From: an uncultured Kiritimatiellota bacterium
Lineage (GTDB): Bacteria; Verrucomicrobiota; Kiritimatiellia; RFP12; DVOR01
Direction: 5' to 3'
Assembly: GCA_944391055.1 (NCBI GenBank)
Contig: CALXSF010000006.1
Location: 62,001-126,000 of the forward strand
DNA length: 64,000 nt
Numbering within the stretch: the stretch's first letter is position 1; each line of letters opens with the position of its first letter. Below the pieces are notes generated by a model. It did not search any database. It worked only from the letters and a program-made list of their open reading frames with translations, and was not told the origin of the DNA. Position numbers and translations under genes: made by a program. Shown one piece after another: positions 1-64,000 of the stretch.

Positions 1-1065
1 TTTGCGCGTGTCGGAGTCTGGTTCCGGATTCGTTTCCCCTTCCTCCCGCCAAGGGGCGATCACCCAACGCTGAATGTTCCCCTGACCGTCCAAATCCGAG
101 CGGACAAACCACGTGTCGAACAGGTCGCGCACCTTTTCCAGATGGGCTAGGAAGCCTTTGGCGAAGCCCTCATGTCCACAGAGCTTGGGGGTGAAGGTCT
201 TGAGCAGTTGCCGCTCGTCCAGCGAGATGTTGTTTTCTCCAGGATAGAGGCTCAAGGCGATGAGCAGGAAATTGGGGAAGTCCATGCGGGCCACGGCGCG
301 CGCCTGTTGGGTTTCGCTCTGAGCCGCCTCCTTCTTGAGGCGGGTGAAATCCGCGCACAAATCCCAACGGCTCCGGAAATTCTCTTGCGATTCCTTGTCC
401 TTATACTGCTGCATCAGTCGGCTTTTGACCACATCGACATCCGCCAACTGCACGCCGCGGTTGTTCATCACCTCGAAATACTTGGCGATATCCGTTCGTT
501 CCGGCAAGGTGATTTGGTAGAGCAGAACCTGTTCTTTCAGAAACGTGCAAAAGGCGCCTTCCGGTTTCGCATAAGGGCGCTCGGCGTCAATCGCCTCCTC
601 CTCCTTATAGAAGGTATAGGTCGTGAAACGGAGACAAGCCGCGGCCATCGCCCTGACGGCGGGCTTTTCCAAGAAACTCTGTTCGCCTTCCTCAATCGCG
701 GTGTTGCCGACACAAAAGAAGGCGTCCAGAAAGCGCGATGCATCCGGGCGGTTCTCGAAGCACAACGGGCACGTCTTGATCAATCCCAAATGAACGGAGT
801 GAAAGAGATGACGGAAAAGCAACGTTAGGGTCGTCAGGCGCTGCTGGCCGTCCACCACCTCCAAGACATTCCCCTCCCGCTGCATCACCACCAGCGTGCC
901 CAGATAATAGTTCTTCCTTTTGGATGTAAAAGCCAGCCACAGGTCTTCCAGCAGCTGGTCAATCTCGCGCTCGCCCCACGCATACGACCGTTGATAGAGC
1001 GGAATCCGAAAACGCGCACTCCCATTCAGCAATTCGCCCAAGTTATAACGTTTTATGTTTCCCAT
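1..1065 (-). CDS. DUF262 (GmrSD-N-like) protein, C-terminus off window
   Basis: The frame is open from an ATG at 1065 to the window edge, giving 355 residues with no stop, so the C-terminus lies outside. The N-terminus has the DUF262 signatures: an I-P-L-Y-Q-R-x-Y-x-W block near residues 21-30 and V-D-G-Q-Q-R-L-T-T-L near residue 71. DUF262 is the N-terminal ParB/Srx-like domain of GmrS-type modification-dependent restriction enzymes and of several other phage-defence proteins. A DUF1524 (HNH nuclease) domain often follows it, but that part cannot be seen. The ATG is 3 nt after the stop of the gene at 1069-2487, another DUF262 protein, so the two are almost certainly co-transcribed and coupled. 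Role in defence is inferred from family and pairing. Confidence 0.85.
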   Translation of the reverse strand, partial: MGNIKRYNLGELLNGSARFRIPLYQRSYAWGEREIDQLLEDLWLAFTSKRKNYYLGTLVVMQREGNVLEVVDGQQRLTTLTLLFRHLFHSVHLGLIKTCPLCFENRPDASRFLDAFFCVGNTAIEEGEQSFLEKPAVRAMAAACLRFTTYTFYKEEEAIDAERPYAKPEGAFCTFLKEQVLLYQITLPERTDIAKYFEVMNNRGVQLADVDVVKSRLMQQYKDKESQENFRSRWDLCADFTRLKKEAAQSETQQARAVARMDFPNFLLIALSLYPGENNISLDERQLLKTFTPKLCGHEGFAKGFLAHLEKVRDLFDTWFVRSDLDGQGNIQRWVIAPWREEGETNPEPDSDTRK

Positions 1066-1068
1066 GAA

Positions 1069-2487
1069 TTAAACCTTCTTCTCGGTCATCGTCTTGCAGA
1101 CAACCGAGTTCTCGTCGTTAAACGGACTCAAAGTAAACGGACTCAAAGTCCCCCTCCTGTCCCTTTCGAGCTCGGCATCCAACCGCGACAACGCCCTGCC
1201 AAGCACCGGCAAGGTCGCCGCCGACGCAATCGCCTGGCACGCTTGCCTGAAATAGGTTTTGCCGGCGACGGAGAACATCAGGCGCCCGCTCGCGAAACGC
1301 TCATAGTAAGCCAGACGCCACAGCTGCTTATGGTGCGCCCCCAGCCCCGCCTCCCCGAATCGATCCACCAAAAGCAGGATCAGCGCCTCATAGACCGTCC
1401 GCGCATAACCATCGCCCACGCGCCACCACCCTTTATAGAAGCAATTTTCCCGATAAAACGCATGGAACACCTTCAACGTCTCGCTCCGGCAATCCTGCGT
1501 CGAATCGAACTTGCCCTCCTTAGGGAAAAGCCACAGCGCAAGCCGCGCATACGTCGCGGCATAGGCAAAGAACGACTCGCCATTGACGATCAGTCCATTC
1601 ACCTGCGCGGTCGGGTCGCAATCCGACGAAAGCCCATTCGCCAAGCGTTCACAGCCCCACCTCAGCCGCAACAAATCCGCCATCTCCGACGATTTGCCGC
1701 GCAGCAGAACCTCACACAGCCGGCTCACATTGTGCGCCGGGAGCACCTCGTCCACCCCTAGCGTGATCCCTTGGAACTCCCCCAAATCCTCTTGTCTGGA
1801 AAACGCCTTCTTCTCCTCGCCGCGGCACCCCCGTCGCGCCCAAAAAAGCAATGCCGTTAGCAACCCCTCCACGCGCTTCTCCGATTGCTCATCCGCGATT
1901 TCCTCCTCCCAGCGCCGCTCCAACTCCGTCATCCGCTCCGGCGAAGGCAACCGACCGCGTGCCATCGCGCCATAGTGATACGCCTTCAGCAGATTCTCCA
2001 CGGACAACGGCTTCCCGCGCCCGTTCTGCGTGTCAAACAACTGGAACGCATCATCTAGGTCATCCACGACGATAAACGCAATCTTGCACGCCCTCAGCCG
2101 ACCCTGCGTCTCTTCGGAAGGCTTCTTGAACACCTGTTCAACGACCTCCTTCGGCGTCCTCCCCTGCGTCTCCTGATTCGGGACAGACCTGAAGACCTTA
2201 CTCTCGTCCTCATCCAGCAACGCCAGCAGAGTCCGCAGCCGCTGTTGCCCATCCACAACGGCCCACGCCTCCCAGCCTTGTTCCTTGTCTTGTTCATGGA
2301 GAAGGATCAGCGTCCCCAGAAAATACTCCCCGCTAGGCGCCGCCTCGACATCCTCGAGTAGCTGCCGCACTTGCTCCGCCTCCCACGCATAATCCCGCTG
2401 ATAAGACGGAATCGACAACCTTCCACGATAGTTATCAAGGAACATCTTCACCGAGCAAAACCCGTCTGCCTCCTTCTCCTCCATCAT
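1069..2487 (-). CDS. DUF262 protein without visible HNH domain
   Basis: 472 residues from the first of two tandem ATGs, preceded by a GGAGAGAG purine stretch; a TTG 15 nt further upstream is less likely. Residues 26-35 carry I-P-S-Y-Q-R-D-Y-A-W and residues 77-84 V-V-D-G-Q-Q-R-L, the two conserved DUF262 blocks. The remaining ~370 residues are mostly helical and show no H-N-H or C-x2-C motif, so unlike GmrSD-type fusions this protein seems to lack its own nuclease. The last residues repeat L-S-P-F because of a 15-bp tandem duplication in the DNA. It is the first gene of a two-gene operon with the second DUF262 protein. Probable phage-defence module; the mechanism is unknown. Confidence 0.8.
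   Translation of the reverse strand: MMEEKEADGFCSVKMFLDNYRGRLSIPSYQRDYAWEAEQVRQLLEDVEAAPSGEYFLGTLILLHEQDKEQGWEAWAVVDGQQRLRTLLALLDEDESKVFRSVPNQETQGRTPKEVVEQVFKKPSEETQGRLRACKIAFIVVDDLDDAFQLFDTQNGRGKPLSVENLLKAYHYGAMARGRLPSPERMTELERRWEEEIADEQSEKRVEGLLTALLFWARRGCRGEEKKAFSRQEDLGEFQGITLGVDEVLPAHNVSRLCEVLLRGKSSEMADLLRLRWGCERLANGLSSDCDPTAQVNGLIVNGESFFAYAATYARLALWLFPKEGKFDSTQDCRSETLKVFHAFYRENCFYKGWWRVGDGYARTVYEALILLLVDRFGEAGLGAHHKQLWRLAYYERFASGRLMFSVAGKTYFRQACQAIASAATLPVLGRALSRLDAELERDRRGTLSPFTLSPFNDENSVVCKTMTEKKV
1120..1149. repeat. 15-bp perfect tandem duplication
   Basis: The unit aaacggactcaaagt occurs twice head to tail (1120-1134 and 1135-1149) inside the 3' end of the first DUF262 gene. It is in frame and adds five residues, so the product tolerates either copy number. 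Confidence 0.9.
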
Positions 2488-2591
2488 CTCTCTCCATAAC
2501 AAATCAATTCAAGTCTATGGACTCGGAAACAGCGATACCTCTACTCTATCATACGCGCCGTCTTAAGGCAACTCCCGCCACGCCAAGCGTG

Positions 2592-3919
2592 ATATGTCAT
2601 AGTCCTGTGCACCGAAGCGAAAGTTGACGCATTGCCTATGTGTCAATTGAATGTGCACCCAGGGAGGATACGTGGAAACAAACTTCAAGAGGCTTTACAT
2701 GCTCAAGATGAAAGCACGCTATGCCAAGGCCAAGACAAGGAAAGAACGCACGGCGCTCATCGACGAGGCCGTCGCGATGACGCATTATTCGCGCAAATAC
2801 GTCATCCGTCTGCTCAACGGGAGCCGCCGCCATCGCAAGCACCGCGGGCGCAAACCCTCCTACTCGCGCGACGCGCACCAACTCCTCATCCGGATCTGGC
2901 GGGCGGAAGGCTACATGTGCCCGCTCTACCTCAAGAGCATAATCGAAAGCGCCATCAGGGATTACGAGGAACTCGGCCACGACGTCCCCCCGGCGCTCGC
3001 CGACGAGCTCACGCGCATGAGCGCCTCCACGATGTACCGTATCCTGCGCCCCCACCACATCCGGCGCGCCCCCAACAAACGCTCCGGCAGCAAAGCCGCG
3101 CTCGCGGCCCAGATCCCCGCCGGCCCCGGCGCCCTCGAGGAAACCGGCGAACCCGGCATCCTCCAGGTGGACACCGTCGCGCTCTGCGGCGGCGACATGC
3201 ACGAAAGCTTCTTCTGGATCCTCCACGTCACCGACGCGGCCACCCAATAGGGCGCCCTCGCCCCCTGCTGGAACCGCGGCGCCGAGGCCACCGCCAACGC
3301 CCTCGCGCACCTCCTCGAACAACTCCCCTTCCCGCCAAAAGTTATCCATGTCGACAACGGCAGCGAATTCCTCAACCACCACCTCCTCGCCTTCCTCAAA
3401 ACCCACCACCCCGACGTCCGGCTCACCCGCTCCCGCCCCTACCGCAAAAACGACAACAACCGCATCGAGCAAAAGAACGGCTCCGTCGTCCGCGCCCTCT
3501 TCGGCGACCTCCGCTTCGACGACCACGCCCAGCTCGCCCCCCTCACCGCCCTCTGCGACCAATGGAGCCTCCTGCACAACCTCGCCATCCCCTGCCGCCG
3601 CCAAGTGGCGCACCACCGCCACGTCACCTCGCACGGCGTCACCCACATCCGCGCCTTCGACCGCCCCCAAACCCCCTGGCAGCGCCTCAACGCCCTCCGC
3701 CCCCAACCGCCCCCTCCCCGCATCAACGCCATCCGACTCCGCCGAACCTGCGAACGCACGCTCAACCACCTCTACCAGACGCAGAAACCCTGACCCTCGT
3801 TGGGGGCGGGGCGGGATCCCGCCCCGCCCCCAACGACGCCCCCTCCCTTCGGTGCACATCCTAATGACACATCAACCCTCCGCTTACCCTCCCTTCGGTG
3901 CACTTTTCATTTGACATAT
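2592..3919 (+). mobile_element. Insertion sequence with double subterminal repeats
   Basis: About 1.33 kb bounded by inverted repeats. Each end carries two copies of a TGTCA-N7/10-GTGCACC motif exactly 46 bp apart. Left outer copy 2592-2617, left inner 2640-2659; right inner 3851-3870, right outer 3893-3919 (reverse complement). The outer copies share atatgtca and gtgcaccgaag; the inner copies match at 17 of 20 positions. The double motif looks like paired transposase-binding sites. No clear target duplication is visible. The single gene inside is a DDE transposase broken by one stop codon. The right end abuts the 613-bp duplicated segment that holds the first PEP-CTERM gene. Confidence 0.8.
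2672..3793 (+). pseudogene. Integrase-fold (DDE) transposase with in-frame TAG
   Basis: One reading frame runs from a GTG at 2672 (preceded by AGGGAGG at 2661-2667) to a TGA ending at 3793, 373 codons, but TAG at 3248-3250 interrupts it at codon 193. Residues before the stop contain a basic helix-turn-helix-like region and the first catalytic Asp (L-Q-V-D-T, residue 167). After the stop the frame continues with V-D-N-G-S-E-F (Asp 228) and N-R-I-E-Q (Glu 266), giving a plausible rve-type D-D-E triad. Nothing else is wrong with the frame, so inactivation is recent or the stop is suppressed. The exact IS family was not assigned. Confidence 0.85.
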
Positions 3920-3923
3920 TACG

Positions 3924-4536
3924 GGTAGACCATTTCCCAACCAACGTAGCCTCTTTTCCCAAAACGCAGGGCTCCCCTCAACAAAATGGCCTGCGGGTGA
4001 ACCGCAGGCCTATCATGTGCCGGAGCGTACCCCCTTATGCGGTTCTCCGCCTCAACATCACCCCGGCCATGCCCAACGCCAACAACGCCAACGCCGTTGG
4101 CTCGGGGACGGCCCATGTGCCGGTCTGCCAATTCGACGCAACTGGGTTAAAGGACGCATCGCCCAAGTAAAAAACCGGATTTGTAGAAGTATCCCCCTCG
4201 TCCCATGTTTGTTTAAGCGAAACGGCAAATCCATTTTCGGTAACAAGGATAACGAAGTAGTCCCCATGTGAATTGGAGGGGGCATTGACCCACGTCCCAT
4301 TGTTGACATAATAGTAACCGCCGGCCGCCGTGATGGCAGAAGAACCATAAACCAAATCATCACTTGGCGTGACCTGCCCATACTCTTGTCCTTGGAGGTA
4401 GGAAACGATGTTTGCCTGCGTCCAACTCGATCCTGCTGCGCACTGCACGATATAGGCTGTCCCGCTTTGGAAATCCGGCAACAAACTATATGCACTCCAA
4501 GACGAAACGGCAGAAAATACGTTGCCGCACAAAAAC
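3924..4536. repeat. Duplicated segment, copy 1 (pairs with 6249-6852)
   Basis: About 613 bp that reappears, with scattered single-base changes and one 9-bp deletion, at 6249-6852 in the same orientation. It includes a terminator hairpin and almost the whole of a PEP-CTERM protein gene. The left edge begins within a few bases of the insertion sequence end. Confidence 0.9.
3981..4010 (-). terminator. Terminator after PEP-CTERM gene, copy 1
   Basis: Perfect 9-bp stem ggcctgcgg (3988-3996) / ccgcaggcc (4002-4010) with a 5-nt loop. Read on the minus strand it is followed by ATTTTG, downstream of the stop at 4035. Confidence 0.75.
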
Positions 4537-4565
4537 AGAAGAGGAAGCAAAAAGCCATATTTCAT
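4035..4565 (-). CDS. PEP-CTERM sorting-signal protein, copy 1
   Basis: 176 residues: an N-terminal signal peptide (M-K-Y-G-F-L-L-P-L-L-F-L-C-G), a compact secreted domain rich in Tyr, Gly, Ser and Thr, and a C-terminal V-P-E-P motif followed by a hydrophobic helix and a terminal R-R-R cluster. That tripartite tail is the PEP-CTERM signal recognised by exosortases, which cleave it in the inner membrane during export. A strong AGGAGG lies 8 nt before the ATG. It sits 23 nt downstream of a truncated surface-protein gene on the same strand. A near-identical copy lies at 6360-6881. The matching exosortase is encoded at 50587-52206. Function of the secreted domain is not recognised. Confidence 0.9.
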   Translation of the reverse strand: MKYGFLLPLLFLCGNVFSAVSSWSAYSLLPDFQSGTAYIVQCAAGSSWTQANIVSYLQGQEYGQVTPSDDLVYGSSAITAAGGYYYVNNGTWVNAPSNSHGDYFVILVTENGFAVSLKQTWDEGDTSTNPVFYLGDASFNPVASNWQTGTWAVPEPTALALLALGMAGVMLRRRTA

Positions 4566-4588
4566 GAGAGGACCTCCTAAAGATTCAA

Positions 4589-5338
4589 TCAGTTATTGGC
4601 AGTCTCCGGCGCTTTGACCGTCGCAAGACCTGTTTGTTTGCTGATATAGACAGCCTGACCAGGGGCCAAGCTGATGGAAATTGGCTTGGCGATGCCTGGG
4701 ATGGGCAAATCGCACCAAGCATGCTGAGTTTCGTTCCAGTAAGCATAAGCGCTATAAGAACTCGTATCTGAATCCCAAACCGTCAAGGTATCCCCTTGCG
4801 TCAAGCCTTCCCAGGCATAATCGTTCACATCGCATGATACGGGCCAAACCGGCGCGATTTGCGCCCAAACTGGAACGTCTTCGGCGCCAAATGTGATGGC
4901 TTTCGCCTCCACTTTCCCAGAAAGGACAATCTGGCCGCTCGTGTTTTTATGGATATAGACGGCCTGGCCAAAAGGAAGGGTCGCCATCGAAGGCGTGGCG
5001 AGCGAAGGGATAGGTAAATCACACCAAGCCCCTTTATCCTCGATCCAATAGAGATATGATGTGTAAGCCGAAGACTCCGAATCGAATATGCAAAGAGTGT
5101 CTCCCTCAGAAAATCCTGAAGAGAAAACCTCGTTCAACAGAACCTCTTCCTTGTCACCCAAATCAACGAACGGGGTGCCAATTTGGTACCACTTGCCGGC
5201 CTGCATCTCGATGGTGGTGTACCCCACGATGTCGCTTTCGACGGCGGCGGATAAAGGGGCGTTTTCCTTAGGCCATTCTGGTGCTACGCGCAGACGGTCA
5301 TCCCATTTGGACACGGCGATGGGAGGATGTCCCAACAA
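4589..5338 (-). pseudogene. 5'-truncated two-repeat surface protein
   Basis: The frame opens just after a TGA at 5351-5353 and has only TTG codons near its start, with no signal peptide and no ribosome-binding site. From about residue 45 it holds two copies of a ~90-residue module, each with G-D-T-L, a D-S-x-x-S-x-Y-x-x-Y-x-Y-W stretch, A-W-C-D-L-P-I-P and G-Q-A-V-Y-I. Such modules would normally follow an export signal, so the 5' end seems lost, perhaps when the zeta operon upstream was joined to it; an A6 run at 5341-5346 could alternatively mark a frameshift. It precedes the copy 1 PEP-CTERM gene by 23 nt. Function unknown, probably cell-surface. Confidence 0.6.
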
Positions 5339-5383
5339 ATAAAAAAGGGCTCAAGGGAGGCCTCGAAAGTCGGTCGGGATGGA

Positions 5384-6016
5384 TTAGCTGTCTGGGAGTA
5401 GGGCGTCGTAAAGATCGGCCGCCCACGATTGGGAGGGCCTAGGGTATTTGGGGACGAGGCGCCCTTCTGCGGTACGGAAAAGCGGTGTCCAGTCCGGCTC
5501 CACGCCGGGAAGGACATCTTCGGAATTGTCATAGAAATAAGCGCGATCGACGAACGTGGCGGCACGGACGGCATTGGCCATCGAACGGGTGTAGCGTGCG
5601 ACAATTTTCTCGATAGGAACGGCGTGACCGCCTTGGAGGTAACGCGTGGCCACGCGTTTGGCATTGATGACGGGAGAGACGGTGCCGACAAAAAAGAGGC
5701 GAATGAAAAAACCTCGGCGATGGGCCCGGCGTAGGAAATCAAGCTTCTCTTGTGTGGAGAAGACCGTTTCAAAGGCGAAGTCGCGCCCTTCCCGTAAGCA
5801 AGTTTCCCGCCGTTCGGTCGCCAGAACCGCGGCCCGCAGAACGGATGTTTGATCGTTCCAGCCTCCCAATTCATGCTCCGCGATGTCGTCTGGATTGATA
5901 TACATACATCCAGCCATCCATTTGTGCCGCAACTCACGCAATTGGAAGGTAATAGAAGTTTTCCCGGAACCGTTTGGCCCGGCAACGACAATCAATCTTG
6001 GCCGCTGCGCGTTCAC
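5384..6016 (-). CDS. Zeta-type toxin (nucleoside-sugar / small-molecule kinase)
   Basis: 210 residues beginning with GTG. Residues 11-19 are a Walker A loop (A-G-P-N-G-S-G-K-T-S), followed by N-P-D-D-I-A and F-A-F-E-T-V-F-S, then F-F-V-G-T; this order is typical of the chromosomal zeta-toxin family, whose best-known members phosphorylate UDP-N-acetylglucosamine and block wall synthesis. The start overlaps the stop of the upstream 62-residue gene as GTGA, the usual antitoxin-toxin coupling. The family match is strong; the substrate here is inferred. It lies between two copies of the PEP-CTERM gene, which suggests it arrived with, or helps maintain, the duplicated region. Confidence 0.85.
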   Translation of the reverse strand: MNAQRPRLIVVAGPNGSGKTSITFQLRELRHKWMAGCMYINPDDIAEHELGGWNDQTSVLRAAVLATERRETCLREGRDFAFETVFSTQEKLDFLRRAHRRGFFIRLFFVGTVSPVINAKRVATRYLQGGHAVPIEKIVARYTRSMANAVRAATFVDRAYFYDNSEDVLPGVEPDWTPLFRTAEGRLVPKYPRPSQSWAADLYDALLPDS

Positions 6017-6201
6017 GCCCGCAACGCTCTTTCCTGGGCGGCGGCGGCACGAATCGTCTGCCGAAGCGCGGACTCAAACCGAGCCTGCGCACTCTGGCTT
6101 TTGCGCAACACTTCGGCGTGGAAGGCCTTGATGACGGCCTCCCACTGCGTCTGCGCCTCTGGGTCGCGCGAGATTGGGATTGGCTCCGCTTTCATATTCA
6201 T
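6013..6201 (-). CDS. Small antitoxin-like partner of zeta toxin
   Basis: 62 residues, acidic then basic, predicted helical, with no recognised domain (starts M-N-M-K-A-E-P, ends E-R-A-L-R-A). The stop overlaps the toxin start (GTGA), so the pair is translationally coupled with the antitoxin first. There is no Shine-Dalgarno sequence; the -10 element TATACT is only 6 nt before the ATG, so the mRNA is probably leaderless. Antitoxin role is inferred from position and size; a second in-frame ATG lies two codons downstream. Confidence 0.7.
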   Translation of the reverse strand: MNMKAEPIPISRDPEAQTQWEAVIKAFHAEVLRKSQSAQARFESALRQTIRAAAAQERALRA

Positions 6202-6207
6202 GCCCCA

Positions 6208-6236
6208 AGTATAGCACAATATACGTGAATGGCTAA
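6208..6236 (-). promoter_or_regulatory. Promoter of antitoxin/zeta operon
   Basis: On the minus strand, TTAGCC (6231-6236), 17 nt, then TATACT (6208-6213) preceded by TGC, an extended -10. Transcription would begin at or very near the ATG at 6201. Confidence 0.6.
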
Positions 6237-6248
6237 TCCGTTGAGTCA

Positions 6249-6852
6249 GGTAGACCATTGCCCAACCAACGTAGCCTCTTTTCCCAGAACGCAGGGCTCC
6301 CCTCAACAAAATGGCCTGCGGCCGAACCGCAGGCCTATCATGCACCGGAACGTGCCTCCTTATGCGGTTCTTCGCCTCAACATCACCCCGACCATGCCCA
6401 ACGCCAACAACGCCAACGCTGTTGGCTCGGGAACGGCCCATGTGCCGGTCTGCCAATTCGACGCAACTGGGTTAAAGGACGTATCGCCCAAGTAAAAAAC
6501 CGGATTTGTAGAAGTATCCCCCTCGTCCCATGTTTGTTTAAGCGAAACGGCAAATCCATTTTCGGCAACAAGGATAACGAAGTAATCCCCATGTGAATTG
6601 GAGGGGGCATTGACCCACGTCCCATTGTTGACATAATAGTAACCGCCGGCCGCCGTGATGGTAGAAGAACCATAAACCAAATCATCACTTGGCGTGACCT
6701 GTCCATACTCTTGTCCTTGGAGATAGGAAACGATGTTTGCCTGCGTCCAACTCGATCCTGCTGAGCACTGCACGATATAGGCTGTCCCGTTTTGGAAATC
6801 CGGCAACAAACGATATGCACTCCAAGACGAAAATACGTTGCCGCACAAAGAC
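6249..6852. repeat. Duplicated segment, copy 2 (pairs with 3924-4536)
   Basis: Direct-orientation copy of 3924-4536, about 604 bp. The only length change is a 9-bp in-frame deletion near 6831, which removes three residues at the signal-peptide cleavage region. Confidence 0.9.
6306..6335 (-). terminator. Terminator after PEP-CTERM gene, copy 2
   Basis: Stem ggcctgcgg (6313-6321) / ccgcaggcc (6327-6335), loop ccgaa, followed on the minus strand by ATTTTG; equivalent to the hairpin at 3988-4010 with a changed loop. Confidence 0.7.
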
Positions 6853-6881
6853 AGCGCAAGATGCGTCATTGCATTTTGCAT
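6360..6881 (-). CDS. PEP-CTERM sorting-signal protein, copy 2 (altered 5' end)
   Basis: Near-identical to the product at 4035-4565 from residue ~20 onward, including the V-P-E-P / hydrophobic / R-R-R tail. The 5' end differs: homology stops at 6852, three residues at the signal-peptide cleavage site are missing, and possible starts at 6881 or 6869 give a weak, short leader (M-T-H-L-A-L-S-L-C-G) with no ribosome-binding site. It may be a silent or poorly exported copy. The frame stays open further upstream, but that part is not similar to copy 1. Confidence 0.65.
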   Translation of the reverse strand: MQNAMTHLALSLCGNVFSSWSAYRLLPDFQNGTAYIVQCSAGSSWTQANIVSYLQGQEYGQVTPSDDLVYGSSTITAAGGYYYVNNGTWVNAPSNSHGDYFVILVAENGFAVSLKQTWDEGDTSTNPVFYLGDTSFNPVASNWQTGTWAVPEPTALALLALGMVGVMLRRRTA

Positions 6882-6912
6882 CGATCGAGACAAAGTTTTA
6901 ACGCGATTTTGC

Positions 6913-6973
6913 TTGCGTTTTTGCGTGGGATGGGGTACCTTATTGATTGGATTTGAGAGGGGAACGGTCCCCT
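6913..6973 (+). promoter_or_regulatory. Probable promoter and structured leader of RRM gene
   Basis: TTGCGT (6913-6918), 17 nt, TACCTT (6936-6941) points rightward. The ~120-nt leader before the ATG at 7068 contains an agggga/tcccct hairpin near 6958-6973. Long structured leaders are common for cold-responsive RNA-binding proteins; that link is inference. Confidence 0.4.
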
Positions 6974-7067
6974 TTGGGTTCCTGGACCTGCGGGTCGCCC
7001 TCCCGTGCCGAGGGGGGTGTGCGCGCCAAAGCCTATCGACCGCGGCAACTTTCAGGAACGTATCCAG

Positions 7068-7496
7068 ATGGATATCTATGTCGGCAATCTTGCCTATGCG
7101 ACGGACGACGAGGGTCTCCGTGCCGCTTTCGCCGCGTATGGCGAGGTGTCTTCCGCCCATGTGGTGCTTGACCGCATGACGAACCGCTCCAAGGGCTTCG
7201 GCTTCGTGGAGATGCCCAACGCCGAGGAGGCGGGCGCGGCAATCGCGGCGCTGAACGGGGCGGAGTTGGATGGGCGCCCGCTGCGGGTGAACGAGTCGCA
7301 GCCGCGCCCGCGCGAGGAGCGCCCGCGGCGCCCGTTCGGCGAGCGGGGGGGCTTCGGGGATCGGCCTCGGCGCCCGTTCGGTGGGCGCGGCCGCGGCTTT
7401 GGCGACCGGCCGCCGCGCGGCGGTTTCGGCGGCGGGCGGGGGCGCGGGGGTTATGACCGCCGTGACCGCGACGAGCCGCGCGAGTCGCAGTGGTGA
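7068..7496 (+). CDS. RRM-domain RNA-binding protein with RGG tail
   Basis: 142 residues. Residues 1-80 form one RNA-recognition motif: RNP2 is I-Y-V-G-N-L (residues 3-8) and RNP1 is K-G-F-G-F-V-E-M near residues 41-48. The tail is a low-complexity Arg/Gly/Pro region with R-P-F-G and R-G-G-F-G repeats, resembling bacterial and plant glycine-rich RNA-binding proteins that act as RNA chaperones, often in the cold. The ATG at 7068 is chosen because it starts exactly at the RRM; upstream in-frame codons would add a non-conserved extension. It stands alone, followed by a strong terminator. Confidence 0.9.
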   Translation: MDIYVGNLAYATDDEGLRAAFAAYGEVSSAHVVLDRMTNRSKGFGFVEMPNAEEAGAAIAALNGAELDGRPLRVNESQPRPREERPRRPFGERGGFGDRPRRPFGGRGRGFGDRPPRGGFGGGRGRGGYDRRDRDEPRESQW

Positions 7497-7517
7497 GCGG
7501 TTTGCGCGTTTGGAAGG

Positions 7518-7549
7518 GCGCGGGGCTTTCGGGCCCCGCGCTTTTTTTT
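7518..7549 (+). terminator. Intrinsic terminator of RRM gene
   Basis: gcgcggggc / gccccgcgc stem around a short loop followed by T8, directly after the RRM gene. Confidence 0.85.
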
Positions 7550-7582
7550 GTCGTTTGGCGGGGTCGGGTTGGGGGCGGGGGC

Positions 7583-7611
7583 AAAAGAAAACCGCCCTTG
7601 GGGGAGGGCGG
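7583..7611 (-). terminator. Terminator of the arg operon
   Basis: Stem ccgccct (7592-7598) / agggcgg (7605-7611); on the minus strand it is followed by TTTTCTTTTG, 51 nt past the argD stop. Confidence 0.75.
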
Positions 7612-7662
7612 AAAGGCCGCGATGCGGCGCTTTTTTGGTTGTGGGGTTTGTGGGGTTGTCAA

Positions 7663-8862
7663 TCAGTCGTTCGGGCCGTAGAGTTCCTCGAGGGCATCGC
7701 CGATGATCTCGAGGGCTTCTTCCAGGTCTTTCTCGGAGATGTTGAGGGGGGGGAGGAAGCGGACGACGTGCTCGCCGGCGGTGGTGCAGAGGACGCCGTA
7801 GTTGCGGCAGGCGTCGACGACGTCCTTGGCGGCGCCTTCGACGGCCATGCCGAGGAGGAGGCCTTTGCCGCGGACGTCGAGGATCTGGGGGTAGGCGTCC
7901 ATGAAGGCTTCGAGGCCGGCGCGGAATTGCTCGCCGGCGGCCTTGGCGTGGGCGAGGAGGCCTTCTTTCTCGATGGTGTCGAGGACGGCGATGGCGGCGG
8001 CGCAGGCGCAGGGGTTGCCGCCGAAGGTGGTGCCGAGCATGCCGGGGTGGACGAGGGCGGCGATGTCGGGGCGGACGAGGACGGCGCTGAGGGGGAGGCC
8101 GCCGCCGAGGGCCTTGGCGAGGGTGAAGAGGTCGGGCTTGACGCCGTAGGCCTCCCAGGCGAACATGGTGCCTGTGCGGCCCATGCCGGTCTGGACCTCG
8201 TCCATGAGGAGGAGGAGGTTGCGTTCTTTGCAGAGGGCGGCGAGGCCCTTGAGGAAGTCGGGGTCGGCGGGGTGGACGCCGCCTTCGGCCTGGATGGGCT
8301 CGAGGAGGATGGCGACGGTCTTGTCGCCGATGGCGGCCTTGACGGAGTCGAGGTCGTTGTAGTCGGCGTAGGCGAAGCCGACGGGGAGGGGGTCGAAGCC
8401 GGCCTGGATCTTGTCCTGCGCGGTGGCGGCGCACATGGCGAGGGTGCGGCCGTGGAAGCCTTTGTTGAAGGTGACGACCTCGTAGCGCCCGGTGTCGCGC
8501 CCCCAGAGGCGGGCGATCTTGACCATGTTCTCGTTGGCTTCGGCGCCGGAGTTGGCGAAGAAGGCCTTATAGCCGCCGGAGAGCTTGGAGAGGCGCTGGG
8601 CCAGGAGCACCATGTTGGTGTTGTAGTAGAGGTTGGAGCAGTGGGGGAGCATCTTGGCCTGGGCGACGATCGCCTCGGTGACGGCGGGGTGGCAGTGGCC
8701 GCAGGCGAGGGTGGCGATGCCGGAGGTGAGGTCGATGTACTGCATCCCGTCGATGTCCGTCACCTTGCTGCCGTGGCCTTCGAGGAGGGCCACCGCGGGG
8801 GTGTAGGTGGCGAGGAGGTACTGCTTGTAAAGGTCTGCGATGTCGTTGGTCTTGTCACTCAT
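7663..8862 (-). CDS. argD: Acetylornithine aminotransferase
   Basis: 399 residues, normal length for the class III PLP aminotransferases of arginine synthesis; transfers an amino group from glutamate to N-acetylglutamate semialdehyde. Visible signatures are F-A-N-S-G-A-E-A-N-E (phosphate-binding turn), M-D-E-V-Q-T-G (cofactor Asp) and the PLP lysine in L-A-K-A-L-G-G-G (K250). The start overlaps the argB stop by 8 nt. It is third in argJ-argB-argD. It could also act on succinyl-diaminopimelate (DapC), as many ArgD proteins do. Confidence 0.95.
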   Translation of the reverse strand: MSDKTNDIADLYKQYLLATYTPAVALLEGHGSKVTDIDGMQYIDLTSGIATLACGHCHPAVTEAIVAQAKMLPHCSNLYYNTNMVLLAQRLSKLSGGYKAFFANSGAEANENMVKIARLWGRDTGRYEVVTFNKGFHGRTLAMCAATAQDKIQAGFDPLPVGFAYADYNDLDSVKAAIGDKTVAILLEPIQAEGGVHPADPDFLKGLAALCKERNLLLLMDEVQTGMGRTGTMFAWEAYGVKPDLFTLAKALGGGLPLSAVLVRPDIAALVHPGMLGTTFGGNPCACAAAIAVLDTIEKEGLLAHAKAAGEQFRAGLEAFMDAYPQILDVRGKGLLLGMAVEGAAKDVVDACRNYGVLCTTAGEHVVRFLPPLNISEKDLEEALEIIGDALEELYGPND

Positions 8863-9748
8863 CGGCTTTGATCTCCGTTCCGACGCCTTGTTTGGTGAAG
8901 ATTTCCAGGAGGAGGGAATGGGGCATGCGCCCGTCGATGAGATGGACGCGCTGGACGCCGTGCTCGATGGCCTCGACGCAGCTGTCGATCTTGGGGAGCA
9001 TCCCCCCGCTGATGACGCCCTCCTCCTTGAGCCGGCGCACGTTGCCGAGGCGCAGGGTGGAGATGAGGGAGTCGGGGTTGGCGACGTCCCGCAGGAGCCC
9101 GGGGACGTCCGAGATGAAAACGAGCTTGCGCACGCGCATGGCCTTGGCGATGGCCACGGCGGCGACGTCGGCGTTGACGTTGTAGAGCTGGCCGTCCTCC
9201 TCGCCCAGGCCCAGGGGGGTGATGACGGGGATGACCCCGGCGTCGGCCATCTCCGAGACGGCGGCGGCCTTGACGGCCACGGGCGTGCCCACGAAGCCCC
9301 AGTCGAGCGTCGCGCCGGTCTCCGGGTCGGTGCCGGTCTCCTTGCGCACGGTGAGGATCCAATCGCCGTGGAGGGGGCGGGCGAGGACGTGGAAGTTGCC
9401 GTTGAGCAGGCGCAGCAGGTTCGCGTTCACCTCGTGCTTGATGACCTGCTCCACCACCTCGATGGCGCGCGCGTCGGTGACGCGCAGGCCGCGGACGAAG
9501 TTGGGCGCGATGCCGGCCTTGTCCATCGCCCGGCTGATGGCCTTGCCGCCGCCGTGCACGAGCACCACCTTGATGCCCACCGTGCGCATGAAGGCCACGT
9601 CGCTCATCAGGCGCAGGAGGTTCTCGGGCGACTCCATGACGCTGCCGCCCACCTTGACCACCACGACGCTGCCGCGGAAGTCCTGGATGTAAGGCACGGC
9701 CTCGATGAGCGCGTTGGCCTTCTCGATGTAACGCTCCATCGGGGTCAT
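8855..9748 (-). CDS. argB: Acetylglutamate kinase
   Basis: 297 residues of the amino-acid kinase fold. V-V-K-V-G-G-S-V-M near residue 30 binds ATP, and V-L-V-H-G-G-G-K-A holds the substrate; a conserved N-x-N-A-D-V-A-A-V segment follows. It phosphorylates N-acetylglutamate, the second step of arginine synthesis. The ATG at 9748 overlaps the argJ stop (ATGA); a second in-frame ATG lies three codons on. The N-terminal helix ahead of the kinase core is the type seen in arginine-feedback-sensitive enzymes, so inhibition by arginine is plausible but not shown. Confidence 0.95.
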   Translation of the reverse strand: MTPMERYIEKANALIEAVPYIQDFRGSVVVVKVGGSVMESPENLLRLMSDVAFMRTVGIKVVLVHGGGKAISRAMDKAGIAPNFVRGLRVTDARAIEVVEQVIKHEVNANLLRLLNGNFHVLARPLHGDWILTVRKETGTDPETGATLDWGFVGTPVAVKAAAVSEMADAGVIPVITPLGLGEEDGQLYNVNADVAAVAIAKAMRVRKLVFISDVPGLLRDVANPDSLISTLRLGNVRRLKEEGVISGGMLPKIDSCVEAIEHGVQRVHLIDGRMPHSLLLEIFTKQGVGTEIKADE

Positions 9749-10965
9749 GTGGTGTACTCCGCGTTGATCCGCACGTAGTCGAAGGTCAGGTCGCAGGTGT
9801 AGACCGTGTCGCTGCCCTGCCCCAGCCCCAGGCGCACCTCCACGTCGAAGGCGCGCGCCTTCATCGCCTCGGCGATCTGGGCCAACGTGGCCTCGCCGGC
9901 CACCTGCCCGCGGTCGTAGGCGCAGACGCCGGCGTAGAGGATCTGCGCGCGCGCGCCGTCCACCTCCGCGCCGGAATAGCCCGCCGCGCAGAGCACGCGG
10001 CCCCAGTTCGGGTCGCGCCCGAACCACGAGGTCTTCACCAGCGGCGAGCGGGCGATGGCGCGCGCCACCAGGTGCGCGTCCCCGTCCGTCCGCGCCCCCG
10101 TCACCCGCACGGTGACGAACTTGCTCACGCCCTCGCCGTCCATGACGATCTGCTTGGCGAGGTCGGCGCACAGCGCCTTGAGCGCGTCGAGGAAGACGTT
10201 GGCCTCGGGGTGCCCGGCGTGGAGGGGCGCGTTGCCCGCCAGGCCGTTGGCCAGGCAGATGAGCGTGTCGTTGGTCGATTCGTCGCCGTCCACCACCGCG
10301 CGGTTGAAGCTGACGTCCGCCGCCGCCTTGAGGGCCGTGCGGAGCCAGGCGGGGTCGACGGCCGCGTCGGTCGCCACATAGGCGAGCATGGTGGCCATCT
10401 GGGGCTCGATCATGCCGGCGCCCTTGCACATGCCCCCGAGCGTGACGGCCTTGCCGTCGATGACGCAGCGCACGGCGGCGCGCTTCGGGCGCGTGTCGGT
10501 GGTCATGATGGCGCGGGCGGCCGCCTCGTCGGCCTCCGGCCCGCGGGCCAGGCGCCCGGCGGCCTCGCGCACGCCCGCCACGACGCGCGCGACGGGCAGG
10601 GGCGCGCCGATGACGCCGGTGCTGGAGACCAGCGTGAGCGCGGGGTCGAGGCCCAGCGCCTCGGCGGCGACCTGGGCCACGGCCTCGGCGTCGGCCAGCC
10701 CCTGGGCGCCCGTGCAGGCGTTGGCGCAGCCGGTGTTCACGGCGATGGCCTGGGCGCGCCCGGCGCGGAGCTTGGCGCGGTCGTGCGTCACGGGCGCGGC
10801 CTCCACCAGGTTGGTGGTGAAGACCCCCGCGGCGGCGCACGGCACGTCCGAGACGATCAGGGCCACGTCCCGGCGGCCGGCATACTTGACGCCGGCCTCC
10901 ACGCCCGCGGCGCGGAAGCCCTGCGCGGCGGTGACGCCGCCTTCCAAGACTGTCCCTTCTGCCAT
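9745..10965 (-). CDS. argJ: Bifunctional ornithine acetyltransferase / N-acetylglutamate synthase
   Basis: 406 residues. The self-cleavage site is clear: K-G-A-G-M-I-E-P-Q-M-A-T-M-L, with Thr192 as the new N-terminal nucleophile of the beta chain after the Ala-Thr bond breaks. ArgJ recycles the acetyl group from N-acetylornithine to glutamate, so its presence implies the cyclic arginine pathway; ArgA-type synthase is then not required. First gene of the operon, with AAGGAG 8 nt before the ATG and an extended -10 (TGG-CATACT, 10999-11007) upstream. argC is not in the window. Confidence 0.95.
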   Translation of the reverse strand: MAEGTVLEGGVTAAQGFRAAGVEAGVKYAGRRDVALIVSDVPCAAAGVFTTNLVEAAPVTHDRAKLRAGRAQAIAVNTGCANACTGAQGLADAEAVAQVAAEALGLDPALTLVSSTGVIGAPLPVARVVAGVREAAGRLARGPEADEAAARAIMTTDTRPKRAAVRCVIDGKAVTLGGMCKGAGMIEPQMATMLAYVATDAAVDPAWLRTALKAAADVSFNRAVVDGDESTNDTLICLANGLAGNAPLHAGHPEANVFLDALKALCADLAKQIVMDGEGVSKFVTVRVTGARTDGDAHLVARAIARSPLVKTSWFGRDPNWGRVLCAAGYSGAEVDGARAQILYAGVCAYDRGQVAGEATLAQIAEAMKARAFDVEVRLGLGQGSDTVYTCDLTFDYVRINAEYTT

Positions 10966-11330
10966 GTCTGCCTACTCCTTCTACGGATAATCGCGCAAAG
11001 TATGCCACAATCCCGCACGCCGCGCAACCGCCCCTCCCGGCGCCGTCGGCTGGGCCCGCGCGGGGCGTCGCCCCGGATCGCGCCGCGGGCCGCCTTGGGG
11101 CGCGCCGCCTCCCGGCCCAGGGCGTGGCCGTGGGCCGGCCGTTCGCGCCCGCGGGCCGTCGGTTGCCGGGAGGGGTTCGGGCGCAAATCATTAGGCGTTG
11201 TCCCGCAATGGATTAGTATGGCATTGACAGGGGGGGGGGTGGGTGTGGTATAGTATCCGCCGTTTTTTCCACCCAGCCAACCGTGTGTCGTCCAAAAGAA
11301 TGGTTGGCGGATGCAGAAACGGAGTGCGCA
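10966..11330. other. Divergent gene-free region between argJ and the giant secreted protein
   Basis: 365 bp without a supported gene. It holds the argJ promoter (extended -10 at 10999-11007, minus strand) at one end and a rightward promoter at 11224-11254 at the other. The middle (about 11030-11170) is very GC-rich (several GC-box-like runs) with no recognisable operator. Confidence 0.7.
11224..11254 (+). promoter_or_regulatory. Promoter of the 2062-residue secreted protein
   Basis: TTGACA (11224-11229), then a spacer of 19 nt that starts with a run of G, then TGG-TATAGT (-10 at 11249-11254). A perfect -35 with an over-long, G-tract spacer and an extended -10. The G run is a likely site of slippage, which would change spacer length and so promoter strength (phase variation). 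Confidence 0.65.
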
Positions 11331-14300
11331 ATGAGCCTGAAAGACCTGCTTTTGCTGGGCGCCCTGGCGTGGGTTGCCCAGTCTGCCGCGGCTGCTGAGA
11401 GCTATGCCTTCGCCTATTCCACCTTTGGGCGGGCGGGGCTGGCCGAGACGCAGCAAATCGTCGACGCCCAGCGAACCCTCACGTTCCGCCTGGGCGCGGC
11501 GACCTTCGACAAGACGATTGACCTTGGTGAGGCCGGCGCGCGGCCCATCGCCTTCGTCCCGCCCACGGTGACGGTGCGGGGGCTGACCTTGGCCTTCGCC
11601 GGCGCGATCCATCCCAAGACGCTCACCCTTGACGTGGTGGAGGACGAGCGGACTTTGAGCCTGACCGCCGCCGACAAGACCGAGGCGCTGGAGCTGCGCA
11701 CCGAGGCCGGCACCCTCCTCAACGCCACCGCCGTCACCTACGTCGCCGAGGGGGAGGCCGCGCTCGCCCTCTCCGCCGACGCTATGGTGACACTGGATTT
11801 CTCGGAGGCCGCCACCGGAGGCGCCGAGCTCGGCAGCCTCTGCATGGTCGCCGCCGGGGCCCCGCACCTTCGCGTCACGGGCTCGGCCACCCTCACCCGC
11901 CATATCTTCGCCGTCAACGACGGCGGGACGTATACCTTGAGCGGCTTCTCGGACGTGGACGCGGGCGACCAGGTCATCGTGGTGGAGTTCTCCGACAAAG
12001 GCGGCACGTTGGAGATCGACCGCTCCGTCGCCCTTTCCCCGCTCGTCCTGGGTTCCGTTGTCCCCGCCGACCAGGCCAACGTCCGTTTCAGCGGCGCCAA
12101 CGGGGCCGCCTTCACCTCCACCCTGACCCTGCGCGACGGCGAGGACAAGAACGGCGCGCTTGCGGGCAAGGGCGGGCTTTCGCTCTTCGGGCCCAAGGGC
12201 GCGGTGGCGCCGCTGAGCGTCTTCAACCCCTCGTTCTTCCTGCTTCAGTGCGACGCCACGCTCCGCACGCCGCTCCCCTACGACGCGACCAGCGGCGAGG
12301 TCTCCGGCTGGTTCCAGGCGAACGCCATCCCCATCCCCGCCGGGCGCACCTTCCGCATCCAGTTCGGCGAAGAGGTGGGTTCCATCGTTGAAGGCCAGCT
12401 CCCAAACGTTTCCTTCGCCGCCCCCGATTCCCGCCTCGAGCTTGCCTCTGCGGTGACCTCCGCCATCCCCCAGAAGTATCTCGAGGCGCTCGGTCGGCAA
12501 TCCGGCACGCTCGTGATCGACTGCGCGGTGACGGCCACGACTGCGGATGGCGGGATGACCGATGTCACCTTCCAGGCCCGCGAGCCTGACTTGGAGACGA
12601 CCCTTGTCCTCAAGAGCGGGACGTTCACCTGCGCGTCGTTGGTGTTTGATGCGCTTGACGGCTCCTTTGCCTCGGTGGACGTCTTGCTGGAGGGCGGCAC
12701 GCTGGATCTTTCCGGGGATCTCGCGATGGAGGCCACCACCAAGACTGTGACGGTCGATAAGGATTCCGCGCTGACGGCGGACGCCATCGGGCCACTCGCC
12801 GAGGGCACCAGCACGGACGTCATCGTCGAGCAGGGCGGCACGCTCACGCTCAAGAAAGGGCTGGGAGATGGACGCAACGAAGGTGCGCTGGGTGGGTTTG
12901 ACCTGCATGTGCGCGGTACGCTGACCTTTCAGAATGTGTCTTACTTTCAGATGTTGCCCGCCGAGCGGCGCACGCTTTATTTGGAAGGCGGCACGATCGC
13001 CTCGGAAGGGGACTTTCAGACCGGGATTGTCTGTGGCATCAGCCAAGGCAACGCCGAGACCCTCAACTTCATGGACGTCATCGGCGGCGGCAGGCTCTCC
13101 GGCAATCTGACGGTCGACGGCGTCTCCGGCTCCGGCGAACTCACCGTGGGCGAGGGCGCGACCATCCAGCAACTGCGCGATTACGACGGCACCATCGAGG
13201 GCTCCGGCGCGATCGGCGCCATCGAGGGGGCGCGCGGCACGGTGCTCCTCGGCGGTGGCTGGCTCTCCGAGGGCGGCAAGACGCTCGCCGACGCGGCCGC
13301 CATCACCGGGGCTTATTCCGGCACCCTTGGCTTCACCGCCGGCACGGCGGAATCGCCCAAGGCCATCGACTTTTCCACCGTGGCCGGCTTCGCCACCCTC
13401 GGCATGGCCTTCCGCGTGAACGATTATCAGCACATCATCATGCGTTTGGATCAGTACGCCGACGCCACCATCCGCTGGCCCGCCAACCCGCAGGGCGTCA
13501 AGCTCACCCTCATCGAGTCCGGCGCCTACGGCGGTTCGGTCGAGATCCCCCACGTCCCCGACGGCGTGACGCTCGCTTTCCACGCCTATCCTGAGGCGGG
13601 CGGCTCTGGGACGACCGAGAAGGAGGGATGGCAGATCGCCGCCAACGAGGATGGCGTCAACGACACCCTCACCTGGGAGAAGCCCGTCTTCTCCGGGGCG
13701 GGCGCGTGGTTCGACGTGGAGTTCAACCGCTCCTCCGCCAACATCGGTTGGTTCACCCTGCGCAACCAGACCGGCACCGAGGTGGCCAACGGGATGCTCC
13801 GCGGCGACACCGATGACGCCGGGCAGGTCGTGATGACGGATCCCAGCCTCTTCGTGCCCGTGGCGCACCCCGCCGACGACCACGGCGGCCTGCCGTTGCG
13901 CTATTGCCCCTACGTCTCCACCGACTCGCTGGACTACCCGGACGTCTGGAGTGTGGCCGTGCGCCTGACCGCCCCCGCCGCCGAACGGACCTGCATCCTG
14001 GCCCTTGGCGGCAACTATGCGCAGGGCGACGCGACGGATGAGACCTTCGCCCTCGTCTTCGCCACGGGCGAGACGAACGACGAAATCGTGCTCTGGAAGT
14101 TCGATGGCGTGGGCGACGCCGCCGTCCCCAACGCGGACACGGAGCCGCTCTTCCGCGTGCGGCTTGCCGAGGCGCAGGCGGCGCTCCACCTCTTCTCCGT
14201 CGTCTGCGATGGGCAGACCCTGACGCTCTACATGGACGGCGCCTACCTCAACCAAATCACCCTGCCCGAGGGCACGCGTCTCGCACCCGGTCTGCAGGTG

Positions 14301-17300
14301 GGCCGCCAGCTCGGCGGCTCCGCGCGGCCCGAAGGCATCACCGCCTTCGCGCAGGACGTGGACTCGCGTGGCCTCGCGGCGGAGCAGGAGGGCGTCATCG
14401 ATTACATCCGCTTCTACAAGGGTGCGCTGACCGACGAGGCCATGCAGGAATTGGCCGACCGCACCCCTTACGTCCGCGAGAACCTCCGCTACGTGCGTTA
14501 TGTCCCCATCACCACCGCGCCTGAGGGGTTCCCGGAACGCGTTGTCCCAGAGGGTGGCGAGACGTGGATTCAGACGGGGGCGTGGCTGGAGGAGCGTTAT
14601 GCGAATGGTGCGTGGGCGCCCACGGGCACTTATGCCGACCAGCCCGCGGAGGGCGCGGAGTGCCGTCTGCTCGTCGCCCAAGGCGCGCACACCATCCAGG
14701 TGAACGTCGAACGGCAGGAGGAGGCGTATTTCTACTCGCCCAACCGGAACTATGCCACGCTGGTCGTCGCCCCGCAGGAAGGGGCCGGGAACGCCGGCAC
14801 GCTCCATCTCACCCCGCTTGGCGTGATCGCCGACGAGGGCAAGGACACCATGGAGGAGCAGCCGTGGGAGAAACAGGTGAAGGACAGCGCGTGGTACACC
14901 GTGCGCGCCGATTCCACCGCCGCCAACCGCACCGGCTTCCGTTATGGCCGGCTCCGCTTCACCGGCGGCGCCGAGGACGTCTTCTCCGACGACGAGACCA
15001 TCCCGGACTTCCACGGCGCGGGCTATCTGCTCAATGACGCGAGCGGTTGCTATGACGCGGGCGCGTGCTACTTCTCCAAGTATGCGAACATGGTGCTGCC
15101 CGACGCCGAGGCCGGGGTGCTCCGGTTGGTGGCGGGGATGTCGCTGACGCGCGGGGTCGTCGATGAGGTGGCGCGCTGGCAGCTCACTGGCCCCGTGGTC
15201 GTCGCGGAGGAGGCCGCGTCCGGTTTCGATCATGTGGAAGGCCATGTGGGCGTGGGGGATGATCAGACCTCCGAGGATGTCTGGGTGCCCTTCTTCACCG
15301 CCAACTCCTCCTGGAAGTTCTACGACGACACGCGCCTTGAGGCCAACGGCGGCACGGACAACGCCGACGGCGCGAAGACGGGGCTTTTTGTGCGCGGCGT
15401 GCAGACCCCCGGCCGCCTCTATCTCGACTTTACCGTGGACAAGGTGGTTGAGGGTGGCGCCTTCTCCAAGCAGGCGTGGTGGCGCTATGGTTACCATGGC
15501 GCGGCGGAGGAGGGGGTGGAGACGCCTTCGGGCATGACGCCGGTGGCGGTCACCAATGAGACGGATTTCTTGCAGGCCGTGGCCTTCCAGATCCGCCTTT
15601 CCAAGGAAGACGTGGAGCTGACCCTTGACCAACTCCCCACCGCGCAGGTGCAGACCTTCTATGTGGAGGAGGCCAATCCGCCCAAAGACCCCCTCACGCT
15701 TCGGTTGAAGACTAGCGAGGCCGTCGGCCCGCTCGTCATCCACCGCATGGTCGTGGCCGCCGCCCGCCTCGACGTCTCCAACGAGGACTCCGATTACTCG
15801 GGCAACGCCCTGAGCCTCACGCCCGGCGAGGGGCGCCACGTCCCCGTCCATCGCGGCCCCGACACCGCCGGGCGCGGCGCCTTCATCGTCGGGGACACGA
15901 CGATGGATTGGGACTTCGGCAGGGAGAGTTCCGTTGCCCGACTGGAGGTTGCGCCCGGTCGCACGCTGACCTTCCTTTCCGGGCAGGACTTCCGCACCTA
16001 CGGCACCACGCTCGTCGCCCAGGAGGGCGCGACAATCCACCACACGAGCGCCGCGCCGTTGCTGGGGCAGGACGTCGAGCTTCACGAGGATGCCATCTTC
16101 GGCTTCCATGCCGAGGCCGCCTCCCAGGGGGCGGACGTGAGCGCCGAGGGCGTCGTCCTTGAGGGGGCGCTCACCCTTCGCGGCTCGGCCACCCTCCGCG
16201 CCAGCCAAGATAAGGGCGCCGCCTCCGCCCGTCTGCCGCACTTCACCGCCGCGGGCGGCATCGTCGCCGCGGCCCCCAATCTCACGCTGACCGTCGAGGC
16301 GCCCGAGGACGTCACGTGGCACAGCCACACCGGCAGGTTGGAGGGCGAGGGCTTCGGCCTCTGCAAGACCGGCCCCGGCACGGTGGATTTCTATCTCCAG
16401 ACGCCGCCCTCCGTCACCGGCCTCGTCGACGTGAAGGCGGGTACGCTCCGCGTGGCGATGGCCGCCGACACCCCCATCGGCGCGTACGGCCTCCATGTCG
16501 AGCAGGGCGCCATCCTCGCCGACAACGGCCTGATGCAGGGCAGTGTCGGCACCCTCGCGCGCATCCTGGGCGGCCAGACGCTCTCCGGCACGGGCACGAT
16601 CGCCGACGGCCGCCTCCGCCTCGAGCAGGGCGCCACCTATCAGGCGTCGGCCAGTGGGGCGCTCACCGCCGAGGCCGGCATCGAGACGGACAGCGTCGAG
16701 GGCGCCAACATCACCGTTGCCCTCCCCGAGGGATACGTGGCCGATAACACGCCCTTCCTCGTCGCCGGTCGTGAGGAGCGCGCCGTCCGCCGCCGTCTCC
16801 GCTCCATGCTGGGGGACGTCCGGTGGGACACCGTGGCGTGGATCAAGGGCGGGCAGACCTCCTATGCCGCCCGGCCCGCCAAAATCCCCGCGCCCACCGA
16901 CTATCCGGGCTACGACCCGGGCGACGCCTTCAATGTCTATGACGAAGCCCTCCACGGTTCCCTCGTCAACCACTATCAAGGCAACGGCGTCGCCTACGTC
17001 GGCGCCGCGCAGGGGTGCACCCAGGCCAAGACGAAGTGCCTCAACGCCTCCGAGCTCAGCGACGTCTTCTACGCCTTCTCCGGGGTCTACGCGCTCCTGC
17101 CCTCCGCCCAGACCGACGCGGGGCGCGAGTGGATCGACGCCCACAACCTCCACGTCGCCTACGAGTTCGGCATCGACGCCATGGCCTTCGCCCAAATCGA
17201 CGGGGAAGAGCACGTCGTCGTCCGCGTCCGGGTGCGGAACGCCCTGCGGGAGTCCTTTGACCACCTCAAGGACGTCACCGCCGACGCCTTGGACGCGGAG

Positions 17301-17519
17301 GCGGACTTCCGCGCCACCGCCACGCTTCGGCTCGCCGACGCCGAGGGCACGACCTTGACGGAAGCCTTCGAGGTGGCCGACCTCACGGGCAAGAAAAAGA
17401 CCGCCCGAGCCTCCGCCGAGCCGGGCGTCCGCTACCTTGCCCTGCCCGTCGCGAAGCTTCCCGAGGACGGCCGCCTCCGCGCCCACGTCGACCCCGTCCG
17501 TCCTTCGCAGGGCGAGTGA
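11331..17519 (+). CDS. Giant secreted beta-strand-rich protein with LamG-like domain
   Basis: 2062 residues from the ATG at 11331 (GGAG 8 nt upstream); the signal peptide is S-L-K-D-L-L-L-L-G-A-L-A-W-V with cleavage after an A-A-A-A stretch. Residues ~40-780 and ~1480-1800 have repeated L-x-G-G-T-L / G-S-G-x-L strands like autotransporter-associated beta-helix repeats. Residues ~790-1050 resemble a LamG/concanavalin-like lectin domain (D-G-Q-T-L-T-L-Y-M-D-G, then I-D-Y-I-R-F-Y-K-G). There is neither a C-terminal beta-barrel nor a PEP-CTERM tail, so how it leaves the outer membrane is unclear. Probable adhesin or surface-layer protein; substrate unknown. Confidence 0.8.
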   Translation: MSLKDLLLLGALAWVAQSAAAAESYAFAYSTFGRAGLAETQQIVDAQRTLTFRLGAATFDKTIDLGEAGARPIAFVPPTVTVRGLTLAFAGAIHPKTLTLDVVEDERTLSLTAADKTEALELRTEAGTLLNATAVTYVAEGEAALALSADAMVTLDFSEAATGGAELGSLCMVAAGAPHLRVTGSATLTRHIFAVNDGGTYTLSGFSDVDAGDQVIVVEFSDKGGTLEIDRSVALSPLVLGSVVPADQANVRFSGANGAAFTSTLTLRDGEDKNGALAGKGGLSLFGPKGAVAPLSVFNPSFFLLQCDATLRTPLPYDATSGEVSGWFQANAIPIPAGRTFRIQFGEEVGSIVEGQLPNVSFAAPDSRLELASAVTSAIPQKYLEALGRQSGTLVIDCAVTATTADGGMTDVTFQAREPDLETTLVLKSGTFTCASLVFDALDGSFASVDVLLEGGTLDLSGDLAMEATTKTVTVDKDSALTADAIGPLAEGTSTDVIVEQGGTLTLKKGLGDGRNEGALGGFDLHVRGTLTFQNVSYFQMLPAERRTLYLEGGTIASEGDFQTGIVCGISQGNAETLNFMDVIGGGRLSGNLTVDGVSGSGELTVGEGATIQQLRDYDGTIEGSGAIGAIEGARGTVLLGGGWLSEGGKTLADAAAITGAYSGTLGFTAGTAESPKAIDFSTVAGFATLGMAFRVNDYQHIIMRLDQYADATIRWPANPQGVKLTLIESGAYGGSVEIPHVPDGVTLAFHAYPEAGGSGTTEKEGWQIAANEDGVNDTLTWEKPVFSGAGAWFDVEFNRSSANIGWFTLRNQTGTEVANGMLRGDTDDAGQVVMTDPSLFVPVAHPADDHGGLPLRYCPYVSTDSLDYPDVWSVAVRLTAPAAERTCILALGGNYAQGDATDETFALVFATGETNDEIVLWKFDGVGDAAVPNADTEPLFRVRLAEAQAALHLFSVVCDGQTLTLYMDGAYLNQITLPEGTRLAPGLQVGRQLGGSARPEGITAFAQDVDSRGLAAEQEGVIDYIRFYKGALTDEAMQELADRTPYVRENLRYVRYVPITTAPEGFPERVVPEGGETWIQTGAWLEERYANGAWAPTGTYADQPAEGAECRLLVAQGAHTIQVNVERQEEAYFYSPNRNYATLVVAPQEGAGNAGTLHLTPLGVIADEGKDTMEEQPWEKQVKDSAWYTVRADSTAANRTGFRYGRLRFTGGAEDVFSDDETIPDFHGAGYLLNDASGCYDAGACYFSKYANMVLPDAEAGVLRLVAGMSLTRGVVDEVARWQLTGPVVVAEEAASGFDHVEGHVGVGDDQTSEDVWVPFFTANSSWKFYDDTRLEANGGTDNADGAKTGLFVRGVQTPGRLYLDFTVDKVVEGGAFSKQAWWRYGYHGAAEEGVETPSGMTPVAVTNETDFLQAVAFQIRLSKEDVELTLDQLPTAQVQTFYVEEANPPKDPLTLRLKTSEAVGPLVIHRMVVAAARLDVSNEDSDYSGNALSLTPGEGRHVPVHRGPDTAGRGAFIVGDTTMDWDFGRESSVARLEVAPGRTLTFLSGQDFRTYGTTLVAQEGATIHHTSAAPLLGQDVELHEDAIFGFHAEAASQGADVSAEGVVLEGALTLRGSATLRASQDKGAASARLPHFTAAGGIVAAAPNLTLTVEAPEDVTWHSHTGRLEGEGFGLCKTGPGTVDFYLQTPPSVTGLVDVKAGTLRVAMAADTPIGAYGLHVEQGAILADNGLMQGSVGTLARILGGQTLSGTGTIADGRLRLEQGATYQASASGALTAEAGIETDSVEGANITVALPEGYVADNTPFLVAGREERAVRRRLRSMLGDVRWDTVAWIKGGQTSYAARPAKIPAPTDYPGYDPGDAFNVYDEALHGSLVNHYQGNGVAYVGAAQGCTQAKTKCLNASELSDVFYAFSGVYALLPSAQTDAGREWIDAHNLHVAYEFGIDAMAFAQIDGEEHVVVRVRVRNALRESFDHLKDVTADALDAEADFRATATLRLADAEGTTLTEAFEVADLTGKKKTARASAEPGVRYLALPVAKLPEDGRLRAHVDPVRPSQGE

Positions 17520-17527
17520 GCGTGGGC

Positions 17528-17575
17528 AAACGAAACCGCCCCCGGCCTCGGAAGAGGCCGGGGGCGGTTTCGTTT
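17528..17575. terminator. Bidirectional terminator, 22-bp perfect stem
   Basis: aaacgaaaccgcccccggcc... pairs perfectly for 22 bp (17528-17549 with 17554-17575) around a ggaa loop. A-tract and T-tract flank both sides, so it serves both the rightward giant gene and the leftward gluQRS operon. Confidence 0.9.
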
Positions 17576-17585
17576 CGGGGGGCGG

Positions 17586-18500
17586 TCAGGAGAGGCGCGC
17601 GTCGTCCCAGACCAAGGGCTCGCGGGGGGTGAGGCGGATGTCGAAGGTGGGGAGGATGTCGCGGAGCGCGGCGACCGTCGCGTCGGGCGCGATCCAGCGG
17701 GAGGCGCGGGCGAGGGCGGTGAGGAGGCGCCCCGGGGCGAGGCCGGCGGCGCGGTAGGCGGCGACGCGCGTGTCGCCGTGGCGCTTGGCCAGCCGGCGGC
17801 CGTCGGGCCCGACCAGGAGGGGCAGGTGCCAATGGGTGGGGCGGGGGAGGCCGAGGCGGTCGGCCAGGACGTTCTGGGCGGGGGTCACGGGCAGGATGTC
17901 GTCGCCGCGCACCACGTCGGTCACGCCGCCGTCGGCGTCGTCCACCAGCGAGGCCAGGACGTAGGCGGGCTCCTCGCCGCGGGCGATGACGAAGTCGCCG
18001 GTCAGCTGGTCGGCGGTGCGGGTCTGCTCCCCGGCGAAGGCGTCGGTGAAGCGGCCGTCGTCCCCGGGCCCCAAGGGCAGGCGCCAGGCCGGGACGCGGC
18101 CCGGCGGCGGGGGGAGGGCGGGGTCCCGGCGGCGGCAGGTGCCGGGGTAGCGGAGCACCTCGCCGGGGTGGGGGGCGGACTGCGCGCCCTGGATGTCGGC
18201 GCGGGAGCACCAGCAGGGATAGCGCGGCAGCCGCGCGAGGGCCGCGCGGTGGGCACCCAGGCGGGCGGATTGGCGGAGGGCGGGCCCGTCCCAGTCGAAG
18301 CCGAGCCAGCGCAGGTCGTCGAGGAGGGCCTCGTCGGCGCCGGGCTTGTGCTTGGGGTGGTCGAGATCCTCGATGCGCAGGAGGAGCCGCCCGCCCCGCG
18401 CCCGCGCCTGGAGCCACGCGGCCATGAAGGTGCGGACGTTGCCGAGGTGGAGCGCCCCCGTCGGCGAGGGCGCCAGCCGGCCCACGAAGCGCGCCGCCAT
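17586..18500 (-). CDS. gluQRS: Glutamyl-Q tRNA(Asp) synthetase
   Basis: 304 residues, i.e. a GluRS catalytic core without an anticodon-binding domain. The HIGH-type motif is P-S-P-T-G-A-L-H-L-G-N near residue 11, the KMSKS-type motif is R-L-A-K-R-H-G-D, and zinc ligands are C-W-C-S with Y-P-G-T-C. The enzyme attaches glutamate to queuosine in tRNA-Asp. Last gene of the proS-HU-hisS-gluQRS operon, 18 nt after hisS. Confidence 0.92.
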   Translation of the reverse strand: MAARFVGRLAPSPTGALHLGNVRTFMAAWLQARARGGRLLLRIEDLDHPKHKPGADEALLDDLRWLGFDWDGPALRQSARLGAHRAALARLPRYPCWCSRADIQGAQSAPHPGEVLRYPGTCRRRDPALPPPPGRVPAWRLPLGPGDDGRFTDAFAGEQTRTADQLTGDFVIARGEEPAYVLASLVDDADGGVTDVVRGDDILPVTPAQNVLADRLGLPRPTHWHLPLLVGPDGRRLAKRHGDTRVAAYRAAGLAPGRLLTALARASRWIAPDATVAALRDILPTFDIRLTPREPLVWDDARLS

Positions 18501-18518
18501 GGCCTTGCCCCCGCCGTC

Positions 18519-19781
18519 TCAGGCCAAGGCGAGCGGGACGGCCTCGCGGGTGTCGAGGTCCTTGGCCTGGGCGACGCCCTTGGCGATGTCGTCGGGGCCG
18601 AGGTAGACGGCGTGGCGGGCGTGGGAGGCGCCGGCCTGGGAGAAGAAGTGCTTGGGCTTCTGCGGCAGGAGGGCGAGGTCCACGGGGTGGCCTTCGGCGC
18701 GGAGGCGGGCGGCGAGGGCCACGGCGGCGTCGCGCTCGGCGGCGGTCATGTAGCCGACGGCATAGCCGCGGCGGGGGACGGGGCACGCCTCGCCGAGGGC
18801 GTCGCGGAGGATCTCGCCGATGACGACGTCGCCGAAGCCGAGGCCGACGGCGGGGGTGGGCTTGCCGCCGACGAGCGCCAGGAGGGAGTCGTAGCGCCCG
18901 CCGCCGAAGATGGCGCGGAAGCGGCGCTGGGCGTCGAAGGCCTCGAAGACGATGCCGGTGTAGTAGGAGAGGCCGCGGATGACGGCGATGTCGAACCGGA
19001 GCAGCGGCGCGTAGCCCATGCGCTCGGCGAGGGCGTGGAGGGCGCGGAGGTCGGCGATGGCGGGGGAATCCTCCCCGGCGAGCGCGGCGGCGGCCTCGAG
19101 GCTGTCCACGGCCAGCAGGCGGAAGGCGGCGTCGATGGCGTCTTGGGGGAGCCCGGCCTGCGCGAGGAGCACGGCGATCTCCTCGTCGGGGATCTTGCCG
19201 CGCTTGTCCAGCGCCATGAAGACGGGCGGGTGCTGGGCGGCGGGGATGCCCGCCTTGGCCAGGAGTTCGCCGAGGAGGGCGCGGCTGGAGACGTGGATGC
19301 GCCAGGCGTCGTCGGGGAGCCCCATGAGGCGGACGGCCTGGACGGCGGCGCCGAGGAGCTCGGCCTCGGCCAGGACGCTCTCGGTGCCGACGATGTCGAG
19401 GTTGAGCTGGTAGTGCTCGCGCTTGCGGCCGCGGGTCATGCGCTCGTAGCGGAAGCATTGGGCGATGGCGCCCCACTTGATGGGGAAGTGGAGGCGGCTC
19501 TGGCGGGCGGCCACCATCCGCGCGAGGGTGGGAGTCATCTCGGGGCGGAGGGCCAGCGCGCGCCCGGACTTGTCCTGGAAGGCGTAGATCTGCTCGGAGA
19601 CCTCCTCGCCGCTTTTGCGCTGGAGGAGGGCGAGGGATTCGACGACGCAGGCGTCGTAGGGCTGGAAGCCGAAGCGCTCGGCGGCGGCGCGCCAGGCGTC
19701 GAAGACGCGGTTGCGCCAGGCCATGTCCTCGGGGTAGAAGTCACGCATGCCGCGGGGGGCTTCGAAGGAGACGTTGCTCAT
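18519..19781 (-). CDS. hisS: Histidyl-tRNA synthetase
   Basis: 420 residues, class II aminoacyl-tRNA synthetase. It starts with A-P-R-G-M-R-D-F-Y-P, has motif 2 in F-R-Y-E-R and the histidine-specific signatures R-G-L-S-Y-Y-T-G and G-G-G-R-Y-D. Normal length for the short bacterial form. Ends 18 nt before gluQRS and follows the HU gene by 89 nt. Confidence 0.95.
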   Translation of the reverse strand: MSNVSFEAPRGMRDFYPEDMAWRNRVFDAWRAAAERFGFQPYDACVVESLALLQRKSGEEVSEQIYAFQDKSGRALALRPEMTPTLARMVAARQSRLHFPIKWGAIAQCFRYERMTRGRKREHYQLNLDIVGTESVLAEAELLGAAVQAVRLMGLPDDAWRIHVSSRALLGELLAKAGIPAAQHPPVFMALDKRGKIPDEEIAVLLAQAGLPQDAIDAAFRLLAVDSLEAAAALAGEDSPAIADLRALHALAERMGYAPLLRFDIAVIRGLSYYTGIVFEAFDAQRRFRAIFGGGRYDSLLALVGGKPTPAVGLGFGDVVIGEILRDALGEACPVPRRGYAVGYMTAAERDAAVALAARLRAEGHPVDLALLPQKPKHFFSQAGASHARHAVYLGPDDIAKGVAQAKDLDTREAVPLALA

Positions 19782-19870
19782 GGGTGCGTTCCGTTGGGGT
19801 GTCGGGGGGGAAACGAAGGCGCGGCCCCGCCCTTGCCGCGGGGGCCGCGCCGGGGCGGGGCGTCGGCGGC

Positions 19871-20224
19871 TCAGCGGCGCTGGCGCGGGGTCAGCGTGGC
19901 CTCCTCGAGGTCCTTGCGCAGCAGGCGCGAGGGCTTGAAGCGGATGGAGCGGCGCTCGGCGATCCAGACCTCCTGGTCGGGCTTCTTGGGGTTGCGGCCG
20001 CGGCGGCCCTTGCGGGAGACGACCTCGAAGACGCCGAAGCCGCGCAGCTCGACGTGGCCGTTGCGGATGAGGTTGGCCAGGAGCGCCTCGAAGGTGGTGT
20101 CGATGATCTTGTAGGCCAGGGTCTGGGGGATCTTGTGGGTGGCGGCGATGACCGTCGAGAGGTCACGGCGCGTGCTGGTGGAGGGGATCCGCTCGGTGGC
20201 TTGGGTGGGGGCGTCTTGGGTCAT
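19871..20224 (-). CDS. HU/IHF-family DNA-binding protein
   Basis: 117 residues: a 20-residue polar N-terminal extension, then the HU fold (T-L-A-Y-K-I-I-D dimer helix, H-V-E-L-R-G-F-G-V-F-E) and the DNA-embracing arm with R-N-P-K-K-P, the usual R-N-P motif whose Pro intercalates. Architectural nucleoid protein. It lies in an aminoacyl-tRNA synthetase operon, 15 nt downstream of proS. HU and IHF subunits cannot be told apart here. Confidence 0.9.
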   Translation of the reverse strand: MTQDAPTQATERIPSTSTRRDLSTVIAATHKIPQTLAYKIIDTTFEALLANLIRNGHVELRGFGVFEVVSRKGRRGRNPKKPDQEVWIAERRSIRFKPSRLLRKDLEEATLTPRQRR

Positions 20225-20239
20225 GGCGATGTCCTTGTC

Positions 20240-21949
20240 TTAGAGGGATTGTTCAAGCAGGGAGGCGATGGCCTGGGCGGCCTCGGCGGGGGGGACGACG
20301 GCGGAGTCGCGCTCGGTGCGGCGGCGGATCTCGAAGCCGCCCTTGGCCAGCCCCTTGGCGCCGGCGACGACGCGGATGGGCAGGCCGATGAGGTCGGCGT
20401 CCTTGAACTTCACGCCCGGCCGCTCGGGGCGGTCGTCCACGAAAACGTCGATGCCGCGGGCCTCGAGCGCCGCGCCCAGGGCCTCGGCCTGGGCCACGAC
20501 CTCCGGCACGTCGGGGTCGAGGATGAGCAGGGCCACCTGGCAGGGGGCCACGGCAGCGGGCCAGACGATGCCGTCCTTGTCGTTGCTCTGCTCCACGATG
20601 GCCTGGAGCGTGCGGCTGACGCCGATGCCGTAGCAGCCCATCACGATGGGCTTGGCCGCGCCCTGCTCGTCCAGGTAGGTCGCGCCCATGGCGGCGGAGT
20701 ATTTGGTGCCCAGCTTGAAGCACTGGCCCACCTCGGTGCCGCGGCGGATTTCGAGGGGCTTGCCGCACTTCGGGCAGAGGTCGCCGGCGCGGACGGTGGC
20801 CAGATCCTCGTAGGCCGTCACCCGCGCGTCGCGCGCCAGGGAGACGTGGGCGAGGTGGAAGCCCTCCGCGTTCGCGCCCACCACCACGTCCGCGGCGCCC
20901 TCGAGGGCGCGGTCGGCGTAGACGGGCAGGTCGCCGAGGCCCACGGGACCGATGGAGCCGACGGGGCCGGCCAGGCGCGCCACGGTCTCGGCGTCCGCCT
21001 CCTCCACCTTGGCCCCGCCGAAGAGGCGGCGCAGCTTCGTCTCGCTCAGCTCGCGGTCGCCGGGCACCAGGGCCATGACGGGCTTGCCGCCGACGAGGAG
21101 GACGAGGCTCTTGACGATCTGGTCGATCGGGCGGCCCAGGAAGCGCGCCACCTCCTCGCAGGTGTGCTGGCCGGGGGTGGCCACGCGCTCGGGCTCGCCG
21201 GCCTCGGCGCGGTAGGGCACCGGCGCGGGGGCGCGCTCGGCGCGCTCCTGGTTCGCCGCGTAGCCGCAGGCCGGGCAGTCCAGGATGCCGTCCTCGCCGC
21301 TGGCGGCGTAGACCATGAACTCGTGGGAGAAGTTGCCGCCGATGTCGCCGGTGTCGGCCTCGACCGGCTTGGCGGCCAGGCCCACCCGCGCGAAGATGCG
21401 TTCGTAGGCCTCGTACATCGCGCGGTAGCTGCGGTCCGCCCCCGCGTCGTCCGCGTCGAAGCTGTAGGCGTCCTTCATGATGAACTCTTTGCCGCGGATG
21501 AGGCCGAAGCGCGGGCGGATCTCGTCGCGGAACTTGTCCTGCATCTGATAGATGGTGCGCGGCAGCTGGCGGTAGGAGGCGATCTCGCTCTTGGCCAGCG
21601 CGGTGAAGGCCTCCTCGGCCGTCGGCGCCAGCACGTACCAGGCCTCCTTGCGGTCGCGCACGCGGAACATCCCCGGGCCCATCGAGTCCCAGCGGCCCGT
21701 CTGCCTCCACAGCTCCGCCGGCTGGAGGATGGGGAAGAGCGTCTCCTGCGCCCCGGCGCGCTCCATCTCCTCGCGGACGATGGCCTCGATCTTGCGAAGG
21801 GCGCGCATCCCCAGGGGCAGGTAGGTGTAGAGGCCGCCGCCCAGCTTGCGCATCATGCCCGCGCGGATCAGCAGTTTGTGGCTGACGATCTCGGCGTCCT
21901 GCGGCGCCTCGCGCAGGGTGTTCAGCAGGGTCTGGCTCCACCTTATCAT
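20240..21949 (-). CDS. proS: Prolyl-tRNA synthetase, bacterial type
   Basis: 569 residues from the ATG at 21949, which has AAAGGA 8 nt upstream; the frame's earlier in-frame codons are not conserved. Class II core with R-F-G-L-I-R-G-K-E-F-I-M-K-D and G-C-Y-G-I-G-V-S-R, plus the ~180-residue INS editing insertion between motifs 2 and 3 that hydrolyses Ala-tRNA-Pro. Two C-x2-C pairs (C-P-A-C, C-P-K-C) lie around the insertion; these are an extra, possibly zinc-binding. First gene of the operon; extended -10 at 22001-22009. Confidence 0.93.
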   Translation of the reverse strand: MIRWSQTLLNTLREAPQDAEIVSHKLLIRAGMMRKLGGGLYTYLPLGMRALRKIEAIVREEMERAGAQETLFPILQPAELWRQTGRWDSMGPGMFRVRDRKEAWYVLAPTAEEAFTALAKSEIASYRQLPRTIYQMQDKFRDEIRPRFGLIRGKEFIMKDAYSFDADDAGADRSYRAMYEAYERIFARVGLAAKPVEADTGDIGGNFSHEFMVYAASGEDGILDCPACGYAANQERAERAPAPVPYRAEAGEPERVATPGQHTCEEVARFLGRPIDQIVKSLVLLVGGKPVMALVPGDRELSETKLRRLFGGAKVEEADAETVARLAGPVGSIGPVGLGDLPVYADRALEGAADVVVGANAEGFHLAHVSLARDARVTAYEDLATVRAGDLCPKCGKPLEIRRGTEVGQCFKLGTKYSAAMGATYLDEQGAAKPIVMGCYGIGVSRTLQAIVEQSNDKDGIVWPAAVAPCQVALLILDPDVPEVVAQAEALGAALEARGIDVFVDDRPERPGVKFKDADLIGLPIRVVAGAKGLAKGGFEIRRRTERDSAVVPPAEAAQAIASLLEQSL

Positions 21950-22000
21950 TTTGGGCAATCCTTTGTCGCGGTTCCTCTGCGTTGCTCGCAAATGCGCATA

Positions 22001-22030
22001 AGTATCTCAAATCCTCGGGAAAACGCAAGC
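22001..22030 (-). promoter_or_regulatory. Promoter of proS operon
   Basis: Minus strand: TTGCGT, 16 nt, GATACT (22001-22006) preceded by TGA. The leader to the ATG is about 45 nt. Confidence 0.5.
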
Positions 22031-22033
22031 GAA

Positions 22034-22079
22034 AAATTGCGCCGCCGCCCGTTCCCCTTGCGTTTGGGCGGGCGGCGGC
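22034..22079 (-). terminator. Terminator of the carbohydrate operon, or proS-side hairpin
   Basis: Stem gccgccgccc (22041-22050) / gggcggcggc (22070-22079), followed on the minus strand by GCAATTTTTC. It lies 56 nt beyond the GH3 stop at 22136. Confidence 0.65.
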
Positions 22080-22135
22080 GGCTTCGCGCTCGGCGCGGTC
22101 ACGGGCGTTTGGGCGTGGGGCGGGGCGGGCGCCGG

Positions 22136-24751
22136 TCAGGGGGCGGGCCGGCCCCAGCAGGCCTTGGGGGCGTCCGGGACGGGGACGGGCGCGACGCGCG
22201 CCTCCCATTCGCCGAGGGCGACGGGCACGCGGGCGAAGAAGTCGCGCGAGGAGGTCCCCAGCGCCAACGTGAAGTCGCCCGCCTCGTGGCGCCAGCCGGG
22301 GAGGGATTCGTCCCACCACGCGAAGGCGCGCGGCCCGAGCGTCAGCTCCGCCGTGGTTTCCTCCCCGGGCCCCAGGCGCACCTTGGCGAAGGCGGCGAGC
22401 TGGCGCGGCGCACGGGGGATGGCGCTCCCCGCGGGCGGCTCGACGTAGAGCTGGACGACGGCGGCGCCGGCGCGGCGGCCGGTGTTGGCGACGGGCACGC
22501 GCACGGCGATCGTCTCGCCGCGCGCCCGCACCTCCGGCTCGCCGAAGGCGAAGTCGGCGTAGCTGAGCCCGAAGCCGAAGGGGAAGGCGGGGGCGATCCC
22601 CTTGGCGTCGAACCAGCGGTAGCCCACGAGCAGGCCCTCCTTGTGCTCCGCCGCGCCGTCTTGGTAATCGCCCAGCGCGTGGGCGGGGGAGTCGTCCAGT
22701 TTCTTTGGCCAGGTTTGGCAGAGGCGCCCGGCGGGGTCGCGTTTGCCGAGGAGGACGTCCGTCACGGCGCGGCCGGTCTCCTGCCCGAGGAAGGAGAAGA
22801 GCAGGAGGGTCTTGGCGCGGCCGAGCCACGGCATCTCCACGGGCGAGCCGGCCTGGACGAGGATGGCCGTGCGCGGGTTGGCGCCCAGCAGCGCGGCGAT
22901 GCCGGCGTCGTCGCGCGGGAGCAGGCGCATGTCGGGGCGGTCGCCGGATTCGCATTCGCGCGCGGGGCCCCAGCCCTTGCGGTTGCCGGTGACCAGGAGC
23001 ACGGCATCCGCGCGCTTGGCCTCCGCCGTCAGCGCCGCGTAGTCCGCGCCGGTCTCGGAGGGACGGCGCCAGCCGAAGCCGAGCACGGCCTCCCCGCCGG
23101 CCTGGCGGTAGTCCACGGTCAGCGCATACTCGCGCCCGGCCTCCAGGCGCACGGCGGCGGAGAGGCGGCGCGCCTCGCCGTCCGCCCAGGCGTCGATGAG
23201 GGGGACGCCGTCGAGGAGGACGCGCACGCCGTCGTCGCACAGCGCGCCGAAGCGGTAGAGGCCGCTTTCCGGCGCGCGCAGGCGCGTGCGCCAGCGCATG
23301 GAGAAGTTCGCGGCGCGCTCGCCTTCCGGGAGGGCGGGTGCGCGGGCGAAGCCCGTGGCGGCGGGGGCGCCTTCCAGGCGGTCGTTGGGGAAGCGCTCCC
23401 AGAGCCAGCCGCGCTCCAGGATGCCGCGGTCGGCGTCCGCGGCGGGGTTTTCGGTGAGCAGGCAGGAATCGGGCAGGGGGGCGAAGGCGTTGGGCAGGGC
23501 GGGGAAGGGGCGCCAGAGGATGTCGGCGCCGGGGAGGGCCTCGCGCAGGCCGGCGAGGAGGGGGATCTCGTAGGGGGCCTTGCCCATCGCGCTGGAGCCT
23601 TCCCAGCAGTCGGTGACGGTGGCGATCTCGCCCACCACGAGGACGCGGCGGAGGGCCTTGGGGTCGAGCGGCAGGAGGGCGTCGTCGTTTTTCAGCAGCA
23701 CGACGCTGTCGGCGCCGATCTCGCGGGCCAGCGCCTGGTGTTCGGGGGTGTTGACGGAGCCGGGGTGGCGCGGGCGGCCATCCAGCAGGCCCAGCGCCGC
23801 CTGGACGCGGAGGACGCGCCGGGCCATGTCGTCGACCCGCGCCTCGGGCACCTCGCCCGCGCGCACGGCCTGGGCCAGGCGGGGGTAGTGGCGGATGGAC
23901 TTGCCCATGTTCATCTCGACGTCCGTGCCGCCGAGCGCGCCGGCGACGGCGTCGTGGAGGCTGCCCCAGTCGGTCACGACGAAGCCGGGGAAGCCCCATT
24001 CGCCTTTGAGGACGGAGCGGTTCAGCCAGGCGTTGTGGCTGGCGTGGACGCCCCAGGTCTTGTTGTAGGCGCCCATGACGGCGAGGAGGCCGCCCTCGCG
24101 CACGGCCATCTCGAAGGCCGGCAGGTAGAGCTCGCGCGTCGTCCGGGCGTCGGGGCGGGCGTCCACGCCGTGGCGGTTGCGCTCCTGGTTGTTGAGCGCG
24201 AAGTGCTTGGCGCAGGCCGCCACGTCGCGCGACTGGATGCCGCGGATCTCGGCGGCCGCCAGGCGCCCCGCCAGGAGGGGATCCTCGCCGAGGTATTCGT
24301 AGTTGCGGCCGCACAGCGGCGTGCGCACGAGGTTGAGGCCCGGGCCGAGGAGGACGTCCTTCCCGCGCGCCCGCGCCTCCTCGCCGAGGGCCTCGCCGAA
24401 GCGCCGCGCCAGCGTCACGTCCCAGGTCGAGGCCAAGGCCGAGAGGGCGGGGAAGACCGTCGCCGAATCCGTCATGTCCTTGGGGTCGCGCAGCCAGCCG
24501 AAGGTCTGCCGGGGCACCTCCGGGCGCACGGTGTGGGTGCCGTCGGAGAAGGCCAGCTCCGCGGGGATGCCTTTGGCGGGGTTGGCCGCCAGATACATCG
24601 TGGAATTGCCGTGGGTCAGCGCCACCTTCTCCTCCAAGGTCAGCGTTTGCAGGATGGCGTCCGCCTGGGCCTGCGCGTCCGGTCGGCGGTTGGCGCAGGC
24701 GGCGAGGGCGGCGCAGGCGGCCAAGGCCAGCGGGGTCAGGGGTTTTCGCAT
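22136..24751 (-). CDS. GH3 beta-glycosidase lipoprotein with PA14 domain
   Basis: 871 residues. The signal peptide ends in a lipobox (L-A-A-C, Cys19), so the enzyme is membrane-anchored. The N-terminal TIM-barrel has K-H-F-A-L-N-N-Q-E and the nucleophile in F-V-V-T-D-W-G-S (Asp261); a PA14 domain (about residues 475-570) is inserted in the second, alpha/beta sandwich domain, as in many GH3 glucosidases; a fibronectin-like C-terminal domain follows. It removes single sugars, most often glucose or xylose, from the non-reducing end of oligosaccharides. Last gene of the operon at 22136-30903 and the hydrolytic end of that pathway. Confidence 0.92.
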   Translation of the reverse strand: MRKPLTPLALAACAALAACANRRPDAQAQADAILQTLTLEEKVALTHGNSTMYLAANPAKGIPAELAFSDGTHTVRPEVPRQTFGWLRDPKDMTDSATVFPALSALASTWDVTLARRFGEALGEEARARGKDVLLGPGLNLVRTPLCGRNYEYLGEDPLLAGRLAAAEIRGIQSRDVAACAKHFALNNQERNRHGVDARPDARTTRELYLPAFEMAVREGGLLAVMGAYNKTWGVHASHNAWLNRSVLKGEWGFPGFVVTDWGSLHDAVAGALGGTDVEMNMGKSIRHYPRLAQAVRAGEVPEARVDDMARRVLRVQAALGLLDGRPRHPGSVNTPEHQALAREIGADSVVLLKNDDALLPLDPKALRRVLVVGEIATVTDCWEGSSAMGKAPYEIPLLAGLREALPGADILWRPFPALPNAFAPLPDSCLLTENPAADADRGILERGWLWERFPNDRLEGAPAATGFARAPALPEGERAANFSMRWRTRLRAPESGLYRFGALCDDGVRVLLDGVPLIDAWADGEARRLSAAVRLEAGREYALTVDYRQAGGEAVLGFGWRRPSETGADYAALTAEAKRADAVLLVTGNRKGWGPARECESGDRPDMRLLPRDDAGIAALLGANPRTAILVQAGSPVEMPWLGRAKTLLLFSFLGQETGRAVTDVLLGKRDPAGRLCQTWPKKLDDSPAHALGDYQDGAAEHKEGLLVGYRWFDAKGIAPAFPFGFGLSYADFAFGEPEVRARGETIAVRVPVANTGRRAGAAVVQLYVEPPAGSAIPRAPRQLAAFAKVRLGPGEETTAELTLGPRAFAWWDESLPGWRHEAGDFTLALGTSSRDFFARVPVALGEWEARVAPVPVPDAPKACWGRPAP

Positions 24752-24775
24752 GGGGCTTCCTTTGGGGTTTGGGGC

Positions 24776-25354
24776 TCAGCCGGAGCCGAGGTTGTAGTTT
24801 TGCGGGGGGTGGGCGGCGCCGTCGCCGAAGCCTTGGGCCATGAGGGCCTTGAGGTCGCCGAGGCGGCGCTCGTAGACGCCGCGCGGGTCGAGGCCGTGGC
24901 GGTGGCAGAGGGCGGCGGCCATGCCGACGACCTCGCCCATCATGCCGCCGGTGCGCATGACGCGCACGGTGCCGAGGGCCACGTGGGTGACGCTGACGCA
25001 GCGCCCGGCCATGAAGAGGTTGGGGACGTTGCGGGAATAAAGGCAGCGGTAGGGGATGGGCCAGGGGCCGCCGAAGCGGGAGTGGTGGGCCACGGACTTG
25101 AAGGGCATCGGGAAGCGCTTGGCGTTCTCGGGGTCGGGCTCGACGTGGCGGAGGGTCACGGCGCGGATGCGCCCCCCGGCGCACGCCGCCCGTTGGAGGC
25201 GGTAGGGGGCGAGGAGGGTGATGTTGGGCTCGGCGGCGACGGCGGCGGCCTTGCGGGCGTCCTCGTAGCGTTCGGCGGGGGCGGCGAGGGCGGGGCCGGG
25301 TGCCGCGGCGGCGAGGGCGCTGAGGCGGAGGAAGTCGCGGCGGCGCAGGGGCAT
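24776..25354 (-). pseudogene. Internally deleted FAD-dependent oxidoreductase
   Basis: 192 residues only. It begins with a Tat signal (R-R-R-D-F-L-R-L-S) and ends with the C-terminal part of FAD-oxidoreductases of the PF12831 type (N-V-P-N-L-F-M-A-G-R-C-V-S-V-T-H, then R-V-M-R-T-G-G-M-M-G). The Rossmann G-x-G-x-x-G that should follow the signal is missing, and the middle is a short run resembling the family's E-G-G-R-I-R-A-V strand. Full-length relatives have about 450-600 residues. The frame is intact throughout, so the losses were in-frame, or the assembly collapsed. FAD binding is not possible as it stands. Confidence 0.7.
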
Positions 25355-25364
25355 GGGCGGCCTC

Positions 25365-26573
25365 TCAGAGCGTGACGGGGGCGCCGTTGGCGCGGCGGGA
25401 GCGCTCGGCGGCGAAGCAGATGAGGTGGCTTTGGAGGGCCTGGTCGGTGACGGCGCGGATCTCGGCGGGGGCGCCTTCGCGGATGAGGCGGAGGGTCTCG
25501 GCCACGAGGTTGAAGTCGCCGCCGTCGTGGCGGGAGGGGTTGTCGTGGCGGTAGAGGGGCGGGGGCTGGGCGCAGACGGGGTGGCCGTCGAAGCGCGTCA
25601 TGGCGAGGGTGCGGCCGTCGTAGCGGATTTCGCCGCGGGTGCAGGAGATGAGGGTGGTGCGGGCGTTGCGGGCGGTGAAGCCGGTCATCATGTGGGTGGC
25701 GACGGCGCCGCCCTCGAAGGTCATCAGGACGGCCTGGTGGTCGGGGACGTCGTTGTCGCAGGCGTAGACGCAGCGGCCGTAGTCGGTGTCGCGGATGAGG
25801 GCCATCATGGCCTCGCGGGAGGGGTCGGCGAAGAGGTAGCGGAGGTCGTTTTGCTCGACGTAGAGCTTGCGGGCGTTCCAGACGCAGCGGTCGGCGATGC
25901 GGGCGGGGCAGTCGAGGCAGCGTTCGGCGGCGCCGGGGGGCATCCGCTCGCGGCGGAACTCGAGGATGGAGCCGACGCTGGTGACGGTCCGGACGGGTTT
26001 GTCGATCCACCAGGCGAAGAGGTCGAAGTCGTGCGAGCACTTGGCCAGGATGATGGGCGAGGAGTCCTCGGCGCGGGCCCAGCTGCCGCGGCAGTAGGAG
26101 TGGGCGGCCTTCCAGTAGCCCATCGATTCCTGGTGGGCGACGGAGACGACGTCGCCGAACTCGCCGGAGGCCAGCGCGGCCTTGATGGTGGCGTAGACGC
26201 GGGTGTGGCGGAGGATGTGGCCGACCATGACGAGGCGGCCGCGGGCGTGGGCCTCGGCGATGACCTCGCGGCATTCGGCCTCGGTGGGGGAGATGGGCTT
26301 TTCGAGGATGAGGTGGTAGCCGGCGCGGAGGGCGGCGAGGGCGGGGGCGTGGTGGAGGGCGTCGGGCGTGCAGATGATGGCGAGCGCGGCCTCGGGGCGT
26401 TCGTCGAGGCAGGCGCGCCAATCCTCCCAGTAGCGCGGGGCGTGGATGATGTGGGCCTGGACGGGGTCGGCCACCCCGACGATCTCAAGTTCGTCGGGGT
26501 GGGCCTTGGCGTAGGCGGCGTAGGCGCGCCCGCGGTAGCCCGCGCCGAGGACGATGGCCTTGATGGGGGGCAT
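25365..26573 (-). CDS. Gfo/Idh/MocA family oxidoreductase, cytoplasmic
   Basis: 402 residues, no signal peptide. N-terminal NAD(P)-binding fold with V-L-G-A-G-Y-R-G-R and E-K-P-I-S (the conserved E-K-P motif), then an alpha/beta domain with H-D-F-D-L-F. A central C-x2-C-x6-C cluster (C-L-D-C-P-A-R-I-A-D-R-C) is found in the subgroup annotated as predicted dehydrogenases and may bind a metal. Sugar substrate unknown. It starts 4 nt after the next gene's stop and is within the same operon as DUF1080 and a second Gfo/Idh protein. Confidence 0.9.
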   Translation of the reverse strand: MPPIKAIVLGAGYRGRAYAAYAKAHPDELEIVGVADPVQAHIIHAPRYWEDWRACLDERPEAALAIICTPDALHHAPALAALRAGYHLILEKPISPTEAECREVIAEAHARGRLVMVGHILRHTRVYATIKAALASGEFGDVVSVAHQESMGYWKAAHSYCRGSWARAEDSSPIILAKCSHDFDLFAWWIDKPVRTVTSVGSILEFRRERMPPGAAERCLDCPARIADRCVWNARKLYVEQNDLRYLFADPSREAMMALIRDTDYGRCVYACDNDVPDHQAVLMTFEGGAVATHMMTGFTARNARTTLISCTRGEIRYDGRTLAMTRFDGHPVCAQPPPLYRHDNPSRHDGGDFNLVAETLRLIREGAPAEIRAVTDQALQSHLICFAAERSRRANGAPVTL

Positions 26574-26577
26574 CGCG

Positions 26578-27105
26578 TCAGCGTTCGGCGGTGGCGAGCT
26601 CGCGCGCGACGAGCGCGGCGAAGGCCTTGACGGCGCCGTCCTTGGAGGCGTCGGCGAGGCGGCGGACGGCGGCGGCCTGGTCGGGCTTGCCGCACCAGCG
26701 GAGCTGGTCGAGGAGGAAGAGCGTGCGGTAGGTCTCCTGCGAGGCCTGCGCGGCGCGGAGGAGCGCGCCGGTCCAGAGCTCGCGCTCGGCGGGGGCGGTG
26801 ACGCGCCCGGGGAGCATGACGAGCTGGGAGGCGGCGGCGATCTGCGCGGCGGCCAGGGGGTCGGTCTGGTAGGCGGGCTTGACGCGCGCCAGGAGGGCGT
26901 CGGCGGCCTTGGGGTGGGCGAGGATGGGGGCGAGGCCCTCGGGGGAGGTGGCGGAGGCGAGGGCGTCGTCGTTGGCGTTCTGCCAATTGACGGCGGTGGG
27001 CGCGGCGCCTGCGGTGGCGGCGGGGCGGATGTCGTATTCTTTGCCGAGCTCCGCGCGCGCGGTGAGGGCGGCGGCTGCGGCGAGGGCGAGGAGGAGGTGT
27101 CTCAT
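26578..27105 (-). CDS. Exported helical protein of unknown function
   Basis: 175 residues. Signal peptide M-R-H-L-L-L-A-L-A-A-A-A-A-L then cleavage near A-R-A. The mature part is alpha-helical, Ala-rich, with repeats of the kind seen in HEAT-like proteins; no domain is recognised. AAAGGA precedes the ATG by 9 nt. It sits between two Gfo/Idh dehydrogenases, so a helper role in sugar oxidation is possible, but nothing shows it. Confidence 0.7.
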   Translation of the reverse strand: MRHLLLALAAAAALTARAELGKEYDIRPAATAGAAPTAVNWQNANDDALASATSPEGLAPILAHPKAADALLARVKPAYQTDPLAAAQIAAASQLVMLPGRVTAPAERELWTGALLRAAQASQETYRTLFLLDQLRWCGKPDQAAAVRRLADASKDGAVKAFAALVARELATAER

Positions 27106-27131
27106 GGTTGGGGATCCTTTCGGCTGGGGCC

Positions 27132-28496
27132 TTAGGCCTTGAGGAACTCGGCGTCCCACGGGGAGCGGTGGGACTGGAAGAGGAAGCGGTCGGCGGCGGG
27201 GTCGTCCTTGGCGCGGAAGGCGTCGGGGTCGAAGGTGAAGCCGCGGCCGAGGCGCTCGGCGACGATGGCGAGGTTGAACATGGCGGAGGAGTGGAAGCCG
27301 GTCTCCTCGTTGAGGCAGAAGCGCTTGCGGGTGCGGACGGAATCCATGAAGTCGGTCTGCTGCGCGGCGGGCTGGGGGAGCTCGGCGAGGAGGCCGGCGG
27401 TGTTGAGTTCCTTGCCGGAGGCGTCGAACATCCGGAAGGCGCGCTTGGCGGCCTCGCCCCAGGCGGCGGGGCGGGCGACGTCCTTCCTGGCGTTGACGGG
27501 CCAGACGGTGGCGTGGTCGCCGACGAGGAAGGGGGCGTCCTTGAGGGAGCCGTTGCCGTCGAGGATGACCTCGGTGCCGTCGGCGTAGGTGAGGGTGATG
27601 CGGTCGAAGCGGCCGACGACCTCGGGGTGCTGGCGGGGGCCGACGTAGTCGATCTTGACGGGGAACTCGGCGTCCTTGCCCAGGAGGTATTGGACGGGGT
27701 CGAGGTAGTGCTGGGCCATGTCGCCGAGGCCGCCGGAGTCGTAGTCCCAGTAGCCGCGGAAGTTGCCGTGGCCGCGGTCGGGGCTGTAGGGCTTCCAGGG
27801 GGCGGGGCCGAGCCACATCTCCCAGTCGAAGGTGGGGGGGCAGGGCTGGGGGGCGACGTTGACCTTGCCGGACCAGAAGAACTTCCAGTCGAAGCCCTGG
27901 CCGGCGCCGACGATGCAGCGGATGGGCTTGCCGGGGGTGGCGACGAGGCCGTTCTCGACGGCCTGGCGGATGGGCTTGACGGGGGTGCCGAAGCCGTAGA
28001 AGGTGTCCTTGAAGCGGAACCAGGTGTTGAGGCGGAACATCCGGCCTTTGGCCTTGACGTATTCCATGACGCGGCGGCCCTCGCCGACGGTGCGGGTCAT
28101 GGGCTTCTCGCACCAGATGTCCTTGCCGGCGCGGGCGGCCATGACGCTCTGGACGGCGTGCCAGTGGGGCGGGGTGCAGATGTGGACGACGTCGACGTCG
28201 GGGTCCTCGAGGAGCTTGATGAAGTTCTCGTAGGCCTTGACCTTGCCCCAGCCGGCCTTCTCGGCGCTGGCGAGGCCGTTTTGGACGCGGGTCTGGTCGG
28301 GGTCGCAGAGGCCGATGAGGCGCGAGCCCTTGAAGCCGAGGTGGTTGCCGCTGTGGGCGATGCCGCCGAAGCCGATGAGGGCGCGCGTGATCTGGTTGGA
28401 GGGGGCGGTCTCGCCGCGCAGGACGTGGGCGGGGACGATGTTGAAGAGGCTGACCGCGGCGGCGGCCTTGAGGAAGTTTCTGCGGGAGGTGTTCAT
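27132..28496 (-). CDS. Tat-exported Gfo/Idh/MocA oxidoreductase
   Basis: 454 residues with a twin-Arg leader (S-R-R-N-F-L-K-A-A-A-A-V). The NAD-binding motif is G-F-G-G-I-A-H-S and the conserved catalytic-lysine motif is C-E-K-P-M. Such Tat-exported members carry their own cofactor through the membrane, as in glucose-fructose oxidoreductase. In DUF1080 operons they are thought to oxidise a glycoside at C3 before lyase or hydrolase cleavage. The gene lies 26 nt upstream of the exported helical protein and 16 nt downstream of the isomerase. Confidence 0.9.
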   Translation of the reverse strand: MNTSRRNFLKAAAAVSLFNIVPAHVLRGETAPSNQITRALIGFGGIAHSGNHLGFKGSRLIGLCDPDQTRVQNGLASAEKAGWGKVKAYENFIKLLEDPDVDVVHICTPPHWHAVQSVMAARAGKDIWCEKPMTRTVGEGRRVMEYVKAKGRMFRLNTWFRFKDTFYGFGTPVKPIRQAVENGLVATPGKPIRCIVGAGQGFDWKFFWSGKVNVAPQPCPPTFDWEMWLGPAPWKPYSPDRGHGNFRGYWDYDSGGLGDMAQHYLDPVQYLLGKDAEFPVKIDYVGPRQHPEVVGRFDRITLTYADGTEVILDGNGSLKDAPFLVGDHATVWPVNARKDVARPAAWGEAAKRAFRMFDASGKELNTAGLLAELPQPAAQQTDFMDSVRTRKRFCLNEETGFHSSAMFNLAIVAERLGRGFTFDPDAFRAKDDPAADRFLFQSHRSPWDAEFLKA

Positions 28497-28512
28497 GGCG
28501 CTCCTTTGGTGG

Positions 28513-29436
28513 TTACTTGGTCAGACGCTGGACGGCGAGGGCGATGTCTTGGGCGCGGCGGTCGCCGCCCTCGCGTTCGATGAGGAAGTTGCCGTCGTAG
28601 CCGAGGCGGCCGAGGGCGGCGACGAAGGCGCGCCCGCCGACCTTGCCCTCGCCCCACGGGGTCTCGGTGCCCCAGACGCCGGGCTTGGCGGCGGGGATGG
28701 CGTCCTTGACGTGGATCTGGCGGATCCAGGGCATGAGGGTGGCCAGGGCGGCGGTGGGGTCGCCTTTGCCGTAGAGGATCATGTTGGCGGGGTCGAAGTT
28801 GATGCCGACGCCGGGGACGTCCTCCATGAAGGCGGCGAGGTCCTCGGCGGTCTCCTGGCCGGATTCGAGGAGGAGGGTGACGCCGTTGCGGGCGCATTCG
28901 TCGCGCATCCACGTGACGCGCTCGACGAAGGTGGCGTAGGCCTTGGGGTCGCGCTCGTCGAGGAAGCCGGCGTGGAGGGTGAGGTAGGGCGCGCCGAGCT
29001 CCTTGGTCAGCTTGGCGGCGCGGCGGACGAGCTCGCGGTTGCGGGGCCATTCGGCGTCGGGGACGATGCCGCCGGTCTTGCGGATGGTCTCGAGCGTGGA
29101 GTAGTCTTCCTGCGGGAAGCCGATCATGGTGGACATGAGCACCCAGTCGCCCGAGGCGACGCGCCGCCTGACGAGGGCGAGGGCCTCCTGGCCTTCGGCG
29201 GCGCCGTGGCGTTCGTCGGGGGCGAGGAAGGGGCCGAGGGCGAGGTGGATGCCTTTGACGCCCATCGCCTTCATCCGCGCGTCGACCTGCGCGATGGGTT
29301 CCTGGAAGCTCCAGCTGCAGACGCCCACGCGGGCGATGGGGACGGTCTCGGGGCTTTGCCTGCCGCAGAGCGAGCAGCCTGTGAGCGCGGCGAGCGCGCC
29401 GGCGGCGGCGAGGGAGAGGAAGGTGCGGCGTCTCAT
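28513..29436 (-). CDS. Xylose-isomerase-like TIM-barrel lipoprotein
   Basis: 307 residues with a Tat/lipoprotein leader (R-R-R-T-F-L-S-L then L-T-G-C, Cys21). The fold is the sugar-phosphate isomerase/epimerase (AP_endonuc_2-like) barrel; metal ligands are visible as L-L-E-S near residue 188, I-N-F-D-P-A-N, H-V-K-D and the final I-E-R-E. Members near DUF1080 and Gfo/Idh genes include 3-keto-glycoside epimerases and lyases. Substrate unknown. Confidence 0.85.
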   Translation of the reverse strand: MRRRTFLSLAAAGALAALTGCSLCGRQSPETVPIARVGVCSWSFQEPIAQVDARMKAMGVKGIHLALGPFLAPDERHGAAEGQEALALVRRRVASGDWVLMSTMIGFPQEDYSTLETIRKTGGIVPDAEWPRNRELVRRAAKLTKELGAPYLTLHAGFLDERDPKAYATFVERVTWMRDECARNGVTLLLESGQETAEDLAAFMEDVPGVGINFDPANMILYGKGDPTAALATLMPWIRQIHVKDAIPAAKPGVWGTETPWGEGKVGGRAFVAALGRLGYDGNFLIEREGGDRRAQDIALAVQRLTK

Positions 29437-29445
29437 GGGGTCTCC

Positions 29446-30903
29446 TTACAGTTCGCGGATGAAGATGTTGCGCCATTCGACGGGGTCGCCGTGGCATTGG
29501 AGCTCGATCTGCCCGACGGGGAAGATGGGCTGGCGGCGATCCCAGTAGTTCTCGAGGGTCACGTTGTCGACCACGGTCTGGCCGTTGAGGCGGACGGTCA
29601 CCTTGTCGCCGACCATCTTGACGTAGAAGCGGTTCCAGTCGCCCACCTGGCGGTCGGCGATCGCGGTGGCCTTGGAGGGGTTCTTCTGGTTGTTGTAGAG
29701 GCCGCCGGAGCCGATGTGCCATTGGTTGTGGGCGTCCCAGATCTGCACTTGGGGGGCGCCGCGGAGGTAGAGGCCGGAGTCGCCGCGCTCGGTGAGGATG
29801 CGCCAGTCGGCCCAGAGCTCGAAGTCCTCGTAGTCCTTCTTCGTCGCCAGGGAGTAGCCGCCTTTGAGGCCGTCGAAGAAGAGGGCGCCGTTGCGGACGT
29901 GCCAGTGCGGGGGCACGAGGGCGTCGGCCTTGCGCTGCATCTCGGCGCGTTTCTCGGGGGTGGCGCGCTGGCGGACGATGGGGTTGTCGAAGCCGCCCTC
30001 GGTGGTGACGCCTTTCCAGTTGGCGGCGAGGTCCGCGGGGTTGCCGGCGAAGCAGGGGGCGAAGCCCTCGGGGGCGGCGGCGGGGGGGCAGGCCGCGCCC
30101 ATGACGGCGTCGTCGGGGAGTTCCTTGATGCGGATGTTGCGCCATTTGACGTTGTGGCCGTGCCCGAGCCAGCCGAGTTTGCCGCGGGTGTTGTGGAGCC
30201 CGGGGTGGGGGCGGTGGTCGGGGGTGTCGCCGTCGCCCTTGAAGGCCGCCATGTCGCCTTTCGTGACGAGGTGGCCGTTGAGGTAGACCTCCAGCTGCGT
30301 GCCGATGGCCTTGACCTCCATGAAGTTCCATTGGCCGGCCTTGCGGAGGTAGCTGCCGCCGGGCGCGCAGTCCTTGGCCTTGCCGGCGACCATCTTGCCC
30401 ACGTTGTCGCGGCGGCAGGGGAGGATGCCGTAGGCCGAGCCGGTGAACTGATAGGGGGCCAGCTTGTCCTTCTTCGCCTTTTCGTCGTAGTACCACGAGC
30501 CGCCGTCGTCGAGCAGCTGCACCTCGCACATGGCCTCGTAGGCGGCGTCGGCGTTGGGCTTGTTGATGCGCAGGCCGAGGCCGTTGTTGCCGTTGGGCGG
30601 CATCTTGAACTCGAAGCGGAGGATGAAGTTGCCGTATTCCTTGGCCGTCACGAGGTCGCCGCGCTGGCCCTTCGGCAATTTGCGGCCCGGGAAGCATTGC
30701 AGCACGCCGGGCTCCTTCGGGTCCACGCCATACATCGCCGTGGCGCCTTCCCAGCCGGTCAGGTCCTTGCCGTTGAAGAGGCTCACGAACCCTTCCTCGA
30801 CGGTCTCCGGGTAGGGCGCGGCCGTCAGTCCGCCGGCCAATGCCGCCATGCCGCACACGGCCACCGCCGCGCGCTTCCAAAACGAGACTCTGCTTGTGCT
30901 CAT
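29446..30903 (-). CDS. Two-domain DUF1080 (3-keto-disaccharide hydrolase-like) protein
   Basis: 485 residues from ATG 30903 with GGAAGGA 8 nt upstream. Signal peptide then two DUF1080 jelly-roll domains, each starting with a G-F-V-S-L-F-N-G-K-D-L-T-G-W-type or V-R-N-G-A-L-F-F-D strand and ending with W-R-N-I-x-I-K-E-L / W-R-N-I-F-I-R-E-L. DUF1080 is a concanavalin-like fold; some members hydrolyse 3-keto-glycosides. First gene of the seven-gene operon, with the promoter and a GC-rich inverted repeat upstream. Confidence 0.9.
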   Translation of the reverse strand: MSTSRVSFWKRAAVAVCGMAALAGGLTAAPYPETVEEGFVSLFNGKDLTGWEGATAMYGVDPKEPGVLQCFPGRKLPKGQRGDLVTAKEYGNFILRFEFKMPPNGNNGLGLRINKPNADAAYEAMCEVQLLDDGGSWYYDEKAKKDKLAPYQFTGSAYGILPCRRDNVGKMVAGKAKDCAPGGSYLRKAGQWNFMEVKAIGTQLEVYLNGHLVTKGDMAAFKGDGDTPDHRPHPGLHNTRGKLGWLGHGHNVKWRNIRIKELPDDAVMGAACPPAAAPEGFAPCFAGNPADLAANWKGVTTEGGFDNPIVRQRATPEKRAEMQRKADALVPPHWHVRNGALFFDGLKGGYSLATKKDYEDFELWADWRILTERGDSGLYLRGAPQVQIWDAHNQWHIGSGGLYNNQKNPSKATAIADRQVGDWNRFYVKMVGDKVTVRLNGQTVVDNVTLENYWDRRQPIFPVGQIELQCHGDPVEWRNIFIREL

Positions 30904-30926
30904 GTGTCGATCCTTCCGTGAAACTG

Positions 30927-30969
30927 GCGTGGCGCGGGATCTCCGCGGAACCACGCTTTCATCATAGCA
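30927..30969 (-). promoter_or_regulatory. Promoter and candidate operator of the carbohydrate operon
   Basis: Extended -10 TGC-TATGAT on the minus strand (30961-30969). Just downstream, at about +1 to +30, gcgtgg (30927-30932) and ccacgc (30951-30956) form an inverted repeat enclosing a smaller gcgg-gatct-ccgc one. Placement over the start of transcription suggests a repressor site. Confidence 0.45.
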
Positions 30970-31051
30970 AGGGGAGGGCGGGGCGTGCGCGTTTTCTTGC
31001 GCGCCCGGCGCGCTGCGGACTGTTGTATGCGGCCCCGGCGGACGCGAAAAA

Positions 31052-31076
31052 GCCCCCGACCGGGGAGGTCGGGGGC
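31052..31076 (-). terminator. Terminator of dnaK-groS-groL
   Basis: Stem gcccccgac / gtcgggggc, 9 bp, followed on the minus strand by TTTTTCGCG, 34 nt after the groL stop. Confidence 0.85.
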
Positions 31077-31109
31077 CGTTGCGTCTCGGGTTGTCCGAGG
31101 GGCGTGGGC

Positions 31110-32744
<1,635 letters not shown>

Positions 32745-32774
32745 GGTGAATCTTCTCCTTTCAGGAAATCGGTC

Positions 32775-33071
32775 TTAGACCAGGATGCCGAGGAGGTCCT
32801 CGGAGCGGACGATCTGGTAGACCTCGTCGTCCAGCTTGATCTCGGTGCCGCCGTACTTCGGCAGCAGCACGGTGTCGCCGGGCTTGACGTCGAAGGGCAC
32901 TTCCTTGCCGTCCTTGTCGCGCTTGACGCCGACGGCGATGACGGTGCCTTCCATCGGCTTTTCCTTGGCGGTGTCGGGGATGATGATGCCGCCGCGGGTG
33001 ACTTCCTTCTCTTCCTTGGGCAGGACGAGGACGCGGTCGCCCAACGGGCGGATTGCGGGTTTCTTGGACAT
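32775..33071 (-). CDS. groS: Co-chaperonin GroES
   Basis: 98 residues: [10 protein letters not shown] near the N-terminus, the mobile-loop region G-G-I-I-I-P-D, and a C-terminal [11 protein letters not shown]. Caps the GroEL ring. AAAGGAAGAG precedes the ATG. Confidence 0.97.
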
Positions 33072-33105
33072 GGTTGTCTCTTCCTTTCTTAAAGGGTTCG
33101 GTGGC

Positions 33106-33132
33106 GCGGGCGGGGGCCGGGCCCCCGCCCGC
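33106..33132 (-). promoter_or_regulatory. Intercistronic hairpin between dnaK and groS
   Basis: Perfect 12-bp stem gcgggcgggggc / gcccccgcccgc with a 3-nt loop in the 66-nt gap. No T-run follows, so it is more likely an mRNA-stability or processing element than a terminator. Confidence 0.55.
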
Positions 33133-33137
33133 GGGGC

Positions 33138-35024
<1,887 letters not shown>

Positions 35025-35073
35025 CGGTTCTTTCCTTTCGTCGCGGGGTCACCGCGTGGCTTACGCCTCCTTT

Positions 35074-35090
35074 TGCAACCGCCGTGCCAA
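35074..35090 (-). promoter_or_regulatory. Sigma-54-type promoter of dnaK
   Basis: Minus strand TTGGCACGGCGGTTGCA: -24 GG and -12 GC are separated by exactly 10 nt and the flanking bases match the RpoN consensus TGGCACG-N4-TTGCA. Transcription would start near 35062, about 38 nt before the ATG. Confidence 0.55.
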
Positions 35091-35132
35091 TTCGCCGGCG
35101 AGGCCCGAAAGCCCCCCTTGGCGCCCCGCCGC

Positions 35133-35182
35133 GTGCCACGACTGTGCCAAAACCGTGCCATGCCGCTGGCACGCCCGTGCCA
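35133..35182. promoter_or_regulatory. Phased TGGCAC/GTGCCA operator array upstream of dnaK
   Basis: Five copies of gtgcca or its complement begin at 35133, 35144, 35155, 35167 (inverted) and 35177, spaced 11, 11, 12 and 10 bp, i.e. one per helical turn. They lie 45-110 bp upstream of the sigma-54-type element, the usual range of an enhancer or operator. Confidence 0.5.
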
Positions 35183-35199
35183 GGGCGCCGCGCAAACGG

Positions 35200-35225
35200 C
35201 GCGGCCCCGCGGGGGCGGGGCCGCG
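35200..35225 (-). terminator. Hairpin after speA
   Basis: Stem cgcggccccgc / gcggggccgcg, loop gggg, 22-47 nt past the speA stop. No T-run follows, so termination here is uncertain. Confidence 0.4.
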
Positions 35226-35247
35226 CGGATCGGGGCCGAGGGGCGCC

Positions 35248-37182
35248 TCAGAGCTCGAAGTAGGTGTAGCCGCGCAGGCCGTTGGCGTAGGCCGAGAGGA
35301 TGCGCCGGCGCTCGGCGGGCGTGATGCGGCGGCTCTTGACGGCGGCGTCGGTGAGGCGGCGGAAACGCGAGACCAGGTCGGCGGTGTTGTATTCCACGTA
35401 GGAGAGCACCTCCTCCACGGTGTCGCCCTCGACCTCGTCGGGGAAGTCGATGTCCCCGTCCTCGTCCAATTTGACGGAGACGATGTTGGTGTCGCCGAAA
35501 AGGTTGTGCAGATCCCCCAAGGTCTCTTGGTAGGCGCCGACGAGGAACGCGCCGAGGATGTAGTCCTCGCCTTCCTTCACCGGGTGCAGGGGCAGGGCGC
35601 GCTTGACGTCGTGCAGGTCGATGAACTTGTCGATCTGCCCGTCGCAGTCGCACGTGATGTCGGAGAGGTGGGCGCTGCGGGTGGGCTTCTCGCAGAGGCG
35701 GGCGATGGGCATGATCGGGAAGAGCTGGTCGATGGCCCAGGCGTCCGGCAGGGACTGGAAGACGGAGAAGTTGCAGTAATAGATGTCGGCCATCGCCTCG
35801 TCGAGCCCCAAGAGATCCTCGGGGACGTACTTCAGCTTGGGCACCTCGGCGCGGATGCGCGTGAGGATCGACCAGAAGACGCGGTCGGCGGCCGCGTGCT
35901 GGCGGAGCGACACCTGCCCCTGCTTGAAGGCCTTCTGGATCTCCTCGCGGTAATACAGGGCGTCGTTGAAGTATTCCGGCAGGTTCTTGGTGCGCAGGTT
36001 TTTGGCCACGTCCAGGAGGTTGGCGATGCAGTCGGGCAGGTGCGCGTCCTCGAGCGCGGGGTCGTGCGCGGGGGCCTCCACCTCGAAGCTCGCCGTCCCC
36101 AGCACATCCACCAACAGCACCGAATAGTAACCGATGAGGGCGCGGCCGGACTCGCTGATGATGGTGGGGTGGGGGACGCTTGCGTGGTCGCAGGAAAGCA
36201 TGATGCCCTCCACCACGTCGGCGCAATACTCGGCGATGTCGTAGTTGGCGCTGCTCTCGAAGTTCGTGTGGCTGCCGTCGTAATCGATGGCCAGGCCGCC
36301 GCCGATGTCGAAGATGCCCATCGGCGCGCCCTCCTTGACCAGCCCCACGTAGAAGCGCGAGGCCTCCTTCACCGTGTCGCGGATCTCGCGGATGTTCGGC
36401 ACCTGCGAGCCCAGGTGATAATGCAGCATCTCCAGGCAATCCAGCTTACCCTCCGCGCGCAGACGGTCCACCACCGCGATCATCTGCCCCGCCGTCAGCC
36501 CGAAGACGGAACGGTCGCCGCCGCTCTCGCTCCACTTGCCCCCCACCTTGCTGCTCAGCTTCACGCGGATGCCGATCCGCGGCTTCACCTTCAGCTCCTC
36601 GGCCACCGCCAGGATGATGTCCAGCTCCTCGGGGTTCTCCAGCACCAGCATCGTGCGCAGGCCCATCTTCAGCGACCCCAAGGCCAGGCGCACGAACTCC
36701 TCGTCCTTGTAGCCGTTGCAGACGATGTAGGCCTCCGGGTCCTGCATGTAGGCCAAGGCCGCGATGAGCTCGGCCTTCGAGCCCGCCTCCAGGCCGTGGT
36801 GCCACGGGCGCCCATAGGTCACCACATCCTGCACCGCCTGCTGCTGCTGGTTCACCTTGATGGGATAGACGCCCCGGTAGACGCCCTTGTAGCCATAATC
36901 CTTGATGGCCTTGGCGAAGGCCTCGTTGATCACCCGGATCCGGTCGGCCAGGATGTCGCTGAAGCGCAGCAGCACCGGCAGGCTCATGCCGCGCTCCCGC
37001 AGCTCCCGCACGATCGTCGCGAAGGGCACGTCCACCTTCTTGCCCTGGCGCGACAGCCTCACCGTGGCCAACCCCTCCGGCGAGACCCCGAAATAGTCCC
37101 GCCCCCAGGCGTCCACGCCATAAAGCTCCGCGCTTTTCACCGCGTTCCAACCGCTCAACGCATCCGTCGCGCCCTTGGCCAT
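35248..37182 (-). CDS. speA: Biosynthetic arginine decarboxylase
   Basis: 644 residues, fold III PLP enzyme. PLP lysine is in Y-P-I-K-V-N-Q-Q-Q (K109); I-G-G-G-L-A-I-D-Y-D-G binds the phosphate of PLP. It makes agmatine, the first step from arginine to putrescine, and so drains the product of argJ-argB-argD. No agmatinase (speB) gene is in view. GGAGAG precedes the ATG; an extended -10 lies at 37232-37240. Confidence 0.95.
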   Translation of the reverse strand: MAKGATDALSGWNAVKSAELYGVDAWGRDYFGVSPEGLATVRLSRQGKKVDVPFATIVRELRERGMSLPVLLRFSDILADRIRVINEAFAKAIKDYGYKGVYRGVYPIKVNQQQQAVQDVVTYGRPWHHGLEAGSKAELIAALAYMQDPEAYIVCNGYKDEEFVRLALGSLKMGLRTMLVLENPEELDIILAVAEELKVKPRIGIRVKLSSKVGGKWSESGGDRSVFGLTAGQMIAVVDRLRAEGKLDCLEMLHYHLGSQVPNIREIRDTVKEASRFYVGLVKEGAPMGIFDIGGGLAIDYDGSHTNFESSANYDIAEYCADVVEGIMLSCDHASVPHPTIISESGRALIGYYSVLLVDVLGTASFEVEAPAHDPALEDAHLPDCIANLLDVAKNLRTKNLPEYFNDALYYREEIQKAFKQGQVSLRQHAAADRVFWSILTRIRAEVPKLKYVPEDLLGLDEAMADIYYCNFSVFQSLPDAWAIDQLFPIMPIARLCEKPTRSAHLSDITCDCDGQIDKFIDLHDVKRALPLHPVKEGEDYILGAFLVGAYQETLGDLHNLFGDTNIVSVKLDEDGDIDFPDEVEGDTVEEVLSYVEYNTADLVSRFRRLTDAAVKSRRITPAERRRILSAYANGLRGYTYFEL

Positions 37183-37237
37183 GCTCGTCTCTCCGTGCTT
37201 GCGCGGGGCCTCTCCGCCGCGCGTGGCCCATAGTGTA

Positions 37238-37396
37238 TCACAACCCCTTCCCGCCCTGCGCGAAGGCCCTCGGCAACCGCGCCCGCACGCGCTCCCACAC
37301 GAAGGCCCGCTCCTCCCCGTCGAGCGCCAGGCGCCACGCCAACGGCAGGAAGAGCGCCTCCGCGCACAGCGCCGTCACGCCCACCCGCCACAACGA
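37238..37396 (-). pseudogene. 3' remnant of a multi-spanning membrane-protein gene
   Basis: The last 52 codons of a minus-strand frame encode a hydrophobic helix (V-T-A-L-C-A-E-A-L-F-L-P-L-A) then an amphipathic C-terminal tail with a natural stop. The upstream part of the frame is only antisense to a phage-like gene and is not coding. This looks like the end of a flippase/MurJ-type protein, cut off at about 37396 by an insertion; the family is a guess. Confidence 0.45.
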
Positions 37397-39071
37397 GGGC
37401 GCCGCCGGCATCAAGGTCCCGGAGCAGCGCACGGTGGTCTCCAAGGGCGGAAGGCGCTTCAAGCTCGCCGACTTCGCCGAGGGAGAGCAATTGGCCGACT
37501 GGTGGCGCGCCAAGGGGCGCACCGAGGCCGAGCGCGAGGCGATGCGCGCCAAGCTGCGGGCCGGGCTCGACGTCGACGCCATGCTCGGCAACTGGGACGT
37601 CATCGGCATGGGCGGCGACAACATCCTCGTGGACAAGGACGGCGAGCCCTGGCGCATCGACAACGGCGGCGCCCTCGGCTTCCGCGCGCAGGGCGCCCGT
37701 AAGGCCGACGCCGACTGGAAGGACGGCTGGCCGAACGAGCTCTTCACCATCGCGGGCTCCGCCAACAACGCCCCCTACGTCGGCGGGACCTCCTCCCTCT
37801 CCCTCATCCGTCAGGCCGCCGCGCGCGATTGGGAGAAGGTCGTCGCCGCGCTCCCAGACCAGGCCGACAGGGACGCGCTCACCCGGCGCGTCGCCGAGAT
37901 GCGCCAGCTCGCCGCGCGCGCCGACGACTTCGCACGGGGCGGCTACGAGGACGCCTTCGCCGAGCGCGTCGTCGAGCACTCCTTCAACCTCTCCAAGGAG
38001 GGCTTCCGCGAGGAGGTCCCCAAAACCATCAAACACGGCGACTACGGCTTCTGCCGCTCCAAGCCCTCCACCGCGGGCCTCGTCGGCGGGGAGCCCGGCG
38101 AGGAATACGGCTCGCTCGCGCTGGCGGCCGCCAAGACCGTCGGCACGCACCAGAAGGACGGAAATTACAATCAGGCCACCCTCAACGCCTTCTACGCCAA
38201 GGAGCCCGAGCTCAAGGCCATCCTCAAGGCCGACCCGAAGAACGCAGGCGCCGCGCACTACCTCAAGGCCATGCAGCAGATCAAGGACGCCGTCGCCAAC
38301 CAGTCCGCGCTGCCGCACATCGACACAAGCGTCAAGGTCCGCGCGCCCAAGACCGAACGGAAACCTGCCCCCAAGTACACCTCCCTCACCGACCACATCG
38401 CCCAATACATGGCCGCCCACGGCGCAGACTACGGCTTCATCGAGAAATGGTGCAGGGAACAAGCCGGGCACAGTTGGACGGGAAGCGGCGGCCTCAACAC
38501 CTGCCGACGCAAAGTCGTCCAGCTCGCCGCCCGCGGGCTCAACTGGGACCCGCCGCCGCCCGCCCCGGGCGTCTGGTATGGCACAGGAAAGTTTGATAGG
38601 GAATACAAATCCGCCGTCGACTTCTACAAGCGCAACCCAGACCTGCTTAAAAAGGACATCGAGACCGTCGCACAATACAAGGCGGCCGTCCAACTCCTTC
38701 TGGAGAATGCAGCCTTCGAGGGCAACGACAAAACCTCCCGCTCCGTCAAGCTCCTCCGTACTGAGGCAAAAGGCGTCGTCGCGGCAAAACCGCAGAAAGG
38801 CAAAGCCTACGATTACAGCATGGGACCGTCCGAATCCTACTCCTGGCATCGCACGGTCTTGGCCTTCGGCGAATATGCCACCATCGCCGAGGTCCCATGG
38901 TCGCGTATCAATGCCGCCTACTTCATGGAGCGCACGCCCGGGGAGCACGACGATCTCTTCCTCGGCGACGGCGAGAGCGAGTTCAACGTTGACGGCATCG
39001 GACTGCGCCGCGTCTTCTGCGAACGCCTGCGCGTGAACAAACCCTGCAAGGACTTTTATGGCCTTCTCTAA
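37397..39071 (+). pseudogene. 5'-truncated phage-like protein with kinase-type motifs
   Basis: An open frame of about 555 codons (it extends back to a GTG at 37233, but that 5' part is antisense to the membrane-protein remnant). Near its start is a block N-W-D-V-I-G-M-G-G-D-N-I-L-V then R-I-D-N-G-G-A-L, resembling the catalytic loop (H/D-x4-N) and D-x-G metal motif of protein/lipid-kinase-like folds; the N-lobe is absent. The rest is helical and resembles the long polyvalent proteins of prophages. The end (F-G-E-Y-A-T-I-A-E-V-P, then E-S-E-F-N-V-D-G) has a weak ADP-ribosyltransferase-like look. Function unknown. Confidence 0.5.
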
Positions 39072-39075
39072 TGTG

Positions 39076-39105
39076 CTTGACAATAACCTATTGATTTTGA
39101 TAGCA
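39076..39105 (+). promoter_or_regulatory. Promoter of the small cargo genes
   Basis: TTGACA (39076-39081), 18 nt, TAGCAT, in an unusually AT-rich 70-bp gap. Unlike other promoters here it has a full -35 and no TGN. Confidence 0.5.
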
Positions 39106-39139
39106 TAAAGACATGAAAAAGAATAACAGAGGCATAAAA

Positions 39140-39658
39140 ATGGAGCTTCTTGCCGGCTTCGAGAACCAACGCGCACTTTACGTTCATGACCTTGGCGGCG
39201 TGGCCAAGGTTGAATGCCAAGGCGCGGATAACTATTCGGGCGAATACCAGGTCACGACACGGAACAGGCACACCTTCTCGCTCACAGGCAAACCCGCCTT
39301 CTTTTTTGTGACGGGGCTCGGCTGCCTTTTCCAAATCGGAAACAAGCAGGATGCCAAAACCATCGAAGCCCGAAGGATGCGGGAAACAGACCCGGTTTAC
39401 GTGGACGACCCGGAGGCTATCGCCCCCATCATCCGCATGATCATCCACGCCAGGGAGTACATAGACCGCCTTGGCGATGGCCGCGAGCGCGTCGCCATCG
39501 AGCTGCCTCTTTTCCCGAACCGGCAGGCTGCACTTGACTACCTGCACCAGGCGCAAGTCCACGCCCTTGATGAGACGTGGGAAGGCTTCGACACGGCCAG
39601 CCGACACTGGCCCTACGACGACGCATGGATGGAACGCCTGCGCAAGATGGGGCTGTGA
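39140..39658 (+). CDS. Small hypothetical protein (cargo gene 1)
   Basis: 172 residues from the ATG at 39140, preceded by AGAGG; an upstream ATG at 39113 has no ribosome-binding site. The N-terminal half is beta-rich (L-L-A-G-F-E-N-Q-R-A-L, then F-F-F-V-T-G-L-G-C-L-F), the C-terminal half helical. No domain recognised. It is in a ~2.7 kb segment that looks like a mobile-element remnant. Confidence 0.7.
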   Translation: MELLAGFENQRALYVHDLGGVAKVECQGADNYSGEYQVTTRNRHTFSLTGKPAFFFVTGLGCLFQIGNKQDAKTIEARRMRETDPVYVDDPEAIAPIIRMIIHAREYIDRLGDGRERVAIELPLFPNRQAALDYLHQAQVHALDETWEGFDTASRHWPYDDAWMERLRKMGL

Positions 39659-39801
39659 TGACCGCCCGCGATGCGCTGCACGTGATCCTCGGGGCCGTCG
39701 TCGCCACCTGCTTGGTGTGCTGGCGCCTCCACGGCAAGGTTGAGGACGAACGCGCCGCCTGCCCCTTCCCGCACCCAGCCCGAACCGAAAGGACACCCGC
39801 C

Positions 39802-40131
39802 ATGTGGCTCTTCTGCAAATCCGGCTTCTTCTCCGCCGTCCGACACTGGGACGACCCGGGCACCATCCACCTGCGCGCCCGCTTCCGCGGCGACCTTGAG
39901 CGTCTCTGCGCCGCCCACGGCCTCGACGCGCGCGCCATCGCCGAGACGCCCGGGGGCGACTACCGCTTCCGGATGGACCTGCCGCAGGCCGACTGGGCGC
40001 GCGTCGCCGCCGAGGAGGCGCAGGCCATCGACTACGCCAACTTCAAGGCCGCCGTCCACGACGGCACCGCGCGCGACGACGCCTACCTCGCCGCCTGGGC
40101 CGCCCTCCGCCACGCGCAGGGCTCCCGCTGA
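39802..40131 (+). CDS. MWLF-type small conserved protein (cargo gene 2)
   Basis: 109 residues beginning M-W-L-F-C-K-S-G-F-F-S, with AAAGGA 9 nt upstream. Short proteins starting M-W-L-F-x-x-x-G-F-F-S and ending with D-Y-x-N-F-K are found in many bacteria, mostly as unknowns. The same frame also has an ATG at 39658 overlapping the previous stop; that would add a membrane helix (I-L-G-A-V-V-A-T-C-L-V-C), so a longer form of 157 residues is possible. Confidence 0.75.
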   Translation: MWLFCKSGFFSAVRHWDDPGTIHLRARFRGDLERLCAAHGLDARAIAETPGGDYRFRMDLPQADWARVAAEEAQAIDYANFKAAVHDGTARDDAYLAAWAALRHAQGSR

Positions 40132-40170
40132 TCGCGCCGCCTTGCGTCGGGGGCGGCGCGGGGGAAAGAA

Positions 40171-40200
40171 AACCCGCGGGGGCGGCCGTCCCCGCGGGTT
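40171..40200 (+). terminator. Terminator beside tRNA-Val
   Basis: 11-bp stem aacccgcgggg / ccccgcgggtt around an 8-nt loop, with a short T stretch after it, 40 nt past the small gene. Confidence 0.7.
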
Positions 40201-40205
40201 TCGGA

Positions 40206-40282
40206 TGGTGGGCGGTGGCGGACTCGAACCGCCGACGGCCTGAGTGTAAATCAGGAACTCTAACCGACTGAGTTAACCGCCC
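40206..40282 (-). tRNA. tRNA-Val, anticodon UAC
   Basis: 77 nt with 3' CCA encoded. Acceptor GGGCGGT/ACCGCCC pairs over 7 bp, D stem ACTC/GAGT, anticodon stem CCTGA/TCAGG with loop TTTACAC (anticodon UAC), T arm GGCGG-TTCGAGT-CCGCC. Its 3' end points at the phage-like segment. It lies 11 nt upstream of where trpS ends, on the same strand. Confidence 0.93.
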
Positions 40283-40292
40283 GGGGAAAGGT

Positions 40293-41255
40293 TCAGTCGA
40301 GCCCGACGGCGCGGCGGGCGGCGGCCAGGGTTTGGCGGGCGACGGCGCGGGCGCGCTCGGCCCCGGCGCGGAGCGCGGCCTCGACCTCCTCGGGGTGGGC
40401 GGCGAGGGCCGCGCGGCGTTCGCGGAAGGGGGCCATCTTGCGCTGGTAGATCTCGAAGAGTGCCTTTTTGGCGTGGCCGTAGCCGTAGCCGCCGCGGAGG
40501 TAGTTCTGGCGCATGGCCTCGGTCTCGGCCTCGTCGGCGAAGAGGCGGTAGAGGGCGAAGACGCGGCAGGCGTCGGGGTCTTTGGGGGCCTCGAGGGGGG
40601 TGGAGTCGGTGGCGATGCGCATGATCTTGGCCTTGACCTCCTTGGGGTCGTCGAAGAGGCCGATGGTGTTGCCGTAGCTCTTGGACATCTTCTGGCCGTC
40701 GAGCCCGGGGATGACGGCGACGGTCTCGGCGATGCGCGGTTGGGGCAGCTTGAAGACCTCGCCGAAGGTCTGGTTGAACTTGGCGGCGATGTCGCGCGTG
40801 ACCTCGACGTGCTGCTTTTGGTCGCGCCCCACGGGCACCTCGTCGCTTTGGTAGAGGAGGATGTCCGCGGCCATGAGCACCGGGTAGGCGAAGAGGCCGT
40901 GGCTGGCGGGGAGGCCGCGCGCGAGCTTGTCCTTGTAGGAGTGGCACCGTTCGAGCAGGCCCATGGGGGTGACGACGGAGAGGAGCCAGGCTAGCTCGTG
41001 GACCTCCGGCACGTCGGCCTGGCGGAAGAGGCAGGCCTTGGCCGGGTCGAGCCCGCACGCCAGGAAGTCCAGCGCCACGTCGCGCGTGGCCTGGCGGAGC
41101 GCGGCGGCGTCGTGGACGGTGGTGAGCGCGTGGTACTGCGCCACGAAGACGAACGTCTCCCCCTGCGCCTGGGTGTCGATGATGGGTTTCATGGCGCCGA
41201 AGTAGTTGCCCCAGTGCAACTGGCCGGAGGGCTGGACGCCCGTCAAAATCCTCAT
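40293..41255 (-). CDS. trpS: Tryptophanyl-tRNA synthetase
   Basis: 320 residues, class I. P-S-G-Q-L-H-W-G-N-Y stands for HIGH and K-M-S-K-S is exact, at D-G-Q-K-M-S-K-S. AAAAGGAG lies 9 nt before ATG 41255. It is transcribed from an extended -10 (TGC-TATAAT) and reads into tRNA-Val, so both may share a transcript. Confidence 0.95.
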   Translation of the reverse strand: MRILTGVQPSGQLHWGNYFGAMKPIIDTQAQGETFVFVAQYHALTTVHDAAALRQATRDVALDFLACGLDPAKACLFRQADVPEVHELAWLLSVVTPMGLLERCHSYKDKLARGLPASHGLFAYPVLMAADILLYQSDEVPVGRDQKQHVEVTRDIAAKFNQTFGEVFKLPQPRIAETVAVIPGLDGQKMSKSYGNTIGLFDDPKEVKAKIMRIATDSTPLEAPKDPDACRVFALYRLFADEAETEAMRQNYLRGGYGYGHAKKALFEIYQRKMAPFRERRAALAAHPEEVEAALRAGAERARAVARQTLAAARRAVGLD

Positions 41256-41277
41256 GTCGGAACTCCTTTTGCCCGCC

Positions 41278-41286
41278 ATTATAGCA
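41278..41286 (-). promoter_or_regulatory. Extended -10 of trpS
   Basis: Minus strand TGC-TATAAT, 22 nt before the ATG; the -10 hexamer is perfect and the -35 region has no match. Confidence 0.65.
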
Positions 41287-41331
41287 TAGCGCGGGGCGCC
41301 CCGGGGGTGTTTTTCCCGTGCGCGGGCGGGG

Positions 41332-43410
41332 TCAGGCCTTGACGAAGACGTCGCGGACGGCGTCCATGAAGCGTTCGCGGAGGGCGGGGAGGGTCTCGGC
41401 GGCGCGGGAGAGGGCCCAGAGGGCGAAGTCGAGCTTGGGGCGGAAGGCGTAGCGCGGGGGGAGGCGGGGGTCGAAGGCGTCGAAGTCGCGGCGGTCACGG
41501 AGGTAGGCCCAGTGCATGGCCTCGGTCTTGCGCTCGAAGCCGTCGAAGAAGGCGGAGGCGCATTCGTTGAGGGTGCAGGCCTCCTTGTGGGCGCCCCAGT
41601 AGTCGCCGAGGGCGAGGGCGTAGGCGCGGATGTGGAAGCGGTGGGCGTCGCGGAGGTTGGCCTCGTCCTGGGCGAGGCTGGGCCAGCCGAGGGTGCCGCG
41701 GATGGAGCAGACCTGGACGTGGGCGGGCATCTGGCGGTGGAGGAAGGGGTCGTAGACGAACTGGAAGATCTCCTTGCCGATGCCGAAGCGCGGGGTGGGC
41801 GGGTCGCCGGGGAGGTACTTCTTGGCGGCCATGTTCTGGGCGGCGGCCGAGCCGTAGAGCCCGGCGAGGGCGAGGACGACGGCGGGCTCCTCGGGGGAGC
41901 GCGGGTTCTGCGGGTTGCAGCGGAAGAGGGCGGGGGCGATGGCCTCGAGGGGGTCGCCGGGGGAGCGGGTGCGCAGGAAGTAGGGGAAGCGGTCGGCGGC
42001 GCCCTCGGGCGGGGCGAGGAGCTGGAAGACGGGATAGTCGGCGCCGAGGGCGCGGAAGACGTTGGCGCGGACGAGGAGGTAGTCGGCGTAGCCGGGGCGG
42101 AGGGAGCCGAGGCGCTTCTGGATGAAGGAGACGGGCACGGGGGTGCGGTCGGTCTTGAGGACGATCTCGCGGGTCTGCGCGGCGCCGGAGGCGAGGCTCT
42201 TGGTGGAGCGGACGTCGTAGACGTTGAGGTATTGCGGGGTCTCGTTGTGGGAGAGGCGGCGCATGACGTGGCGGACGACGGCGAGGGTGCGCGCGTCGGC
42301 GCCGGGGTGGGGGGTGGGGACGCCGGCCTGGAAGGTGACGCCGGGGAGGGCGACGCGGCGGGCGTCGAAGTCGAGCGGCGCGTCGGCGCCGGGCGCGTCG
42401 TCGTTGAGGCAGGCGTAGAGGGCCAGGACGGCGCGGTCGGCGGCGGGGTCGGCGAAGGCCGGGTCGCGCAGGAGCCGGCGGAAGAGGAGGGCCAGGCCGG
42501 CGAGGGTGTCGGCCACGTCGCGCGCGTCCATGCGCCCGAGGGTGACGCCCTCGAGGAGGCGCTCGAGGGCGGGGACGAGGAGGCGCTGGGCGTCGGCGCG
42601 GGGGATGCCGAAGAACTCCAGGGCGTTGCGCCCGGCGTTGCCCTTGGCGCGGCGGAGGGCCGACTGGCTCTCGCCGGGGGCGAGGGCGGCCCATTCGCGC
42701 AGGCAGGCGAGCACCTGGGCGGGGTCCTCGGCGGCGAGGGCGGCGATGCGCGCGAACTCGGCGTAGGTGAGCCAGTGGACGCCGCGGAGGCTGACGAGGT
42801 AGTGCGCGGCGGTGTCCACGCGCAGCCAGGCGTGGGCCACCTGCCGGCGCATCTCGGCGATGGTGTAGACGCGCGGGCGGATGCGCCAGACCTGCCCCAG
42901 CGGCTCGGCGTAGGCCAGGGCCTCGGGGGTGCGCTCGCAGAAGGCCACTTCGTCGAGGCCGAAGCCGTGGGCCTGGAGCCAGCGGTCGGCCTCGGCCAGC
43001 AGGGCGAAGTCGGCGTCGCGCTGGTGCAGCTCGACGGTGCGGGTGGAGACGTTGGCCAGGGCCACGCGCCGCAGGAGCGTCTCCGAGCGGCGCGCGCGCG
43101 GCAGGCGGCAAAGGTCGCCCAGCGCCCCGGAGAAGAGCGGGGTGAGCACCGTGCCGAAGTGGCCCGTGGCCAGCGCGCAGAGCATCCCGCGCCGCCCCGA
43201 GCGCAGGTCCGCGCGCCGGATGAGCATCAGCAGCCGCCGCCGCTCCTCCTTCGCCGCGCGCCCGCCGCGCTGGATGAGGAAACGGTCGTCGCCCACGGCG
43301 TAGAGGTTGAAGACGCGCCGCTTGGCGGCGGACTCCGCCTCGAGGACGGCGAGGCGCCGGCCCTCTTTGCGGGCTTGGTCGATGAGGCGTTGGAAGGCGC
43401 AGGGTGCCAT
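41332..43410 (-). CDS. Conserved-looking 692-residue protein of unknown function
   Basis: From ATG 43410, AAGGAG 10 nt upstream. No signal peptide or membrane helix. The N-terminal ~100 residues are Arg-rich, the middle helical, and the C-terminal part has conserved-looking blocks (N-x-Y-D-V-R-S-T-K-S, F-G-I-G-K-E-I-F-Q-F-V-Y-D, C-S-I-R-G-T-L-G-W-P-S). It is clearly coding (length, ribosome-binding site, codon pattern) but no domain is recognised. Divergent from the HAD gene at 43473 with a 62-bp gap that holds promoters for both; trpS lies downstream on the same strand. Confidence 0.85.
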   Translation of the reverse strand: MAPCAFQRLIDQARKEGRRLAVLEAESAAKRRVFNLYAVGDDRFLIQRGGRAAKEERRRLLMLIRRADLRSGRRGMLCALATGHFGTVLTPLFSGALGDLCRLPRARRSETLLRRVALANVSTRTVELHQRDADFALLAEADRWLQAHGFGLDEVAFCERTPEALAYAEPLGQVWRIRPRVYTIAEMRRQVAHAWLRVDTAAHYLVSLRGVHWLTYAEFARIAALAAEDPAQVLACLREWAALAPGESQSALRRAKGNAGRNALEFFGIPRADAQRLLVPALERLLEGVTLGRMDARDVADTLAGLALLFRRLLRDPAFADPAADRAVLALYACLNDDAPGADAPLDFDARRVALPGVTFQAGVPTPHPGADARTLAVVRHVMRRLSHNETPQYLNVYDVRSTKSLASGAAQTREIVLKTDRTPVPVSFIQKRLGSLRPGYADYLLVRANVFRALGADYPVFQLLAPPEGAADRFPYFLRTRSPGDPLEAIAPALFRCNPQNPRSPEEPAVVLALAGLYGSAAAQNMAAKKYLPGDPPTPRFGIGKEIFQFVYDPFLHRQMPAHVQVCSIRGTLGWPSLAQDEANLRDAHRFHIRAYALALGDYWGAHKEACTLNECASAFFDGFERKTEAMHWAYLRDRRDFDAFDPRLPPRYAFRPKLDFALWALSRAAETLPALRERFMDAVRDVFVKA

Positions 43411-43472
43411 AAGCCGTTCTCCTTGTGGTTGGGGATAGTCTAGCACGTCCGCCGGTTTGGTACAATCCGCGC

Positions 43473-44297
43473 ATGGACATTCGCCTGGTCGTGACGGACA
43501 TGGACGGGACGCTGCTCGACGGCGCGCGGCGCCTGCCCCGCCGCTTCGGCGCGCTGGTGCGGGGCCTGGCCGGGCGCGGCGTGGGCTGGGCTATCGCCAG
43601 CGGGCGGCAGCTGGCCAATCTCCGCGCCCAGTTCGACCCCATCGGCGCGCCGGTGGCGCTCATCGCCGAGAACGGCGCGTTGGCGGCGGAGCCCGGCGCG
43701 GCGCGCCCCTTCTTCGAGGATCTGACCCCGGCGGCCTTCTTCGTCGACGTGCTCCGCGAGGCCCTCGCCACCCCGGGCGCCACCCCCGTGCTCTGCGGCG
43801 CCGACCGCGCGTGGGTGGGCGACGCGCACCCCGGGGACTGGCCGGAGATCGGGCAGTTCTTCGCCGTCCGCGAGCCGTGGCACGCGCTGGGCGAGGTGTT
43901 GGGCCTGCGCGTCTGCAAGGTGGCCGTCTTCCATCCACGCGCCGCCGAGGCGCTCTTCCCGCGTCTGTCGCCGCTGGGCTCCCCCGGCCTGCGCGTGATC
44001 CTCTCCGGGCCGCAGTGGGTGGACGTCCAGCCCGCGCGGATCGACAAGGCCAACGCCCTGCGCGCCCTGCTCGCCCGCCGCGGCCTCCGCCCGGAACAGG
44101 CCATCGTCTTCGGCGACTACCTGAATGACGCCGGGATGATGGCCGTCGGCGCGCGCGCCGTGGCGATGGGCAACGCGCACCCGGCGCTCCGCGCGCGCTG
44201 CGCCGAGGTCGCGCCCCCCAACACCGAGAACGGCGTCCTCCGCCACCTGCGCGCGCTCGGGTTGCTGCGCCATCCGCGCGGGGCGCCGTTGTGTTAG
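43473..44297 (+). CDS. HAD-superfamily (Cof-type) phosphatase
   Basis: 274 residues. Motif I D-M-D-G-T-L-L-D (nucleophile Asp9, acid/base Asp11), motif II S-G-R, motif III lysine in I-D-K-A-N-A-L and motif IV G-D-Y-L-N-D. The C2b cap is typical of Cof-like phosphatases acting on sugar phosphates or cofactors. The ATG at 43473 has no ribosome-binding site and the -10 (TGG-TACAAT, 43458-43466) is 6 nt away, so it is likely leaderless. The stop codon TAG overlaps the -10 of the next gene. Confidence 0.88.
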   Translation: MDIRLVVTDMDGTLLDGARRLPRRFGALVRGLAGRGVGWAIASGRQLANLRAQFDPIGAPVALIAENGALAAEPGAARPFFEDLTPAAFFVDVLREALATPGATPVLCGADRAWVGDAHPGDWPEIGQFFAVREPWHALGEVLGLRVCKVAVFHPRAAEALFPRLSPLGSPGLRVILSGPQWVDVQPARIDKANALRALLARRGLRPEQAIVFGDYLNDAGMMAVGARAVAMGNAHPALRARCAEVAPPNTENGVLRHLRALGLLRHPRGAPLC

Positions 44298-44300
44298 ACT
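44292..44300 (+). promoter_or_regulatory. Extended -10 of the macroglobulin gene
   Basis: TGT-TAGACT; the TAG is also the HAD gene's stop codon. AAGGAG follows at 44309-44314, 8 nt before the ATG. Confidence 0.45.
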
Positions 44301-44321
44301 GTGGCTTGAAAGGAGCGTGCG

Positions 44322-47300
44322 ATGAGACGGTTTGCGTGTTGGCTGCTGGCGGTGGCGTTGGGCGCGAGGGCCTTGGCGGGGTGGGAGGCCGAGCTGGCCG
44401 CGGAGCCGGGGCGCCAAAAGCGCGACGACCGCGTCTTCCAGACGCTTGACCGGCTCTTCCGGATGGAGCGCGAGGCGGACGTCGCCGACAGACCTTACCT
44501 TTCTTTGTATGCGACCTTGGTGCTGGCGCGGGCGCGGTGGCAGTTCCGCTGGGGCGAGGCGGGTGCCGAGCCCCCCGACCCCGCGGCGGGGCCTTGCCAG
44601 GCGTGGAGCGTGGCGGAGGCGACGGCGCTGCTGGAGGCGCGCGCGAAGGCTGCCTTGGCGGAGGCGCCGCGCTACGCCGCCACCCCCGCCGCGCCCTTCC
44701 TCTCGGCCACGCGGCGCGACCCCGACGCCTGGGACTCCTCCGCGCTGGCGGTGCTTTGGCAGAACGTCCTCTCCGACTGGGGGCCGGAGGCGCGCGCCCA
44801 AGCGCGGGAGACGACCCTGAAGGCGGCGCGGGCGGTGGGCGACGACGCGCTGGAGGGGACGCTGCGCGTCGCGGCGATCCTGGACGGGACGCCCCCCGGC
44901 GCGGGGCGCGAGGCGGCCCTGCGGGCGTTGGACGCGCGGCGCGTCTGGCCGGGGGACGTGCGCGCGCTGATCCTGAAGTGCCGCGCGGAGGCGTCGGCGG
45001 GGGAGGAGGGCAAGGACGCCGCCGCGGACTCCGAGCGGCAGGTCGGGCGGCTGCGCCTGTTGATGGACGCGCGGGACTTGGCGCGGGACCACGCCTTCAA
45101 GGCCCGCTTGCAGGAGGAGATCAACGCCATCCGCCAGGCGCGCGTGACGTTGGCCGACGTGCCGGCCCTGACGCCGCCGGGCGGGCCGACGCCGGCGAAG
45201 GTGCGTTACCGCAACACGCAGACGCTGGAGGCGCGGGTGGACGGCGGCGCGTGGGAGACGTTGGAGCTGCCGCAGCCGCTGCCCTACGTCTGGGCGGAGG
45301 CGGAAATCGCCCTGCCCGCGCTCGCGGAGGGGGAGCACAAGGTGGAGCTGCGCGTGCCGCAGCGCTTCCAAGGGCTGTGCCAGCCTCCCGTCGCCCTCAC
45401 GGTGACGGCCTCGGAGATCGTCGCCGCGCAGGCGCATTCGGAGCCCTTCACCGTCTTTGTGGCGGCGAGCCGCACGGGGCGGCCGCTCGCGGGCGCGGAG
45501 GTGTCGGTGCTGGGGCAGACAAGGAAGACGGACGCGCTGGGCCTGGTGGCCTTCCCGGAGCTGCCGCGCCAACGACCCGCCGCGCGCACGCCCCTGACGG
45601 TCTCTTGGGGGGAATGGACGCTGCGGACGGAGATCGCCCCGCCTTCCGAACCGTCGCCGCCGGAGGCGCGCCCCTTCTTCGCGGCGTTCGCCGACCGCGC
45701 GCTCTACCGCCCCGGCGAGACGGCGTGCTTCGAGATCGTCTGCCTGCGCCGCGACGCGGAGGGGCGGCCCGTCCCCGACCCCGACGCCGCGGGCACGCTT
45801 CGCGTGGTGGGGGCCGACGGCCGCAGGAAGACGCGCGAGCTGGCGTCCTTCCCCATCAAGCCCTCCGCCTCGGGGGCCTTCTCGGCGGAGGTGGCGATCC
45901 CGGAAGACTTCGTGGGCGAGCTTGTCGCCGAGGTGCCGGCGTGGCGGGCCTCGGAGCGGTTGGGCGCGGTGGCCGCGTTCAAGGCGCCGAACTTCGCCGT
46001 CACGCTGCGCCGCGCGAACGTCGGCGCGCCGCTCACGGAGCCTGTCCGTTTCGCGGGCACGGCCATTGATCTGGCGGGCGTGCCGCTCGTCGGCGCGGAC
46101 GTGGCGTGGGAGGTGCGCGGGGCGGACGACCCTGTCAGGGGCAGGGCGACTGTGGGCGCGGACGGCGCCTTCGCCTTCGAGGCCGCCCTCCCGGAGGGCG
46201 AGGCGGGGTGCTTCGTCCAGGCCACCGCCGCCGTGCTCGACGCGAACGGCGAGCGGCAGGAGGCAAGCGTGGGCGCGTGGGCGCCGCGGTGGGGCTATGA
46301 GGTCGCGATCGAGCCCGCGCGGTGGGCCGTCGGGGGCGAGGCCTTCGACGTGCGGCTCTCCGCCGAGCGCGCGGTCTCGGGCGTCCTGGCCGTCCGCCGC
46401 GAGGGGTCGACGAACGATTGCGCGCGCGTGGCCTTCGCCCTGCGCGAGGCCGCGCCCGGCAAGGCCGAGGCCGCCGTGCCGCTGACGTTGCCGGGGGGGC
46501 GCTATGCGCTCACCGCCGAGGCCGGGCCCGTCACCAACGCCGCCTCCGTCCTCGTCCTTCCGTGCGACGGCGGGCTCGACGGCCTGCCGGACGCGCTTCT
46601 GCGCACGCGGCAACCCTCCGGGGAGCTCGTCGTCGGCGACACGCTGGAGGGCTTCGCCGCCGTCCGCGGCGGGGGGCCGGCCTTCCTGTCCGTGACGACG
46701 GGCAAGGGGCTTCGGAGCGTCATCTCGCTTGCCTCGCCCTTCTTCGCGCTGCCGGTGGAGGCCGACCTCGCGCCGAACTTCGCCCTCACGGTCTATGGCT
46801 TCGACGGCGGCACGCTCCGCTCCGAGACGCTCAACGTCGCCGTCCGGCCGCCGCCGGGGCTGACGATCGAGGCCGTGCGCGTCGCCGAGACCGCCCGCCC
46901 CGGCTCCGCCCAGCGCTGGGTGCTGGCGGTGGACGACCCCGACGCCGAGCTTGTCGTTACGTGTTACGACCAGGCGCTCGACGCCCTCGCGCCGTATGCG
47001 TGGTATACCATTGCCGAACGTTTCCTGCGTGTGCGCTGGTGGTACGGCCTGGCGTCGGCATGGTTCGTCCCGCGCGCGTGGGTCACCGTGGCCGAGCCGT
47101 TGCCGTGGGACTTCTGCGGGCGCGCGGGCGGCGCCGTCGTGCCGTTGGCCCGCGCCGCCAACCTGGCCGTGGCGGAGGATGCCGCCGCCGAGGGGGCGCC
47201 GCCGGCCGCGCTGGCGAAAACGGCCGCCGGCGCCGCCGCGCCGGCGCCGCGCGTGCGCGCCGACTTCGCCAAGACCGCCCTTTGGGCCCCGCGGAAGCGG

Positions 47301-49109
47301 CTGGAGGGGGGCCGCGCCGTCTTTTCCTTCACCCTGCCCGATTCGCTCACCACGTGGAAGCTCATGGCCTTCGCCTTCGCCCCCGACGGCCGCAGCGGCA
47401 CGCTCACGCGCACGTGCGTGGCCCGGCAGGACGTGATGCTCCGCCCGTATCTGCCGCGCACCCTCCGCGTGGGCGACCGCCTGACCCTGCGCGTCCGCCT
47501 CTCCAACGCCACCGACAGGCCGATCGAGACGTGGGCCGAGCTCAACCGCGCCGACCGCCGCGCCGTCTCCCTGCCGCCGAAAGGCTCCGCCGCCGTCGCC
47601 TGGGAGGTCGCCGCGCCCGCCGTCCCCGGCACGCAGACCTTCGAGTTCGCCACCGAGGGCGACGCCGTGCGCTTCGAGGTGCCCGTGCGCGACAACCGCG
47701 TGGAGGTGGAGGACGTCTATCCCCTCACGCTCGTGGACACCCGGCCCGTGACCGTCGCGGTCCGGGAGCCGACCGTCTTCCGCGACCTCTTCGCCCGCTG
47801 GGAGCACGCCCCCGCGCGGGCCGTGGCCGACGCGCTGGAGGCGACGCTGGCTTGCCCCTACGAGGGGTGCGAGCAGTTCTTCGCCAAACTCAACGCCTCC
47901 TTGCTTCTCCGCCGCCTGGGCCGCGCCGTCCCCAACGCCGACGTCCGCGAGGACGATTGGCTCGACCGCCTCCTCGCCGCGCGCAAAGGCGACCGCTGGC
48001 CGTGGTTCCCCGGCGGCCCCGAGGACGCGTGCGTCACCGCCGAGATCTGCATGGGCGTCGCCCGGCTCCACCTGCTGGGCCTCGCGCCCAAGCCGCTCGA
48101 GGAGGCCGTCCGCGCCGCGCTGGCCCGCCGCGAGGGGCTTTCCTTGGCGGCCTGGGCCTACGCGCGCGCCGCCTTCGCCGACGTCTGGCCTATGGGGGAG
48201 AACCTGACCGACGCGCTGACGATGGCCTACCGCGAGGCCGGGAGCGTCCAGGAGCGCCGCCTGCTTGCCCTCGCCGCCCGGCGGCTGGGCGTCGGCGCCG
48301 TGGCCGAGGAAGGCCTCCGGGACGTCCTCGCCGCCGCCAACCGCTCCGAGGCTTGGGGGCTGTGGTGGCCGCAGGAGCGGCTGTGGTGGAATTGGTGGCA
48401 CACGCCGCTCGAAAGCCACGCCCTCGGCCTCGAGCTCCTTGCCGCGGCGGGCCGCGCCGACGACGCGCGCGCCGCGGGCCGCTGGCTCCTCCAGCACCGC
48501 CGCCTCAACGACTGGGGCTCCACCCGCGCCACCGCCGCGGCGGCCCACGCCCTCCTGCTCGCCGGGCTGCCCGAGGGCGGGGCCGCGCCCAAACTCACCG
48601 TGTCCGCCGAGAAGGGGCCCGGCGTCCGCCGCGTCACCTACGCCCGCGGCGCGCCCGGCCTCAGCTTCGGCAGCCTCGTCGCCCGCTATGCCCTGCCGCT
48701 CGCGCAGGTGCCGCCGCTCCCCGAGGCCGACGGCGAGGCCGCGCTCACCCTCACCCGCGCCTACAGCCCCGCCGACCCCAAGGTCGGCGACACCGTCACC
48801 GTCCGCCTCACCATCCAGGCCGCCCAGCCCATGAGCCACCTCCACCTGCGCGACGACCGCCCCGCCAACACCGAGCCCGAGCGTCAGCTGCCGTGGTGGG
48901 AGTGGCAGACCGGCGCCTACGCCCAGCCCGGCGACACGGGGCTCGACGTCTTCATCGGCGCGCTCCCCCGCGGCGTCACCACCTTTGAGTACCGCCTCAA
49001 GGCCACGCACGCGGGGCTTTGCCTCCCCGGCCTGGCCACGCTCCGCGCGCTCTACGCCCCGGACTTCGCCGCCCGCACGGATTCCAAGCCCCTCGCCGTC
49101 GCCCCCTGA
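44322..49109 (+). CDS. Bacterial alpha-2-macroglobulin, exported
   Basis: 1595 residues with a signal peptide (R-R-F-A-C-W-L-L-A-V-A-L-G-A). MG-type beta domains run through about residue 900; the MG2-like part has R-A-L-Y-R-P-G-E-T, and the alpha-2-macroglobulin core has L-P-D-S-L-T-T-W-K and V-G-D-R-L-T-L-R-V. A helical thioester-domain-like toroid follows (about 1170-1450). At the thioester position the sequence is Y-E-G-C-E-Q (Cys1183, Gln1185) instead of the usual C-x-E-Q, one residue short, so the thioester probably cannot form. Bacterial members trap proteases in the periplasm; a non-thioester member might trap by conformation only. Confidence 0.9.
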   Translation: MRRFACWLLAVALGARALAGWEAELAAEPGRQKRDDRVFQTLDRLFRMEREADVADRPYLSLYATLVLARARWQFRWGEAGAEPPDPAAGPCQAWSVAEATALLEARAKAALAEAPRYAATPAAPFLSATRRDPDAWDSSALAVLWQNVLSDWGPEARAQARETTLKAARAVGDDALEGTLRVAAILDGTPPGAGREAALRALDARRVWPGDVRALILKCRAEASAGEEGKDAAADSERQVGRLRLLMDARDLARDHAFKARLQEEINAIRQARVTLADVPALTPPGGPTPAKVRYRNTQTLEARVDGGAWETLELPQPLPYVWAEAEIALPALAEGEHKVELRVPQRFQGLCQPPVALTVTASEIVAAQAHSEPFTVFVAASRTGRPLAGAEVSVLGQTRKTDALGLVAFPELPRQRPAARTPLTVSWGEWTLRTEIAPPSEPSPPEARPFFAAFADRALYRPGETACFEIVCLRRDAEGRPVPDPDAAGTLRVVGADGRRKTRELASFPIKPSASGAFSAEVAIPEDFVGELVAEVPAWRASERLGAVAAFKAPNFAVTLRRANVGAPLTEPVRFAGTAIDLAGVPLVGADVAWEVRGADDPVRGRATVGADGAFAFEAALPEGEAGCFVQATAAVLDANGERQEASVGAWAPRWGYEVAIEPARWAVGGEAFDVRLSAERAVSGVLAVRREGSTNDCARVAFALREAAPGKAEAAVPLTLPGGRYALTAEAGPVTNAASVLVLPCDGGLDGLPDALLRTRQPSGELVVGDTLEGFAAVRGGGPAFLSVTTGKGLRSVISLASPFFALPVEADLAPNFALTVYGFDGGTLRSETLNVAVRPPPGLTIEAVRVAETARPGSAQRWVLAVDDPDAELVVTCYDQALDALAPYAWYTIAERFLRVRWWYGLASAWFVPRAWVTVAEPLPWDFCGRAGGAVVPLARAANLAVAEDAAAEGAPPAALAKTAAGAAAPAPRVRADFAKTALWAPRKRLEGGRAVFSFTLPDSLTTWKLMAFAFAPDGRSGTLTRTCVARQDVMLRPYLPRTLRVGDRLTLRVRLSNATDRPIETWAELNRADRRAVSLPPKGSAAVAWEVAAPAVPGTQTFEFATEGDAVRFEVPVRDNRVEVEDVYPLTLVDTRPVTVAVREPTVFRDLFARWEHAPARAVADALEATLACPYEGCEQFFAKLNASLLLRRLGRAVPNADVREDDWLDRLLAARKGDRWPWFPGGPEDACVTAEICMGVARLHLLGLAPKPLEEAVRAALARREGLSLAAWAYARAAFADVWPMGENLTDALTMAYREAGSVQERRLLALAARRLGVGAVAEEGLRDVLAAANRSEAWGLWWPQERLWWNWWHTPLESHALGLELLAAAGRADDARAAGRWLLQHRRLNDWGSTRATAAAAHALLLAGLPEGGAAPKLTVSAEKGPGVRRVTYARGAPGLSFGSLVARYALPLAQVPPLPEADGEAALTLTRAYSPADPKVGDTVTVRLTIQAAQPMSHLHLRDDRPANTEPERQLPWWEWQTGAYAQPGDTGLDVFIGALPRGVTTFEYRLKATHAGLCLPGLATLRALYAPDFAARTDSKPLAVAP

Positions 49110-49147
49110 CGCGCGCCGAGCGGGCGGCGGCCAAGGCCGCCCCATTG

Positions 49148-49156
49148 TGGTATACT
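49148..49156 (+). promoter_or_regulatory. Extended -10 of the exosortase operon
   Basis: TGG-TATACT, only 8 nt before the ATG at 49165, no ribosome-binding site between; predicted leaderless. Confidence 0.6.
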
Positions 49157-49164
49157 GCGCGGGC

Positions 49165-50574
49165 ATGGGAACGAAATGCCGTTGGTTTGCCCAGGCGTTG
49201 GCGTTCGCGGCCATCGTGGCCGTGGGCGCGTGGGTGCGCCTTGCGCACGTGGGTGCGCCGATGCCGACGCCCGACGAGGCGCCGGAGCTGCTGGCCGCGG
49301 CGTCGCGGGCGGAGGCGGTGGGGACGGCGGGGTGGCCGGCGGGGACGGTGGCGCGGGTGACGCCGTTCCACGAGGCGGCGGCGGTGGGGGCGCGTTTCCT
49401 GGGGCGGCATGAGGGGCCGGGGGGCGCGCGGAGTTACCGGCTGGTCGTCTTCGCGCTGTCGGCGCTGTTCCTGGCGGGGATCCCGGCGCTGGGGCTGCGG
49501 CGGCGGGGCGGGGTCTTCGAGACGGCGGATGGGCCGCTCTGGGCGGCGGCCTTCGCGGCGTTGGCGCCGGCGTTGGTGTGGCATGGGCAGATGTTCGGGC
49601 CTTTCGCGGCGCAGGCCTTCGCCTTTTTGGCGATGTTGGTGGCGGCGCGGGCCTACGCGCAGTGGCCGGGTTATTGCGCGGCGGCGGTGGTGGGGGCGTG
49701 CCTGGCGGTGGGGGTGGCGGTGGATCCGAACGTGCTGTGGGTGCTGGCGGCGTTGGCGCCGGCGTTGCTGGTGGGGGTGGGGTGGACGCGGCTGTGCCTG
49801 TATTGGCGGACGCTCCATGTGGCGTTGGCGCTGGCGGTGGGGGTGGGCCTGTGCGCGGCGCTGGCGCGGCTGGGGCTGTGGGGGGGCGTGCCGGATCTGC
49901 CGCGTCTGCCGCCCTCGGCGGCGGATTGGGTGCGGGGGCCGGCGTGGCGGGCGGTGTGGCTGTGCGCGGGCGGGCTGGGGGCGTTGGCGTGGGTGGGGCT
50001 GACGGTGTGGGGCGGGTGGCGGCCGGCCCGGCGGTGGGCGCGGCTTTTCTCGGTGGTCTTCCCGCTTTGCTTCGTGGGGTCGTTGTTCTTTGAGGAGGGT
50101 GGGGCGTTCGCGGTGCCGCTGGCGGCGTTGTCGCCGCTGATGCTGGGGCTGGCGTTGTCGACGGTGCCTTCGCCGTGGGTGCGGGGGGTGCTGGGGATGG
50201 CGGCGGCGGCGTTCCTGGCGGGGTGGACGAGCTGGGCGTTGGCGGCGGCGTGGCGCGGGGTGCCCACGCGCCCGGTCCAGCGCGAGGCGGCGCGGACGTT
50301 GCTGGCGGCCGACGCGGCGGCGCCGCGCCTGCGTGGGACGCGCCTGCGCGTGGAGACGGAGGATCCGCGGCTGTGCGCGGCGGCGTTGTGGCCGCTGCGG
50401 GCCTCGGCGCGGCGCGTGGCGTGCGGGGAGGCGGTGGCGGGGGAGGCGGATATCCTGGTGGCGGAGGAGGCGTCGCTGGCGGAGCTGCCGCCGCAGGCGG
50501 CGCGCCGGGCGTTGCCGGGGGCGATCGTGTTGGGCGAGGGGCGCAGGTTCCGCGCCGTGGTCTCGGGCAAGTGA
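49165..50574 (+). CDS. Polytopic membrane protein, GT-C-like
   Basis: 469 residues, about 10-11 hydrophobic helices. The first loop has V-R-L-A-H-V-x-x-P-x-P-T-P-D-E, the acidic loop typical of GT-C glycosyltransferases that use lipid-linked sugars. Ends with a soluble ~130-residue domain. Followed 12 nt later by the exosortase gene, so it may supply sugars for the exported PEP-CTERM proteins or an associated polysaccharide; that is inferred. Confidence 0.7.
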   Translation: MGTKCRWFAQALAFAAIVAVGAWVRLAHVGAPMPTPDEAPELLAAASRAEAVGTAGWPAGTVARVTPFHEAAAVGARFLGRHEGPGGARSYRLVVFALSALFLAGIPALGLRRRGGVFETADGPLWAAAFAALAPALVWHGQMFGPFAAQAFAFLAMLVAARAYAQWPGYCAAAVVGACLAVGVAVDPNVLWVLAALAPALLVGVGWTRLCLYWRTLHVALALAVGVGLCAALARLGLWGGVPDLPRLPPSAADWVRGPAWRAVWLCAGGLGALAWVGLTVWGGWRPARRWARLFSVVFPLCFVGSLFFEEGGAFAVPLAALSPLMLGLALSTVPSPWVRGVLGMAAAAFLAGWTSWALAAAWRGVPTRPVQREAARTLLAADAAAPRLRGTRLRVETEDPRLCAAALWPLRASARRVACGEAVAGEADILVAEEASLAELPPQAARRALPGAIVLGEGRRFRAVVSGK

Positions 50575-50586
50575 TGGGAGGATGAG

Positions 50587-52206
50587 GTGAAGCGTTGGGT
50601 TCGCCATCTGCCGTTCGTGGTGTTCATGCTGGCCGGGCTGTCGTGGCTGTGGCCGGCGGTTGGGGGGACGTTGGGGACGATGTCCGACGCTTCGCAGCAC
50701 ATGGAGTATGTCTGGCTGGTGCCGTTGTTGGCGGCGGCGGTGCTGTGGGCGCGGCGGGGGCGCGTGGCGCGCGCGCTGGGGGGGCCGGAGCCTTTGCTGG
50801 CGCTGCCGCTGATCGTGCTTTCGGGGGCGTTCCTCTTCTTTGGGCTGCGGGGGGGGCAGACGCGCTTTTTGCAGGCGGCGGCGGTGCTGCTGCTGCTGGC
50901 GGCGCCGTTGGCGTGCTATGGGCGGCGGGCCTTTTTGGCCACCTGGTTCCCGATCGCGCTGCTGGCGTTCGTGATGCCGGTGGGGTTCCTGGACAATTTC
51001 ACGGTGCCGCTGCGGCGGGCCTCGGTGGCGGTGACGACGGTGATCCTGAACGGCTTGGGCGTGGGCGTGCGGCAGGTGGGCACGGCCATCGTCTCGACGG
51101 GCGCGCCGCCCTTCCAGCTCGACGTGGCGGATCCGTGCAGCGGTATCCGCTCGCTGGTGGCGCTGTTCGTGGGGACGGCGGCTTACGGGGCCTTCGTGCT
51201 GCGGGGGGTGTGGCGGCGGTGGGCGCTGTTCCTGGCCAGCGTGCCGATCGCCTTCCTGGGCAACATCCTGCGTCTGCTGCTGACGGCGCTGACCTGCAAG
51301 TGGATGGGGCAGGCGGCCGGCATGACGCTTCACGACAACGCGCTCTTCATCGTGGCGCCCATCTACGCGCTCTGCGTCTTCGGCCTAGCCGATTGGTTGC
51401 GCCGGGGCGACGCGCCCGCGCCGGGGGCGGAGGGGGAGGGGGCCGCGCCGTCGGCCTCGCCGGCGCCAGGTTGGCGTTCGGTGGCCGCGGTGGTGGCCTT
51501 GGCCGCGCTGTTGCCGGTCTTCCGGGCGTGGGCGGGGCGGATGCCGCCGCTGGATTATGAGAGCGACGCCTTCCTGAACAAGACCTTCGCCCATCTGCCG
51601 GGGGCGGTGAGCCATTACCCGTGGTTCTGCCAGGACCGCGCGTGCCTGTGGTCGCAGGACTTCGCGGAGGGGGAGACGCCGCCGGGGGCGTGCCCGCGGT
51701 GCGGCGGGGAGGTGCGCCGCGTGAGCCGCGCGGAGCTAGATATTTTGCCGGGGGACACGCAGTCGCGCAAGGTGACGTACACGCTGGCGAACGGCGACGT
51801 CTTCACGGTGGCGCTGGTGGTGGCGGGGCGCAGCCGCCTCTCCATCCATCGGCCGGAGCTGTGCCTGCCGGCGCAGGGCTTCGTGATGAGCGAGCGGGAG
51901 GTGCGCCAGATCCTGCCGGGGTTGCCGATGGCCTGCTTCTCGCTCAACCGCAAGGGGCAGACGCGCACGAGCGGCTTCGCCTACGTCTTCCTCAATTCGC
52001 GCGGGGCCACGTGCTCCAACCTCCGCCGCGTGGTGGGCGACAGCCTGGAGCGTTCGCTCCGGAACCGCATCCAGCGGTGGGCGATGGTGACGGTGAGCAG
52101 CCCGCAGCATGACTTCCAGACGCCCGAGGGCGAGGAGGCGCTGCGCCGCTTCATGGCCGAATGGTGGCCCACGCTCTGGGCCGCCGGGGAGCCGCCCCAT
52201 GAATGA
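50587..52206 (+). CDS. Exosortase fused to EpsI domain
   Basis: 539 residues from a GTG with GGGAGG 7 nt upstream. The N-terminal ~275 residues are a polytopic exosortase with all three catalytic residues: D-P-C-S-G-I-R-S (Cys184), G-N-I-L-R-L (Arg229) and L-H-D-N (His249). The C-terminal domain is EpsI-like (I-H-R-P-E-L-C-L-P-A-Q-G, His421/Cys426). Between them lies C-x4-C (348, 353) and C-P-x-C-G-G (369, 372), a zinc-ribbon-like insert not typical of this family. It likely processes the PEP-CTERM proteins at 4035-4565 and 6360-6881. First of DUF192-GT2-pflA-KtrB, overlapping DUF192 by 8 nt. Confidence 0.92.
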   Translation: MKRWVRHLPFVVFMLAGLSWLWPAVGGTLGTMSDASQHMEYVWLVPLLAAAVLWARRGRVARALGGPEPLLALPLIVLSGAFLFFGLRGGQTRFLQAAAVLLLLAAPLACYGRRAFLATWFPIALLAFVMPVGFLDNFTVPLRRASVAVTTVILNGLGVGVRQVGTAIVSTGAPPFQLDVADPCSGIRSLVALFVGTAAYGAFVLRGVWRRWALFLASVPIAFLGNILRLLLTALTCKWMGQAAGMTLHDNALFIVAPIYALCVFGLADWLRRGDAPAPGAEGEGAAPSASPAPGWRSVAAVVALAALLPVFRAWAGRMPPLDYESDAFLNKTFAHLPGAVSHYPWFCQDRACLWSQDFAEGETPPGACPRCGGEVRRVSRAELDILPGDTQSRKVTYTLANGDVFTVALVVAGRSRLSIHRPELCLPAQGFVMSEREVRQILPGLPMACFSLNRKGQTRTSGFAYVFLNSRGATCSNLRRVVGDSLERSLRNRIQRWAMVTVSSPQHDFQTPEGEEALRRFMAEWWPTLWAAGEPPHE

Positions 52207-52516
52207 GGTGGAGGTGGCCGACACGCCGTTGGCGCGGATGCGCGGGCTTCTGGGGCGCGCGGGGCTCCCGTCCGGGCGGGCGCTGCTCATCGTGCCGTGC
52301 CGGGCCATCCACACGCTGGGGATGCGTTTCGCCATCGACGCGCGTTTCTACGACCGCGCGGGCCGCCTGACGCGCCAGGCGCTGAACGTGCGCCCGGGGC
52401 GTTGGTGGGTCTGGGGCGGGTGGCGCGCGCGCTGCGTGCTGGAATGCGCGGCGGGCGACCCGGCCTTCCGCGGGTGCGGGACGCTGGCGGAGGCCAGGGG
52501 GGAGGGGACGCGATGA
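52199..52516 (+). CDS. DUF192 protein, no signal peptide
   Basis: 105 residues. DUF192 is a small beta-barrel family; the R-M-R-G-L-L-G-R start and I-H-T-L-G-M-R-F-A-I-D core match. Most members are exported, but this one starts directly at the fold, so it would be cytoplasmic. It overlaps the exosortase stop by 8 nt and the GT2 start by ATGA. Function unknown. Confidence 0.85.
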   Translation: MNEVEVADTPLARMRGLLGRAGLPSGRALLIVPCRAIHTLGMRFAIDARFYDRAGRLTRQALNVRPGRWWVWGGWRARCVLECAAGDPAFRGCGTLAEARGEGTR

Positions 52517-53307
52517 GGCTGTCGTTGATCACCGTGTGCTACAACTCCGCGGGGACGCTGCCGGCCGCGCTGGGAAGCGTGCTGCGCCAGCGCGGCGCCG
52601 ATTATGAGTATCTGGTGGTCGACGGCGGCAGCCGCGACGCCACCGTGCCGCTCCTGCGGGAGTGGGAGCCGCGCTTCGGGGGGCGCCTGCGCTGGACGAG
52701 CGAGCCGGACCGCGGCCTCTACGACGCCATCAACAAGGGCATCGCCCGCGCGTCGGGCGACCTCGTGGCGCTGCTCCATGCCGACGACATGCTCGACGGC
52801 GACGACATCCTGGCCCGTTGGTGTGCCCCCTTCGCCGAGGATCCCGCGCTCGACGCGGTCTACGGCGACATCCGCTTCGTGCCCCGCGGCGCGGCCGGGC
52901 GCGAGGCGCCCACCATGCGCTACTACTCCGGCGCGCGGTGGCGGCCGTGGATGCTGCGCTGGGGGTTCATGCCGCCGCACCCGAGCTTCGCCATCCGCCG
53001 CGAACGTTTCGCGGAGCTGGGCGGTTATCTGCCGGACGCCTTCCGCATCGCCGCCGACCATGAGCTGCTGGTGCGCTTCCTCTACAAGGCCCGCCTGCGC
53101 ACCCGCTACCTGCCGCTGTGCACCACCGCCATGCGCCTGGGCGGGCTTTCCACCGACGGCCTGCGCGCGCGCATCCGCCTCAACCGCGAGATCGTCCGCG
53201 CCAACCGCATGAACGGCCTGTGGTGCTGTCTGCCCATGATGGCCCCGAAGTATGCCTACAAGGTCTTCGAGGTCATCCTGCCGCGGCTGCGGGGAGGGCG
53301 GCGATGA
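52513..53307 (+). CDS. Family 2 glycosyltransferase
   Basis: 264 residues with no membrane helix. [18 protein letters not shown] and the D-x-D-type A-D-D-M mark a GT-A fold; a second H-P-S-F and D-H-E-L-L sits where the acceptor-side base is expected. Resembles WcaA-type transferases that build exopolysaccharide. Starts ATGA on the DUF192 stop. Confidence 0.9.
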
Positions 53308-53984
53308 ACCTGCGCGTCCATTCCTACGAGAGTTTCGGCGCGGTCGACGGCCCCGGCATCCGCCTGGTCGTCTTCCTTCAGGGCTGCCCGCTGCGCTGCC
53401 TCTTTTGCCACAATCCCGACACCTGGCCCGCGGAGGGCGGCACGGAGACGCCGGTGGGGGAGGTGGTGCGCCGCGCGCTGCGGATGCGCCCGTACCTGGG
53501 GCGCTCGGGCGGCGTCACCTTCTCGGGCGGCGAGCCGCTCCTCCAGGCCGAGGCGGTCTTGGAGGCGACCCGCGCCCTTCAGGCGCAGGGCCTCCACGTG
53601 GCGCTCGACACCTCCGGCGCGCTCGACACGCCCGCCGCGCTGGCGGCCCTCGACGCGGCGGACCTGGTGCTGCTCGACGTCAAGAGCCCCACGCCCGAGG
53701 GCTTCCGCGCCGTCACCGGGGCCGACCCCGCGCCCTATTGGAACGTGCTGGCCCACCTCCGCGCCACCGGCAAGCCGCTCTGGGTCCGGCAGGTCGTCGC
53801 CCAAGGGCTGAACGACACCCCGGCGGAGAAGGCCGCCACCCGCGCGCTGCTCGAAGGGCTCAACGTCCAACGCGTCGACCGCCTGCCCTACCATGAGCTG
53901 GGCGTCCACAAATACGAGGCCCTCGGGATCCCCTACCGCGGCGCGCGCCTGGCCCCGCCCTCGAAGGAGGCGCTCGCATGGTGA
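53304..53984 (+). CDS. pflA: Pyruvate formate-lyase activating enzyme
   Basis: 226 residues, radical SAM. C28-P-L-R-C32-L-F-C35 is the cluster motif (C-x3-C-x2-C), with S-G-G-E-P-L and V-D-G-P-G-I-R ahead of it. It puts the glycyl radical on PFL, so the organism can ferment pyruvate anaerobically; pflB is not in the window. The start overlaps GT2 (ATGA) and the end overlaps KtrB by 7 nt. Its place in an exosortase operon looks incidental. Confidence 0.93.
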
Positions 53985-55555
53985 CGCCGCGCGGCGAGCC
54001 GGAATCGCTCCGGGATTTCCGCGACCGTCTGCGCGACTTGGGCGACGCCCCCGCCGCGCCCCTCGGCCGGGCCCCCGGCCTGCCCCCCAAGCCCAAACCC
54101 TTCAATCCCTATCGGATGCTGGCGGGCACCTTCGCCATCCTCATCCTCGCGGGCACCTTCCTGCTCAGCACGCCGTGGGCGCAGGCCGACGGGCTGTGGG
54201 CGTGGGCGAGCCCCGACGCGCCCTTCGCCTGGGGGCGGTTCTGGAGGGCCTTGCTCGACAACTTCTTCATGGCCACCTCCGCCTCCTGCGTCACCGGCCT
54301 GGCGGTGGTCGACGTCCCCGGCACGTACAGCTTCGTCGGGCAGGCCGTGCTGCTGGGGTGCATCCAGCTGGGCGGCATCAGCCTGGTCACGCTCGGCACG
54401 ATGATCGTGGCCATCCTGCTCGGGCGCGTCCCCTTCGGCGGCGAGCGGCAGCTGATGCTCAGTTTCGGGCGCGACCCCTCGGGGCGGGCGGAGAGCCTGC
54501 TGTCGCAGACCTTCCGCTATGTCTTCGGCTTTGAGCTCGCCGGCACGTTCCTGCTGTTCCTGCGCTACCACTGGCACCATGGCTACGACCTTGGGCAAAG
54601 CCTTTGGTTCGCCCTGTTCCATGCCGTCAGCGCCTTCTGCAACGCCGGCATCTCCCTGCATTCCCAGAACCTCCTGGCCCTGCGCGGCGACGTGCCCTAC
54701 ATGCTTGTCATCTCCCTGCTGGTCGCCGCCGGCGGCATCGGCTTCCTGGTGCTCTCCAACGTCTTCCGCTACCGTTTCTGGCGGCGCGACCTCCGCGTCC
54801 GCGGGCGGATTTCCCTCCATTCCCGGCTGGTGCTGTGGATGTCGCTCATCCTCACCTTCGGCGGCGGGCTTGTCTTCATCGTGCTGGAGTGGGACGGCGC
54901 GCTCGACCTGGCCCACGGCCCGGGCGTCCTCGACTGCCTGGCCCGCGGCGACTGGGCCGCAATCCCCGACGCCCTCCGGGAGGGGCTCGACAAGATCGCC
55001 GCCGGCCTCGCCCAGACCGTCTTCTTCCGCACCGCCGGCTTCAACTCCATCCCGATGGGGGAGGTCTCCTCCCCCGCCAACGTCCTCTCCGTGCTCCTCA
55101 TGCTGGTGGGCGGCGCGCCCGGCTCCATGGCCGGCGGCATCAAGACGACCACGCTCCTCGTCGTCCTCCTCACCATCCGCGCCTACCTCCACGGCAACCC
55201 GTGGGTGCAGATCCACCGCCGCACCATCCCCGATTCCATCTGCCGCGAGGCGATGGTCATCGTCTTCTACTACTTGGCGATGGTCTTCCTCTTCTACTTC
55301 ATCCTGCTCTTCACCGAGCGCGCCCTCATCGCCGCGCGTGGGGAGTTCGCCCTCTTCTACGAGGTCGCCTCCGCCGTCGGCACCGTCGGCGTCACGCTCG
55401 ACGCCACGCCGCTGCTCACCCCCGCCGGGCGCCTCCTGATCGCCCTGGCCATGTTCATCGGGCGCATCGGGCCCATCTCCCTGGCCCTCATGATGGCCTC
55501 GCAGGACGTCAAGCGCCACATCCGCTACCCGGAGGAACCCATCACCGTCGGCTGA
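53978..55555 (+). CDS. KtrB/TrkH-type potassium transporter
   Basis: 525 residues, eight membrane helices plus four selectivity loops: [24 protein letters not shown] and A-V-G-T-V-G-V-T, each with the conserved Gly. The 45-residue N-terminal extension is cytoplasmic and Pro-rich. It needs a KtrA/TrkA RCK partner, not seen here. Starts inside the end of pflA. Confidence 0.92.
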
Positions 55556-55564
55556 CCGCGGCCG

Positions 55565-56359
55565 TCAGGCGGTGCGGGCGGCGAGGAAGGCGCGGGCGTT
55601 GGCCTCGGTGAGGGCGGCGAGCTCGGCGAAGGGGACGCCGCGGAGCCGGGCGAGGGCGCGGAGGGTGAGGGCGAGGTTGGCGGGGGTGTTGAGGAGGGCG
55701 CGGTATTGGCCGAGGACGAGGGGCTCGCCGCCGATGGGGAGCTGGTCGGGGGCGTCGGTCTCGACGAGGAGGCGCCCGAGGGGGAGGACGGCGGCGAGGC
55801 GCGGGAGCGTGCGTGCGGCGGGGTTGAGGAGGGCGCCGCCGACGGAGAACCAGACGTTGGGGCGGCGGAGGAGGGGGTGGGCGAGGAGGTCGGGCGCGAA
55901 GGCGACGCCGTGGAGGAGGATTGCGGGGAGGCGCCCGGCCCAAGGCTCGAGCTCGCGCAGGAGGGCGCCCCAGGCGTGGGCGCCGTGGAGGACGACGGGG
56001 CGGCGGAGGCGGGCGGCGAGGGCGAGCTGGGCGCGGAGGGCGGCGCGTTGGGCGGCGCCGCCGTCGTGGGGCTTGCGCAGGGCGTCGAGGCCGATCTCGC
56101 CGACGAGGGCGGCGGGGTCGGCGCGGAGGGCGCATTCCAGGAAGGCGGGCCAGTCGGGGTAGGCGGTGGCGACGTGCCAAGGGTGGAGGCCGAAGGCGGG
56201 GGTGACGTCGAGGGCGCAGCGGACCTCGACGTTCCATTCCTCGGGGCGGACGGCGCAGTCGATGCAGGCGGTGACGCCGTGCGCGAGGGCGTCGCGGACG
56301 AAGCGGGGATGGTAGGGGACGATGCGGGCGTCGCGCAGGTGGAGGTGGGCGTCGAACAT
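55565..56359 (-). CDS. tatD: TatD-family metal-dependent deoxyribonuclease
   Basis: 264 residues, amidohydrolase-fold. H-x-H in D-A-H-L-H (H5, H7), the glutamate in V-G-E-I-G-L and the final aspartate in V-E-T-D-A-P are the two-metal ligands. Starts inside the aroC stop (TGATG). Last gene of the lpxD-aroC operon. Confidence 0.9.
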   Translation of the reverse strand: MFDAHLHLRDARIVPYHPRFVRDALAHGVTACIDCAVRPEEWNVEVRCALDVTPAFGLHPWHVATAYPDWPAFLECALRADPAALVGEIGLDALRKPHDGGAAQRAALRAQLALAARLRRPVVLHGAHAWGALLRELEPWAGRLPAILLHGVAFAPDLLAHPLLRRPNVWFSVGGALLNPAARTLPRLAAVLPLGRLLVETDAPDQLPIGGEPLVLGQYRALLNTPANLALTLRALARLRGVPFAELAALTEANARAFLAARTA

Positions 56360-57525
56360 CACGCCTCGGGCCAGAAGGTCTTGGGCTCGGGGCTGAGGCG
56401 GACGGCGTCGGCGCCGGGGAGGGCGGCGAAGCGGGCGAGCTGCTCGGGGAGGGAGTCGCCGCCGAGCTTCTCGCAGAGGGCGGCGGCGAGCTCGATGAGC
56501 AGGACGCTCTCGATGACGACGCAGGCGCGGGGGACGGGGCAGGTGTCGGAGCGCTCGTAGGCGGTCTGGGCAGGGGCGTGGGCGGCGAGGTCGACGCTTT
56601 GCTGGGGGGCGAGGGTGGTGGGGATGGGCTTCATGGCGGCGCGGACGAGGAGGGGCTGGCCGGTGGTCATGCCGCCCTCGAGGCCGCCGGAGCGATCGGT
56701 GGGGCGGCGGATGCGGCCGCCCTCGAGGAGGATGGGGTCGTGGCAGGCGCTGCCGGGGAGGGCGAGGTTGGCGAAGGCGTCGGCGAAGGCGACGCCCTTG
56801 ATGGCGTTGACGGAGAGGACGGCGGCGCCGAGGCGGGCGTCGAGGCGCCGCTCGGGGGTGGCGTAGGAGCCCAGGCCGATGGGGAGGCCGTCGACGGCGC
56901 AGACGATGAGGCCGCCGAGGGTCTCGCCCTTGGCGCGGGCGAGGTGGATGGCGTTGGCGTAGGCGTCCTCCTGCGCCTGGGTGGGGGCGCGGCTGGGGGA
57001 GCGCTCGGCGAAGGCGAGGGCGGCCTCGGGGTCGACGGCGCGGTCCTCGGGGACGGGGCCGAGGGCGGCGACGTAGGAGCGCGCGCGGATGCCGAAGCGG
57101 CCGAGGAAGGCGCGGGCGATGGCGCCGACGGCGACGCGGCAGGCGGTCTCGCGGGCGGAGGAGCGCTCGAGGGAGCGGCGGATGTCGTCGTGGCCGTACT
57201 TGGCGCAGGCGGCGAGGTCGGCGTGGCCGGGTCGGGCGATGGTGTAGGCGGGGATGGCCTTGCCGCGCCAGGCGGCGTGGTCGCGGTTGGGGATGGAGAG
57301 GGCGATGGGGGCGCCGGTGGTGAGGCCGCCCATGACGCCGGCGAGGATTTGGGCGCGGTCGGTCTCGATGTCCATGCGCCCGCCGGCGCCGGCCTTGAGC
57401 TGGCGGCGGGCGAGGTCGGCGGCGAGGAGGTCCTCGGTGAGGGGGAGCCCGGCGGGGACGCCCTCGACGATGACGGTGAGGCAGGGGCCGTGGGATTCGC
57501 CGGCGGAGAGGTAGCGGAAGGCCAT
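56359..57525 (-). CDS. aroC: Chorismate synthase
   Basis: 388 residues from ATG 57525, AAGGAG 8 nt upstream. G-E-S-H-G-P near the start, R-A-S-A/S-like R-S-S-A-R-E-T and A-V-x-x-N-A-I-K-G (A-A-V-L-S-V-N-A-I-K-G) mark the FMN and substrate site. It makes chorismate from EPSP. Sits between the tiny membrane protein and tatD. Confidence 0.95.
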   Translation of the reverse strand: MAFRYLSAGESHGPCLTVIVEGVPAGLPLTEDLLAADLARRQLKAGAGGRMDIETDRAQILAGVMGGLTTGAPIALSIPNRDHAAWRGKAIPAYTIARPGHADLAACAKYGHDDIRRSLERSSARETACRVAVGAIARAFLGRFGIRARSYVAALGPVPEDRAVDPEAALAFAERSPSRAPTQAQEDAYANAIHLARAKGETLGGLIVCAVDGLPIGLGSYATPERRLDARLGAAVLSVNAIKGVAFADAFANLALPGSACHDPILLEGGRIRRPTDRSGGLEGGMTTGQPLLVRAAMKPIPTTLAPQQSVDLAAHAPAQTAYERSDTCPVPRACVVIESVLLIELAAALCEKLGGDSLPEQLARFAALPGADAVRLSPEPKTFWPEA

Positions 57526-57536
57526 GGGGGGCTCCT

Positions 57537-57707
57537 TCAGGCAAGGAGGGCGCACGCGGCGGCGGCGCCCCAGAGGAGGGTGAGGAGGAGGCGGGCGGCG
57601 CGCAGGCGCGCCGGGTCGTGGATCTCGACGAAGTGGCCGCGCGCGCCGCGCAGGATGTCGGCGAGGCCGTCGGGCGCCCGGCGGAGCGCGCGGGCGGCGC
57701 GGCTCAC
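57537..57707 (-). CDS. 56-residue membrane protein
   Basis: Starts at GTG overlapping the lpxD stop (GTGA), so it is coupled. About 30 basic residues then one membrane helix (L-L-L-T-L-L-W-G-A-A-A-A-C-A-L-L-A) right at the C-terminus: a tail-anchored single-span protein. Lies 11 nt before aroC. No family recognised, but the coupling and clean helix support it. Confidence 0.6.
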   Translation of the reverse strand: MSRAARALRRAPDGLADILRGARGHFVEIHDPARLRAARLLLTLLWGAAAACALLA

Positions 57708-58738
57708 CGGGCCTCCAGCGCCCTCACCTTGGCCTCGAGGTCGGCGACCTTCTTCTTGAGTTTGTCGAGGAGGCGGGGGAAGAGGAGGGTCTCGGCGAAT
57801 TTGCGTTTGGGGATGGCGGGGGTGCCGGCGACGTATTCGCCGGGGGGGACGTCTTCCTTGACGCCGGCCTGGGGGGCGACCTGGGCGCGTTCGTGGACGG
57901 TGATGTGCCCGGAGACGCCGGCCTGGGACCAGATGAGGGAGCCGGTCTCGATCTTGGCGCTGCCGGCGATGCCGGCCTGGGCGATGATGCCGACGAAGGG
58001 GGCGATCTGGACGTTGTGGCCGATCTGGACGAGGTTGTCGATCTTCACGCAGTCGCCGACGCGGGTGCGGCCGAAGCGGGCGCGGTCGACGCAGGTGTTG
58101 GAGCCGATCTCGACGTCGTTGCCGATCTCGACGATGCCGACCTGCGGCACTTTGTCGATGACGGGGCCGTTGGGGCCGATGCCCACGGTGTAGCCATAGC
58201 CGTCGGTGCCGATCTTCACGCCGGCATGGAGGATGACGCGGTCGCCGATCTCGCAGGACTCGCGGATGTTCACCTGCGGGTAGAGGTGGCAGGCGCGGCC
58301 GATCCGGACGTGCTGGGCGATGAAGACCTGGCCGTCGATGACGGTGTCGTCGCCGATGGTGGCGCCGTCCTCGATGACGGTGTAGGGGCCGATGTAGAGG
58401 TTCTTGCCGAGGGTGACGCCCTCGCCGATGACGGCGGTGGCGTGGATGCCGGGCTCGCGGATGACGGGCTTGGGCCCGAAGATGGGGGCGAGGGAGGCGA
58501 AGGCCTTGTTGGGGTCGTCCACGCGGATGAGGGTGGCGGGGGACTCGCCCTGGTAGTCGCGGTCGACGAGGACGGCGGTGGCCTTGGTGTCGCGCATCTG
58601 GGGGGCATACTTCTGGTTGGCCAGGAAGGAGACGTCGCCCTCGCGGGCCTCCAGGAGGCTCGCCATCGCGCGGATTTCGGCCTCGCCGTCGCCCTCGAAG
58701 GCGCCGTTGACGGCCTTTGCGACCTTACTGAGCTTCAT
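57704..58738 (-). CDS. lpxD: UDP-3-O-acyl-glucosamine N-acyltransferase
   Basis: 344 residues. An N-terminal uridine-binding domain is followed by left-handed beta-helix hexapeptide repeats (V-I-G-E-G-V, I-G-P-Y-T-V, I-E-D-G-A-T), the catalytic His in I-G-H-N-V, and a C-terminal coiled coil. It adds the N-acyl chain of lipid A, so the organism makes LPS. The C2H2-finger gene upstream overlaps it by 14 nt. Confidence 0.95.
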   Translation of the reverse strand: MKLSKVAKAVNGAFEGDGEAEIRAMASLLEAREGDVSFLANQKYAPQMRDTKATAVLVDRDYQGESPATLIRVDDPNKAFASLAPIFGPKPVIREPGIHATAVIGEGVTLGKNLYIGPYTVIEDGATIGDDTVIDGQVFIAQHVRIGRACHLYPQVNIRESCEIGDRVILHAGVKIGTDGYGYTVGIGPNGPVIDKVPQVGIVEIGNDVEIGSNTCVDRARFGRTRVGDCVKIDNLVQIGHNVQIAPFVGIIAQAGIAGSAKIETGSLIWSQAGVSGHITVHERAQVAPQAGVKEDVPPGEYVAGTPAIPKRKFAETLLFPRLLDKLKKKVADLEAKVRALEAR

Positions 58739-60368
58739 GGGGCGCTCCTTCCGGCTCGGGTTCGGCGGCGGGTGGCTCGGGCGTCGGCGCGGGGGCCTCG
58801 GGGGCGGGCGCCGGGTCGGTCTTGGCGGGTTCGGGGGCCGGCTCCGCCGCCGGGGGCTCGGCCTCGGGGGCTGGCTGGGCGGGGGCCTCGGCCTCGGGCT
58901 TGGGCTCGACGCCGGCGGCCTCGCGTTCGCGGCGCATCTCCTCGGGGAGCTTGCGGAACTTGGGGTTGGCCTCGGGGAGGGCCAGGACGCCGTTGTAGTA
59001 CTCGACGATGTGGCCTTTCTGGAAGAGGAAGGCGATCTGGCGGGCGACGACGGCGATGTCCATGTCCGCAAGCTCCGCCTTGAGGGCGGCGAGGAGCTCG
59101 GGGCGCGTGCAGAGCGGGTGGGCGGTGACGTAGTCCAGCGCCGCCTTGATCTCGCGCACGGCGTGCTCGGCGGTGAAGGGCGTGGGCGTCATGTTGGCGA
59201 CGAACTCCGGGCCGCGCGCGTCGTTGCCCCGGAAGAGGGAGAACTTGCGGTGGCGGAAGGCGCCGCGCAGGGCGAAGAAGAGGGAGCGCGGGTAGCGCTG
59301 CTCGTCGCGGAGGGTGTACCGAAGCAGGAGGCGCAGGGGCAGCGAGGGCGAGGTCTGCGCCAGGGAGACGGGCAGGCAGACGTGCTTGGCCGAGGTGACG
59401 AGGGTGGGGAGGATGTCGCGGCGGAAGACGGCCTCGGCCTGGTCGCGGTTGTAGGCGGGGCGGGCCTCGGCGGGCGTCTCCCCGGCGGGGGCGGCCTCGG
59501 CCGCGCCCTCGGCGGCGGGCTCTTCCGCGCCCTGCGTGGGCGCGGCGGCGGGCTTGGCCTTGGGGCGGTAGACGGTCTGCTTGGTGACGGATTGCTTCCA
59601 GGCCTCGATGGATTCGGGGTCGGTGTGCATCTCGACGGTGCGCAGGTAGTCGCGCTCGGACATCCCGGCGCGGGCGGCGAGCTCGGCCACGCGATGGCGG
59701 TAACTGTGGTGGTTGGGGGCGCCGACCCATTCGCCGGTGAGGGTGCATTTGGCCACGCGCGGGAAGGTCCCGGAGGGCGGGTCGCAGGGTTCCTCGGCCA
59801 CGTCGAAGAAGTCTTCCAGGTGGTGCGCGAGGATGTGCTGGGCCACCTCGGCCTCGGTGAGGGCCACCAGACCGCAGGTCTTGCACGACCAGAAGCGCAC
59901 ATCGGTCTCGGGCTTGGCCTCGAAGCGCACGAGGCAGGCCTGCGGGTTCTCCAGGAAGAGGTTGACGAACTTCTTGACGGGGAAGGCGACGTGGGTGCCC
60001 TGGAGGGTCTTGATGATGACGCCCAGGTTCTTCTGGTTGGGGAGGATGCGGATCTCGGCGTCGAGCGGCTTGACGGGCTCGCGGCGCTCGAAGGGGCGGG
60101 CGCCTCCGCGGCGGGGGGCGCGGGGGCGCCCTGCCTCGGGGGCGTCGCGGCGGGGGCGGCGGGGCGGGCGCTCCCCGGCGTCGCGGTCGCGGCGGGGTGG
60201 GCGGCGGTCGCGGAAGCCGTCGCCTTCGCGGCGGGGGCGTTCCTCGCGGCCGGTGCGCTCGTCGTAGTTCTTGCCCTGGTAGCGGCTGACGTACTCGTCG
60301 GCGGACTTGCGGGCCCAGGCGGGGGCGAAGTCGAAACCGAGGCTTTCGGGGGTGTCTGCGTCGCTCAT
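58725..60368 (-). CDS. Arg-rich protein with a C2H2 zinc finger
   Basis: 547 residues in three parts: residues ~35-95 Arg/Asp/Pro-rich and disordered; a folded core with C-K-T-C followed 12 residues later by H-I-L-A-H, i.e. C-x2-C-x12-H-x3-H, the spacing of a classical C2H2 finger; then a Pro/Ala/Glu tail. The core also has P-T-L-V-T-S-A-K-H-V-C-L-P. The charged N-terminus suggests nucleic-acid binding. Lies between aconitase and lpxD, tightly coupled. No family recognised. Confidence 0.8.
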   Translation of the reverse strand: MSDADTPESLGFDFAPAWARKSADEYVSRYQGKNYDERTGREERPRREGDGFRDRRPPRRDRDAGERPPRRPRRDAPEAGRPRAPRRGGARPFERREPVKPLDAEIRILPNQKNLGVIIKTLQGTHVAFPVKKFVNLFLENPQACLVRFEAKPETDVRFWSCKTCGLVALTEAEVAQHILAHHLEDFFDVAEEPCDPPSGTFPRVAKCTLTGEWVGAPNHHSYRHRVAELAARAGMSERDYLRTVEMHTDPESIEAWKQSVTKQTVYRPKAKPAAAPTQGAEEPAAEGAAEAAPAGETPAEARPAYNRDQAEAVFRRDILPTLVTSAKHVCLPVSLAQTSPSLPLRLLLRYTLRDEQRYPRSLFFALRGAFRHRKFSLFRGNDARGPEFVANMTPTPFTAEHAVREIKAALDYVTAHPLCTRPELLAALKAELADMDIAVVARQIAFLFQKGHIVEYYNGVLALPEANPKFRKLPEEMRREREAAGVEPKPEAEAPAQPAPEAEPPAAEPAPEPAKTDPAPAPEAPAPTPEPPAAEPEPEGAPHEAQ

Positions 60369-60381
60369 GGTGCGCGCTCCT

Positions 60382-62316
60382 TTAGGCCTGCCCCTGGGCG
60401 ACGGCGGCGAGGAGGCCGCCGGCGAGGAGGAGGCGTTTCTGACGGTCGGACAGCTCGGTCACGACGTCGAACGTGGTGTTGTCGGAAAGGTTGGTGACGG
60501 TGGCGCGGCCGTCGCCGGCGATGGCCGCGCGGAGGCCCTCGATGCGCAGGGGCGCGCCCTGCGGCACGCGGCCGTAGTCCGCCGGGTCGGCGAAGGCGAA
60601 GGGGACGATGCCGAAGTTGATGAGGTTGGCGCGGTGGATGCGCTCGATGGATTTGGCGATGACGGCGCGGACGCCCAGGAACATGGGGCAGAGGGCGGCG
60701 TGCTCGCGGGAGGAGCCTTGGCCGTAGCTTTCGCCGGCGAGGATGACGTTGGCCTTCCCGGCGTCGCGGTTGGCCACGGCGGCGGCGTAGAAGGCGGGGT
60801 CGGTGTGCTCGAAGACGTACTTGGCGTACTCGGGGATGTTGGAGCGGTATTTGAGGCGCGCGCCGGCGGGCATGATGTGGTCGGTGGTGATCTTGTCGCC
60901 CACCTTGATGACGGCCACGCCCTCGAGGGTCTCGGGAAGGGGGCGCCCGGGGGGCACCTGGCCGATGTTGGGGCCGCGGCGGATGGCGGCGCCGGGGACG
61001 CCGCGCCCGGCGGTGTCGCGGTAGAGGAACATGCCGTCGTCGATGGCGAAGCGCTCGGGCGTGGCGACGGCGGGCACGTCGAGGGCGCGCGGGTCGGCGA
61101 AGGCGCCGGCGAGGGCGCTGGCGGCGGCGGTCTCGGGGGAGACGAGGTAGACCTTGGCGGACTGGGTGCCGGAGCGGCCCTCGAAGTTGCGGTTGCTGGT
61201 GCGCAGGCAGACGGCGTCGGTGCCCGGGCTCATGTGCGCGCCGATGCAGAAGCCGCAGGCGTTCTCGAGGATGCGGCAGCCGGCGGCGAGGAGGTCGCCG
61301 AGGAGCCCCTCGTCGGCGAGCATCCGCACGACCTGCTTGGAGCCGCAGGCGATGCCGACCTCGACGTCGGGGTGGACCTGCCGGCCTTTGAGGAGGAGGG
61401 CGACGGTCTTGATGTCGCGGTAGGAGGAGTTGGTGCAGGAGCCGATCATGATCTGGTTGACGCGCTGGCCCAGGTGCTCGGCGACGGTCTCGATGTTGCC
61501 GGGGTTGTGGGGGGCGGCGGCGAGGGGCTCCAGGGCCGAGAGATCCAGCTCCCAGGTCTCGTCGTAGGTCTCGTCGTCGGCCTCGATCGGCGTCCAATCC
61601 GCCTCGCGGCCCTGGGCCTTGAGGAAGGCGCGGGTGACGGCGTCGGAGGGGAAGACGGAGGTGGTGACGCCGAGCTCGGCGCCCATGTTGGCGATGGTGG
61701 CGCGGCTGGGCACGTCCAAGCCGGCCAGCGCGGGGCCGTAATACTCGAAGATTTTGCCGACGTTACCCTTGGAGCCGAAGCGGCGGAGGACGGCGAGGAT
61801 GACGTCCTTGGCCGAGACGCCGGGGGCGAGGCTCCCGACAAGGCGGATGCCGACGACCTTGGGCCAGGCGATGTAGTAGGGGCCGCCGCCCATGGCCACG
61901 GCCACGTCGATGCCGCCGGCGCCGAAGGCGAGCATCCCCAGCCCGCCGCCCGTGGGCGTGTGGGAGTCCGAGCCGATGAGGGTCTTGCCGGGCTTGCCGA
62001 AGCGCTCGAGGTGTAGCTGGTGGCAGATCCCGTTGCCGGGCTTGGAATAGACGATGCCGTAGCGTTGGGCGACGCTCTGGAGGTAGTCGTGGTCGTCGGC
62101 GTTCTCGAAGCCGATCTGCACGGTGTTGTGGTCCACGTAGCTGACGGAGAGCTCGGTCTTCGCGCGGTCGATGCCCATGCTCTCGAACTGGAGGTAGGCC
62201 ATGGTGCCGGTGGCGTCCTGCGTGAGGGTCTGGTCGATGCGGATGCCCACCTCCCGGCCCGCGGCGGGTTCGCCGGAGACCAGGTGCGCGCGGAGGATCT
62301 TTTCGGTGACGTTCAT
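60382..62316 (-). CDS. Aconitate hydratase
   Basis: 644 residues, short single-chain type with the swivel domain fused at the C-terminus. The 4Fe-4S ligands are in G-S-C-T-N-S-S and C-G-F-C-I-G; substrate and swivel motifs include G-S-D-S-H-T-P-T and G-E-S-Y-G-Q-G-S-S-R-E-H-A-A. Isomerises citrate to isocitrate. Third gene of the psd operon, 19 nt after pssA. Confidence 0.93.
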   Translation of the reverse strand: MNVTEKILRAHLVSGEPAAGREVGIRIDQTLTQDATGTMAYLQFESMGIDRAKTELSVSYVDHNTVQIGFENADDHDYLQSVAQRYGIVYSKPGNGICHQLHLERFGKPGKTLIGSDSHTPTGGGLGMLAFGAGGIDVAVAMGGGPYYIAWPKVVGIRLVGSLAPGVSAKDVILAVLRRFGSKGNVGKIFEYYGPALAGLDVPSRATIANMGAELGVTTSVFPSDAVTRAFLKAQGREADWTPIEADDETYDETWELDLSALEPLAAAPHNPGNIETVAEHLGQRVNQIMIGSCTNSSYRDIKTVALLLKGRQVHPDVEVGIACGSKQVVRMLADEGLLGDLLAAGCRILENACGFCIGAHMSPGTDAVCLRTSNRNFEGRSGTQSAKVYLVSPETAAASALAGAFADPRALDVPAVATPERFAIDDGMFLYRDTAGRGVPGAAIRRGPNIGQVPPGRPLPETLEGVAVIKVGDKITTDHIMPAGARLKYRSNIPEYAKYVFEHTDPAFYAAAVANRDAGKANVILAGESYGQGSSREHAALCPMFLGVRAVIAKSIERIHRANLINFGIVPFAFADPADYGRVPQGAPLRIEGLRAAIAGDGRATVTNLSDNTTFDVVTELSDRQKRLLLAGGLLAAVAQGQA

Positions 62317-62335
62317 AAGGCTTTCGGACTCCGAT

Positions 62336-63145
62336 TCAGGCGGCCTTGCGGGCCTGCCAACGGCGCTTCAGGGCGAACCAGAAGGGCGCCACGTAGACGA
62401 AGAAGAGGGTGACGGGGACCAGATAGCAGCAGCAGACCACCGCGGTCTTCGGCCCGATGAAGAGCCCCAGGAAGGCCAGCACCCCGATGAACTGCCCCAG
62501 CGGCGTGTTCGTCGGCTTGGGATACTTGAAGGGCGAGACCTGGAGGAGGAGGCAGACCACGCAGTTGGCGTACATCACCCACGAGAGCCACCCGCCGTCC
62601 TGCAGCGTCAGCCAGGCCGGCAGGGGGTGCGCCGCGCCGTAGCCCCGCTTCCACGCCTCGATGAGCAGCACGATGCCCGCCAGGCAGAGGGCGTTCACCG
62701 TGATGGGCATCCCCGTGTAGCCGCTCATGCCGTGATCCTCGTCCACCACCTTGAAGCGCGCCAGGCGGATGGCGCCGGAGAGGACGATGGCGATGGCCAG
62801 GAGCGCCCCCACGGGGTGGATGGCCGGCGTGGCGGCGGCGAAGTCGTGGAAGAGGTAGAAATACATCAGCATCGCCGGGGCGATGCCGAAGGCCGTGATG
62901 TCCACGAAGGTGTCGAACTCCGCGCCGAAGGCCGTCGAGGCCTTGAGCAGGCGCGCCATCGTGCCGTCGATGCCGTCGAGGATCATCGCGCCCAGGATGA
63001 GGAGCGCGCCCATGTAGAAGTTGCCCGTGGCGGAGAAGAGCACGCTCATCAGGCCGCAGAGGAGCGCGCCCGAGGTGATGGAGTTCACGAAGCCCACCCG
63101 GTTGGCGTGGGCCGAGGGCCGCTTGATGTGGGGGATCTTCCGCAT
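62336..63145 (-). CDS. pssA: CDP-diacylglycerol-serine O-phosphatidyltransferase
   Basis: 269 residues, polytopic. The CDP-alcohol phosphotransferase motif is exact: D-G-x2-A-R-x8-G-x3-D-x3-D (D-G-T-M-A-R...G-A-E-F-D-T-F-V-D). Makes phosphatidylserine, used by the psd product encoded just upstream. ATG 63145, 8 nt after psd. Confidence 0.93.
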   Translation of the reverse strand: MRKIPHIKRPSAHANRVGFVNSITSGALLCGLMSVLFSATGNFYMGALLILGAMILDGIDGTMARLLKASTAFGAEFDTFVDITAFGIAPAMLMYFYLFHDFAAATPAIHPVGALLAIAIVLSGAIRLARFKVVDEDHGMSGYTGMPITVNALCLAGIVLLIEAWKRGYGAAHPLPAWLTLQDGGWLSWVMYANCVVCLLLQVSPFKYPKPTNTPLGQFIGVLAFLGLFIGPKTAVVCCCYLVPVTLFFVYVAPFWFALKRRWQARKAA

Positions 63146-63153
63146 GGCGCGCC

Positions 63154-63873
63154 TCACTTCCGCCGGGCGATGACCGTCTCGCCCGCGCGGACGGGGTCGC
63201 CCGGGCGCACGCAGACCTCCACGCGGTCGGCCGGCAGCCAGATGTCCATGCGGCTGCCGAACTTCATCATGCCGAGGATGCCGCCGCGCCGCGCCGGCTG
63301 CCCCTGCTCCAGCCAATAGATCACGCGGCGCACGACGGGGCCGGTGATCTGCTTGTGCAGGCAGCGGAGGCCGTCCTCGCCCTCCACCACCACCACCGAG
63401 TGCTGGTTGTAGAGGCTGGAGCGCTCGTCCATCGTCAGCAGGTGTTTGCCGTGGCGGTACTCGCAGCGCGTCACCGTGCCGCCGATGGCGAGGCGGTTCA
63501 CGTGGACGTGCAGCGGCGAGAGGAAGGTGGAGATGCGCACGGCCCGCTGCCCGGGGAAGAACTCCTTGGCCACGGCGCTCGCCGGCGAGCCGTCGTCCTC
63601 CGTCACGTACTGCACCGAGCGCACGGTGCCCTCCGCGCCCGAGACGATGTTCCCCTCCCCCTCCGGCGGCGTCCGCCGCGGGTTGCGGAAGAACCACGCC
63701 ATGAAGGCCGCGAAGAGCGCGCACAGCGCCAGCCACGCCGTCGCCGCCCACGGCAGCCCGAAGACCGGGCACAGCACGCACCCGCCGCCGACGCCCAGCG
63801 CCAACGGCATCAAAATCAGCGGCCATCCGTCGCGGATGATCGCCTCCCGCTCACGTCTCTCGTTCTCGTACAT
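63154..63873 (-). CDS. psd: Phosphatidylserine decarboxylase, short type
   Basis: 239 residues from ATG 63873; an ATG at 63885 is also possible, but its purine run AAGAAGG abuts it. Two hydrophobic helices, then the catalytic domain with H-V-H-V-N-R and the self-cleavage site K-F-G-S-R-M-D, where Ser becomes the pyruvoyl group. Makes phosphatidylethanolamine. First gene of the operon, with an extended -10 (TGC-TACAAT, 63918-63926). Confidence 0.92.
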   Translation of the reverse strand: MYENERREREAIIRDGWPLILMPLALGVGGGCVLCPVFGLPWAATAWLALCALFAAFMAWFFRNPRRTPPEGEGNIVSGAEGTVRSVQYVTEDDGSPASAVAKEFFPGQRAVRISTFLSPLHVHVNRLAIGGTVTRCEYRHGKHLLTMDERSSLYNQHSVVVVEGEDGLRCLHKQITGPVVRRVIYWLEQGQPARRGGILGMMKFGSRMDIWLPADRVEVCVRPGDPVRAGETVIARRK

Positions 63874-63917
63874 CCGAGTGTCCATCCTTCTTGTCGGGCC
63901 AGCGCCCTTTTGCGCGC

Positions 63918-63926
63918 ATTGTAGCA
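63918..63926 (-). promoter_or_regulatory. Extended -10 of psd operon
   Basis: Minus strand TGC-TACAAT, 32-44 nt before the candidate ATGs of psd. Confidence 0.55.
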
Positions 63927-63961
63927 AAAAGCGGCGCGGGGCGGGGAACGGCCGCGGAAAA

Positions 63962-63970
63962 TGGTATACT
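63962..63970 (+). promoter_or_regulatory. Extended -10 of the last gene
   Basis: TGG-TATACT ending 7 nt before ATG 63978; no ribosome-binding site; predicted leaderless. Confidence 0.55.
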
Positions 63971-63977
63971 GTGCGCC

Positions 63978-64000
63978 ATGGATCGGATTGCGTTGCGACG
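63978..64000 (+). CDS. Start of an unidentified gene (partial)
   Basis: Only the first seven codons (M-D-R-I-A-L-R) lie in the window. The promoter immediately before it makes this start credible; nothing else can be said. Confidence 0.4.

Follow-up and report, generated by a model that had tools for sequence, protein, structure and literature searches.

The window, by which we mean the whole 64-kb stretch of DNA analysed here, comes from a gut bacterium of the Kiritimatiellae and carries on its minus strand the chaperone genes dnaK (Hsp70), groS (Cpn10, GroES) and groL (Cpn60, GroEL), with speA on the upstream side of dnaK (Table 1). The placement of groS downstream of dnaK is seen in 13/13 loci of the same genus and in several other genera. 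The start codon of dnaK is the ATG at 35024 (minus strand), and 50 bp before the dnaK-groS-groL operon the sequence TTGGCACGGCGGTTGCA includes, at 35089-35074, a full match to the sigma-54 promoter consensus TGGCACGN4TTGC, reading TGGCAC-GGCGG-TTGC(A). This is the only match in the window, and it confirms, on the minus strand, the perfect GG-N10-GC element proposed in a preliminary description of this DNA.

With the GG of the element at -25/-24, transcription is predicted to start at about 35063, which gives a 39-nt leader. The stem-loop close to the 5' end predicted for the mRNA is weak when considered alone (z -1.3); stem-loops located at the predicted +1 or immediately 3' of it recur in the dnaK leaders of relatives (mean z -1.57, n=41), with sequences that differ between genera. 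These leader structures support the predicted transcription start, and may serve to protect the 5' end of the mRNA.

Further upstream, about 45-95 bp from the dnaK -24 box, lies an array of five TGGCAC/GTGCCA half-sites starting at 35133(-), 35144(-), 35155(-), 35167(+) and 35177(-). The steps of 11, 11, 12 and 10 bp agree with the spacing of 10-12 bp initially described, and the further GG-N10-GC pairs pointed out at the same time do occur, arising arithmetically at the copies spaced 11 bp apart (two pairs). Positions 35167-35182 form a perfect palindrome, TGGCAC-N4-GTGCCA, and the -24 box is in itself a sixth TGGCAC copy, at 35084. Against a background of only 17 scattered copies elsewhere in the window, five copies within 50 bp are far beyond chance; no second cluster of at least three copies was found in the 64 kb. 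Strong GC-rich inverted repeats at 35190-35230, between the end of speA and the array, are possibly the speA terminator.

Table 1. Features of the dnaK-groS-groL locus in the window.
Feature	Position	Strand	Basis or remark
groL (Cpn60, GroEL)	31110..32744	minus	Pfam PF00118
groS (Cpn10, GroES)	32775..33071	minus	Pfam PF00166
dnaK (Hsp70)	33138..35024	minus	Pfam PF00012, E 4e-265
Stem-loop near predicted dnaK mRNA 5' end	35042..35056	minus	GCGG-type stem, just 5' of Shine-Dalgarno
Sigma-54 -24/-12 element TGGCACGGCGGTTGCA of dnaK-groS-groL	35074..35089	minus	Perfect consensus TGGCACGN4TTGC
Upstream activating array, five TGGCAC/GTGCCA half-sites	35133..35182	minus	Predicted, by sequence
speA	35248-37182	minus	

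The Promoter Element Across the Genome and the Phylum

The assembly from which the window derives comprises 2.15 Mb in 27 contigs and contains four exact matches to TGGCACGN4TTGC: those before dnaK, clpB and a glutamine synthetase gene, and one inside coding sequence. Of the other exact-match promoters, only that of clpB (GTGCCAACGTGGCACGGTGTGCCACGCGAATGGCAG) also carries a TGGCAC array, and among the 94 genes of the genome that were scored the combination of a strong element with an array is confined to dnaK and clpB. The gene divergent from clpB has the intergenic array in common with it, without a strong element of its own. Other matches of the array pattern in the genome (C6:13444 and C17:17838) were judged to be due to chance. 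At C1:175335-175700 the sigma-54 glutamine synthetase gene is divergent from a glutamate synthase gene, and both carry sigma-54 elements, that of the glutamate synthase gene with one mismatch, without a TGGCAC array.

For the survey of relatives, an element was counted as conserved at a score of at least 24 of 29, with dinucleotide shuffles as the control. By this measure dnaK is preceded by the element in 41/42 genomes of the order and clpB in 45/47, against 3-4% in the shuffles (about 4% for dnaK). Outside the genus it precedes dnaK in 57/66 loci of named Verrucomicrobiota, and in none of three outgroups (Zixibacteria, Desulfobacterales, Latescibacterota). The named genomes nearest to this one in the scan are Kiritimatiellae MAGs with DnaK identities of 94% and 90%, one of them from roe deer cecum. 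Since many of the genomes are incomplete drafts, the absence of a gene from a single genome carries little weight.

A search for HrcA that was positive in 7/14 control genomes found none in the order (0/59 genomes), and control through HrcA/CIRCE is ruled out for the order. In the aligned dnaK leaders no sigma-32 promoter block was noticed. A further possibility is that the sigma-54 element is incidental or minor, with dnaK transcribed mainly from an unrecognised promoter of the sigma-70 or sigma-32 type. We regard this as highly improbable, as the element is conserved throughout the order before both dnaK and clpB and phylum-wide before dnaK, is besides that of clpB the only strong site among the 94 genes, and is followed by leaders that tend to begin with a stem-loop at the predicted +1. 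Sigma-54 control, as first proposed from the locus itself, is instead strongly supported: rpoN is present in the genome (PF04552 match, E 4e-43), the order lacks HrcA, the element is conserved in relatives and clpB has the same element.

Evolution of the Array

A more complicated picture is evident for the array. Within the genus, the regions upstream of dnaK and clpB (n=28) contain 89 copies of TGGCAC, where 4.2 are expected. In five other families the enriched words are TGTCACA (35 observed vs 1.2 expected), TGTCGCA (31 vs 1.4) and TGTCCCA (21 vs 1.0), which can be summed up as a half-site TGTCNCA that contains no -24 box. The geometry of the pairs differs as well: the other families often pair their half-sites as inverted repeats, GNGACA-N3-TGTCNC (19 cases against an expectation of about none), whereas the genus has mainly 11-bp direct repeats together with TGGCAC-N3-GTGCCA. 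Both kinds of half-site keep to the same region, for the most part 45-120 bp ahead of the -24 box, in both orientations and with variable spacing. The array is thus kept in relatives as a family of half-sites, but its arrangement changes between species and its sequence between families. In the distant order Limisphaerales, dnaK loci carry TGTGCCA/TGGCACA half-sites like those of the window's genus (20 vs 0.6 expected), which suggests an operator that is either convergent or retained.

This evolution speaks against an idea raised in the preliminary description, in which each TGGCAC is half of a -24 box and the array is a series of RNA-polymerase decoys. Such a reading draws on the two pairs spaced 11 bp apart that form GG-N10-GC, and we consider it extremely unlikely: the equivalent arrays of five other families consist of TGTCNCA, the half-sites occur in both orientations and at variable spacings, and the sigma-54 glutamine synthetase promoters of the same genomes have no array. 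Because TGTCNCA is not a -24 box, the decoy model falls, and the likeness of TGGCAC to a sigma-54 site appears to have arisen incidentally as the operator drifted.

A second alternative is that the array is the operator of a chaperone repressor, analogous to HrcA/CIRCE, placed over a sigma-54 promoter that is driven by another site. Inverted repeats are also typical of repressors, and the absence of HrcA leaves room for a different one; the array, however, lies mainly 45-120 bp above the -24 box, the usual place of a sigma-54 enhancer and too far for a direct block of polymerase, and sigma-54 promoters require an enhancer, for which no other conserved site was seen. We therefore hold a repressor to be very unlikely. 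The array is best read as a predicted activator-binding site and not as polymerase decoys, and a sigma-54 chaperone promoter with such an array is apparently a feature of most of the Verrucomicrobiota.

Candidate Activators

Three proteins with a clear sigma-54 activation domain were found in the genome as candidate enhancer-binding activators, with the architectures GAF-AAA-Fis, FHA-AAA-Fis and REC-AAA-Fis. We consider it probable that dnaK-groS-groL is transcribed via sigma-54 and that the array is the enhancer of the last of these, an NtrC-family response regulator encoded on contig C7 (about 29130-30482; REC PF00072, sigma-54 AAA+ PF00158, Fis HTH PF02954). That the promoter is of the sigma-54 type but the array is bound by another activator, such as the NifA-like GAF protein, the FHA protein or a further protein, is rather unlikely, even though all three activators exist in the genome and most genomes are incomplete drafts.

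The GAF activator was not found in five genomes of the same genus (G002, G004, G010, G012 and G016), of which G012 keeps the clpB array and the other four the dnaK array. It lies within 9 kb of a glutamine synthetase gene in four genomes and tracks the sigma-54 type of glutamine synthetase in the genus, where a sigma-54 element without an array is present in 8/8 close copies of that gene (87-100% identical) and in none of the more distant ones. As it is missing where arrays persist, and its recognition helix is constant while the half-site changes, we rejected the GAF protein as the activator of the array.

The FHA activator (C17:899-2206) was rejected likewise. In 15/15 same-genus copies the GAFTGA loop and a second loop are lost, while the FHA domain and an unchanged HTH are retained; orthologues in other families keep GAFTGA (or GSFTGA/GSFTSA). 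The protein is also missing from the genera g3, g11 and g12, which retain the dnaK element, and its recognition helix does not follow the change in half-site. In the genus it looks like an activator that has turned into something else. Palindromes of the TGGCACAC type occur at C16:43938 and C17:616 next to two near-identical transposase-like genes and are probably a mobile-element feature outside the regulon; the idea that the FHA activator regulates its own gene via the C17:616 palindrome was rejected because the same palindrome recurs beside the transposase-like gene at C16:43938.

The response regulator, which has the loop GAYTGA in the window's genome and GAFTGA in same-genus relatives, is present in all genomes of the genus but one (a 75%-complete assembly) and in 36/38 genomes from the rest of the order; no other intact activator was found in G002 and G004. 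Its gene belongs to an operon, in which it comes after the gene of a soluble PAS histidine kinase and before one (C7:30482-31192) encoding a CXXCXGXG-repeat protein with several DnaJ-type zinc-finger motifs (DnaJ central domain, E 7.5e-13), which likely has a signal peptide and is apparently exported. In five genera of family f3 the zinc-finger gene is likewise a neighbour of the regulator gene. Several observations count against the assignment: G054 (87% complete) has the dnaK and clpB elements and no match to the regulator, the geometry of the half-site pairs differs between the genus and the other families, the zinc-finger gene is not adjacent to the regulator in every family, and the regulator's own operon has no array in the genus.

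The recognition helix of the regulator reads G-I-[SN]-R-R-T in 30/30 proteins read from other families and G-I-P-L-R-T in 15/16 proteins of the genus, the exception being G013 with G-I-S-V-R-T. The change from SRRT to PLRT occurs where the half-site goes from TGTCNCA to TGGCAC, and the helices of the GAF and FHA proteins show no change in step between the same groups. The sole activator with a changed DNA-reading helix is thus the one proposed to read the changed sites. As the genus forms one clade in the DnaK tree, this co-variation counts as a single event on one branch and not as a statistical test. G013 does not branch first in that tree, and we do not claim its helix as an evolutionary intermediate.

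A Proposed Chaperone Regulon and Its Relation to Known Systems

From the promoter, the array and the distribution of the regulator we infer a two-component, sigma-54-driven chaperone regulon. Sigma-54 RNA polymerase would transcribe dnaK-groS-groL, with the TGGCAC array as the enhancer (UAS) for the NtrC-family response regulator encoded elsewhere in the genome. Under proteotoxic stress the histidine kinase would phosphorylate the response regulator, whose dimers would assemble at the array; the closed complex at dnaK and clpB would then be opened by the AAA+ ring. Binding of the array by this regulator, activation of the regulator by phosphorylation and heat or misfolded protein as the signal are predictions from the genomic data, as is a putative role of the zinc-finger protein in the regulon. 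A wider reading, which we advance only tentatively and think somewhat doubtful as a whole, is that the histidine kinase, the sigma-54 response regulator and a DnaJ-zinc-finger protein reporting the folding state would together control dnaK-groSL and clpB, as a phylum-wide replacement of sigma-32 and HrcA, and that the joint switch of operator and recognition helix can be traced within one family.

Textbook accounts of heat-shock control rest on sigma-32 or HrcA/CIRCE. In Chlamydia, a member of the same superphylum, a heat-shock operon is likewise among the sigma-54 targets of a two-component activator; Chlamydia, however, has HrcA/CIRCE and a sigma-66 promoter, whereas here there is no HrcA and the sigma-54 element is the only conserved promoter seen. 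The groESL3 operon of Bradyrhizobium is a chaperonin operon under NifA/sigma-54 and resembles the present case in its sigma-54 promoter and upstream enhancer, but it is one of several groESL copies and is linked to nitrogen fixation, and is not the stress operon. HsfA of Myxococcus xanthus is NtrC-like. In this species the heat-shock gene lonD is activated by the HsfA/HsfB pair, a two-component histidine-aspartate system (Ueki and Inouye 2002, cited in PMC9548883); the target is a protease gene and not the core chaperones. A 2025 survey predicts sigma-54 promoters before groEL, groES, grpE, dnaJ, dnaK and ATP-dependent protease genes in Planctomycetota and Bacteroidota; the enrichment it reports concerns these other phyla, and its passages on this chaperone cluster do not list the Verrucomicrobiota and assign neither an operator array nor an activator (PMC12316311).

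The novelty is limited by these related predictions for Planctomycetota and Bacteroidota; what is new here is that a further phylum is concerned, that its order represented here lacks HrcA, that a candidate regulator is named and that the operator is mapped. A literature search that covered little of the subscription journals returned no report of sigma-54 heat-shock control in the Verrucomicrobiota, which is weak evidence of novelty. The hypothesis is directly testable, now that a regulator has been proposed by name together with its operators and the partner encoded in its operon.

Where HrcA is missing and the core chaperones depend on a sigma factor that needs an activator, the logic of control would be different: promoters would not leak, activation would be driven by ATP, and sensing would fall to a specific kinase. 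The operator and the recognition helix, having changed as a pair, provide a natural experiment in the co-evolution of a regulator and its sites at essential genes.
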